A stretch of DNA of 39,832 nt. Origin: an uncultured bacterium. GTDB taxonomy: Bacteria; Krumholzibacteriota; Krumholzibacteriia; LZORAL124-64-63. Below are positions 1 through 39,832 of the stretch, in pieces. The position numbers and the translations under genes were made by a program. Position 1 is the first letter of the stretch. The number at the start of each line of letters is the position of its first letter. The DNA is taken from the NCBI GenBank assembly GCA_903912525.1, contig CAIWHK010000045.1, forward strand, positions 1 through 39,832, in the 5' to 3' direction. The notes beneath the pieces were generated by a model. The model was not told where the DNA came from and did not search any database. It saw nothing but the letters and a program-made list of their open reading frames with translations.

Positions 1-7
1 ATCCGCA

Positions 8-20
8 GGGCCGAAGGCCC
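8..20 (-). terminator. Possible terminator of the selenoprotein gene
   Basis: GGGCC-gaa-GGCCC forms a 5-bp GC hairpin with a 3-nt loop about 40 bp past the stop codon of the minus-strand gene. No T-run follows within the window, so this is a weak call. Confidence 0.3.
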
Positions 21-61
21 GAGGACTGCCCGCCATCTTCGTGTGTGACCTCTGACGCAGC

Positions 62-2671
62 CTACTTGACGAGCGTCATCCGCCCCGATCCCATGAACCC
101 GGCCGTCGAGAGCCTGTAGAAGTAGGCGCCGGACGCGGAAGCGCGCCCTGCGTCGTCGCGCCCATCCCAGGTCACGGCGTGCGGACCGGCGGCCTGCGCG
201 CCGTCGAGCAGCGTGCGGACCAGGCGGCCATCGACCGTGTAGATCGACAGCGTCGCCTGCCCGGCCGTGCCGAGCGTGAAGGCGATCGTCGTCGACGGGT
301 TGAACGGGTTGGGGTACGCCGCGCCGAGCGCCGTCATGGCCGCGGGCACCTCGCCGGGCACGCCGCTGACGACCGGCGCCTGGCCCTCGGTCACCTCGAG
401 GGTGATGTCCGCGGGCTTCGGCGTGACGACCTGGTGCAGGCCGCTCGGCCAGTAGATGTCGATCTGGTCGACGCCCGCGGCCGCGCCCAGGCCGAAGTGC
501 TGCTCGAGCACCGCGCCCAGTCCGCCGCCGCTGGTCAGCAGGCGCGACTGTGCGACGCCGCCGGTCGTGAGCACCACGCGGGCGCCGATGGCGCTCGTGT
601 TGGCCCCGCCGCCGGTCAGGCGCAGCTTGAACCAGTGGTTGGTCGTCACCAGGCCGTTGGTCAGCACCACGTTGGGCAGCGCCGTGCGCGGGATGAAGAG
701 GTCGACGCGGCCGTCGCCGTCCAGGTCGCCGGCGGCGATACCGTTGCTGCCGGCCACGGTCTCGTCGATGCCCGCCTGCACGCGCGTGAAGCCGCCCGCG
801 CCGTCGCCCAGCAGGACCAGGTCCGGCTCGTTGTAGCGGGGCACGTACAGGTCCAGCCTGCCGTCGTTGTCGAGGTCGGCCCAGGAGACGCCGCGCGCAT
901 GGCCGGCATCGCCCAGGTTCGGTCCCGTGACGAGTTCGAAATGGAAGGGTGAGATGCAGCGGTACAGCTTGTCGGCGCCGCCGTCGATGGCGATGTAGAG
1001 ATCGAAGTCGCCGTCGTTGTCGAAATCGCCCCAGGCGGCGCCCGCGTCGCTGCCGGTGTCGGACAGGCCGCTGCTGGGCGTCATCTCGTTGAACCCGATG
1101 GACAGGTTCTGGAACAGCTGGTTGGTGCCGTAACGCCGGATGACGTACGGGTCCAGGCGGCCGTCGAGGTCGCCGTCGGTCCACGAGCAGGCGCTCGTGT
1201 TGCCCGTCGTGGAGATGGCCGACGGCTGGGCCGAGAACAGCCACATGCCGCCGCCGATGTCGCCGAGGCTCGTCAGCAGCGAGTTGGACGTCGAGGCCGT
1301 GTTGTTCTGGAACACGTACAGGTCCAGCTTGCCGTCGAGGTTGTAGTCAACCCAGTTGGCGCCCTCGACCGGGCCGACGATGCCCGCGCCGTACGCGGTG
1401 ATCGCCGTGAAGCCGCCGGCGCCGTCGCCGCGCAGCAGCAGGTTCGCCTGGTTCGCGCGCGTCACGTAGACGTCCAGGTGCCCGTCGCCGTTGATGTCGG
1501 CCCACGCTGCGCCAGTGCCCGCGCCGGTGTCGGCCAACAGGCCGCTCGCGACGTTCGTGAACCCGGAGGCGCCGTCGTTGCGCAGCAGGAGGTCGGCCTC
1601 GTTGTTGCGGACGACGTGCACGTCGAGGTCGCCGTCCTCGTCGAAGTCGACCAGTGCGCCGGCGCGGCTCTGGCCCGCGACGGCCAGGCCGCCGGCGGTC
1701 TGCGCCGTGAATGGGCCGCCGGTGTAGGTGCCGCTGAACATGGCGTTGCCGTGCAGCGGGATCGTGACGACCTGCGGCGCGGCCGGGCCCGTCCAGTAGG
1801 GCGTCGGGTCCCAGGTCACGGTGTACTGGCCGGCGTCGAACAGCTGCAGGACGGCGTCGCCGCTGCCTGTGCGCGTTTCGAACGGTCCGACCATGTGCCA
1901 CGTCGCCGCCACGCCGTTCGGCTCGCAGTCCATGGTCACGGTGGCCTCGTACGCGGGGGTGGCCTTGATGGCCTGCAGCATCGCCTTCGTCGTGTTGTTC
2001 TGGACGAACATGATGAGGCTGAGCTGGCTGGTGCTCCAGGCCGGGTCCAGCGTGAAGGTGCGCGTGACCTGCTGCGACTGGCCGCTCGACACCGGCGTGA
2101 ACACCTCGGAGGCGAGCGTCGACATCACCAGGTTCGGATGGCCGTGGTAGCCGTCCAGGCAGACCAGGAACTGGACCGTGTTGCCGGCCGCGACCGCTGC
2201 GGTGAGCGACGCGTCGAGCGTGATCGTCACCTGGTCGCCGCGGATCTTGTAGGAAGCGGCCATCTGCACGGGGCTGCTGACCGTGCGCCGGGCCGCGACC
2301 GTCGGCTGGTACGTCGAGTACATGCTGCCGCTGGCGGCGCCGCCGACGTAGGGAGAGACGCCGTCGAAAATCACCGACGGCGTGCCGCTGAAGCCGTAGC
2401 TGCTGAAGCGCGCGCTGCCGAGCGGCGTCGTGTAGGGGTTGGTCAGGTAGTACGTCACGCCCAGGAAACCCGAAGTGCCGTACGTCGTCGTCAGATCATT
2501 GAATCCCGCGACCGCGGAAGGGCAGTAGGGTCAGCCATCGGCCGACCAGAGTTCACCGATGACGGTGCGGTCGGCGCAGTAGGCGAAGTTGGCGGTGCCC
2601 AGGGCGATCAACATGGCGAGCGTGGCGAGCAGGCCGGCGATGCGCGCGCGGCGGCAGGCAGGGGACGTCAT
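62..2671 (-). CDS. Candidate selenoprotein: exported Trx-like (Omp28-type) / FG-GAP / ASPIC-UnbV / FlgD-Ig protein with in-frame UGA
   Basis: 869 residues if the TGA at 2531-2533 (codon 47) is read as selenocysteine. The start at 2671 has a strong SD (AAGGAG, 9 nt away) and a clear signal peptide (basic Arg7-Arg10, hydrophobic 11-30, cleavage near residue 33). The mature start contains GELWSADG-U-P-Y-C-P, the place where Omp28-like and other thioredoxin-fold proteins have a CxxC motif, and a cis-Pro loop (GTPS) follows near residue 98. Next come a beta-rich region, FG-GAP/VCBS repeats with Asp-rich calcium loops (about 330-680), an ASPIC/UnbV domain (about 690-765) and a FlgD-like Ig domain starting YPNPFNP (784-869), probably a cell-surface sorting tail. 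A conventional call would begin at GTG 2458, which has no SD and cuts the Trx fold. The redox role is inferred. Alternatives are a nonsense mutation or a sequencing error at a Cys codon. Confidence 0.75.
2504..2533 (-). promoter_or_regulatory. Candidate bacterial SECIS element (UGA plus downstream hairpin)
   Basis: In the mRNA the UGA (2533-2531) is followed by 17 nt and then a GGUC apical loop (2513-2510). The loop is closed by a 6-bp stem, UUCCGC (2519-2514) with GCGGGA (2509-2504), including one U-G pair. As I recall the bacterial rule, an apical loop with an early G lies about 16-37 nt after the UGA on a stem of at least 4 bp; E. coli fdhF has GGUC in its loop at similar spacing. The element lies wholly within coding sequence, as expected for bacterial SECIS. 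Confidence 0.6.
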
Positions 2672-2744
2672 GATTCGGGACTCCTTGCTGAGGCGTCGTG
2701 ATCGGCGGGCCTTTCAGCCAAGGCCCACGGAGTTGCCGGTCATT

Positions 2745-2761
2745 GATGATACAACATCATC
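2745..2761. promoter_or_regulatory. Short dyad in the selenoprotein upstream region
   Basis: GATGAT-acaac-ATCATC is a 6+5+6 inverted repeat in the AT-richer stretch 74-90 bp upstream of the start codon at 2671. It could be an operator or part of the promoter region. No matching regulator can be assigned. Confidence 0.3.
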
Positions 2762-2800
2762 CACGCGTTAACTCGTTGAAAATTGCCATCAAAATGGAGT

Positions 2801-2823
2801 GCGGCCCGGAGCCGAGGGGCCGC
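2801..2823 (-). terminator. Probable terminator of the pqqD module
   Basis: GCGGCCC (2801-2807) pairs with GGGCCGC (2817-2823) around a 9-nt loop, 35 bp past the PqqD stop. Read on the minus strand, a short T-run (CATTTTG) follows. This separates the kinase/PqqD genes from the selenoprotein gene. Confidence 0.5.
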
Positions 2824-2857
2824 GGGCCGCGCATTAAACAGGGGGATGGTCGCGACT

Positions 2858-3139
2858 CTACTGGGCGCCGACCAGCTCGGCCGCCACCAGCTGCGAGGCG
2901 AACTCGCAGAGGTCCTTTGCGGCGGCGTCGAGGGTGACGTCGTATTCGCTGACGATGGCCTCGGCGACCTGCCGCAGCGTGCGCTGCCCGTCCAGCTGCC
3001 GCCAGACGAACGCGCCGAGTTCCTCGAGCGTGTGCGTGGCCGTGCCCGTGGGGGCCATGATGATGAGCCCGTCGCCGATCTCCCGCACGGGGCAGGCGGC
3101 GTTCGGGACCAGGATCGTGTCGAGGTTGATGGACTTCAC
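2858..3139 (-). CDS. PqqD family protein (RRE-type peptide-binding fold)
   Basis: 93 residues from a GTG preceded by GAGGTGA at good spacing; an upstream GTG at 3166 is in frame but lacks an SD. The layout matches stand-alone PqqD: an N-terminal beta hairpin (VREIGDGLIIMAP), then a winged-helix part with the family pattern A-F-V-W-R-Q-L-D-G, R-T-L-R-Q-V and a final helix containing ASQLVAAELV. PqqD-fold proteins bind leader peptides of ribosomally made peptides for their modifying enzymes. The gene starts 31 bp after the HPr-kinase-like gene on the same strand, so the two are probably co-transcribed. Its peptide partner is not visible here. The family call is firm; a role in peptide modification is inferred from the neighbours. 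Confidence 0.8.
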   Translation of the reverse strand: MKSINLDTILVPNAACPVREIGDGLIIMAPTGTATHTLEELGAFVWRQLDGQRTLRQVAEAIVSEYDVTLDAAAKDLCEFASQLVAAELVGAQ

Positions 3140-3169
3140 GGCGTCACCTCGCGCGTGCAACGGCACGGT

Positions 3170-4072
3170 TCAGGACAGTGGCGGCAATCCGAAAGCGCCT
3201 TCCAGAGTCTTCCAGAATCCCGGATCGGGCGTAAACCGCAATACCTTGAGTGTTGTGTTGGCCGCGATCGCCTGCGCGGCGTCGACCATCCGGGGCAGCG
3301 TATCGGGCCCCGGGATCTCGTCCAGGCCCACCGGCGGCACGATCTCGCCGGCCAGGACGGCCACCGCGGCGGACTCTGGCGCATCGCCAAGTTCATGGGC
3401 CGGGCCATGTTCCAGCAGCAGGACAGCGCGCAGGGGAGCACTGCCGGGCCGCTTCTCGCGGAACGTGCCGTTGAACGGAGTGCCGACCAGCTCCCAGCCC
3501 CCGGCTCCACCAGCCAGAGGCCGCACCAGGCTCATCTCGTCGCCCAGCACGTGCCGGCCCGGGCTGTTGGCCGCCACGGTCGACTTGCCCGAGCCCGAGG
3601 GCCCCACGAACAGGAATCCCTGTCCGTCGACGATAACGGAAGACGAGTGCACCAGCCACGCCGGGCGCCCCATCCGCGCGCGCGCCGAGATGTGCGCCTG
3701 GTACAACACCTGTTCGAAGATGCGCGTCAACCGCCCGGTCAGCAGCGCGGCCTTCACGCGCACCTCGCCGCGGCCGGTCAACGGGTCGAACCGCCCGGTG
3801 ATGAGCCCGTCCGAAATATCGAAGGCGCCGTCACCGAGCAGGCGCTTGGTCGTCAGCAGCGAGCGCGGGAACGAAGGCTGGTCGTCGTGCGCGATCACGG
3901 TGATTTCCAGGGAGATGACCGGCTCGCCGGCGCCCGCCGGCACGCTCGGGCGGTCGAACCACATGGCCAATCCCTCGGCCAGGCCGGGCTGAGGGCAGCG
4001 CAGGGCGAAGAGGGCGTCACCGACTTCCAGGCGGTACTCCGGCACGGGCGAAGACAGCGGCGATGCGGTCAT
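3170..4072 (-). CDS. HPr kinase/phosphorylase-like ATPase (HprK-related kinase)
   Basis: 300 residues. A Walker A loop, GPSGSGKST, lies at about 157-165, followed by LGDEMSL at about 177-183, where HprK has its acidic catalytic segment. The N-terminal 130 residues are unlike the HprK regulatory domain. Members of this group occur next to PqqD and nucleotidyltransferase genes; some (ThcoK type, paeninodin clusters) phosphorylate lasso peptides. ATG 4072 was chosen because it follows the upstream gene's stop by 4 bp and has an SD-like CGGAG. The frame is open upstream to 4276, but that part overlaps the peptidase gene. The substrate is unknown. Confidence 0.75.
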   Translation of the reverse strand: MTASPLSSPVPEYRLEVGDALFALRCPQPGLAEGLAMWFDRPSVPAGAGEPVISLEITVIAHDDQPSFPRSLLTTKRLLGDGAFDISDGLITGRFDPLTGRGEVRVKAALLTGRLTRIFEQVLYQAHISARARMGRPAWLVHSSSVIVDGQGFLFVGPSGSGKSTVAANSPGRHVLGDEMSLVRPLAGGAGGWELVGTPFNGTFREKRPGSAPLRAVLLLEHGPAHELGDAPESAAVAVLAGEIVPPVGLDEIPGPDTLPRMVDAAQAIAANTTLKVLRFTPDPGFWKTLEGAFGLPPLS

Positions 4073-4076
4073 GCGA

Positions 4077-4604
4077 TCAGACTCCGGGATCGAAGGTGGT
4101 GGGCGTTGCGGTCCTGAACCGCGCCCGCAGGTGCCGCCACAGGCCGCGCAGGGCGCGACGCCGCGAGTGCGGGGACGGCAGTTCGGCGCCGTCCTGACCC
4201 GTCGCTCCGATGACCAGGCCCACGATGCGATCGGCCGGCTGCCAGGCGCCGCGCCCGTTGGCGTCGCCGTGCTCAAGCAGCCACCGCTGCCCGCTCCGCC
4301 GTCGCCAGCCGAGCACGCGGTGGGCCACCAGGCGCTCGTCCAGCGCCAGCACCACGACGTCGCCCACCCGGGCCCGCGCGGCGCCGAGCGGGTCGATGAC
4401 CAGTTCGCAGCCGCACGGAAGCGACGGCGCCATGCTGCCGCTGAGCATCGGCAGCCGCACCAGGGCGCCCGGCACCGGGGCGTGGCCGGTCAGCGCCAGC
4501 CAGGCATCAAGCTGCGCGGCGCGACGCGCCAAATCGGCGGCAGCCGCGCGGCCGGCGGCGTCGAGGGCGGCGAACGAGTCGGTTGCGTGAGCGTCGGTGG
4601 TCAT
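4077..4604 (-). CDS. S26-type signal-peptidase-like protein (S24/S26 family)
   Basis: 175 residues. LSGSMAPSLPCGCELVI (54-70) is the S26 nucleophile box with Ser57. GDVVVL (81-86), LVAHRVLG (92-99) with His95, and HGDAN (112-116) follow in the order of the SipW/SEC11-like Ser-His branch. No membrane anchor precedes the catalytic box; the N-terminus is an Ala-rich amphipathic helix. The protein may therefore be a soluble processing protease or an inactive relative. It is the first gene of the minus-strand unit with the HPr-kinase-like and PqqD genes, and is divergent from the nucleotidyltransferase. The start at ATG 4604 is preceded by GGGG only. Confidence 0.65.
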   Translation of the reverse strand: MTTDAHATDSFAALDAAGRAAAADLARRAAQLDAWLALTGHAPVPGALVRLPMLSGSMAPSLPCGCELVIDPLGAARARVGDVVVLALDERLVAHRVLGWRRRSGQRWLLEHGDANGRGAWQPADRIVGLVIGATGQDGAELPSPHSRRRALRGLWRHLRARFRTATPTTFDPGV

Positions 4605-4764
4605 GGCCCCGTGATTGCAATTGTGGGAAGCCCGGGCACACGCCGGGTGGCCGGACAGCGAAGTTGCGCATCCCCTTCGCGCCGGCAAATGTTAACACAA
4701 CCGGCGGCGACGGCACCTTCTTTGGCATAGTGTGGGACGCGCAGGCACTAACGAGGTCGGCTCG

Positions 4765-5922
4765 ATGGCTCGCTCGCTTGAACAGCAATACCTGATCGAT
4801 CTGTCCCACGCCTGGGCAAAAGGTGCCGCCGGCCCGGTGCCGGCGCCGCCGGGGATCGACCCCGTCGCCGTCCGGTCGATGCTCGAGGCGCACAACGTCG
4901 AGGTGATCCTCGGCGCGCTGCTGCCCGAGGCGTTCAAGGACGAGGCGTTCAACCGCCAGGTCGAGGCCTCGCGGGGCCGTTCGATCGATCTGCTTCTGGA
5001 GTGCGAACGCATCCTGCCGCTGATCGGCCGCCACGCCGAGCGCCCCGTGCTGCTGAAGGGCGCCGCCCTGGCGCTGCGCTCTTACCGCGAGCCCGGCCAG
5101 CGCTGGTTCATGGACCTGGACCTGCTGGTGCCGCGGGCCGCCGTCCGGGCCGCCTGTCAGGAGCTCGAGACCGCCGGCTACCGCCCCCTGCCGGGCGGGC
5201 GCGACCCGAAGTTCTACGAGAAGTACCACCTGCACCGGGTCCTGCTGGGCCCGGCCGGCGCCTGTGTCGAGCTGCACTGGGACCTGACGGTGCCCGGCTC
5301 GGTCTACCATCTGTCGCCAACCGGGGTGATCGCCCGCGCCAAGCCCGACCGGTTGGGGCGCCAGCCGGTGTGGCGCCCGTGCCCGGTCGACCAGATCCTG
5401 CACGCGACCTACCAGAACATCGCCGACGGCTACCTGGACCTGCGTCGGGTGCTGGACCTGGCCCTGCTGGCGCCGACCCTGAGCCCGGCCGAGGGCATCA
5501 TGCTGGTGGATCTGGCCCGCCGGACCGGCCTGGCCCGCAGTCTGGCCTTGTCACTTCATCTGATGAAGCATGTCACCGGCGTCCAGACCGAGTGGATGGA
5601 CGACCTGGATCATGACCTGGGCCCGGCCGCGCACCGCCTGATCCGGGGCCTGGATGTGGTCGGCGGCTGCCTGGAGCGGCGGGCCCGTGACGTCCCCGGG
5701 TACACCGCCCTGCTGCACCTGTTGACCACACCCCGCGATACCCTGCGCCTGCGGGAAGTCTGCCGCCTGCTGTGGGTGGGCGAGCAGATCCTGCTCGAGA
5801 TGGGGTACCGCGCCGGGGCCCTGCCGGGCGCCGTGGTGCGCTCGCGCGTGGTGGCCGGCCAGGCCAAACTGCTGGCCCGCGTGGGCGGGTTGGCCGTGCG
5901 CGCGATGGCTTCCGCACGCTAA
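4765..5922 (+). CDS. Nucleotidyltransferase family protein (NTP_transf_5 type)
   Basis: 385 residues. LLKGAAL (96-102), DLDLLV (117-122), GYR and the later ELHWDL are the signature blocks of the NTP_transf_5 (PF14907) group, a polymerase-beta-like fold with the D-x-D of the metal site. The C-terminal half is helical. Such genes sit with HPr-kinase-like and PqqD genes in peptide or exopolysaccharide clusters; the modified target is not known. ATG 4765 is preceded by GAGG at 8-9 nt; an upstream GTG at 4732 lacks an SD. The gene is divergent from the peptidase gene across a 160-bp promoter region and carries an internal copy of the CTTCAT-N3-ATGAAG motif. Confidence 0.75.
   Translation: MARSLEQQYLIDLSHAWAKGAAGPVPAPPGIDPVAVRSMLEAHNVEVILGALLPEAFKDEAFNRQVEASRGRSIDLLLECERILPLIGRHAERPVLLKGAALALRSYREPGQRWFMDLDLLVPRAAVRAACQELETAGYRPLPGGRDPKFYEKYHLHRVLLGPAGACVELHWDLTVPGSVYHLSPTGVIARAKPDRLGRQPVWRPCPVDQILHATYQNIADGYLDLRRVLDLALLAPTLSPAEGIMLVDLARRTGLARSLALSLHLMKHVTGVQTEWMDDLDHDLGPAAHRLIRGLDVVGGCLERRARDVPGYTALLHLLTTPRDTLRLREVCRLLWVGEQILLEMGYRAGALPGAVVRSRVVAGQAKLLARVGGLAVRAMASAR
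5554..5568. promoter_or_regulatory. Operator-like dyad, distal copy
   Basis: CTTCAT-ctg-ATGAAG, a perfect 6+3+6 inverted repeat, lies inside the nucleotidyltransferase coding region about 390-470 bp upstream of two further copies. It could be an auxiliary site for DNA looping. The codons there (S-L-H-L-M-K) are ordinary, so a chance match is possible. Confidence 0.4.
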
Positions 5923-5948
5923 GCCTCCCGCAGTCGTATTCTGTATAA

Positions 5949-5965
5949 ACTTCATCATATGAAGT
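5949..5965. promoter_or_regulatory. Operator of the microcompartment operon, proximal copy 1
   Basis: A-CTTCAT-cat-ATGAAG-T is a 7+3+7 perfect inverted repeat in the only AT-rich stretch (about 5935-6000) before the regulator gene. TATA-like tracts on both sides (GTATAAA, GTATACC) suggest that it overlaps the promoter. Confidence 0.65.
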
Positions 5966-6019
5966 AATAATCCTGTATACCGAAAATAGTGCTTGATTCC
6001 CTGCCTGTTTTGGCGAACA

Positions 6020-6034
6020 CTTCATCTCATGAAG
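6020..6034. promoter_or_regulatory. Operator of the microcompartment operon, proximal copy 2
   Basis: CTTCAT-ctc-ATGAAG repeats the same dyad 70 bp downstream, centre to centre. It covers the first in-frame ATG of the regulator gene, as expected for autoregulation. Confidence 0.6.
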
Positions 6035-6412
6035 GCAAGCGAAGTGGACGATCACCTGGGCATCCCCGCCCGCCTGGCCATCGTGGCCACGCTGGCGCAA
6101 GGGCAGCGCCTGACGTTCACCGGGTTGCGCGAGCAGACCGGGCTTGCCGACGGGAATCTCCACGTACAGACCCGGAAGCTGGAAGCGGCCGGATACCTGA
6201 CAGGCGAACGCGTTCAGCTTGGGGGCCGCTCGGTAACCAGGTTCGAACTGACGGAGCGGGGACGCCTGGCCTTCGTGGAGTTGATCCGGCGCCTGCGCGA
6301 AGCAGCTGAAGGTCCGTTCGGCTCCGGCCGGCCGGGCGCGGCTGTAGGCGCCGGATCGGGCGCGGCGGCCGGGATGCCGCCGCGCCCGGGTGACCCTTCG
6401 CGGGTGTGGTAA
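6029..6412 (+). CDS. Winged-helix transcriptional regulator (HTH_34/MarR-like), likely regulator of the BMC operon
   Basis: 127 residues from ATG 6029. The pattern [42 protein letters not shown] and a wing ending in [12 protein letters not shown] is that of small DNA-binding winged-helix proteins (PF13601 type). There is no effector domain; the tail is Gly/Ala-rich. ATG 6029 lies within an operator dyad and has no SD. GTG 6044 has GAAGG 8 nt upstream and may be the true start, which would leave the operator outside the gene. The stop TAA runs into the SD of the rpiB-deoC gene, so the regulator is the first gene of the microcompartment operon. The three matching dyads suggest self-control. Confidence 0.8.
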
Positions 6413-6425
6413 GGAGAGGGAGCGC

Positions 6426-7793
6426 ATGAAGATCGCCATCGGGGCGGACCACGGCGGGTTCGAACTGAAGCAGAAGCTGGTCGAGCACCTGCGCGGCAAG
6501 GGCTTTGATGTGCGCGACGTGGGCACGGACTCGACCGCGGCGGTCGACTACCCCGTGTTCGCGCGCCGCGTGGCCGACGCCGTCGCCGCCGGGCAGGCCG
6601 ACCGCGGCATCATGATCGACGGCGCGGGCATCGGCTCGTCGATGGTGGCCAACAAGGTGCCGGGCGTGCGCGCGGCCATGGCCTACGACGTCTCGAGCGC
6701 CCGCAACGGCCGCGAGCACAACGACGCCAACCTGCTGACCCTCGGCGCGGGCCTGATCGGCGCCGCGCTGGCCGCGCAGATCGTCGACGTCTTCCTGGGC
6801 ACCGACTGCACCGAGGCGCGGCACCAGCGCCGCGTGGCGATGATCAACGACACCGCCGGCGCGGCGACCGTGGCCGCGGGCGGCATTCCGATGGCGGGCC
6901 TGTCGATGGCGGGCCTGTCGGACACCGACATGGCGCGCGTGCTGCAGAAGCTGGAGGGCCTGCTCGGCAGCCAGCACGCGGGCGGCCACCAGGGCTACAC
7001 GCGCGACGTCTTCCACGGCGGGCCCTGCGTGGGCTCGTGCCCCGACACGGCGCGCCGCTTCATCGAACTGGGCGCCCACCGCTTCACCGCCGGCCCGGAC
7101 AGCCCCGGCCGCATCCCCGACGAGCTGGCCCGCTACATCGACCACACCATCCTGAAGCCCGACGCCACGCCCGCGATGGTCGACAAGGTCATCGCCGAGG
7201 CGCGCGAGTTCAGTTTCCGCTCGGTGTGCGTGAACCCGTGCTGGGTCAAGCGCGTGGCCGACGGCCTGCGCGGCACGCGCGTGCTCACCTGCTCGGTGGT
7301 CGGCTTCCCGCTGGGCACCAGCATGCCCGAGATCAAGGGGATGGAGGCGCGCAAGGCCATCCGCGACGGCGCGAAGGAAATCGACATGGTCATCAACGTC
7401 GGTCGTTTGAAGGCCGGCGACGACGACTTCGTGCTGAAGGACATCCTGGCCGTCACCGAGGCCTGCCGCGACGGCGGCGCCGTCAGCAAGGTGATCCTCG
7501 AGACCGCCCTGCTGACCAATGAAGAGAAGGTGCGCGCCTGCGAGCTGTCGAAGAAGGCGCGCGCGAATTTCGTGAAGACCTCGACGGGGTTCGCCTCGGG
7601 CGGGGCCACTGCCGAGGATGTGGCGCTCATGGCGTCGGTCGTGCGCGGCGCAGGGATGGAAGTCAAGGCGTCCGGCGGCATCCGCTCGTTCGACGACGCC
7701 CGGAAGATGATCGAGGCGGGCGCCACCCGGTTGGGCGCCAGCGCCAGTATCGCCATCGTACAGGAAGCCCAGAAGTCGGGCGGAAAGTCCTAA
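6426..7793 (+). CDS. RpiB-DeoC fusion: sugar-phosphate isomerase and deoxyribose-phosphate aldolase
   Basis: 455 residues from ATG 6426 with SD AAGGAG. Residues 1-140 are RpiB/LacAB-like: ADHGG (7-11), DGAGIGSS (65-72), HNDAN (99-103). The usual catalytic Cys (CGTG in E. coli RpiB) is Asp65 here, so the isomerase chemistry or substrate may differ. Residues 237-450 are DeoC, class I aldolase: Asp320, Schiff-base Lys384 in NFVKTSTGF, and Lys414 in KASGGIR. DeoC cleaves 2-deoxyribose-5-phosphate to glyceraldehyde-3-phosphate and acetaldehyde. Between them, an Ala/Gly linker carries an amphipathic helix ([16 protein letters not shown], 166-181) resembling an encapsulation peptide. These are the signature enzymes of SPU-type microcompartments. 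Confidence 0.92.
6891..6920 (+). repeat. 15-bp perfect tandem duplication in the fusion linker
   Basis: ATGGCGGGCCTGTCG occurs twice head to tail (6891-6905 and 6906-6920), encoding [10 protein letters not shown] in the linker just before the putative encapsulation helix. It changes linker length without breaking the frame. Confidence 0.9.
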
Positions 7794-7802
7794 GGAGAGA
7801 AG

Positions 7803-8441
7803 ATGGCCGGTCACAATACCGTCGACCTGCGCGCCTACTGCGTGATCGACAGCCTGCAACCCCAGTTCGCCTCGTTCCAGGCGACGGTCGCGCAGGGGTT
7901 CCTGCCCAAGGTCGGGCAGGCCAGCCTGTTCGTGGAAATCGCGCCGGGCATCGAGATCAACCGCGTCACGGACATCGCGCTCAAATCCACGAACGTGACG
8001 CCGGGGATGCAGATCGTCGAACGCAACTTCGGCATGCTCGAGGTGCACTCGGACAGCCAGGCCGACGTGCGGCAGGCCGGCGCGGCGATCCTGGCGGCGC
8101 TCGAATTGACCGAGGACCAGCGGATGAAGCCGCGCATCATCTCGGACCAGGTGGTGCGCCACCTGGACGACCACCAGTGCATGCTCATCAACCGCATGCG
8201 GCACGGCAACCTGATCCTGGCCGGCCAGACGCTGTTCGTTTTGGAATGCGAGCCCGCGGCGTACGCGGCGCTGGCGGCGAACGAGGCCGAGAAGGCCGCG
8301 AACATCAACATCCTGGAGGTGCGCGCGTTCGGCGCCTTCGGTCGCGTGTATATCGGTGGGGAAGAGAAGGATATCGAGGCGGCGCGGCCGGCGGCGGTCG
8401 CGGCACTGGAATCGTTGACGGGACGGACGACCAGCCGGTAG
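7803..8441 (+). CDS. BMC-T trimeric microcompartment shell protein
   Basis: 212 residues; ATG 7803 is preceded by AAGGAGA right after the rpiB-deoC stop. Two tandem BMC folds are recognisable: the first around residues 8-100 (with GMLEVHSDSQADVRQAGAAI as its end), the second around 110-205 (HGNLILAGQTLFVLECEPAA through GAFGRVYIGGEEKDIEAA). BMC-T proteins trimerise into pseudohexameric shell tiles, often with large pores. This is the first of two BMC-T genes of the operon and is quite different in sequence from the second. No Fe-S cysteine motif is evident. Confidence 0.8.
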   Translation: MAGHNTVDLRAYCVIDSLQPQFASFQATVAQGFLPKVGQASLFVEIAPGIEINRVTDIALKSTNVTPGMQIVERNFGMLEVHSDSQADVRQAGAAILAALELTEDQRMKPRIISDQVVRHLDDHQCMLINRMRHGNLILAGQTLFVLECEPAAYAALAANEAEKAANINILEVRAFGAFGRVYIGGEEKDIEAARPAAVAALESLTGRTTSR

Positions 8442-8474
8442 CCCACGGGCGCCGGCACCAGAGGAGGAACGGAC

Positions 8475-8771
8475 ATGGCAGACGCATTGGGAATGATCGA
8501 GTGCAGGAGTTTCGCGGCGACGGTCGAGGCGGCCGACGCGATGGTCAAGGCCGCCCGCGTCGAGCTGGTGGGCTACGAGAAGACCGGCGGCGGCTACACG
8601 ACCGCCATCGTGCGCGGCGACGTCGCGGCCGTGAAGGCGGCCACCGATGCCGGCCAGAACGCGGCGACCCGCGTGGGTGAAGTGGTGGCCGTGCACGTGA
8701 TCGCGCGTCCGCACGCCAACGTCGACGCGGTGATCCCCCTGGGTCGCCTCGGTCGCCAGGGCGAGGCGTAG
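8475..8771 (+). CDS. BMC-H hexameric microcompartment shell protein
   Basis: 98 residues; SD GAGGAGG. A canonical single BMC domain: [20 protein letters not shown] at the start, [20 protein letters not shown] (pore loop KTGGGYTT) and [12 protein letters not shown], followed by the usual C-terminal strand and an HVIARPH tail. It is the only hexamer gene in the operon and would form most of the facets. It sits between a BMC-T gene and the first BMC-P gene. Confidence 0.95.
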
Positions 8772-8777
8772 GCCGCC

Positions 8778-9074
8778 ATGAACCTCGCGAAGGTCCTCGG
8801 CCGCGTGGTGGCCACGCGCAAGGAGGCGAGCCTGGACGGGCTGTCGCTGCTGATGCTCGGCATTGCCGGGCCCGACGGCAAGCTCACCGGAGGCAGCGTG
8901 GTGGCGGTCGATGCGATGGGCGCCGGCGAGGGCGAGTACGTGCTGTACGCGTCCGGCTCGTCGGCCCGCCAGACCGTGGTCACGGACAAGCGGCCGGTCG
9001 ACGCCGTGGTGATGGCGATCGTCGACAGCTGGGACATCGAGGGTGAAGAGAAGTACCGGAAGGGCGACGGCTGA
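8778..9074 (+). CDS. BMC-P pentameric shell vertex protein (EutN/CcmL family), copy 1
   Basis: 98 residues. [20 protein letters not shown] at the start, [27 protein letters not shown] and a final [12 protein letters not shown] are the hallmarks of EutN/CcmL proteins, which form pentamers closing the vertices of the shell. The gene is 6 bp after the BMC-H stop, and its TGA shares one base with the ATG of the aldehyde dehydrogenase gene, implying translational coupling. Confidence 0.93.
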
Positions 9075-10564
9075 TGAACCGGTTGTCCGATCAGCAGGTC
9101 GAGCAGATTGCCCGCGAGCTGGCGGGACGGCTGGGGAGAGGGACCTCGCCCACGCTGCCCGCCAGCTCGCCCTATGGCTCGGCTGGCGGAAGCGCGGCGC
9201 CGCTGCCGGTGTTCCCGGTGACGTCGCTGCCGGTGGGGGGCGACGGCGTGTTCGAGACCGTCGACCAGTGCGTGGCCGCGGCGCGGCGCGCGTTCAACGA
9301 GCTGGCGGGGATGTCCCTGTCCAAGCGCGAGGAGATCATCGCCGCGTACCGCGCGGCGATGCGGGAGCAGGGGGCTGACCTGGCGCGGCAGGCCTGGCAG
9401 GAAACGGGCCTCGGGCGCTATGAAGACAAGGTCATCAAGAACCGGCTGGTCACGGACAAGACACCGGGCACGGAAGCCCTGAAGCCGGACGCCACTTCGG
9501 GAGATCACGGACTGACGCTCACGGAGTGGGCCCCCTTCGGCGTCATCGGCGCCATCACGCCGACGACCAATCCCACCAGCACCGTCATCTGCAACACCAT
9601 CGGGATGGTGGCCGCGGGCAACGCGGTCGTGTTCAACGCGCACCCGTCGGCGCGGCGCTCGTCGCTGGCCACGGTCCGGGCGCTGAACGCGGCGGCCGCG
9701 TCGGTCGGCGCGCCGCCCAACCTGGTGACGGCCGTGGCGCAGCCCACCATCGAGTCGGCCACGCAGGTGATGACCCACAAGGGCATCAACCTGCTGGTGG
9801 TCACCGGCGGGCCGGGCGTGGTCAAGGCGGCGATGCAGTCGGGCAAGCGCGCGGTGTGCGCGGGCCCGGGCAACCCGCCGGCGGTGGTCGACGAGACGGC
9901 CGACCTGGCGAAGGCAGGGCGCGACATCGTGACGGGCGCCGGGTTCGACAACAACGTCATCTGCGTGGACGAGAAGCAGTGCTTCGTCACCGCGCCGGCG
10001 GCCGACAAGCTGCTCGAGTCGATGCGCGCGGCCAACGCGTACATCGCCACGCAGGCCGAGATGCGGCGGCTGGAGAAGCACATCTTCAGCGAGATCCGCG
10101 GGCCGCGGCAGCACGGCACCATCAACAAGGACCTCGTGGGCAAGAACCCAGAGGTGATCCTGGCCCTCATCGGCGTGAAGGTGGGCCCCGAGTGCCGGCT
10201 CATCGCCTGCGAAGTGGCCGAAGACCACCCGCTGGTCTGGAGCGAACAGTTGATGCCCGTGCTGCCGGTGGTGCGCGTGGGCAACGTGGCGCGCGCGATC
10301 GAACTGGCCAGGGAGAGCGAGCACGGCTTCGGCCACTCGGCCAGCATGCACTCGCGCGACATCGACGCGCTCAGCCGCATGGCGCGCGTGATCAACACCA
10401 GCATCTTCGTCAAGAACGCCCCCATCGTCGCGGGCCTCGGCGCCGGCGGCGAGGGTTTCACCAGCTTCACCATCGCCAGTCCCACCGGCGAGGGGCTGAC
10501 CACCGCCCGCAGTTTCTCGCGGCAGCGGCGGTGCGTGATGGTCGACCACTTCAGGATCGTGTAG
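9074..10564 (+). CDS. CoA-acylating aldehyde dehydrogenase (PduP/EutE-like), microcompartment core enzyme
   Basis: 496 residues. The N-terminus SDQQVEQIARELAGRLG (5-21) is an amphipathic helix followed by a Gly/Pro/Ser-rich linker, the layout of an encapsulation peptide. The catalytic core has the NPTST motif (ITPTTNPTST), VVTGGPGVVKAA in the cofactor region, and the nucleophile Cys297 in FDNNVICVDEK, matching FDNNLPC in PduP/EutE. It would oxidise the acetaldehyde made by DeoC to acetyl-CoA with NAD+. No alcohol dehydrogenase or PduL-type phosphotransacylase accompanies it, so regeneration of NAD+ and CoA must happen otherwise. Confidence 0.92.
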   Translation: MNRLSDQQVEQIARELAGRLGRGTSPTLPASSPYGSAGGSAAPLPVFPVTSLPVGGDGVFETVDQCVAAARRAFNELAGMSLSKREEIIAAYRAAMREQGADLARQAWQETGLGRYEDKVIKNRLVTDKTPGTEALKPDATSGDHGLTLTEWAPFGVIGAITPTTNPTSTVICNTIGMVAAGNAVVFNAHPSARRSSLATVRALNAAAASVGAPPNLVTAVAQPTIESATQVMTHKGINLLVVTGGPGVVKAAMQSGKRAVCAGPGNPPAVVDETADLAKAGRDIVTGAGFDNNVICVDEKQCFVTAPAADKLLESMRAANAYIATQAEMRRLEKHIFSEIRGPRQHGTINKDLVGKNPEVILALIGVKVGPECRLIACEVAEDHPLVWSEQLMPVLPVVRVGNVARAIELARESEHGFGHSASMHSRDIDALSRMARVINTSIFVKNAPIVAGLGAGGEGFTSFTIASPTGEGLTTARSFSRQRRCVMVDHFRIV

Positions 10565-10570
10565 GCACCC

Positions 10571-11203
10571 ATGCGCCAGGCCCTGGCATTGCTCGAATTC
10601 GGTGGCGCGGCGGCCGGCATCCTGGCCGTCGACCGCATGCTGAAGAAATCGCCGGTGGCGCTGCTTCGCTGCGGCACCGTGCACCCGGGGCGCTACCTGG
10701 CGCTGGTGGGCGGCACGGTGGCGGCGACCGAGGAGGCGCACGCAACCGGTGTCGCGAGCGGCTGCGAATGCACCCTGCTGGTGGACGAGGTCTGCCTGGC
10801 CGACCCGCATCCGCAGCTGAGCGCGGCGATCGACGGTGCACGTCGGGCTTGTGAAGGCGATGCGGTGTGCATCATCGAGGTGAGCACGTCGCCGGGCCTG
10901 TTGCGGGCCATCGACGCGGTGCTCAAGGCGGTGCCGGTCGAGCTGGTCGAGCTGCGCCTGGCCGACGACCTCGGCGGCCGCGCCCTGGCCGTGCTGGGCG
11001 GCGAGCTGCCCGACGTGCAAGTGGCGCTCGAACTGGCCCGCGCGGCGAAGGGCGCCGCGGCCGAATGGCTGGGCGGCACCCTGCTGCCGCGGCTGGACGA
11101 AACCCTGCGCGACGTCATCAACGGCGGCACGGCGTTCCGCGCCTGCGCAGCCGTCGAGCCGGCGGGCGCCGAGATCCTGATCGTCGAAGCGGGGGAGGGG
11201 TAG
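10571..11203 (+). CDS. BMC-T shell protein, PduT-like
   Basis: 210 residues with two BMC domains, about 3-95 (ALALLEFGGAAAGILAVDRM through PGRYLALVGGTVAA) and 98-185 (AVCIIEVSTSPGLLRAIDAV through GRALAVLGGELPDVQVALEL). Relatives of PduT carry a pore [4Fe-4S] cluster held by a Cys just before PGK. Here the corresponding stretch is CGTVHPGRY, with His directly before PGR and a Cys four residues earlier. Whether a metal is bound is open. The gene is 6 bp downstream of the dehydrogenase gene. Confidence 0.85.
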   Translation: MRQALALLEFGGAAAGILAVDRMLKKSPVALLRCGTVHPGRYLALVGGTVAATEEAHATGVASGCECTLLVDEVCLADPHPQLSAAIDGARRACEGDAVCIIEVSTSPGLLRAIDAVLKAVPVELVELRLADDLGGRALAVLGGELPDVQVALELARAAKGAAAEWLGGTLLPRLDETLRDVINGGTAFRACAAVEPAGAEILIVEAGEG

Positions 11204-11205
11204 CC

Positions 11206-11484
11206 GTGTTCCTGGGCCGGGTCATCGGCAGGCTGGTGGCGGCGACGATCACGCCGGGCATGGAGGGCATCCCCCTGCTCTGGGTGCAGCCGCTGGACAA
11301 GCACGCGCAGCCCGATGGGAAGGCGTTCGTCTGCGCCGACGGCACCCGCATGGCCGGCCCCGGCGAACTGGTCTACTGGGAGGCCAGCCGCGAGGCGGCC
11401 CTGACGCTGGAGCCCAGCTTCGTGCCGGTCGACCACGCGGTGGTCGGGCTGGTCAATGATTTGCAGATCGATGAGGCGCCATGA
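11206..11484 (+). CDS. BMC-P pentameric shell vertex protein (EutN/CcmL family), copy 2
   Basis: 92 residues from GTG 11206, 2 bp after the BMC-T stop and preceded by GGAGGGG. It starts MFLGRVIGRLVAATITPGMEG, and its middle (ADGTRMAGPGELVYWEASREAAL) and end (VDHAVVGLVNDL) fit the EutN/CcmL fold. It is more divergent than copy 1 at the central loop. Loci of this type often hold three pentamer genes, as here. Confidence 0.88.
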   Translation: MFLGRVIGRLVAATITPGMEGIPLLWVQPLDKHAQPDGKAFVCADGTRMAGPGELVYWEASREAALTLEPSFVPVDHAVVGLVNDLQIDEAP

Positions 11485-11744
11485 TCCTGGCCCGCGTCAC
11501 CGGCCGCATCACCTCGACCATCCACCACCAGGGGATGGACGGCCGCACGCTGCTGGTCCTGGACAAGCTGGGCCCCGACGGCCGGCCGGGCGGGGGCTAC
11601 CTGATCGCGGTCGATGCCACCGGGGCCGGCGCCGGCGAGATGGTGCTGGTCCTGGACGAGGGCAACGGCGCCCGCCAGATCCTCGGCGGCAAGGACCTGC
11701 CCATCCGGTCGCTGGTCGTGGGCATCGTCGACGACATCGGCTAG
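11481..11744 (+). CDS. BMC-P pentameric shell vertex protein (EutN/CcmL family), copy 3
   Basis: 87 residues; ATG overlaps the preceding stop (ATGA). ILARVTGRITSTIHHQGMDG, YLIAVDATGAGAGEMVLVLDEG and IRSLVVGIVDDIG give the complete EutN/CcmL pattern. Last gene of the operon. Confidence 0.93.
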   Translation: MILARVTGRITSTIHHQGMDGRTLLVLDKLGPDGRPGGGYLIAVDATGAGAGEMVLVLDEGNGARQILGGKDLPIRSLVVGIVDDIG

Positions 11745-11766
11745 CGACCCGAGCCCCCGCTTCCCG

Positions 11767-11808
11767 CCCGAACTTGTTCCCCCCCGAACCTGTGCTCCCC
11801 CGAACTTG
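11767..11808. repeat. Three 16-bp-period repeats after the BMC operon
   Basis: CCCGAAC(T/C)TG occurs at 11767, 11783 and 11799 with an exact 16-bp period; the third copy runs into a TTGCGCCGGCGCAA palindrome. The stretch lies between the last BMC gene and the corA-like gene; no terminator hairpin other than the palindrome is seen. Confidence 0.7.
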
Positions 11809-11819
11809 CGCCGGCGCAA
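11806..11819. repeat. TTGCGCCGGCGCAA palindrome, copy 1
   Basis: Perfect 14-bp palindrome in the 177-bp gap between the BMC operon and the corA-like gene. Confidence 0.9.
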
Positions 11820-11921
11820 CTCCCCCTTTGGCGGTTCGCCCCGTGTCGGCTACCTTAGGCGCGCCGATGCTGCCGGTTCGTCCGGCACGGACCCCGGAAG
11901 ATCCCGGTTGGGGGTGTCACG

Positions 11922-12857
11922 ATGATCAACTACCTGAAGCATCATGCCGGACAGCTCGTCGAAGCACCCGGCCTGCCTGAAGCCGAACTGGTGCGGGCCG
12001 TGGCGCCCGAGCCGGGCGAACTCGCGTTCCTTTCGGCCGAGCTGGACATCCCCCTGGACTTCCTGGTCGCCGCCCTTGACCGCGACGAACGCCCGCGTAT
12101 CGAGGTCGAGGACAACTGCCGCGTCGTGATCCTGCGCATCCCGCACCACGACCCCAGTTCGGACACCCCGTACATCACGCTGGCCATGGCCGTCATCCAG
12201 ACGCCGACCCACGTGGTGGCGGTGTGCTCGGAAGAGGCGCCGCTGTGGAGCGAGCTTCTCAACAGCGGCCGCCGCCAGCGCCTGCCGTCGCCGGTCGATC
12301 GCGTCGGTTTCATGAGCGCGCTCTTGATGGTGGTCGCCCGCCAGTACCTGGCCTACATCCGCCAGATCAAGGACGAGGCCGACCAGGCCGAGTTCGCCAT
12401 CCACGGTTCGCTGAAGAACGAGATGCTCATCCGCATGCTCAACCTGGAGAAGTGCCTGGTCTTCTTCACGACGTCGCTGCGGGGCAACGAGCCGATGTGG
12501 GACCGCTTCCGCAAGATCTTCGGCCGCGAGCTGACCGAGGACGAGCAGGACCTGGTCGATGACGTCAAGATCGAGTTCCGCCAGGCGCAGGACCTCGCCG
12601 ACATCTACAGCAACATCCTCAGCGGCATGATGGATGCGTTCGCCTCGATCATTGCCAACAACCTGAACGTGGTCATGAAATTCCTGACCCTGATCACGAT
12701 CATCCTGATGCTCCCGACGTTGATCGCCAGCATCTACGGCATGAACGTCGAGCTGCCCTTCCAGCACGTCCGCCACGCGTACCTGATCCCGCTCCTGCTC
12801 TCGGGCGCGCTGTCGCTGATCGGCGTGGGGACGTTCTTCAGGAAGCGGTGGTTCTGA
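11922..12857 (+). CDS. CorA family magnesium/divalent cation transporter
   Basis: 311 residues. A long N-terminal cytoplasmic domain with helices is followed by two C-terminal membrane segments (about 246-269 and 284-304). The family motif YGMN (272-275) sits between them, and the protein ends with the basic tail FFRKRWF. CorA proteins form pentameric channels for Mg2+ or other divalent ions. ATG 11922 follows a GGGGGTG SD. The 3' end overlaps the next gene's GTG start by 10 bp, so the two may be translated together. Confidence 0.92.
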   Translation: MINYLKHHAGQLVEAPGLPEAELVRAVAPEPGELAFLSAELDIPLDFLVAALDRDERPRIEVEDNCRVVILRIPHHDPSSDTPYITLAMAVIQTPTHVVAVCSEEAPLWSELLNSGRRQRLPSPVDRVGFMSALLMVVARQYLAYIRQIKDEADQAEFAIHGSLKNEMLIRMLNLEKCLVFFTTSLRGNEPMWDRFRKIFGRELTEDEQDLVDDVKIEFRQAQDLADIYSNILSGMMDAFASIIANNLNVVMKFLTLITIILMLPTLIASIYGMNVELPFQHVRHAYLIPLLLSGALSLIGVGTFFRKRWF

Positions 12858-13279
12858 GCCGTCGCCCGGCATTCCGCAGCGCCGCCCTGGCCCTGGCCAC
12901 GGCGGCGTTGCTGTTGCCCGCCGGCTGCTCGCGCGCCCCGTTGGCGGCCCGTGGTCCTTTCGACCTGACGACAACGCCCGTCAACGTGCCCCTCGCGCAG
13001 CCCGTCGCCGCGGCCGGCCCCATCTGGGAGCTCACCTTCGAGTTCGACCGCCCCGGCGACAGCCACGCCGCCGACTGCCTGCATGTGGCGCTCGTCACCG
13101 CCGACGGCCGCCGCCATGTGCTCGTGGCGCCGCAATACGACCGCCGCGGCGAGAGCATGGTCTGCCTGATCGGCGCGCTGAATCCGCCGGTCGCCGGGCC
13201 GACGGTGGCCTTCACTGCGATCGAGCTGTCGTCGGATTCGCCGGTCCGGGTGGAAGCGGTGCGGGGGCTGGTGCGGTAG
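12848..13279 (+). CDS. Small lipoprotein of unknown function
   Basis: 143 residues from GTG 12848 with an AGGAAG SD inside the end of corA. It has a typical lipoprotein signal: basic SRRPAFR, hydrophobic stretch, and lipobox LPAGC with Cys27. The mature part of about 115 residues is predicted to be beta-rich (IWELTFEFDRPGD, ADCLHVALVTADGRRHVLV) and resembles no family I can name. It would be anchored to a membrane. Overlap with corA suggests co-expression rather than a shared function. Confidence 0.7.
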   Translation: MVLSRRPAFRSAALALATAALLLPAGCSRAPLAARGPFDLTTTPVNVPLAQPVAAAGPIWELTFEFDRPGDSHAADCLHVALVTADGRRHVLVAPQYDRRGESMVCLIGALNPPVAGPTVAFTAIELSSDSPVRVEAVRGLVR

Positions 13280-13350
13280 CTCCCCGCCATGGCGCCGGCC
13301 CCGCCGATTCCGTACGCTGATGCATTGCCACGCACGCGGGAGGTCGGTCG

Positions 13351-14037
13351 ATGCGATTCCAGAATTTTATCCTGCTGACGGCCGTACTGGTCCTGGCCGC
13401 CGTTCCGGCGCGCGCAGGGGAAGTCGTCGTGACCGGCTATGCGGTGCGCCTTGTCACGCCGGACATCGTGAACTGGACCATCAACGTCAATACCGACAAT
13501 CCGGACCTGGTCGCCGCCAAGCAGGACAATGACCGGCGCTTCCAGGCCGCGCTGGCGGTGGCGGGAGGGATGGCGGCCACGCCTGAGGATATCGAGACGG
13601 GCCCGGTCTGGATCGATCGCCAGTACACCCGCAATGAATACGGCGGGATCCGTGCGTTCTCGCACTTCTCCGTTCGGCGCACGATCAAGGCCCGGCAGCG
13701 CGACCTGGCCCGATTCGAAGTGACCATGAACGAACTCATCAACAGCGCCGAAGTCGAGTTGCACTTTGCGTACGCCGTCAGCGCCGAGGACTCGCTGCGG
13801 AGCGAACTGCGCCTCGAGGCGCTGGACGTCGCGCGCGCCAAGGCCGAAGCGATGGCGACGCGCCTGGGCCAGAAGCTGGGCCGCGCGGTCAGCATCAGTG
13901 AATTCGCCCCAGCCACCAACGAGTTCAGGTCGTTCCGCGGCATGGGCGCGCCTCCGCCGTACCCGGCTCCGGAGCCGACGTCACCAGAGAAGCGCAGCAT
14001 TGGTGAGAACGTCTATGTGACGTTCGAGATGAAGTGA
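13351..14037 (+). CDS. SIMPL domain-containing periplasmic protein (DUF541)
   Basis: 228 residues. The signal peptide ends in VPARA-G near residue 23. The mature protein starts VVVTGYAVRLVTPDIVNWTI, then DNDRRFQAALAVA, and later ARAKAEAMATRLGQKLGRAVSISE, the conserved block of the SIMPL/DUF541 family, ending with an aromatic/Pro-rich segment and the strand NVYVTFEMK. Members are exported proteins of unclear function (BP26/OMP28 antigen, YggE). SD GGGAGG precedes ATG 13351. A strong hairpin follows the stop. Confidence 0.88.
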   Translation: MRFQNFILLTAVLVLAAVPARAGEVVVTGYAVRLVTPDIVNWTINVNTDNPDLVAAKQDNDRRFQAALAVAGGMAATPEDIETGPVWIDRQYTRNEYGGIRAFSHFSVRRTIKARQRDLARFEVTMNELINSAEVELHFAYAVSAEDSLRSELRLEALDVARAKAEAMATRLGQKLGRAVSISEFAPATNEFRSFRGMGAPPPYPAPEPTSPEKRSIGENVYVTFEMK

Positions 14038-14066
14038 ATTGTTGGCGGGAACCTGTTGAAGACGAC

Positions 14067-14114
14067 TTGCGCCGGCGCAACTCTCACGAATCGGTGAGAC
14101 TTGCGCCGGCGCAA
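14067..14114 (+). terminator. Hairpin built from two TTGCGCCGGCGCAA palindromes (copies 2 and 3)
   Basis: Palindromes at 14067-14080 and 14101-14114 lie within a 25-bp direct repeat of period 34. Together with CTCAC/GTGAG between them they form 21-bp arms (14067-14087 and 14094-14114, one mismatch) around the loop gaatcg, 29 bp after the SIMPL stop. It probably ends transcription, although no T-run follows. Confidence 0.5.
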
Positions 14115-14180
14115 CTCTCACGACACCGCGATACTTGTGCCGCGGGCACGGCGTGCGCCGCATGGTTAGTGGCGGCCGAC

Positions 14181-14252
14181 GGTTGACTTATCAACCAATT
14201 CAGCCGCGCCAATGGCGCCTTTGCCGCCGGACTATTGGTTGATAGGTCAACC
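14181..14252. repeat. 19-bp inverted repeat with nested GGTTGA-N4-TCAACC dyads
   Basis: The arms 14181-14199 and 14234-14252 match at 18 of 19 positions around a 34-bp centre. Each arm itself contains GGTTGA-N4-TCAACC. It lies between the convergent ends of the SIMPL and APC genes. It could be a terminator, a pair of protein-binding sites, or the ends of a very small mobile element; no target duplication is seen. Confidence 0.75.
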
Positions 14253-14286
14253 ATCTCGCAAATCAACCTGTCGCACGCGCCCCCCG

Positions 14287-15690
14287 TTAGCGTGCGTCCC
14301 TCCGCCCCCGCCCAAACCGATACCAGATCAACCCCGAAGCCGTCAGCGCCACGCCCAGAAGCGAAGGCATGGGCGCCGTGATCACCGTGACGACCATGAA
14401 CGCCACCTGGATCACCAGCACGACGATCAGCGTCACCGGCCAGCCGGGCACGCGGAACGGCCGGGCCATATGAGGCAGCTTGCGGCGCAGCACCCAGACC
14501 GCGACGAACGTCGAGAGGTTGAAGATCGCCGACGTGAAGGCGAAGAAATCGATGACCGTCTCGTAGGCGCGGCCCGCAAGGCCGGCCGCCACCAGCAGCA
14601 CCGTGGCCCACAGCGCCTGGCCGACCAGAGCGCCGAGCGGCGTGTGGCGTACGGCGTCGACCACGCCCAAGGGGCGGGGGAACAGGCCGTCGCGCGCCAT
14701 AGCGTGCCAGGTGCGGGCCTTGACCATGACCTGCGCGTTGATGTTGCCGGCGGTGCTCAGCACGACGGCCACGGCGATCAGCAGGGCGCCGGCCGGGCCC
14801 AGCGCCGCGCGCATCGCATCGGCGGCGACCTGCTTCGAGCCGGCCATGCCGGCCGGGCCCAGTTGCTTCAGGTAGGCGAGGTTCACCAGCAGGTAGATGC
14901 CCAACACCACGCCGATGCCCCAGAGGATGGAGCGTGGGAGGTTGCGCTCGGGGTCGCGCACCTCTTCGGCCACGTAGGTGGCGCCTTCCCAGCCGCTGAA
15001 GGCGAAGAAGGCGTAGCGCATCGCGCCGCCGATGGCCAGGAACGTGGCCCAGGCGCCGGTGGCGCGCACCGGCAGGGCAGCCGCGGCGCCGGCGACATCG
15101 GCTCCCGCGCCGCGAGCCATCGCCAGGCCCGCCACCGCGACAGCGACCAGCCCGCCCAGCTTGAGCACCGTCAGCACGTTCTGCACGCGGCCGCCGGTGC
15201 GCACGCCGCGCACGTTGACCCAGGTGAACAGCCAGACGCCGATGACGGCGAGCGCCGTCTCGAATCCGCGCGGCCAGGCCGCGCCGCCCGACGTCTTCCA
15301 CAGCACCACCGAGTACTGTGCAAATACCAATGCGACGGCGGCGATGGAGGCCGTCTCCGAGACGAAGAACATCGCCCAGCCGCGCACGAAGGCCCACCAC
15401 GGCGGATAGGCCTCGATGAGGTAGGCGTAGGGGCCGCCCGAGCGCGGCAGCATCGCCACGAGCTCGGCGTAGCACAGGGCGCTGAGCATCGTCATCGCGC
15501 CGGCCAGGATCCACACGGCGAAGAACGGGCCGGGGGCCAGCACCAGCGCCATGATGGGGCCGGGCGTGCGGAAGATGCCCGAACCGATGATGCGGCCGAC
15601 GACGAGTGACAGCGCTTCGCGGGGGCCCAGGGCGCGGGTGAGGGTGGGCGTTGTCCCAAGTGGTTGTGTGGTAATGGTTTTGTCGATCAT
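14287..15690 (-). CDS. APC superfamily amino acid permease
   Basis: 467 residues, 12 predicted membrane helices. The N-terminal block GPREALSLVVGRIIGSGIFRTPGPI contains the APC helix-1 motif G-x-G-I-F, where the substrate backbone binds. Later FSGWEGATYVAEEVRDPERNLPRSI matches the conserved helix-6 to helix-7 region. Closest in pattern to APA/LAT-type transporters; the transported amino acid cannot be told. ATG 15690 has no clear SD. The gene is divergent from the small cysteine-rich gene across 252 bp that hold a 22-bp palindrome. Confidence 0.9.
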   Translation of the reverse strand: MIDKTITTQPLGTTPTLTRALGPREALSLVVGRIIGSGIFRTPGPIMALVLAPGPFFAVWILAGAMTMLSALCYAELVAMLPRSGGPYAYLIEAYPPWWAFVRGWAMFFVSETASIAAVALVFAQYSVVLWKTSGGAAWPRGFETALAVIGVWLFTWVNVRGVRTGGRVQNVLTVLKLGGLVAVAVAGLAMARGAGADVAGAAAALPVRATGAWATFLAIGGAMRYAFFAFSGWEGATYVAEEVRDPERNLPRSILWGIGVVLGIYLLVNLAYLKQLGPAGMAGSKQVAADAMRAALGPAGALLIAVAVVLSTAGNINAQVMVKARTWHAMARDGLFPRPLGVVDAVRHTPLGALVGQALWATVLLVAAGLAGRAYETVIDFFAFTSAIFNLSTFVAVWVLRRKLPHMARPFRVPGWPVTLIVVLVIQVAFMVVTVITAPMPSLLGVALTASGLIWYRFGRGRRDAR

Positions 15691-15786
15691 GGGTCCATGA
15701 TAACACGATGCGGCCTGCGTCTGCTACCACAAGCGGGTCGCCATGATGCGCCTTCCGTGGCCCGCTCTACACGCGATGGGGCGCGT

Positions 15787-15808
15787 CGACTTGCGCCGGC
15801 GCAAGTCG
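15787..15808. repeat. TTGCGCCGGCGCAA palindrome, copy 4, extended to 22 bp
   Basis: The core 15791-15804 is flanked by CGAC and GTCG, giving a perfect 22-bp palindrome in the divergent promoter region of the APC permease and the cysteine-rich gene. The rest of this 252-bp gap shows nothing more than an AT-richer stretch at 15825-15855. Confidence 0.9.
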
Positions 15809-15942
15809 TTCCCTGTCAAAGCGGTATGAATGCACAATAAGGAATACTTTAGGCCTGAACCCGCGCCGCCGATACGTCATTTCGGCGGCCAGGCCCCCGA
15901 CGTCCCGGGATGCCGGCCCGAAGTTCGCACAGGGAGCAGGCA

Positions 15943-16161
15943 ATGGAACCGTGCTGGGAGTACTTCCACTGTATCAAGGACAAATGCGTCATGTTCGGTC
16001 GCCGCGATGTCATGTGCTGGACGGTGGAAGGGACGCTTTGCAACAACGAGGCAGCAGCGTACTGCCGGTTCAGCAGCAGCGGTTGCAAGCGCGAGGCGTG
16101 TGAGCAGTCGCGTTGCATCTATCTCGCGGCGGCGTTGGCCCAGGATGGCATGCGTCACTGA
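15943..16161 (+). CDS. Cysteine-rich small protein with two C-W motifs
   Basis: 72 residues with nine cysteines at 4, 10, 15, 25, 33, 41, 48, 53 and 58. Cys-Trp pairs occur at 4-5 (PCWEYFHC) and 25-26 (MCW), as in proteins called two-CW domain, whose function is unknown to me. There is no signal peptide, so metal or Fe-S binding in the cytoplasm is plausible. ATG 15943 has SD AGGGAG at 7 nt; a longer version from 15910 has no SD. A long inverted repeat begins 3 bp after the stop. Confidence 0.65.
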   Translation: MEPCWEYFHCIKDKCVMFGRRDVMCWTVEGTLCNNEAAAYCRFSSSGCKREACEQSRCIYLAAALAQDGMRH

Positions 16162-16163
16162 AC

Positions 16164-16249
16164 GCAGTGGCTGAATAGGAACGGTGGCGGGCAGTCCTCG
16201 CGCCTTCGGCGCTGCGGATAGCCCACCACCGTTCCTATTCAGCCACTGC
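16164..16249. repeat. Perfect 24-bp inverted repeat, long hairpin between convergent genes
   Basis: Arms 16164-16187 and 16226-16249 are perfect reverse complements; the 38-nt centre can continue the stem (GGGC/GCCC, GCGCC-ttc-GGCGC). It fills the gap between two convergent stops. Either a strong two-way terminator or a small palindromic element (REP/MITE type). No T-run is present. Confidence 0.9.
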
Positions 16250-16261
16250 TTGCAGCGACCG

Positions 16262-17050
16262 CTAGCTGCCGCCCAGGACGCGGCCGAGGCCGCCGAGCAC
16301 CGAACCTTCATCGCGCCCGCGCCCGCCCATCTGCGGCGCGCTGGAGATGATCCGGTCGGCCAACCGCGAGAACGGCAGCGACTGCAGGTACACCGTGCCG
16401 TGGCCGCGCAGCGTGACCAGGAACAGGCCCTCGCCGCCGAAGATCATGCTCTTGAGGTTGCCGGCGCGCTGGATGTCGTAGTCGATGCCCTCGGTGAAGC
16501 CGACCAGGCAGCCGGTGTCGACCAGCAGCGTCTCGCCGCGCAGTTCCTTGCGGATGACGGTGCCGCCGGCGTGGGCGAAGGCCAGGCCGTCGCCTTCCAG
16601 CTTCTGCAGGATGAAGCCTTCGCCGCCGAAGAAGCCCGTGCCGAGCTTGCGCTGCAGCGTGATCGAGATGCTCGTGCCCAGCGCCGCGCACAGGAACGCG
16701 TCCTTCTGGCAGATGAAGCGGCCGCCCAGCTCGGGCATGTTCAGCGCGATGATGCGGCCGGGGTACGGCGCGGCGAACGCGGCGGTGCGCTTGCCGGCGC
16801 CGCGGTTGGTGAAGTGGGTCAGGAAGATGGACTCGCCGGTCAGCACGCGCTTGCCGACGTTCAGCAGGGCGTCGAAGACGCCGCCGCCGGGCTTGGAACC
16901 GTCGCCCATGCGCGCCTCGAAGGTGATGCCCTCGTCCATGTAGTTGAGGGCGCCGGCCTCGGCGATGACCGTCTCGCCCGGGTCGAGGCCGATTTCGACG
17001 ATCTGCATGTCGTCGCCGAGGATGGTGTAATCGAGGTCGTGGCAGCGCAT
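16262..17050 (-). CDS. AIM24/TIGR00266 family protein
   Basis: 262 residues. A TIGR00266/AIM24 beta-barrel-like protein: the start [35 protein letters not shown], repeated GGEGF and GGEGLFL blocks, and [18 protein letters not shown] are diagnostic. The fold is related to the tubby C-terminal domain; the biochemical role in bacteria is unknown. It has no signal peptide and a Gly-rich C-terminus. SD GGAGGA precedes ATG 17050. Transcribed alone, divergently from the Ig-like lipoprotein gene. Confidence 0.92.
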
Positions 17051-17129
17051 TGACGGTTCCTCCGCGGTCCCCGCAGGGACGGTTCGATGGTCCTGGTTAG
17101 CCGAACACCAGCGTTATACTCTGATTTCA

Positions 17130-17154
17130 AACGTTTTGTTCGCAGAAAAACGTT
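17130..17154. promoter_or_regulatory. AT-rich hairpin in the leader of the Ig-like lipoprotein gene
   Basis: AACGTTTT (17130-17137) pairs with AAAACGTT (17147-17154) around 9 nt, 69 bp upstream of the start codon at 17223. It lies in the divergent promoter region; TTATACT just upstream resembles a -10 box. It may be an operator or leader structure. Confidence 0.35.
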
Positions 17155-17222
17155 GGGTGAAACGGGCCCCTGTCGATAAACGATAGTACCCATCCAATTC
17201 CCCCGCGCCAAGGAGCAGAGAC

Positions 17223-18926
17223 ATGAGGTCACGCAATCCGCAGGTCATGACCGCGTTGCTGGCCGTCGTCGCATTGACGCTCGCTGCCTGCAGCAGCAGC
17301 AACACACCTGAGGACAACACCGCCGACACGACCCCACCCACGGTCACCAGTACGTCGCCCGCCAACGGCGGCACCAGCGTGCTGACGAACGCGGCGATCA
17401 CCGTCATCTTCAACGAGGACATGGCGCCGGCCAGTGCCACCGGCCAGGTGCAATTGTCGAGCGGCGGGCTGGCCACTACCACGTGGCTGGACACGCGCAC
17501 TGTGTCCATCACGCACGGCACCGGCTGGGCCGAGGGCGTGCAGGTCACCGTCACGCTGGGCGTGGGGCTGACCGACGCGGCGGGCAACGCGCTGACGGCG
17601 CCCTACGTGTTCTCGTTCTTCACCGACACGACGGCCCTGCTGTTGATCAACAACGAGCCGCTCAACAACGCGACCGGCGTCAACCGCAGCGCCAGCGTGC
17701 GCCTGCAGTTCTCGCGTTCGGTCGACGAGTCGTCGTTGTCCGACCACGTGACGATCACCAGCCCCGAGTTCGCCAAGGCAACCTACCCGTTCACCGTGAC
17801 GGGCGGCGGCGCCAACAACTGGGTGACGCTGGATCCGGCCGCCGACCTGCCGGCCTCCATGACGTTCACCGTGACGGTGGGCGCGGACGTGAACGCCGCC
17901 GGTTCGCCGTCGACGACGCTGGGCACGCCGCACAACTTCACCTTCACGACGGGCGTCGATGTCGACACTACGCCGCCGACCATCGTGTCGGTGAGCCCCG
18001 CCAGCGGCAGCACGAACGTGTCGGCGGATGTCGGCGCGCTGGTGATCACGTTCAGCGAGCCGATCGCGCCGGACTCGTTCAGCCCGGTGTCGTGGAACGC
18101 CGAATTCGCGGTCCTGATCATGGGGGCCGCCATCGAGCCGGTGTGGAGCGGGGGCGGCACGGTGCTGACCGTCTCGCTGCCGAGCCCGCTGCCGACCGGC
18201 CTGGAGATGGCCGTGACGATGGCCGGCTATACCGACCTGAGCGGCAACGCGCAGGCGACCGAGACGGCGTGGACGGCCAAGGTGGCCGGCACGGCGGACA
18301 TCTACCCGATGGCCGACCTGCTGCAGTATGCGTTCGTCGGCTCCTGGGCCCGCGGGCTGGATGGCAGCTCGACGCCCACGAGCACGGGCGAGCAGGAAGT
18401 CTTCCGGCAGGCCGAGGTCCAGCTCAACGGCGACGTGCGCATGGTCGGCTACACCGACTCGACGTACGTGACGATGCGTCGCTGGGACGCCTTCGATCGC
18501 CTGGCGAACCAGGTCAACTGGCTGGGCTTCGCCAGCGACAACGGCGGCGGCACGGTTGAAGTGATCACCTTCGACTCGGCGTTGAAGTACCTGCCGCTGC
18601 CGATGGCGGCCGGCACCTGGACGGCCAGTTCGACGGTGACCGTGCCTGGACAGGGCACCTTCAACGCGGTGCTCAGCGGCCGCGTGTGGGCGCGGGAGGA
18701 CCTCGCCATGCCGTCGAAGACGCCGGTCGGCGTCTACTACAAGGGCGCCTGGAAGGTGGCTCGTTCGATGAGTGTCACGCTCGACGGCGCGTGGTTCACG
18801 ACCATGGCCGACACCGTGTGGTACTCGCCGACGCTGGGTCCGGTCCAGGAGATCAGTCGCGAGGACAACGCGGCCCGCGACGGCCAAGCTGCCGGCTGGT
18901 ACCGCACCGAGGTGTACCGGAGGTAG
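17223..18926 (+). CDS. Lipoprotein with tandem bacterial Ig-like (Big_5/SbsA-type) domains
   Basis: 567 residues. Lipobox LTLAAC with Cys23. After a Thr/Asp linker come three Ig-like modules of the Big_5 kind, each starting [18 protein letters not shown] or similar (about 39-137, 140-240 and 250-355), with the family's [18 protein letters not shown] strands and [18 protein letters not shown] turns. The last 210 residues, beginning [20 protein letters not shown], are not recognised and are aromatic-rich. Probably a surface lipoprotein. SD AAGGAG precedes ATG 17223; a GC hairpin follows the stop. Confidence 0.85.
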
Positions 18927-18978
18927 CCGACAGTCCGGTGACTTCGGTAATAGTCTGCAAAACAACAAGTTGACGGCG

Positions 18979-19007
18979 AGGGCGGGGCGCAATCCCCGCC
19001 CCGCCCT
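18979..19007 (+). terminator. Terminator after the Ig-like lipoprotein gene
   Basis: AGGGCGGGGC (18979-18988) pairs with GCCCCGCCCT (18998-19007) around a 9-nt loop, 53 bp past the stop. The following ATTC is only weakly T-rich. Confidence 0.6.
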
Positions 19008-19119
19008 ATTCGGTGATTGTGAATACGTGTTTTCCCTTATTTGGGACCGGTTCACGCCGATAACCGGATCAGCTGTTACATCGCGCAAAAGGATTGTGGC
19101 CGGGAGATTTAGCGTTCAC

Positions 19120-22113
<2,994 letters not shown>

Positions 22114-22159
22114 GCGCCCCGCGCGCCATCCGCAGAAAGGCGCGACAAACCGCGCACCG

Positions 22160-22990
22160 TTACCCCCGCAGCTTGAACGTCACCGGCATGTTGACCCAGA
22201 CCTCGAGCGGTTTGTGGTCGACCTGCGCCGGCCGGAACACGGCGGTGCGGGCGCAGTCCTCGGCCGACTTGCGCAGGGCCGCCGGCCCGTCGATGAAGAT
22301 CACGTCCTTCACGCGCCCGTTCTTGCCCACCAGCACGCGCACCAGCACCGTGCCCTCGATGCCTGCCGCGCGCGCCACCTGCGGGTAATCCGGGGCGGCG
22401 ATGCTCACGCGCACCGGTTCCTCGTCGACAGCCACGAACTCGTCCGGCGACGGCGCGGTGTCGATGTCGGTCTGGACGACAAGCGAGTCGCCGGTTCCGG
22501 CGCCGCTCGTGCCGGCGAACGTGATGGGGGCCAGCGCCTCGGCCATCTCGGTCTTGGTGGCGATGGTCTGCGTGGTGGCCTTCTCGTCGGCCACGGGCTC
22601 GGGGATGGCGATCCTCGGCGGCGGCGCGGTGATCCTGGCCACAGCCTGCGCCACGTTGATCTGCGGCGCGGCCGGCTTGGCGATCGACGGCGGCACGCCC
22701 AGGTCGGTGTAGCGGACGATCTTCACCGAGCGGGCGACCGGTGGCGCCGACGCCTTGCGGTGCGACCACCCGACATAGCTGGCGAAGATCACCAGGCCGA
22801 GCACCAGCGTGCCCAGGTTGGCCCAGCGCAGCCACCGCGCGCGCTCGCGGCGCAGCGGATGCGATTCGCCGGTCAACGGCAGGCTGGGTGCGTTGTCCAG
22901 CGTGAAGGCCCAAGGAATATGGGAGACGGGAATGTGCGCCACGGCGCCGGCCGCGTGGACGATCCCGCCCTTGTTGCCGCGCCCGCTCAT
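22160..22990 (-). CDS. TonB family energy transducer
   Basis: 276 residues. A cytoplasmic N-terminus (1-54), one membrane helix (about 56-73, LGTLVLGLVIFASYVGW), a Pro-rich spacer, and a C-terminal TonB domain (about 195-276) with YPQVARAAGIEGTVLVRVLV and a final VTFKLRG. It links the ExbB/ExbD motor to outer-membrane receptors. Last gene of the operon; its ATG overlaps the stop of the second exbD gene. A weak hairpin (CGCGCC/GGCGCG, 22122-22144) lies between it and the convergent kinase gene. No TonB-dependent receptor is in the window. Confidence 0.9.
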   Translation of the reverse strand: MSGRGNKGGIVHAAGAVAHIPVSHIPWAFTLDNAPSLPLTGESHPLRRERARWLRWANLGTLVLGLVIFASYVGWSHRKASAPPVARSVKIVRYTDLGVPPSIAKPAAPQINVAQAVARITAPPPRIAIPEPVADEKATTQTIATKTEMAEALAPITFAGTSGAGTGDSLVVQTDIDTAPSPDEFVAVDEEPVRVSIAAPDYPQVARAAGIEGTVLVRVLVGKNGRVKDVIFIDGPAALRKSAEDCARTAVFRPAQVDHKPLEVWVNMPVTFKLRG

Positions 22991-23493
22991 CGCACGGCCG
23001 CCACGGCTGCGACGTCGGCGTCCTTCATCTCGACCAGGCTGAAGCGCTGCATCTTGGCGTCCTCAAGCACGTCCATCATGTCGACCATCGGCTCATAGCG
23101 CGCGCCGCGGCTGATCTTCACCAGCACGATCAGGTTCGGGTTGGCGGCGGCGCCGCTCTCGAACGTGGCTCGCAGGTCGCCCCAGGCCAGCGGCTGCAGC
23201 GGCGAGCGGCCAGTGCGCGTAAACAGTGCCTCGTCCTTGTCCACGTAGACGGTCATCACGTTGGACTCGGGCACCTCGACGCGGGCGTCGGGTTCGGGCA
23301 GGTTCACTTCCATGGCCAGCGGCCGCCGGAAGACGGTCGTGACCATGAAGAAGATGAGCAGCAGGAACGCGATGTCGACCATGGGCGTCATGTCGACGCG
23401 CACGCCCACCCGCTTGCTCTTCCTCGTCAGGCCGAGCAGGCCGCGACCGGGGTGCGCGGACTTGCCCTTGTCGGCAACAACGACGTCGGACAT
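22987..23493 (-). CDS. ExbD/TolR family protein, copy 2
   Basis: 168 residues. A basic cytoplasmic N-terminus, then VDMTPMVDIAFLLLIFFMVTT, the ExbD/TolR membrane helix with the proton-handling Asp of the MVD motif, then a periplasmic domain. Its ATG directly follows the stop of the first exbD gene. The periplasmic domain differs clearly from copy 1, so this is not a recent duplication. Confidence 0.93.
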   Translation of the reverse strand: MSDVVVADKGKSAHPGRGLLGLTRKSKRVGVRVDMTPMVDIAFLLLIFFMVTTVFRRPLAMEVNLPEPDARVEVPESNVMTVYVDKDEALFTRTGRSPLQPLAWGDLRATFESGAAANPNLIVLVKISRGARYEPMVDMMDVLEDAKMQRFSLVEMKDADVAAVAAVR

Positions 23494-23955
23494 CTAGCGA
23501 CCCCCTTCGCGCGACCGTGCGCCGCCGGGACCGGGCTCGTTGCCCTCCCGCCGCAGGTCGGTCATGAGGTTGAAACGCAGCGTTCTTGATTTGGCCAGGG
23601 TGTCCATCAGGTCGGACATGGCGCCGAACGGCGCGTCGCGGTCGCCCTTGACCACGACCACCGAGCCGGGATTGCGCTCGCGCCACTGCACCAGGGCCTG
23701 CAGCATGTTGTCCGGGGCCAGTTCCTGCACGTCGGCCTGGTTCTCGCCCGAGATGAACAACTGACCCGTGCGGTTGAGCGTCAGGAAGATGGTGCCGGTC
23801 TCGGGCACGTGGATCTCCGAACGCGACAACGGCAGCTCGATGGCGACCTGCACGGGCGGCTTGAACTGCGTGGTGGTCATGAAGAAAATGAGCAACAGGA
23901 ACGCCACGTCCACCATGGGCGTCATGTCGATGCGCACTCGATTGCGTCGGATCAC
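23494..23955 (-). CDS. ExbD/TolR family protein, copy 1
   Basis: 153 residues from GTG 23955, 3 bp after the ExbB stop. RIDMTPMVDVAFLLLIFFMTTTQF is the ExbD helix with the essential Asp; GTIFLTLNRTGQLFISGE and VVVKGDRDAPFG belong to the periplasmic domain. The paired ExbD genes may form a mixed dimer inside the ExbB pore. Confidence 0.93.
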   Translation of the reverse strand: MIRRNRVRIDMTPMVDVAFLLLIFFMTTTQFKPPVQVAIELPLSRSEIHVPETGTIFLTLNRTGQLFISGENQADVQELAPDNMLQALVQWRERNPGSVVVVKGDRDAPFGAMSDLMDTLAKSRTLRFNLMTDLRREGNEPGPGGARSREGGR

Positions 23956-23958
23956 GGC

Positions 23959-24681
23959 CTACGACTCCTTGCCGACTTCCAGCAGCTTGAGGATCTCGTA
24001 CGAGGTTTCCTCGACGCGCGTGTTGAACTGGTCGACCTGCGTCGTGAAGTGGTTGTAGAGCACGGTCGCGATGATGGCGGTGAACAGGCCCAGCGCCGTG
24101 TTGATCAGCGCCTCGCTGATGCCCAGGGCCAGCGCCGTGGCGTCCGGCGCGCCGGCGCGCGACATCGCGTTGAACGAGCGGATCATGCCGACTGTGGTGC
24201 CCAAAAGGCCCAGCATCGTCGCGATCGACGCGATGGTCGACAGCGAGTTCAGGTTCTGCTCCAGGTTGGGGCTCTCCAGCGCGCTGGCTTCCTGCAGGGC
24301 GCGACGCGTCTCTTCGAGCGTCTCCTTGCTGGCGCCGCCCGTGCCGGTGCCGTGCACCTTGCGGAACTTCTCCAGGCCGGCGCCCACGACGTTGGCCAGG
24401 CTGCCGCCCTGCGTGCGGCAGGCCGTGATGGCGCCCGGCAGGTCGCCGCCATGCACCGACTTCTTCAGCGCGGCGATGAACACCGCAACGTTGCCGCGGC
24501 CGCCGGCGCGCCACATGACGATCGAGCGCTCGACCGCGAAGGTCAGCGTCAGGAAGAGGAACGTCAGTCCAAAGATGAGCAGCGGGCCGCCCTGCTTGAT
24601 GTAGGGGGGCGTCTGGCTCCAGATGAGCCACGAGACGAGGAGCGAAACAACAATGATGGGAGCAAGGACGTAGTTCTTCAT
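23959..24681 (-). CDS. MotA/TolQ/ExbB proton channel family protein
   Basis: 240 residues. Three membrane helices: about 8-26, then about 130-150 and 165-190 after a cytoplasmic loop. The TolQ/ExbB core LSTIASIATMLGLLGTTVGMIRSF followed by ISEALINTALGLFTAIIATVLYN is plain. It would form the pentameric channel around ExbD that drives TonB. The ATG overlaps the TPR gene stop (ATGA). Confidence 0.95.
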   Translation of the reverse strand: MKNYVLAPIIVVSLLVSWLIWSQTPPYIKQGGPLLIFGLTFLFLTLTFAVERSIVMWRAGGRGNVAVFIAALKKSVHGGDLPGAITACRTQGGSLANVVGAGLEKFRKVHGTGTGGASKETLEETRRALQEASALESPNLEQNLNSLSTIASIATMLGLLGTTVGMIRSFNAMSRAGAPDATALALGISEALINTALGLFTAIIATVLYNHFTTQVDQFNTRVEETSYEILKLLEVGKES

Positions 24682-26582
24682 CGCGAAGGTGCTTCCTTTC
24701 CGGCATTACGGGCCTGGTTCAACAATTCGGATCCGGTCTTGAGCATGGGATTCTGCGGGTCGATGGCGCGGGCCTTCGTGAACGCGGCGCCGGCCGCGTC
24801 GAGCTTGCCCTGGCCCAGGTTCGCGCTGCCCAGGCCGGCCCAGCCGTCGGCGTTGCCGGGCTCGACCTGCGTGGACTGTTCGTAGGCGCGCGCGGCGCCC
24901 GGATAGTCGGCGGCGCGCAGGCGGCAGAAGCCGAGCCCGCGCTGCGCCTTGGCGTTGGCCGGCTCGGCGGCCAGCACGTCGCGATAGACCTTCTCGGCCG
25001 CCGGCAGCGAGTCGACGGCGGCCAGTGCCTGCGCCAGCAGCAGCCGCGCCGTGGCCTGCTTCGCGTCCAGCGCGACGGCCGCGCGGAAATCGGCGATGGC
25101 CGCGCGCGGGTCGCCGCCCTGGAAGCGGGCGATGCCCAGGTTCAGGTGCGCGGCGGCCGAGGTGGGATCGAGCGCGGAAGCACGTGTGAAGCGCTCGGCG
25201 GCCTCGGCGGTGCGGCCGGCGCGCAATTCGAGCAGGCCCTGCTGGAACGGCACCGACGACGAGGTGGAGTCGATTGCGGCAGCGGCGTTCAACGAGGCCA
25301 GCGCGGCGTCGGCCTGCCCGTGCGTGCCCTGCCACTCGGCCAGGGCCAGCTGGTCATCCAATACCCAGCCTTTGGGCGCCCCGCCGGCCAGCAACGTGGC
25401 CGCCAGCGCGGCGGCCTCGGCGCGCACGGCCTCGTCGCTCGCGCGCAGGCCCGTTTGGGCGAACAGCAGGGAGGCGGCCGTGCCGGCGGGGTCCAGCTCG
25501 TGCGCAACCTTCGCGGCGCCCGCCGCTTCATCCAGGCGACCCAGCTCGCGCAGCGCGCCCGCCAGCCCCAGCCGCGACTCGACATCCTGCGGCGCCACCT
25601 GCACGCAGCGCAGCCAGGTGCGCGCGGCCTGCTCGGGACGCTTGGCGCGCCTGAACAGATCGGCCAGCTCGCGCAGCGCGGGGGTGTAGGTGGAATCGGC
25701 GGCGCCCGCCTGCTCGAACCGCGCGCGGGCGTCGTTGTGGCGGCCGGTCTTCGAGTAGAGACGGCCCAGCTCGGTCAGCGTGGGCGCATCCGGCGTGATA
25801 CCGGGCGTGGCCAGCAGCTGTTCCCAGGCGTTGATGGCCAGGTCGTTGTTGCCCTGCGCCTGGTAGACGCGCGCCAGCAGCGCCGTGTACTGCGGGTCGA
25901 CGGGGTCGAGCGTCTGCGCCTGCAGCGCCTCGACCTCGGCCTGCGGCCCGGCGCCGTTGGCCAGGAAGACCAGCGCCTTGCCGTGATGGTAGCGATCCTC
26001 GCCGCGCAGCACGCCCTTGCGGTCGCGGCCGGACTCGAGCATGTCGCGCGCCTTCTCCCAGCGCCCGGCCTTCAGCTCGAGCAGCGCCTGCCCGTACTTC
26101 GCCGGCCAGCACTTGGCGTCGGCGGCCAGCGCCTCGTCGAACGCGTCGGCGGCATCACTGTCATTGCCGCCGCGCAGGGCCAGCAGGCCCAACTCGGCGC
26201 GCGGGTCGCTCCAGGCGCCGCCGCGCGCGGCCAGCGCCGCGGTGAAGCACTTCTCCGCGTCTGCATAATCGCCCACGCGCAGTGCGCACTGGCCCAGGCC
26301 GAACTGCGCCTCGTCCAGGTGGTAGCCCGCGGTGACGGCCTCGCTGAAGCGCGCCTTCGCGTCGGCCCAGGCGCCGTCGTCCAACAGCCGCTTGCCCTGG
26401 CGCACGGGGTCGTTGTCCAGCGTGTAGCCGGTGCGTTCGGCGGCGTGGGTGGGCGCGGGGATCAGGGTCACAAGAGAAGATGTCAGCAGGAGCGGGGCGA
26501 TGGCGAAGGCGGCGGCTGTTGCACGATGGCGCCGGCGCTGGTGGCGTCGCGGCCCTGCTTCGTGCTGCCGACTCTTGCCCAT
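24678..26582 (-). CDS. Exported TPR-repeat protein of the TonB/ExbBD operon
   Basis: 634 residues. A basic N-terminus and a hydrophobic stretch ending in THAAE near residue 48 form a signal peptide. The rest is about fifteen tetratricopeptide repeats (patterns such as AAHLNLGIARFQGGDPRAAIADFRAAVALD and ADGWAGLGSANLGQGKLDAAGAAF). It is the first gene of a five-gene operon with ExbB, two ExbD and TonB; TPR proteins are frequent partners of such motors, perhaps as periplasmic scaffolds. ATG 26582 was preferred to the adjoining GTG 26585; both lack a good SD. Confidence 0.88.
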   Translation of the reverse strand: MGKSRQHEAGPRRHQRRRHRATAAAFAIAPLLLTSSLVTLIPAPTHAAERTGYTLDNDPVRQGKRLLDDGAWADAKARFSEAVTAGYHLDEAQFGLGQCALRVGDYADAEKCFTAALAARGGAWSDPRAELGLLALRGGNDSDAADAFDEALAADAKCWPAKYGQALLELKAGRWEKARDMLESGRDRKGVLRGEDRYHHGKALVFLANGAGPQAEVEALQAQTLDPVDPQYTALLARVYQAQGNNDLAINAWEQLLATPGITPDAPTLTELGRLYSKTGRHNDARARFEQAGAADSTYTPALRELADLFRRAKRPEQAARTWLRCVQVAPQDVESRLGLAGALRELGRLDEAAGAAKVAHELDPAGTAASLLFAQTGLRASDEAVRAEAAALAATLLAGGAPKGWVLDDQLALAEWQGTHGQADAALASLNAAAAIDSTSSSVPFQQGLLELRAGRTAEAAERFTRASALDPTSAAAHLNLGIARFQGGDPRAAIADFRAAVALDAKQATARLLLAQALAAVDSLPAAEKVYRDVLAAEPANAKAQRGLGFCRLRAADYPGAARAYEQSTQVEPGNADGWAGLGSANLGQGKLDAAGAAFTKARAIDPQNPMLKTGSELLNQARNAGKEAPSR

Positions 26583-26603
26583 CACGATCTATCCGTTCCC
26601 CCG

Positions 26604-26620
26604 CTGCGGTCCAGCCGCAG
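26604..26620 (-). terminator. Possible terminator after the PstS-like gene
   Basis: CTGCGG (26604-26609) and CCGCAG (26615-26620) around a 5-nt loop, 15 bp past the PstS-like stop on the minus strand. No T-run. Confidence 0.35.
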
Positions 26621-26634
26621 TCCTGACGTTAAGC

Positions 26635-27642
26635 CTATTTGCCGTCCTTGCCCACTGCGTCGCGGCTGAGCTGGATCTCGCGCGCCACCAGCCGGGCCGG
26701 CAGCACACCCGCGTTCTCGACCTGGCGCAGCCCGCGCGCGCTGCCCAGGTGGTTCACGAACTTGACGCCCTCCAGGCCCCCGGCGCCGCGGCAGGCCACA
26801 TAGAGGGAGTGGTTCAACGGGTAGGCGCCCGTCCCGATGCCGGCGGCGGTCGGCGATGTCGCCTTCACGCCGTCCGCAGTCACCACGTCGACGAAACGTG
26901 TGCCGGCCGGCGGCCCCAGTTCGGGATCCAGGCCGGCGTTCAGCGTGCTGACCACGCCCCACGAGCCCGGGTCCGCCGCCACGGCCGCGATCACGGCCGC
27001 AGCATCGGCGAGGAACACCACGGGGCCCGCTTTCGTGCCGCTCGTATCGGCGGCATCGATGATGGGCAGCCCCAGCGCCCCGAGCAGCGCATCCCAGGCG
27101 CCTTCGTTCGGGTCGGGCGCGTAGAAGCGACCGCAGAACGCAGCGAGTCCCGCGCCCGGCGCGCCGCCTTCACTTGCCGGGGCGAGCGCGGCCTTCAACG
27201 CATCCAAGGTGACAGGGCCGACCGGGGCCTGCGCCCCCGCCAGCAGTACCAGCCCGCCCAGCCCGATGGCCTCGGTCACGGCCGTGTCGCCGTCGGCCTG
27301 CCGGAACAGCTCCTGCTCGGCGGCCGTCGGCCGGCGCATCAGGAACGCGACGTCGGTCTCGCGCGCCAGCAGCTGGTCCAGGGCGCGGTAGGTGCCGCCC
27401 GGCAGCACGGTCACCTGCAGTTTCGGATAGTCGCGGCGGTACTCGGCGGCCAGCTTCTCGACCAGCGGCGGGGCCAGGTCGCGCCCGGCCAGCACCAGCG
27501 TGGGGTGCTCATCGCCCGCCGAACGCAGCGCCGAGCGGAAGCGCTTGAACGGCACGCCGCCCCGGTAAAGCATGATCCCGAGGATCACCGCCAGGTAGAC
27601 GGCGATCCGGATCAGCAGCCACATTCTGCGCCGCGACAGCAT
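26635..27642 (-). CDS. PstS-like phosphate-type substrate-binding protein, membrane-anchored
   Basis: 335 residues from ATG 27642; the start is uncertain (ATG 27624 also fits, and no SD is visible). An N-terminal helix (WLLIRIAVYLAVILGIMLY) acts as an uncleaved signal or anchor. The rest is a PBP-like domain (PF12849 type): LVLAGRDLAPPLVEKLAAEY, the ligand-region stretch DTSGTKAG, and GTGAYPLNHSLYVACRG, which matches the YPL-x-R region of PstS-like proteins. It probably binds an oxyanion. No pst permease genes follow. Divergent from the glycan operon by 51 bp. Confidence 0.75.
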   Translation of the reverse strand: MLSRRRMWLLIRIAVYLAVILGIMLYRGGVPFKRFRSALRSAGDEHPTLVLAGRDLAPPLVEKLAAEYRRDYPKLQVTVLPGGTYRALDQLLARETDVAFLMRRPTAAEQELFRQADGDTAVTEAIGLGGLVLLAGAQAPVGPVTLDALKAALAPASEGGAPGAGLAAFCGRFYAPDPNEGAWDALLGALGLPIIDAADTSGTKAGPVVFLADAAAVIAAVAADPGSWGVVSTLNAGLDPELGPPAGTRFVDVVTADGVKATSPTAAGIGTGAYPLNHSLYVACRGAGGLEGVKFVNHLGSARGLRQVENAGVLPARLVAREIQLSRDAVGKDGK

Positions 27643-27693
27643 GCCGGGCCGTTTTCTGTTGCGCGGCCCAGCCGGGCTGCGGATAATCGCGCC

Positions 27694-29208
27694 ATGAACA
27701 AAGCGAGAACAAACCAGGCGGGACATCCCTGCCGCCGCGCCCGGGCGCGTGTGCTGATCGTGGCCGGTTCGGTTGCCCTGACGTTCTGGGCCGCGGCCGG
27801 CTGCGCCGCGAATGCCCGTCCTGGCCGCGAAGGAGCCGCCGCCATCCCTGGCGAGTCGGCTTTTTCAATGTCACCCGATGAAACCGCTTTCATCGACGAT
27901 TTGCAACTCCGTACTTTCCGCTATTTCTGGGACCTGTGCAACCCCCAAACGGGCCTGGCGCCGGATCGCGCGCCCAGCCAGTCGTTCGCCAGTATCGCCG
28001 CAACCGGTTTTGCCCTAACGAGTTACCCGATCGGCGTGGAGCACGGCTGGGTCACGCGCCAGCAGGCCGCCCGCAGGGTTCTGACCACGCTGGCCTTCTT
28101 CCGGGACGCCCGGCAGGACACAACTGCTTCGGGCGCATCGGGTTACCACGGTTTTTACTACCACTTCGTGGACATGCAGACCGGGACGCGGTTCCGGGAT
28201 GTCGAGCTTTCGACCGTCGACACCGCGCTGCTGCTGGCCGGGGCGCTGTTCTGCCAGACGTATTTCGACGGGCCGAGCGCCGTCGAGGACAGCATCCGCC
28301 TGACCGCCGAGGCACTCTACGACAACGCCGACTGGACCTGGGCCAGCCCGCGCGCGCCGCTGATCGGCCACGGCTGGTCGCCCGAGAACGGCCACCTGCC
28401 CTACGACTGGGGCGGCTACAACGAGGCGGCCATCGTCTACATCATGGCGCTGGGCTCGACGACGCACCCGGTCGAGGGCGACCTGTGGGGCGCCTTCGGT
28501 CGCGGCTACCGCTGGGGCACGTTCGGTGGGCAGGAGCACCTGGGATTCTCGGCGCTGTTCGGCCACCAGTACTCGCAGGTGTGGCTGGACCTGCGCGGCA
28601 TCCGCGACGACTTCGGCCGCGAACGCGGGCTCGACTACTTCGAGAACTCGCGACGTGCGACTTTGGCGCAGCACGACTATGCGTTGCGCAACCCCGGCGG
28701 CTGGCGCGGCTACGGCCCCCGGCTGTGGGGCCTGACCGCCTGCGACGGCCCGGTCGGCGGCACGTTCACCATCGATGGTCGCGAGCGCCGCTTCGAGACG
28801 TACTGGGCCCGCGGCGCCTCGTTCACCGAGATCAACGACGACGGCACCATCTGCCCGTCGGCCGCCGGCGGCTCCATCGCGTTCGCGCCCGAACTGGTGG
28901 TGCCGACGCTGCTGGCGATGAAGCAGGACCACGGCGACCGCCTGTACCGTCAGTACGGCTTCGTCGATGCGCTGAATCCCACGTTCCGCCTGGACACCAA
29001 GGTGCAGCACGGCTGGGTCGACCCCGAGCACGGCTGGTACGACATCGACTACCTGGGCATCGACCAGGGGCCGATCGTGGCGATGATCGAGAACTGGCGC
29101 ACTGGTCTTATCTGGAAGACGCTGCAGCGCAACCCGCACATCGTGCGCGGATTGCGGCGCGCCGGGTTCGTCGGCGGCTGGCTCGACGCCGCGCCGGCGA
29201 CGCCGTGA
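27694..29208 (+). CDS. Glucoamylase-family lipoprotein (PF10091; GH144-like beta-glucan hydrolase)
   Basis: 504 residues. Long basic N-terminus, hydrophobic stretch and lipobox AAAGC with Cys near residue 37. The body (about 65-495) is the (alpha/alpha)6-barrel glucoamylase family: DDLQLRTFRYFWDL, GFALTSYPIGVEHGWV, FYYHFVDMQTG, and the conserved WGGYNEAAIVYIMALGS and GPIVAMIENWRTG blocks. Characterised members include GH144 endo-beta-1,2-glucanases, so a beta-1,2-glucan or similar glucan is a plausible substrate. It opens the glycan uptake operon; its TGA overlaps the GTG start of the binding-protein gene. Confidence 0.85.
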   Translation: MNKARTNQAGHPCRRARARVLIVAGSVALTFWAAAGCAANARPGREGAAAIPGESAFSMSPDETAFIDDLQLRTFRYFWDLCNPQTGLAPDRAPSQSFASIAATGFALTSYPIGVEHGWVTRQQAARRVLTTLAFFRDARQDTTASGASGYHGFYYHFVDMQTGTRFRDVELSTVDTALLLAGALFCQTYFDGPSAVEDSIRLTAEALYDNADWTWASPRAPLIGHGWSPENGHLPYDWGGYNEAAIVYIMALGSTTHPVEGDLWGAFGRGYRWGTFGGQEHLGFSALFGHQYSQVWLDLRGIRDDFGRERGLDYFENSRRATLAQHDYALRNPGGWRGYGPRLWGLTACDGPVGGTFTIDGRERRFETYWARGASFTEINDDGTICPSAAGGSIAFAPELVVPTLLAMKQDHGDRLYRQYGFVDALNPTFRLDTKVQHGWVDPEHGWYDIDYLGIDQGPIVAMIENWRTGLIWKTLQRNPHIVRGLRRAGFVGGWLDAAPATP

Positions 29209-30611
29209 GGCGGCCGTCTGCAGGCAAACGACGTCGACTTGCGCCGGCGCAAGTGCGGTTGCTGGCGACCACGGTGGCGATGTGCGCACTGGCCGGGTGC
29301 TCGCGCAAACCGTCCAACGTCACTGAGCTGACCTTTTGGGGGATGGGCCGCGAAGGCGAGGTGGTCGGCGAACTGATCGCCGCCTGGGATGCCGCGCGCC
29401 CCGACGTCACGGTGAAGGTGCAGCAGATCCCCTGGAGCGCCGCGCACGAAAAGCTGCTGACCGCCCACGTCGGCCGCGCCACGCCCGACCTGGCGCAGTT
29501 GGGCAACACGTGGGTGCCGGAGTTCTCGGCCTTGAACGCGTTGGCGCCGTTGGATGCGCGCGTGGCTTCCTCTGCGGTGGTGCGCCCCGCCGACCACTTC
29601 CCCGGCATCTGGGATACGAACGTGATCGACGGCACGCTGTACGGCGTGCCGTGGTACGTCGACACGCGCGTCATCTTCTACCGCCGCGACCTGCTGGCCG
29701 CCGCCGGCTACGACACCATGCCGACGACGTGGACCGCCTGGCGCGGCGCGCTGGCCGCGGTGGCGAAGCGCGGCGGCGCGGGCCACTACGGCATCCTGCT
29801 GCCTCTGAACGAGTGGACGCAGCCGGTGATCCTGGGCCTGCAGGCCGGCTCGCCGCTGCTGGGCGAGCACGAGACTCGCGGCGCGTTTGCCTCTCCCGAC
29901 TTCGCCCGCGCCTTCGACTTCTACCTGGGCCTGTACCGCGACGGCCTGGCCCCGCCGGTGGCCAACAACGAGGTGGCGAACCTCTACCAGGAGTTCACGC
30001 GCGGCACGTTCGCCATGTACATCAGCGGGCCCTGGAACCTGGGCGAGTTCCGCCGGCGTTTGCCGCCCGAGCTGCAGGATGCGTGGGCGACGGCGCCGTT
30101 GCCCGGGCCGGATGGCTCGGCTGGTGCTTCGTTGCCGGGCGTCTCTTTGGCCGGCGGCGCCAGCCTGGTCGTGTTCTCGGGGTCGAAGCACCAGGATCGT
30201 GCCTGGGAGCTGGTCGAGTACCTGAGCGCGCCTGAGCAACAGCGCCGCTTCTTCGAGCTGACCGGCAACCTGCCCGCGCACCGCGACGTGTGGGGTGACA
30301 GCGCGTTCGTGAACGACACGCGCACGCTGGCCTTCAAGCAGCAGCTCGAGCGCGTGGTGGCCACGCCCAAGATTCCCGAGTGGGAGCAGATCGCCAACCG
30401 CGTGTGGGTGGCCGCCGAGCAGGCCGTGCGCGGCTCGCACACGGCGGCGCAGGCGCTGGACGCGTTGGACGAGGATGTCGACCGGATGCTCGTAAAGCGC
30501 AAGTGGATGCTGGAGAAGGGGCAGTTGGGCAAGTCGGCGACGAAGGTCTCGCAGGTCCCGGTTGCGCCGGCGCAAGTCGTGGCCGCCGCGGCCGAAAGGC
30601 CCCGCCCATGA
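29205..30611 (+). CDS. Sugar ABC transporter substrate-binding lipoprotein
   Basis: 468 residues from GTG 29205, overlapping the preceding stop (GTGA). Basic n-region, then LLATTVAMCALAGC as lipobox. The mature protein starts ELTFWGMGREGEVVGELIAAW and has the family-1 SBP pattern: PDLAQLGNTWVPEFSALNAL, LYGVPWYVDTRVIFYRRDLL, FTRGTFAMYISGPWNLGEF and the CUT1-type ending. It captures oligosaccharides for the two permeases downstream. Two TTGCGCCGGCGCAA palindromes lie inside the gene, one in the signal-peptide n-region (LAPAQ), one in the C-terminal tail (VAPAQ). Confidence 0.92.
   Translation: MRRPSAGKRRRLAPAQVRLLATTVAMCALAGCSRKPSNVTELTFWGMGREGEVVGELIAAWDAARPDVTVKVQQIPWSAAHEKLLTAHVGRATPDLAQLGNTWVPEFSALNALAPLDARVASSAVVRPADHFPGIWDTNVIDGTLYGVPWYVDTRVIFYRRDLLAAAGYDTMPTTWTAWRGALAAVAKRGGAGHYGILLPLNEWTQPVILGLQAGSPLLGEHETRGAFASPDFARAFDFYLGLYRDGLAPPVANNEVANLYQEFTRGTFAMYISGPWNLGEFRRRLPPELQDAWATAPLPGPDGSAGASLPGVSLAGGASLVVFSGSKHQDRAWELVEYLSAPEQQRRFFELTGNLPAHRDVWGDSAFVNDTRTLAFKQQLERVVATPKIPEWEQIANRVWVAAEQAVRGSHTAAQALDALDEDVDRMLVKRKWMLEKGQLGKSATKVSQVPVAPAQVVAAAAERPRP
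29239..29252. repeat. TTGCGCCGGCGCAA palindrome, copy 5
   Basis: Perfect copy in the signal-peptide n-region of the binding-protein gene, read as (C)TT-GCG-CCG-GCG-CAA, coding L-A-P-A-Q. Confidence 0.9.
30562..30575. repeat. TTGCGCCGGCGCAA palindrome, copy 6
   Basis: Perfect copy near the 3' end of the binding-protein gene, coding V-A-P-A-Q in a low-complexity tail. Confidence 0.9.
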
Positions 30612-31504
30612 GCGCCAACTCCCTCGAACGCCGCAAGGCTCGCGCCGCCTGGTGCTTCCTGGCCCCGGCGATGATCCTCATCTTCATGTTCTTCGTCATC
30701 CCGGTCGGCGCCGGCCTGCTGCTGAGCCTGACCGACTTCGACGTCTATGCCATCGGCAGCCCGAAGACCGCCCGGTTCGTCGGCCTCAATAACTACGCGC
30801 ACCTCCTGAAAGACCCGACGTTCTGGCAGGCCGCCCGCAACACGCTGACGTTCGTGGTCATCGGCGGGCCGCTGTCGCTGGGCGTGTCGCTGGCGGCCGC
30901 GCTGCTGCTGAACTCCAAGACGATCAAACTGCGGGGCCTCTTCCGGACCATCTACTTCGCGCCGGTGGTGACGACGCTGGTGTCGGTGGCCATCGTGTGG
31001 CGGTACCTGTACCACCCGAAGTACGGCCTGCTGAACTACCTGCTGGGGCTGCTGAACATCGGGCCCGTCGACTGGCTGGGCGATCCGCACTGGGCGATGC
31101 CGGCCATCATCTTCCTCGCCGTGTGGAAGAACTTCGGGTACAACATGCTGATCTTCGTGGCGGGGCTGCAGGTGATCCCGCAGGACCTGTACGAGGCCGC
31201 GGCCCTGGACGGCGCCGGCCCCCTGAAGCGCTTCCGCCACGTGACGCTGCCCGGCCTGGCGCCCACGTTCCTGTTCGTGTCGGTGACGACGATGATCGGG
31301 TTCTTCCAGGTGTTCGCCGAGCCGTACGTGATGACGCAGGGCGGGCCGCTGGGTGCCACGCGCACGCTGGTGCTCTACATGTATGAAGAGGGATTCCGCT
31401 GGTGGCGGATGGGGACGTCGTCGGCGGTGGCGGTGCTGCTGTTGCTGGTGACGCTGGTGGGCACGCTGGCGCAGATGCGGGCGGCCAAGCGAAGCGAAGC
31501 CTGA
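30608..31504 (+). CDS. Sugar ABC transporter permease, MalF/UgpA-like (CUT1)
   Basis: 298 residues, six membrane helices starting with AWCFLAPAMILIFMFFVIPVG. The EAA loop that contacts the ATPase is present: YEAAALDGAGPLKRFRHVTLPGLAP. First half of the heterodimeric permease. ATG overlaps the binding-protein stop (ATGA). Confidence 0.95.
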   Translation: MSANSLERRKARAAWCFLAPAMILIFMFFVIPVGAGLLLSLTDFDVYAIGSPKTARFVGLNNYAHLLKDPTFWQAARNTLTFVVIGGPLSLGVSLAAALLLNSKTIKLRGLFRTIYFAPVVTTLVSVAIVWRYLYHPKYGLLNYLLGLLNIGPVDWLGDPHWAMPAIIFLAVWKNFGYNMLIFVAGLQVIPQDLYEAAALDGAGPLKRFRHVTLPGLAPTFLFVSVTTMIGFFQVFAEPYVMTQGGPLGATRTLVLYMYEEGFRWWRMGTSSAVAVLLLLVTLVGTLAQMRAAKRSEA

Positions 31505-31518
31505 CGAGGGTGCTGGAC

Positions 31519-31944
31519 GTGAACCAAGACGTGAAGCAGTACGTGAAGCATCAACGGTTCCTGCTGGCCGCCGGCGTGATGATGGTGCTGCTTGGCGCGG
31601 CCCGCGGCGCGGGCGGCGTGGCGCTGGTGGCCAAGGGTGGCGCGGCCGACCCGAAGATCCAGGCCGCCGGCGCGGCCGTCGTGAGCGCCGGCGCCTCGCT
31701 GCTGCTGCTGGGCGCGCTGCTGGTGGTATCGGGCGTGGGCGTCATCATGAGGCGCCGCACCGCGTGGGTGCTGGGCGCGCTGGCCACGATCGCGTTCGTC
31801 ATGGGCGGCGCGGTCAACGGGACGGTGCTCTACGGCAAGCCTTCGGTAACGGGCACCGCGATCAACGTGGTGGCCGCGGCGGCCATCATCGCCTGCCTGC
31901 TGGCGGGCCGGGGCGCGCTGAACGCCCCCACAACTCGCAAATAG
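31519..31944 (+). CDS. Small integral membrane protein between the two permease genes
   Basis: 141 residues from GTG 31519, chosen for its GAGG at 9 nt; GTG 31510 is in frame but too close to the same SD. Four hydrophobic segments (about 13-35, 47-70, 79-103, 113-133) rich in Ala, Gly, Leu and Val. Not a family I recognise. Its position inside the operon, 14 bp after the first permease and 22 bp before the second, suggests a link with the transporter. Confidence 0.65.
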   Translation: MNQDVKQYVKHQRFLLAAGVMMVLLGAARGAGGVALVAKGGAADPKIQAAGAAVVSAGASLLLLGALLVVSGVGVIMRRRTAWVLGALATIAFVMGGAVNGTVLYGKPSVTGTAINVVAAAAIIACLLAGRGALNAPTTRK

Positions 31945-31966
31945 ACCAGGGAAGGCCGGCAACACC

Positions 31967-32824
31967 ATGCCAGCGGCAAGCAGAACCCGATCGCACCACG
32001 GACGCAAGCGCCTGGCCGGCAACGCCGCGCTCTACGCCCTGCTGGTCGTGGGCGCCCTGGCCACGCTGGTGCCGCTGGGGTGGATGGTGGCCGCCAGCTT
32101 CATGGTGCCGGGCGAGGCGAACTCGCTGCCGCCGCGCCTGCTGCCGGCGCATCCGACGCTGCAGAACTACGCGACGATGTTCACGCGCCTGAGCCTGCTG
32201 AAGCACTTCCTGAACAGCGCCATCGTCACCACGTTGGCCACGGTGCTGAGCGTTCTGGTCAATTCGCTGGCCGGGTATGCGTTCGCGAAGCTGCCGTTCC
32301 CCGGCCGCGAGAAGATGTTCAAGGGCCTGGCCGCCGCGCTGGTTGTGCCGGCGCAAGTGGGGATGCTGCCGCTGTTCCTGCTGCTGCGGCAGATGGGGCT
32401 GGTTAACACCTACGCCGGCGTCATCGTGCCGTACCTGGCGAGCATCTTCGGCATCTTCATGATCCGGCAGTACGCGCTGAGCGTGCCGGACGACCTGCTC
32501 GATGCCGCGCGCGTCGAGGGCGCCGGCGAGTGGACCGTGTTCCGGCTGGTGGCGCTGCCGGTGATCAAGCCCATCTGCGTCACGCTGGCCGCGTTCACGT
32601 TCCTGAGCGCGTGGAACGACTTCATGTGGCCGCTGATCATCCTGGCGGACAGCGGCATGTACACCCTGCCGGTGGCCCTGGCCAACCTGGTGGGCGAGCA
32701 CGTGCAGGACACCGAACTGATGATGGCCGGCAGCGTGGTCACGACCTTGCCCGCGCTGGGTGTGTTCCTCATCTTCCAAAGGGCGTACGTGCAGGGGATC
32801 ATGTCGGGAGGGGTCAAGGGATGA
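31967..32824 (+). CDS. Sugar ABC transporter permease, MalG/UgpE-like (CUT1)
   Basis: 285 residues, six membrane helices. VGALATLVPLGWMVAASFM at the start and the EAA-like loop LLDAARVEGAGEWTVFRLVALPVIKP identify the second CUT1 permease. Its partner is the MalF-like protein encoded upstream; an ATP-binding subunit is missing from the operon. Its TGA overlaps the next ATG. Confidence 0.95.
   Translation: MPAASRTRSHHGRKRLAGNAALYALLVVGALATLVPLGWMVAASFMVPGEANSLPPRLLPAHPTLQNYATMFTRLSLLKHFLNSAIVTTLATVLSVLVNSLAGYAFAKLPFPGREKMFKGLAAALVVPAQVGMLPLFLLLRQMGLVNTYAGVIVPYLASIFGIFMIRQYALSVPDDLLDAARVEGAGEWTVFRLVALPVIKPICVTLAAFTFLSAWNDFMWPLIILADSGMYTLPVALANLVGEHVQDTELMMAGSVVTTLPALGVFLIFQRAYVQGIMSGGVKG
32343..32356. 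repeat. TTGCGCCGGCGCAA palindrome, degenerate copy (one mismatch)
   Basis: TTGTGCCGGCGCAA inside the MalG-like gene, coding V-P-A-Q at a conserved permease position. Probably a chance or evolved near-match rather than an insertion. Confidence 0.5.
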
Positions 32825-35790
32825 TGCGCAATGCGATGCGGGTGGCGACCGCGCTGGCGGCGGGCTCGCTGCTGATGTCCGGGTGCGCTGTGACCGGGCC
32901 GAAGCCGGCAGCGACCGCAGCGACCACGCCTGCCACGACACCAGCCCCGCCGGCCCGGCCAGCGACCCCAGCCGAACCCGTCGCCCCGCCCATCGTCATC
33001 GACGACTTCACCTCGATCGCCGCCTGGACGCCGCACCCGGCCGACGGCGTGAAGCTGAAGCTTGCGGGTGATGACGGCGCGCTCCGGCTCGATTTCAAGT
33101 TCACCGGCGGCGGCTATGCGATCGCGCGCAGGGACGTCGACATCGACCTGCCCGAGAACTACGCCATCACCTTCAAGGTGCGCGGCCAGGCGCTGCCGCA
33201 GACCCTGGAGATGAAGCTGATCGACGAGACGAACGAGAACGTGTGGTGGCACGTGCGGCGCGACGTGATGTGGCCCCAGCAGTGGGAACAGCTGCGCTCG
33301 AAGAAGCGGCAGATCACGTTCGCGTGGGGTCCGGACGGCAGCCGCGGGCTGCACCACATCAAGGCCATCGAGTTCGCGGTGACCGCCAGCAGTGGCGGCG
33401 CGGGCAGCGTGTGGATCGATGACCTGCAGGTTGTGCCTTTGGCCGTCGCGACGGGCCCAGTGCCGCCGCCGACCCCAATGGCCAACTCGCTGGTGAACGG
33501 CCACCCGGCCGAGAAGGCGATGGACGGCGACCCGAACACGTGGTGGGAGGCCGGTCGTGGCACCGTGGGCACCACGTTCACGCTGGAGTTCGCGGGCGAG
33601 CAGGAGTTCGGCGGCCTGACCGTCGACTGGGTGCCGGGCCACGCGCCCGTCGAGTACCTGGTCGAGAGCGACGACGGCAGCGGCAAGTGGAAACCCATGC
33701 TGCAGGTGAAGGGCAGCCGCGGCACGCGCGACCAGCTGTACCTGCCCGAATCGGAAGCGGCGCGGCTGCGGCTGCGCGCACTGGTCGAGGGCTCCGAGCC
33801 GGCGGCGATCAGCGAGCTGAAGGTGCAGCCGCTGCCGTGGTCGGCCACGAAGGAAGCCTTCGTGATGAACATCGCGAAAGAGGCGCGCCGCGGGCTGTAC
33901 CCGCGCGGGTTCCTGGGCGAGCCGACGGGCTGGACCGTCGTGGGCCGCGACTTCGACACGCGCGAAGGGTTGATCGGCAAGGACGGCGCACTCGAAGCCG
34001 GGCCGGGCGAGTTCTCGCTGGAGCCGTTCCTGTCGACCGGCGGCAAGCTGGTGACGTGGAACGACGCCGAGGTGTCGCAATCGCTGGTGAACGAGGTGCT
34101 GCCCATCCCGCAGGTAAGCTGGGACAAGGACAACTGGCGCCTGACCCTGACTGCGGCGGGCGCGGGCGAGGCCGAGAAGTCGTACATGCTGGCCCGCTAC
34201 CGCGTCGAGAACCGCAGCGCCCGCACCGACACGTTGCGCCTGTACCTGGCCGTGCGGCCGATGCAGGTGAACCCGCCGTCGCAGTTCCTAAACATCCGCG
34301 GGGGCACGGCGAAGGTGGCGCAGCTGGAGTGGCAGGACAGCGAGCGCCTGGTGCGCGTGAACGGCCAGCCCCGCGTGCAGGTGCTGACGAAGCCCAGTGG
34401 TTTCGCGGCCAGTTCGTTCTTCGGCGGCGACATCGTGGCCGACTGGCTGGAGCACGGCAGGCTGCCGAAGGCCAGCGAGGCCAGCTGCGTGATGAATGCC
34501 GCCTCGGGCGCGCTGTGGTGGGACCTGGTGGTCGAGGCGGGTGGCACGCGCGACGTGGCCGTGGCCGTGCCGCTGCACGGCACACTTGCGCCGGCGCAAG
34601 TGGATGCGAACGCCGAGCTGATCACGATCATCCGCGACTGGCAGGCGAAGCTGGACCGGGTGCCGTTGAAGGCGCCGCGGAACCTGACCCCCGAACGGGC
34701 GGCCATCGCCGACGAAGCCATCAAGTCCGTGAAGGCGCAGATCGGGTGGATTTTGGTGAACCGGGCAGGGCCGGCCATCCAGCCGGGGACGCGCAGCTAC
34801 GCCCGCTCGTGGATCCGCGACGGCGCGCTGACGGGCGAGGCGCTAATGCGCATGGGCCTGGTCGACGAGGCCCGCGACTTTTTGCAGTGGTTCGCGCCCA
34901 ACCAGTACGAGAACGGGAAGATCCCCTGCGTGGTGGATGCGCGCGGGGCCGACCCGGTGCCCGAGCACGACTCGACCGGCGAGTTCATCTACCTGGTGGC
35001 CCAGTACTGGCGCCACACGCACGACCGCGCCGTGACCGAGGCGATGTGGCCGCGCGTGGTGCGCGGGGTGGTCTACCTGGAGTCGCTGCTGGACCAGCGC
35101 CGCACCGCCGAATACCGCGCCCGGGACAAGGCCGAGTTCTACGGCATCTTGCCGCCGTCGATCAGCCACGAGGGCTACTCGGCCAAGCCCATGCACTCGT
35201 ACTGGGACGACTTCTTCTGCCTGCGCGGGCTGAAGGACGCCGCCTGGCTGGCCAGCGAACTGCAGGCGGCCGGCGTGAAGGGGATGGCGCCGGAAGCGAA
35301 GCGTCTGGCCGTGCTGCGCGACCAGTTCGCCGCCGACCTGCAGGCCTCGGTGGCCGCCGCGATGAAGGCGCACGACATCGACTACGTGCCCGGCTGCGCC
35401 GACCTGGGCGATTTCGACGCCACCTCGACGACCATCGCGCTGGACCCGTGCGATGCGGGGGCGTTGCTGCCTGAGGGGGCGCTGGACCGCACGTTCGAGA
35501 AGTACTGGACGTTCTTCAGCGAGCGCCGCGACGGCGCGGCCTGGAAGGACTTCACTCCCTACGAGATGCGCTGCATCGGCGCCTTCGCGCGGCTGGGGCA
35601 GGACGACAAGGCCTGGCAGATGGTGGAGTGGTTCCTGTCGCAGCGGGCCGTGCCGGGGTGGAAGGTGTGGGGCGAAGTGGTGCACCGGGACAAGACCGAG
35701 GCCCGGTTCATCGGCGACATGCCGCATGGATGGGTGGGGTCGGATTTCGTGCGGAGCATGTGGGATTTGGTGGGGGATGGCGGGCGCTGA
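32821..35790 (+). CDS. Lipoprotein with carbohydrate-binding/discoidin and six-hairpin glycosidase-like domains
   Basis: 989 residues from ATG 32821 with GGAGGGG SD, overlapping the permease stop. Lipobox LLMSGC with Cys21, then a Thr/Pro/Ala linker (25-58). A jelly-roll CBM-like domain lies at about 60-215 (IDDFTSIAAW through GSVWIDDLQVVPL) and an F5/8 type C (discoidin-like) domain at about 220-345 (NSLVNGHPAEKAMDGDPNTWWEA). A linker beta domain follows, and the last 370 residues form an (alpha/alpha)6 helical barrel with SYARSWIRDGALTGEAL, EHDSTGEFIYLVAQYW and FTPYEMRCIGAFARLG, as in GH15/GH63/GH78-like enzymes. The exact GH family is not clear. It would act with the glucoamylase-family protein on the same glycan. 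Confidence 0.8.
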   Translation: MMRNAMRVATALAAGSLLMSGCAVTGPKPAATAATTPATTPAPPARPATPAEPVAPPIVIDDFTSIAAWTPHPADGVKLKLAGDDGALRLDFKFTGGGYAIARRDVDIDLPENYAITFKVRGQALPQTLEMKLIDETNENVWWHVRRDVMWPQQWEQLRSKKRQITFAWGPDGSRGLHHIKAIEFAVTASSGGAGSVWIDDLQVVPLAVATGPVPPPTPMANSLVNGHPAEKAMDGDPNTWWEAGRGTVGTTFTLEFAGEQEFGGLTVDWVPGHAPVEYLVESDDGSGKWKPMLQVKGSRGTRDQLYLPESEAARLRLRALVEGSEPAAISELKVQPLPWSATKEAFVMNIAKEARRGLYPRGFLGEPTGWTVVGRDFDTREGLIGKDGALEAGPGEFSLEPFLSTGGKLVTWNDAEVSQSLVNEVLPIPQVSWDKDNWRLTLTAAGAGEAEKSYMLARYRVENRSARTDTLRLYLAVRPMQVNPPSQFLNIRGGTAKVAQLEWQDSERLVRVNGQPRVQVLTKPSGFAASSFFGGDIVADWLEHGRLPKASEASCVMNAASGALWWDLVVEAGGTRDVAVAVPLHGTLAPAQVDANAELITIIRDWQAKLDRVPLKAPRNLTPERAAIADEAIKSVKAQIGWILVNRAGPAIQPGTRSYARSWIRDGALTGEALMRMGLVDEARDFLQWFAPNQYENGKIPCVVDARGADPVPEHDSTGEFIYLVAQYWRHTHDRAVTEAMWPRVVRGVVYLESLLDQRRTAEYRARDKAEFYGILPPSISHEGYSAKPMHSYWDDFFCLRGLKDAAWLASELQAAGVKGMAPEAKRLAVLRDQFAADLQASVAAAMKAHDIDYVPGCADLGDFDATSTTIALDPCDAGALLPEGALDRTFEKYWTFFSERRDGAAWKDFTPYEMRCIGAFARLGQDDKAWQMVEWFLSQRAVPGWKVWGEVVHRDKTEARFIGDMPHGWVGSDFVRSMWDLVGDGGR
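34586..34599. repeat. TTGCGCCGGCGCAA palindrome, copy 7
   Basis: Perfect copy inside the glycosidase-like gene, extended to CTTGCGCCGGCGCAAG, coding L-A-P-A-Q between the beta and barrel domains. Confidence 0.9.
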
Positions 35791-35797
35791 CAAGTCA

Positions 35798-35830
35798 GGG
35801 CCGCTGCCTTACATATGAGGACAGCGGCCC
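35798..35830. terminator. Two-way terminator between convergent genes
   Basis: GGGCCGCTG (35798-35806) pairs with CAGCGGCCC (35822-35830); CCT/AGG extends the stem past one bulged A. It lies 7 bp after the glycosidase-like stop and 27 bp before the convergent regulator stop. Confidence 0.65.
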
Positions 35831-35856
35831 CGGGTTGCGAGCGATTCAGCTTTCGG

Positions 35857-36456
35857 CTAGCACGCAGAGCAGTGAGTCGCCGACCAATCGGCGCGGCGGC
35901 TTTGCCGCCGAATCTCGATCGACTTGTTCGTGCCGCGCCCGGCCAGCAACGTACTCACGCGTTCGACAAACGTGCCCGCTGCATTGGCGTACTCGGCCTT
36001 GTGCTGCGAGGAAAGGCAATTGAACTCCGACTCGAGGACGCGGGCCGCAAACAGCGACATCAGGACGGCGCGCAGGCCGATTTCCTCATAAGGCGTCTTG
36101 AACAGCCGCTTCCTTCCCATGGCTTCCCACTCGGCAACCGTTTCACGACGGCCCTTGCCCAACGAGTCGGCCAGTTCACCCTGCGTCATCTCGAACAGCT
36201 TGCGCAGGTATCGGAGCTGCTCACCGGTCAGGCCGGGCTTGCCCGTGACGATGGCCATTCCGAGCACCTGCAGGAGTTGCGCCTCCTGGAGAATCGTCGT
36301 CGTCTTCTGCTTGCACGCCGCACAGTCCGTTATCGCAACGCCCATGCCGAGCAGGTGGACGCCCGTCAGGCCGCAGTGGTTGTAGTAGTAGTCCCTGGGG
36401 TTCTCGACGCGTACGTTGGTCGAGCCGCAGGCCGGGCATTTTGATTTCAAAGCCAT
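35857..36456 (-). CDS. Zinc-ribbon / HTH transcriptional regulator (MqsA-like)
   Basis: 199 residues from ATG 36456 (SD GAGAGGTGA). The N-terminus has a zinc ribbon, CPACGS at 6-11 and CAAC near 45-48. An HTH follows (LTGEQLRYLRKLFEMTQGELADSLG then TVAEWE), the arrangement of MqsA-type antitoxins and related regulators. The C-terminal 90 residues are helical and unknown, ending in HCSAC. No toxin gene of the MqsR type is adjacent, so it may be a solitary regulator. Marks the start of the accessory region. Confidence 0.75.
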   Translation of the reverse strand: MALKSKCPACGSTNVRVENPRDYYYNHCGLTGVHLLGMGVAITDCAACKQKTTTILQEAQLLQVLGMAIVTGKPGLTGEQLRYLRKLFEMTQGELADSLGKGRRETVAEWEAMGRKRLFKTPYEEIGLRAVLMSLFAARVLESEFNCLSSQHKAEYANAAGTFVERVSTLLAGRGTNKSIEIRRQSRRADWSATHCSAC

Positions 36457-36592
36457 GGTCACCTCTCTCGTCGTGCCGCTGAGTCTATTATACGCAAATG
36501 TACTCCAAGAGTACATACACGCTATTCCCGGTACTGTGAATTCCTGGTGGATTCGCGCGGTGTGGTGCGGATTGCTATTGGATCGGTCGGAC

Positions 36593-36606
36593 TTGCGCCG
36601 GCGCAA
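36593..36606. repeat. TTGCGCCGGCGCAA palindrome, copy 8
   Basis: Perfect copy, extended to CTTGCGCCGGCGCAAG, in the 330-bp gap upstream of the MqsA-like gene. The gap also holds two ACTTGCGG words (36632 and 36652) and a short coding remnant. Confidence 0.9.
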
Positions 36607-36667
36607 GTGCCGCCCTGCAAGCCCTCAGCAATGACTTGCGGCTGCAATATTGACTTGCGGTATCAGT

Positions 36668-36760
36668 CTAAGCGGTGAGTCCGGCGATTTCCCGCACGAG
36701 GTTTGGCGCGATCTCGTCGTGACCGCGATGGCGGACCGATAGGGGCTTCCTGAGATGCAC
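36668..36760 (-). pseudogene. HicA-like C-terminal fragment (possible remnant or mini-gene)
   Basis: 30 residues from GTG 36760, MHLRKPLSVRHRGHDEIAPN then LVREIAGLTA. The pattern H-R-G-H-D-E-I-x-P-x-L-V-R-E-I recalls the end of HicA mRNA interferases. The frame is open upstream to about 36815 without a plausible start codon, overlapping the end of the neighbouring gene. Either a decayed toxin gene or a short conserved partner of the gene upstream. Confidence 0.3.
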
Positions 36761-36786
36761 GCGATTAGAGATGAGTACCGGCGACT

Positions 36787-37197
36787 CTAACCCGCCATGA
36801 GCCGATAGATGTACGCGTCTTCAACCAGCTGTCCATCAATCACGTGTTGGGTAAATCGGATCCCATGGATGCCGCTATTCGTCGTGATTTCGCCACGAAG
36901 CAATTTCATGAGGGGCGCATCGGGGGCCGCGACAGACACTTCATCAAGGGCCAGCGTGCAGCCGCGCTTCTTCAATTTGTTGAGCGCAGACTGAACGCGC
37001 GTGTAGGCTGCTTTCGGGCCCTTGGTCCTGACATCGGGGAAGCTCAGCATCAAACGCCAGGACCGCAGATCAGGAAGGTAGATCCAGAGGGCCGCTTTGA
37101 CAGCAAGCCCGCTGTCGTCCAGGTTCTGCAGGAGGACTCTGCCGTCCTCGATCAGTTTCTCGTTGAGCACCTGGTCTACCATTTCTTCCTTATCCAC
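36787..37197 (-). CDS. Conserved-looking protein of unknown function
   Basis: 136 residues from GTG 37197 (ATG 37182, preceded by AAGGAAG at close spacing, is an alternative). An alpha/beta protein: LIEDGRVLLQNLDDSGLAVK, AALWIYLPDLRSWRLMLSFP, then GPKAAYTRVQSALNKL, and IHGIRFTQHVIDGQLVEDAYIYRL. I do not recognise the family. The ordered pattern and lack of low complexity argue that it is a real gene. It is followed by the HicA-like fragment on the same strand, so it may belong to a toxin-antitoxin-like pair. Confidence 0.6.
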   Translation of the reverse strand: MDKEEMVDQVLNEKLIEDGRVLLQNLDDSGLAVKAALWIYLPDLRSWRLMLSFPDVRTKGPKAAYTRVQSALNKLKKRGCTLALDEVSVAAPDAPLMKLLRGEITTNSGIHGIRFTQHVIDGQLVEDAYIYRLMAG

Positions 37198-37338
37198 GTG
37201 AGCACGCCGAATTTGCGCGATGTGCAGGCAGTATACAGGTCTCTGGCCTGCGTCTGAAGCCGGACAATCCCATCAGCACTTCTAGATCGTGAGTATACGA
37301 CTTTTGCGCGGATGGGACATGTTTTGATGATGTACCAC

Positions 37339-37352
37339 TTGCGCCGGCGCAA
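37339..37352. repeat. TTGCGCCGGCGCAA palindrome, copy 9
   Basis: Perfect copy (CTTGCGCCGGCGCAAG) just past the stop of the DprA-like gene and upstream of the unknown gene. Confidence 0.9.
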
Positions 37353-37359
37353 GTCGAAC

Positions 37360-38103
37360 TCACCCGCCGACTAGTGGGCAAGCGCCACTGATATCCTCAG
37401 AGTGCGGAGAACTAGGAAGGAACTCGTCGAGAAGTTCAACGAGTTCGTCGCAGCCGCTAAACACAATCGCGCCATAGTCGCGCATCTTGCGCGGCCAGTC
37501 GAAGGTCGCCGACAGCAGATGCTGGGGGATGAAGAGGATGCGGCCCAGCCGGATTGCTTCCCAGCCCTGGTGCTGGGTGCCGCTCTTTTCGCCGGCCTCG
37601 ACGATGATGGTGCCGTGGGAGACCAGCGCCATCGTGCGGTTGCGCAGCACGAAGTTCGAACGGTGCACGGCGTGGCCGTTCGGGTACTGGGTGATGACGA
37701 GGTGGTTTTCCATGAGCTCGCGCTGAAGCGCGCCATTCTCGCTGGGATACGCCCGGTCCAGGGGCGTTCCGAGGACGGCGATCGTGTTGCCACCGCACGC
37801 CATCGCGGTCCGATGCGCGATGGTGTCGATTCCCCGCGCCAGTCCGCTCACCACGACGCCACCGTGCGTCACGACCGTGCGTGCCACTTCGGCTGCCAGC
37901 TCGGCGCCCTCACCGGACGGCGAGCGTGTGCCCACGACGGAAACCAAGGGGAGTCGGTCCAGAAGCTCCTGCCGGCCGGCGCCGAACAGGAACTCCGGCG
38001 CATAGCGCCGCTCGACCTCATTGAAAGGGCCGAGTAACCGCAGGGCGGAGCCTTGGAATTCGTTCACGGGAATCACCGGGACTGTCTTGAGACGACGGGA
38101 CAA
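37360..38103 (-). CDS. DprA/Smf-like DNA-processing family protein, divergent
   Basis: 247 residues from TTG 38103, chosen because GGAGGTGA sits 4-7 nt upstream; a longer form from GTG 38166 lacks an SD. The Rossmann-like DprA core is complete: VVGTRSPSGEG, GLARGIDTIAHRTAM, IAVLGTPLDRAYPSEN, NFVLRNRTMALVS and IIVEAGEKSGT. It lacks the N-terminal SAM-like and C-terminal winged-helix domains of competence DprA. DprA binds single-stranded DNA and loads RecA. Short stand-alone versions in accessory regions may serve defence or mobile-element functions; that is inference from context. Confidence 0.8.
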   Translation of the reverse strand: MSRRLKTVPVIPVNEFQGSALRLLGPFNEVERRYAPEFLFGAGRQELLDRLPLVSVVGTRSPSGEGAELAAEVARTVVTHGGVVVSGLARGIDTIAHRTAMACGGNTIAVLGTPLDRAYPSENGALQRELMENHLVITQYPNGHAVHRSNFVLRNRTMALVSHGTIIVEAGEKSGTQHQGWEAIRLGRILFIPQHLLSATFDWPRKMRDYGAIVFSGCDELVELLDEFLPSSPHSEDISGACPLVGG

Positions 38104-38686
38104 CGTGTCACCTCCAGCATATGGATACCGGGCACGAACTTCAAGGGCTTTGGCGGGACTCAGCACCTGTCGTGCCGGGGGAATTCAACTGATCGGTGAG
38201 CCGCCGCGGAGATTGTTTTATTGATGTTTGGCTGCCTGCTTGAGCAAGGTCTTGGCGCGCAAGGCGCTCAAAAATAGCCAGTTAAGCTGACGAGACTGTG
38301 CGCCTCCCCGCAACGGCCCAATTTCGCCCAATCGCCGAACTTGTCGCATGTGGTTGCCATGAAACCGGGATCCAGGCGACGGGCGGCGACGGCCGCGTGA
38401 ATCCACGCCTATGACGCGCCTCACGACTTGCCGGCGCAAGCGCCCCGCCGAAGATCACGCCGCACCTCGCCGCCGCCGCTGTAGAGAACGCGGCGGCCGT
38501 CGGTTACACTCATCCATCGCGACCATCCCGCGGGCGGTTGCCCGCGAACGACCGTCGTTCGCCGCTCGGCGGCAGGAGCGATCCGGCCGCCGGGATCGAC
38601 GGTGGCGCCGCGCCGGCGCCGGAAGCACGACCGGGCGGTGTGGCGGGCGGAGCCATACAGGGGCCCCGAGGACCAGAGGGCGGTTC
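38104..38686. other. Long gap upstream of the WYL gene
   Basis: No convincing gene on either strand; the open frames here are Arg-rich and lack start signals. It holds a shortened relative of the palindrome (CTTGCCGGCGCAAG, about 38427-38440) and an AT-richer stretch at 38210-38285. The promoters of the DprA-like and WYL genes must lie here. Confidence 0.5.
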
Positions 38687-38971
38687 ATGATCCCGAGTGA
38701 TGTCATCCGCATCGTGCACCAGTCGATGGCGGCGAGGCTCGTGCTGCGGATCCGCTACCAGTCCGGGTCGGGCGAGGCGACGCAGCGCGACATCGAGGTG
38801 CGGGATATCCAAGGGGGGTATTGCCGGGCCTGGTGCCATTTAAGGCATGAGATGCGGACGTTTCGGGTGGAGAGGATTTTGGACGCACAGATGTTGCGGG
38901 ATGGGTTTATGGAGGATAGTGAGGGGAATGCGGTTGGGGGGTGGTTCTCGGAAGTGAACGGCGTGGAATAG
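38687..38971 (+). CDS. Stand-alone WYL domain protein
   Basis: 94 residues; ATG 38687 with AGAGGG at 7 nt. RLVLRIRYQSGSGEATQRDI, then CRAWCHLRHEMRTFRVERIL and DAQML match the WYL domain, a ligand-sensing fold of phage-defence and CRISPR-linked regulators. There is no HTH, so it may be a sensor subunit or a helicase accessory. Base composition at its 3' end is noticeably G-rich. Confidence 0.7.
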   Translation: MIPSDVIRIVHQSMAARLVLRIRYQSGSGEATQRDIEVRDIQGGYCRAWCHLRHEMRTFRVERILDAQMLRDGFMEDSEGNAVGGWFSEVNGVE

Positions 38972-39174
38972 CCCGGGCGGTGTGTTCTGAGCAACGCCAG
39001 CGCCCAGTTCGTAGCCTATCCGTGCTGGCATGTGGTACAGTCGATTTCGAGTCCGGCACATTGGATGCCGCGACCGCTCTCATTTCGCCCCCGTATTCTT
39101 ACCTGTCCAAACGGATGGGACTCATCGTCGATGAATGGACGCGATAGTCTTCACTTTGAGAGGCGAACTTGCCG

Positions 39175-39832
39175 ATGCGCAATTCAGATGAGACCGGAAA
39201 CTGCGGTTGGCAATCCGACTTCCTTACATTCCGCGAGGCGTCCCCGGCCTACGTAACGGCGAGCCTCAATGGCTTCGTGGCCAATGCCAGCCCAGAGCAG
39301 CTCCGCGCCTGGAAGGACGCCATTCCACCCCTCCAACGTGAAGTCGCTGAGGTCATGGCGGCTGTTCCGCGAACCCAGCAATACGACACAATCCTTGAAT
39401 ACGAGCTTCCCTTGGAGAGCCGTCGCCCCGACGTGGTATTCCTGACCGACGCGGCCGTCGTCGTCCTGGAGCTCAAGGGCAAGCTGTTCCCTTCGCAGGC
39501 CGATATCGACCAGGTTGAGGCCTATGCGCGAGATCTGACGTGCTACCACCAGGCCTGCGCCGAAATGCCAGTGATCCCCCTGCTGGTGCCAACCCGCTCG
39601 CGCGGTGACCATGGCACGGTGAACGGCGTGCGCGTTATGGGCCCCGATGCCATTGATGGTTTCTTGGCCGGCCTCACGCAGGAGGGGTCGAGGGGGCGCG
39701 TGACGGCCAGGGAATTTCTGGCGCCGGACGCCTACCGACCACTGCCGACCCTTGTTGCGGCCGCCCGTGAACTATTTCACCTCGGCGAAATTCGGCCCAT
39801 TCATCGAGCTCGTGCGGCAACCGACCCAGCGG
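39175..39832 (+). CDS. DUF2075-type protein, N-terminal nuclease-like part (cut by the window end)
   Basis: The first 219 residues; the gene continues beyond the window. The stretch QLRAWKDAIPPLQREVAEVM, then TILEYELPLESRRPDVVFL and VVVLELKGK resembles the N-terminus of DUF2075 (Schlafen-like superfamily-1 helicase) proteins. R-x-D and E-L-K give a PD-(D/E)xK nuclease pattern with Asp near 87 and E-x-K near 101-103. The helicase part would lie beyond the end. ATG 39175 follows a TGA in frame 16 bp upstream; GAGAGG lies 11 nt before it. Fits a defence or DNA-metabolism role. Confidence 0.65.
   Translation, partial: MRNSDETGNCGWQSDFLTFREASPAYVTASLNGFVANASPEQLRAWKDAIPPLQREVAEVMAAVPRTQQYDTILEYELPLESRRPDVVFLTDAAVVVLELKGKLFPSQADIDQVEAYARDLTCYHQACAEMPVIPLLVPTRSRGDHGTVNGVRVMGPDAIDGFLAGLTQEGSRGRVTAREFLAPDAYRPLPTLVAAARELFHLGEIRPIHRARAATDPA

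Follow-up and report, generated by a model that had tools for sequence, protein, structure and literature searches.

Results

Organization of the locus

The window (the whole stretch of DNA that was analysed, 39,832 nucleotides) carries on its minus strand a reading frame of 869 codons plus a stop, running from 2671 to 62, in which the sole internal stop is a TGA at 2531-2533 and the terminal stop is a TAG at 62-64. The features of this frame and of its immediate neighbours are as follows.

3170..4051, minus strand: P-loop (GPSGSGKST) kinase-like protein, a conserved neighbour (from sequence and synteny)
2858..3166, minus strand: PqqD-like protein (PF05402), immediately upstream of the selenoprotein gene
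2681..2686, minus strand: Shine-Dalgarno sequence AAGGAG, 5' of the ATG
62..2671, minus strand: complete predicted selenoprotein gene, 869 aa with Sec47 (ATG start, TAG stop, TGA translated as U)
2573..2671, minus strand: putative N-terminal signal peptide region, aa 1-33 (from hydrophobicity and position)
2285..2569, minus strand: thioredoxin-fold domain, aa 35-129 (AlphaFold model, Foldseek)
2531..2533, minus strand: predicted Sec-encoding UGA, codon 47, first position of UPYC
2522-2524, minus strand: codon of the putative resolving Cys50, last position of UPYC
2504..2519, minus strand: SECIS-like hairpin of the bacterial type, UUCCGC-GGUC-GCGGGA, with its apical loop 17 nt 3' of the UGA
2378..2383, minus strand: Thr97-Pro98, cis-Pro-loop position of the thioredoxin fold, just before strand 99-102
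1952..2275, minus strand: Omp28-like beta-sandwich domain, aa 133-240 (PF11551, model, Foldseek)
602..1699, minus strand: FG-GAP beta-propeller, aa about 325-690 (PF13517, FG-GAP_3, in 5 stretches over cut-off; model, Foldseek)
401..592, minus strand: UnbV/ASPIC domain, aa 694-757 (PF07593, over cut-off)
65..316, minus strand: FlgD-Ig / T9SS type A C-terminal sorting domain, aa 786-869 (PF13860, 48.4 bits against a cut-off of 27)

The frame is exactly as the sequence-only reading had described it, with one in-frame TGA between a good start (AAGGAG, signal peptide) and a long continuation. The position assigned there to the TGA, at the first Cys of a CxxC site, also proved correct: the motif around codon 47 is ADG-U-PYC-PSAV, and the GTPS loop (aa 96-99) is encoded 3' of the TGA. 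With a mechanical ORF caller the gene begins at GTG 2458, as had been foreseen for standard callers, so that the active site would be lost from the called gene. Over the same stretch the remaining two minus-strand frames hold 21 and 3 stops and the DNA is GC-rich; the length of the open frame is therefore weak evidence, and it is conservation that decides.

The PqqD-like gene adjoins the orthologous selenoprotein gene in 15 other loci, and together with the P-loop kinase-like gene, for which a Pfam search gave no match, it keeps its order beside the selenoprotein gene in most relatives. The pair resembles the kinase/PqqD pairs of peptide-modifying clusters. Beyond it lies a divergent NTP_transf_5 nucleotidyltransferase (4732-5922, plus strand), followed at 6390-11744 (plus strand) by a bacterial microcompartment locus with an RpiB/DeoC-like fusion, two BMC-domain shell proteins, an aldehyde dehydrogenase, and an EutN/CcmL vertex protein together with another that looks similar.

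Domains and predicted structure

The thioredoxin-like, FG-GAP and FlgD-Ig domains named in the sequence-only reading were all confirmed by Pfam or by structure models. At the N-terminus the AlphaFold model has a hydrophobic helix (aa 4-26), and a hydrophobic N-terminus is conserved among the 29 orthologue sequences. When the 29 N-terminal domains were modelled (pLDDT 92.5), U47 was placed at the thioredoxin active site, just before helix 50-68. The order of elements in the model is strand 37-43, helix 50-68, strand 69-75, helix 83-91, Thr-Pro 97-98, strands 99-102 and 106-109, and helix 118-129, after which the beta-sandwich begins. The predicted structure, in which UxxC sits where helix 1 begins and a cis-Pro loop is present, has the layout of a thioredoxin-fold oxidoreductase; Pro98 is invariant and Thr97 nearly so across the 29 sequences. 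The Omp28 model PF11551 matches at E≤0.1 in 25 of the 29 members, and falls below the Pfam cut-off in the window protein. Foldseek gave HBP35 of Porphyromonas gingivalis as the best solved match to the N-terminal model, followed by the P. gingivalis Omp28 domain 2r2c. The full-length model (pLDDT 85.0) has CRTAC1 (PDB 9etn) as its best solved match (E=9e-25, about 500 columns). Loops of the DxDxDGxxD type, conserved in this propeller, are usually calcium sites. A paralogue of the propeller/ASPIC/FlgD_ig part (L002:1498-4914, minus strand) is 46% identical, and its different N-terminal half is Pfam-less and contains no UGA.

Conservation of the UGA codon

Homologues were sought in 80 genomes from the window's class; the query was the N-terminal stretch of 238 residues, with U replaced by C, and the search was repeated with a profile. 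The orthologous gene was found in 29 genomes (G000, that of the window, and 28 others), each copy with exactly one internal TGA, and all of these genomes belong to f1, the family of the window itself, where they make up 29 of 38 genomes (Krumholzibacteriia). Named relatives in the genome records are mostly "Candidatus Krumholzibacteriia/Krumholzibacteriota". The profile search of the 80 class genomes found no orthologue in G036, which is of the same genus as the window genome. In all 29 orthologues the TGA stands at the counterpart of codon 47, at identities as low as 37%, which upholds the earlier claim that its placement is beyond chance. In the orthologues the UGA comes about 46 codons after the start, which mostly has a Shine-Dalgarno-like sequence, and about 820 codons lie beyond it; 22 orthologues can be aligned over their full or nearly full length, at 43-84% identity to the window protein. 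Contamination or misassembly as the origin of the gene was considered and rejected, because the orthologues in the 28 other assemblies match it in length and often in neighbours.

Among all homologues the codon at this column is TGA or Cys (49 TGA, 6 TGC, 1 TGT) and not a random residue; the Cys codons belong to 7 remote homologues, and the column is U or C, never W. Judged from these codons, a Sec/Cys exchange that admits no third residue is the pattern expected of a selenoprotein.

A hairpin downstream of the UGA

A hairpin with a G-G/U loop lies exactly 17 nt after the UGA in 29 of 29 orthologues. In the same genes 22,130 further codons served as controls, and 1.2% of them have a hairpin of this type; at other alignment columns it occurs in at most 24% of the sequences. 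Stems are of 4-7 bp and loops of 4-5 nt (GGUC, CGUGC, AGUUA, AGUUC). Compensatory changes are found at the outer pair 15-30 (UA, CG, AU, GC) and at the inner pair 18-27 (CG, UA); on the aligned sequences, the covariation is modest but real. Synonymous conservation (539 testable columns, six-codon mean) peaks at codons 51-56, which is where the hairpin lies, and is there the highest of the whole gene. The bSECIS model, with its limit of MFE ≤ -7.5 kcal/mol, was taken from PMC13188914; in isolation the hairpin reaches -7.3 kcal/mol in the window and in most orthologues against the model's -7.5, and 6 of the 29 pass. RNAalifold favors a different weak pairing, which is unsupported (covariation term only -0.16), and the hairpin was therefore tested through counts of the named structure and position controls. 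An Rfam search of the UGA region returned a mir-937 match that is due to chance only, and the SECIS families of Rfam do not cover the region. After the homologous codon of the Cys homologues there is no hairpin of note.

Selenocysteine machinery and genetic code

The genome to which the window belongs has a size of 4.29 Mb, is 97.75% complete and contains selA, selB, selC and selD, the set of genes that the sequence-only reading had singled out for a check. SelA scores 448.6 bits (cut-off 268), SelB 318.6 (cut-off 242), SelD 352.7 (cut-off 125) and tRNA-Sec 67.5 (gathering threshold 47), the last with anticodon TCA according to ARAGORN. The SelD gene (L157, G000:C49:3567-4481) has an in-frame TGA of its own, i.e. 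SelD is itself a selenoprotein. Over the class, selA exceeds the cut-off in 77 of 80 genomes; G047 and G070, two genomes that carry the orthologous gene (90-92% complete), gave no selA match. An alternative genetic code was ruled out: TGA terminates 6 of the 23 predicted window genes and some of the orthologues themselves, hence the code is standard.

Sister clades

A second Sec clade, with W-U-x-Y-C-P around a TGA at the equivalent codon, comprises about 20 proteins that are shorter (some 670 aa). Its members (L068-L083, L088) have an Omp28-Trx head and a FlgD_ig tail and no propeller, and some genomes hold at least two copies. Their best hairpins lie mostly 32-33 nt from the UGA, versus 17 in the propeller clade. 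In a tree of the N-terminal domain the two Sec groups form separate, well-supported clades (SH-aLRT 98 and 99), the second of which has a single Cys row at its base. Since the SECIS of the sister clade is 15 nt further downstream, either a single gain of Sec was followed by a shift of the SECIS, or one site acquired Sec on two occasions; the deep branches of the tree are weak.

UxxC heads with a hairpin at 17-nt spacing were also seen in a tandem pair (L146:1968-3836 and L146:3986-5842) and in L145:3932-5800, where a BACON-like middle replaces the propeller and the tail is of the same kind. The joining of a UxxC head to a BACON-like module in L145/L146 points to the Sec head being a mobile module on surface-targeted proteins of this group. 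A Stahlbacteria contig (L150) encodes a short relative (245 aa) with TGA at the same position, which suggests Sec forms outside Krumholzibacteriia.

Predicted export

The C-terminal tail passes TIGR04183 (T9SS type A sorting) with 32.2 bits against 23, and stays below the cut-off of PF18962 (17.3 against 27). In the window's genome the T9SS component SprA is over its cut-off, PorU scores 465 bits against 420, and the tail recurs in over 100 additional copies. We infer that the protein is secreted and surface-targeted, with both tail and genome pointing to type IX secretion.

Discussion

The presented data make it highly probable that the UGA at codon 47 is read as selenocysteine and that the gene is a genuine selenoprotein gene, and this case is close to the best that sequence data can make. 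Those refuting conditions of the sequence-only reading that were put to the test did not apply. According to the mechanism that we propose, SelA and SelD would charge tRNA-Sec(UCA), and Sec would be inserted at codon 47 by SelB docked on the hairpin that closely follows the UGA; we propose this because the machinery is complete and the SECIS-like hairpin is conserved. The signal peptide would then export the protein, and the FlgD-Ig/type A tail would route it through type IX secretion to the cell surface or the medium, as suggested by the presence of SprA, PorU and an over-cut-off tail. Fold and motif indicate that Sec47-Pro-Tyr-Cys50 could act as a selenol/thiol pair on the thioredoxin fold, either in a thiol-disulfide oxidoreductase or in a peroxide-type reductase, and during oxidoreductase action the Sec47/Cys50 pair would form a selenenylsulfide. 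In the weakest and most speculative step, the FG-GAP/ASPIC propeller, which is of a metal-binding type, may dock a partner, a glycan or a substrate, may select the target, or may anchor the enzyme. A bolder reading is that Krumholzibacteriia possess lineage-wide, T9SS-exported surface selenoenzymes, in which a Sec-Cys site is combined with an integrin-like ASPIC propeller, and that in the sister clade the SECIS moved or Sec was gained twice. We assign it a probability of about 0.55. If it is true, selenium-based redox chemistry would act beyond the outer membrane, with extracellular molecules as its substrates.

Several other readings have to be weighed against this one. That a nonsense mutation or a sequencing error put a real or spurious stop into an ordinary CxxC gene has a negligible chance of being right, given that the same TGA, with a full-length continuation, recurs in 28 other independently assembled genomes, and that a hairpin and synonymous constraint lie immediately 3' of it. 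It is also very improbable that the UGA is read as some other residue (Trp, near-cognate Cys, a reassigned code), or that it is a regulated stop giving a 46-aa peptide and an internally started protein of 798 aa. The GTG at 2458 would offer the start for the latter. However, an internal start would drop U47 and half of the thioredoxin fold, and residues on both sides of the UGA are equally conserved; readthrough with another residue is at odds with the standard code, with the restriction of the column to U and C, and with the dedicated Sec machinery in the genome.

The remaining two readings accept selenocysteine. The protein could be merely a member of NF045500/GOS_C, with nothing new about it. 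NF045500 is indeed the best NCBIfam match in the N-terminal domain, where all 22 full orthologues match it with E down to 3e-19, and the family has the same UxxC and thioredoxin-like fold (PMC2398784). Yet its match to the window protein (aa 32-237, E=6e-9) amounts to 35.7 bits and does not reach the curated cut-off of 200, the second Sec clade and the Cys homologues match equally weakly or better, and the architecture of propeller plus ASPIC is not mentioned in the selenoprotein catalogue (PMC13188914); we therefore regard plain membership as unlikely. Less probable still is that Sec is real and the site serves another end than disulfide exchange, for instance the surface capture of metal or heme, or of selenium or electrophiles. 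HBP35, the nearest solved relative, also binds hemin (PMC2907840), but a confidently predicted thioredoxin fold in which a cis-Pro loop comes after the UxxC has the layout of an oxidoreductase.

The analysis adds a firmly supported and previously unlisted selenoprotein branch, truncated by standard annotation in every genome, from an uncultured class in which selA is nearly universal. Pointers to Sec chemistry and to type IX secretion come together in one protein, a combination found in no paper or catalogue searched: the literature search returned no relevant paper joining selenoproteins with type IX secretion, and nothing relevant on Omp28 with selenoprotein or on Krumholzibacteri with selenocysteine. 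This raises the question of what the substrate of an exposed selenol outside the cell would be, and of where its re-reduction would come from. Moreover, two sister Sec clades with unlike UGA-to-SECIS spacing constitute a natural test of how a SECIS originates or moves within coding sequence.

Comparison with known systems

The sequence-only reading had called the gene a probable new selenoprotein with an unfamiliar fusion. The fusion part of that claim stands, as the propeller fusion is absent from the catalogue, whereas the Sec domain has a remote relative in NF045500/GOS_C. The 2026 catalogue (PMC13188914) identifies NF045500, the "Omp28-related selenoprotein", with the hypothetical protein GOS_C, a set of 74 sequences with a thioredoxin-like fold and UxxC that Zhang and Gladyshev described from marine metagenomes in 2008 (PMC2398784). 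The window protein shares with it that fold and motif, an Omp28-type region following, Cys homologues and a bacterial SECIS after the UGA; it differs in its FG-GAP/ASPIC propeller, T9SS-type tail, UPYC consensus and Krumholzibacteriia clade. The profile match, remote and below threshold, makes the Sec domain a new, distant branch of the catalogued family. The clade is new, as are its combination with an ASPIC/FG-GAP propeller and a T9SS-type tail in one protein and, probably, the surface setting.

HBP35 (PDB 5y1a; Foldseek E=1.7e-10, TM 0.65, 14% identity) likewise has a signal peptide, a thioredoxin domain, a beta-sandwich and a T9SS C-terminal domain, but carries CxxC, with Cys where the window protein has Sec, and lacks a propeller. 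Its thioredoxin activity was measured and was lost on mutation of its two active-site cysteines, and it sits partly on the cell surface (PMC2907840); it is reported to be secreted by the Por system (PMC3120885). Omp28 of P. gingivalis (PF11551 / NF033782) is alike in the Omp28-type domain after the thioredoxin fold, with a sub-threshold match, and unlike in being a lipoprotein of the Cys form with no propeller. CRTAC1, of the ASPIC-type FG-GAP propeller kind, shares the propeller and the ASPIC domain at 21% identity to the window protein; it is, by contrast, an animal extracellular matrix protein with no thioredoxin or Sec domain.

Follow-up and report, generated by a model that had tools for sequence, protein, structure and literature searches.

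A probable SECIS hairpin under RNA-level selection in a predicted selenoprotein gene of Krumholzibacteriota

Results

The locus and its product

The DNA analyzed here (the window; 39,832 nt, contig CAIWHK010000045.1) comes from an uncultured bacterium of the phylum Krumholzibacteriota. On its minus strand, positions 62–2671 encode a protein of 869 residues (ATG at 2671–2669, stop codon at 64–62) when the in-frame UGA at codon 47 is read as selenocysteine (Sec), as its translation and 28 further orthologues support. A Shine-Dalgarno-like AAGGAG (2681–2686, minus strand) is located 9 nt before the ATG. The UGA itself (2531–2533, minus strand) is the predicted Sec codon of a UPYC motif. This assignment draws on direct reading, on the read-through translation (ELWSADG-U-PYC-PSA) and on the orthologues. 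In paralogues, the N-terminal Cys of a CxxC motif occupies the same place, and CxxC is present there in homologues such as locus L068 (29% identity in alignment A2).

Several domains were recognized along the protein, all encoded on the minus strand. A putative signal peptide (residues 1–34, end approximate; 2570–2671) was assigned by sequence inspection. It is followed by a thioredoxin fold with an Omp28-like beta-sandwich (residues 30–240; 1952–2584), an FG-GAP repeat region of approximate extent (602–1654; PF13517, 119.7 bits in five stretches), an ASPIC/UnbV domain (residues 694–757; 401–592; PF07593, 44.1 bits), and a FlgD Ig-like/T9SS-type C-terminal domain (residues 801–855; 107–271; PF13860, 48.4 bits; TIGR04183, 32.2 bits against a cut-off of 23).

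The thioredoxin and beta-sandwich assignment came from AlphaFold2, structure matches and a score below cut-off for NF045500. The domain was modeled from 46 aligned homologues, with C written for U (pLDDT 96.0, pTM 0.91). The model contains the beta-alpha-beta arrangement of a thioredoxin fold (strand 8–14, helix 21–39, strand 40–46) and places UxxC, with motif residues 18 and 21, at the N-terminal end of the first thioredoxin helix. It matched 2cvk (Z 10.0, rmsd 2.6, 87 aligned residues). Its top-ranking structure matches were HBP35, 2axo (Z 18.2, rmsd 3.1, 188 aligned) and Omp28. The layout of thioredoxin plus beta-sandwich is shared with HBP35 of Porphyromonas gingivalis (5y1a; Z 22.5, rmsd 2.5, 204 aligned, 14% identity) and with Omp28 (2r2c_B; Z 12.4, rmsd 1.6, 97 aligned, 13% identity). 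The Pfam Omp28 model PF11551 stayed below its gathering threshold of 34.9 bits, with 25.7 bits for the whole protein and 31.0 for the domain alone. The predicted product is an exported Sec-thioredoxin/Omp28-like module joined to an FG-GAP propeller and ending in a C-terminal domain of the sorting type. Its probable role is that of a thiol-disulfide (or related) redox enzyme in the envelope or at the cell surface.

Directly upstream is a PqqD-family gene (2858–3166, minus strand; PF05402, 55.1 bits), and next to it an HprK-like P-loop gene (3170–4063, minus strand, start approximate) with weak family scores. Together with signal-peptidase-I-like and NTP_transf_5 genes, these make up a cassette (2858–5922) that lies just upstream of the selenoprotein gene. 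Twelve orthologue loci were extended, several of them cut short by contig ends, and a tblastn search of these found PqqD often beside the orthologues (7 loci) and HprK-like (5), signal-peptidase-like (6) and NTP_transf_5 (4) sequences nearby. Family scores within the cassette are below cut-offs, except for the Pfam PqqD and NTP_transf_5 models. The cassette recalls lasso-peptide or ScmCD-type maturation clusters; a functional link with the selenoprotein gene is a guess. Further along the window (6390–8441), translations inspected by eye resemble RpiB and DeoC, followed by a BMC-shell-like protein.

A hairpin with SECIS geometry follows the UGA

An 11-nt spacer (CCCUACUGCCC; 2530–2520) separates the UGA from a hairpin that reads UUCCGC-GGUC-GCGGGA on the minus strand (2519–2504). 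Its 5' arm UUCCGC (2519–2514) and 3' arm GCGGGA (2509–2504) form six pairs, one of them a U·G wobble, and enclose the loop GGUC (2513–2510). A previous sequence-only reading of this DNA had described a 6-bp stem with a GGUC apical loop, beginning 11 nt past the UGA. Its coordinates, stem and spacing were all correct, and its figure of 17 nt from the UGA to the loop is exact on direct reading. It gave no strand, which is minus.

According to the Figure 2 legend of PMC13188914, the bacterial SECIS consensus comprises an apical loop of 3–9 nt on an upper stem of 4–16 bp, a G at loop position 1, 2 or both, 16–37 nt from UGA to apical loop, and a minimum free energy of at most −7.5 kcal/mol. The hairpin here combines a 4-nt loop with six pairs, and a register-shifted form in 5 of 29 orthologues has a 5-nt loop and 4–5 pairs. 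Among the 29 orthologues, the loop columns read GGUC (24), CGUG (3) or AGUU (2), each with a G in the first two positions, and the distance of 17 nt is within the published range. The hairpin straddles the published energy limit, at −8.1 kcal/mol with dangling ends and −7.3 kcal/mol bare.

Taken alone, the window's sequence is at chance level. Positions 2480–2533, which the sequence-only reading had proposed to fold, gave a minimum-energy structure that lacks the reported stem and has no significance (−11.5 kcal/mol; z 0.07; 96 of 200 shuffles equally good). Within the first 30 nt past the UGA, a rival fold reached −9.5 kcal/mol versus −8.1 for the reported hairpin; when nt 7–30 were folded alone, omitting the first 6 nt, the reported hairpin was the minimum. 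Equally stable hairpins in bacterial SECIS geometry follow 156 of the 954 UGAs on both strands of the window, while a GGUC loop on at least six pairs follows 4 of the 954, this one included. Together, these values make the single-sequence argument suggestive at most, and single-sequence folding was rejected as proof of a SECIS (z 0.07). Synonymous re-sampling of the window's gene by itself gave p ~0.11. Rfam at gathering thresholds returned no matches over the whole window, so no curated SECIS family reports the hairpin. ARAGORN found no tRNAs in the window. The significance of the hairpin comes from its homologues, not from its own sequence.

The genome encodes the whole Sec machinery

No component of the Sec machinery is missing from the window's genome (4.29 Mb, 97.75% complete), which carries SelA (448.6 bits), SelB (318.6 bits), SelD (352.7 bits, with one in-frame TGA) and tRNA-Sec (67.5 bits, anticodon TCA). 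Of 78 genomes examined in the phylum, 76 gave a match to SelA and 67 to tRNA-Sec. In the order, 35 of 37 genomes have a SelD gene with an in-frame TGA (SelD loci L102–L120). In the two exceptions, the best match was TGA-free (G022) or a fragment (G027).

The selD gene of the same genome (L111, G000:C49:3200-4700) offers an internal comparison. It encodes an unrelated protein, and its predicted hairpin likewise presents a loop starting with GG 17 nt past the UGA; there, a 3-nt GGC loop is carried on an 8-pair stem.

UGA and stem are conserved among orthologues

The 203-residue domain was searched against 38 genomes of the order and matched in 34. Close orthologues comprised 29 loci from 29 genomes, the window's own included, at 40–100% identity. 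L049, found in a genome contig scan, is on the same contig as L021 and was left out of the counts as a duplicate, and L048 was counted with the paralogues. All 29 orthologues have exactly one in-frame TGA, at the same place, with the frame open and conserved on both sides, and none has Cys at the Sec site. Over the phylum, the domain was matched in 40 of 80 genomes; outside the order these were distant homologues only (27–32% identity), some with and some without the TGA. One genome of the same genus (G001) gave no match to the selenoprotein gene though SelA and tRNA-Sec are present, a case of loss or of an assembly gap.

The sequence-only reading had named two observations that would speak against a SECIS, namely UGA-bearing homologues with no stem at this place and a loop G that is not conserved. 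Neither was encountered among the close orthologues: both UGA and stem are present in 29 of 29, and the loop GU is invariant. The stem has the GGUC form with a 4-nt loop in 24 orthologues and the register-shifted form with a 5-nt loop in five. The weakest stems are those of L038, with 5 of 6 pairs, one of them isolated by a mismatch inside the stem, and L042, with four contiguous pairs.

The stem is under RNA-level selection

Covariation was measured in an ungapped 60-nt alignment of the 29 orthologues (A1), a check that the earlier reading had also suggested. The reported stem is paired in 88.1% of cells, with seven cells changed on both sides. Its covariation score (0.139) was reached by none of 500 shuffles (0.052 ± 0.013) and also exceeds those of all slid versions of the stem. 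The outer pair is formed by the third-position bases of a Pro (CCN) and a Gly (GGN) codon and occurs as U-A, C-G, G-C and A-U.

On the protein tree, three independent compensatory double changes keep the pairing: outer U-A to C-G once in genus g8, outer U-A to G-C once in g2, and inner C-G to U-A at the fourth pair once in one g13 species. The register shift has two independent origins, in g7 and g5. In both, the Ala of VAG is replaced by Arg or Ser and the surrounding codons pair one base further around a 5-nt loop (UCCGC-CGUGC-GCGGA and GCCGC-AGUUA-GCGGU). As read from these sequences, pairing was kept by register shift, twice.

A different structure may be considered for the same Sec codon, in which the working element is the fold favored by RNAalifold. 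This fold starts directly after the UGA (CCC/GGG plus ACUGC/GCGGU, with a CCUUCC loop). It has a consensus energy of −7.94 kcal/mol, is paired in 95.5% of cells and is more stable than the reported stem in many sequences, the window's among them (−9.5 vs −8.1 kcal/mol). However, its covariation does not exceed that of shuffles (0.135 vs 0.131 ± 0.005; 150 of 500), its variation being mostly C/U opposite G, and for this reason we set it aside. The fold is also unstable in the register-shifted g7 sequences (0.6, −1.3 and −1.3 kcal/mol in L024, L028 and L030), lacks G at loop positions 1 and 2, and its 5' part would sit inside the ribosome. We consider it improbable as the functional structure.

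Codon usage supports selection on the reported stem. The domain has 92 well-conserved codon columns, and the two most frozen are hairpin codons, Ser TCC (26 of 26; z 19.5) and Val GTC (24 of 29; z 8.0). The other hairpin codons are frozen to lesser degrees (GCG, z 4.3 and 3.0; CCT, z 3.9; GGA, z 1.9). Freezing by itself is not specific, as frozen columns also occur outside the stem, at a Leu (z 6.3) and at the Gly GGC directly before the UGA (21 of 21; z 5.7).

A synonymous re-sampling null was built by drawing codons from each gene's own usage (2000 replicates). At the fixed place, the summed stem was 166 versus 78.1 ± 7.8 expected, a value reached in 0 of 2000 replicates. The fixed location was chosen with the data in view; the free-placement statistic is unaffected by that choice and gave 171 versus 130.3 ± 6.0 expected, again 0 of 2000. 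For individual genes, fixed-place p values range from 0.01 to 0.29, such that the strength of the result is collective. The pooled figures overstate independence, as the sequences share ancestry and there are three independent double changes. Selection acts on the hairpin at the RNA level.

Cys homologues and distant Sec paralogues differ

Two further sets served as controls, 19 Cys homologues and 21 distant Sec paralogues, both motif-search picks from the examined loci and neither complete. In the Cys set, no hairpin reaches the limit of −7.5 kcal/mol (null rate 1.2%); as a control, this set is weakened by its greater distance in protein sequence compared with the orthologues. By bare energy, 6 of 29 Sec orthologues reach this limit, with most others at −7.3 kcal/mol (null 10.6%; summed z −8.2). 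Among the distant Sec paralogues, a hairpin of the bacterial SECIS model at or below −7.5 kcal/mol was found in 10 of 21 (synonymous re-sampling null 24.6%; summed z −3.0), mostly further downstream and with loops such as GUCA, CGUGAU and GUU. The 21 paralogues have no conserved hairpin at the orthologue position. This contrast indicates that the SECIS location characterizes the orthologue group rather than the whole superfamily.

Several paralogues (L048, L050–L061, L066, L070 and L071) form a second, shorter UGA-bearing clade in the same order and class, mostly with the motif SATW-U-xYCP. Their best SECIS-like hairpins mostly place the loop ~24–33 nt past the UGA, compared with 17 nt here.

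Discussion

Direct reading, homologue pairing, codon freezing, re-sampling and the tree all bear on the hairpin at 2504–2519 (minus strand), which on this evidence is very probably the SECIS of a selenoprotein gene. The proposal of a SECIS-like hairpin after an in-frame UGA thus gains support from orthologue pairing, the invariant loop GU, covariation and the presence of the Sec machinery. Because related bacteria keep the pairing despite changed letters, we regard the hairpin as a new, well-supported example of an established mechanism.

Nucleotide conservation at this site could in principle reflect codon preference, translation speed or another overlapping signal instead of recognition by SelB. 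The GGC before the UGA is conserved in 21 of 21 cases, so local conservation is not confined to the stem, and binding of SelB here is itself predicted. Such a signal would nevertheless have to account for pairing kept through different letters and two register shifts with a constant loop GU, and for Cys homologues that do not have the hairpin; we judge it very improbable. Another reading treats the UGA as an ordinary stop codon, a sequencing error or the lesion of a pseudogene, and the hairpin as a chance product of high G+C. It draws on the 156 of 954 window UGAs with equally stable hairpins and the own-sequence z of 0.07, but is hardly credible, being already contradicted by the exact UGA shared by 29 of 29 orthologues with open frames around it, and opposed by the synonymous and compensatory conservation of the stem.

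The closest known counterpart of the hairpin as a SECIS is the SelB-binding mini-hairpin of E. coli fdhF, whose likeness in loop and spacing had been pointed out by the sequence-only reading. The likeness holds: both have a GGUC tetraloop and an in-frame position right after the UGA, with the loop at 17 nt here versus 18 nt in fdhF. The 39-mer that we take to be the fdhF element matched fdhF and was present in 5368 of 5426 E. coli genomes. The stem sequences differ, and the bulged U carried by the 5' arm of fdhF is absent from the hairpin at 2504–2519.

By analogy, a mechanism can be outlined from SelB contacts and the geometry of the ribosomal mRNA channel. With the UGA in the A site, the first ~11 nt past it would lie inside the channel and the hairpin would stand at the channel entry. 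SelB, carrying GTP and Sec-tRNA, would bind the hairpin loop with GGU at its tip, and Sec would be delivered in place of termination.

The protein is distantly related to the known family of GOS_C/Omp28-related selenoproteins. As described in PMC2398784, GOS_C has UxxC in a thioredoxin-like fold, is Omp28-related and contains encoded Sec, and Table 1 of PMC13188914 gives NF045500 as its domain. The protein here shares UxxC in a thioredoxin-like fold, the Omp28 relation and Sec, and differs in its fusion to FG-GAP, ASPIC/UnbV and FlgD_ig domains. Against NF045500 it scores 35.7 bits as a whole (40.1 for the domain) versus a cut-off of 200, which makes it a relative of the family rather than a filed member; none of the 78 genomes of the phylum searched has a match above this cut-off. 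Literature searches found no paper joining omp28 with selenoprotein or Krumholzibacteriota with selenocysteine, and among the matches listed, judged by title and the start of the abstract, none concerned the fusion.

A broader picture may be offered, as a tentative and rather doubtful proposal. The orthologues may constitute a subfamily of selenoproteins that is not yet catalogued and is widespread within a single order of a single phylum. In it, an exported Sec-thioredoxin would be fused to an FG-GAP propeller, and compensatory synonymous changes together with two register shifts would have kept the SECIS paired. Such a protein may act together with the conserved cassette of PqqD, HprK-like, signal-peptidase-like and nucleotidyltransferase genes, in a redox step that depends on selenium and has exported proteins or modified peptides as substrates.

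For annotation, the standard code cuts the gene at residue 46 and would hide the thioredoxin module. As a small collection of natural variants, the 29 orthologues are informative on the requirements of a bacterial SECIS, and what can be read from them is loop GU and pairing, not fixed stem letters, loop size or register. To the GOS_C/Omp28-like selenoproteins, the protein adds a surface-type, propeller-fused design.
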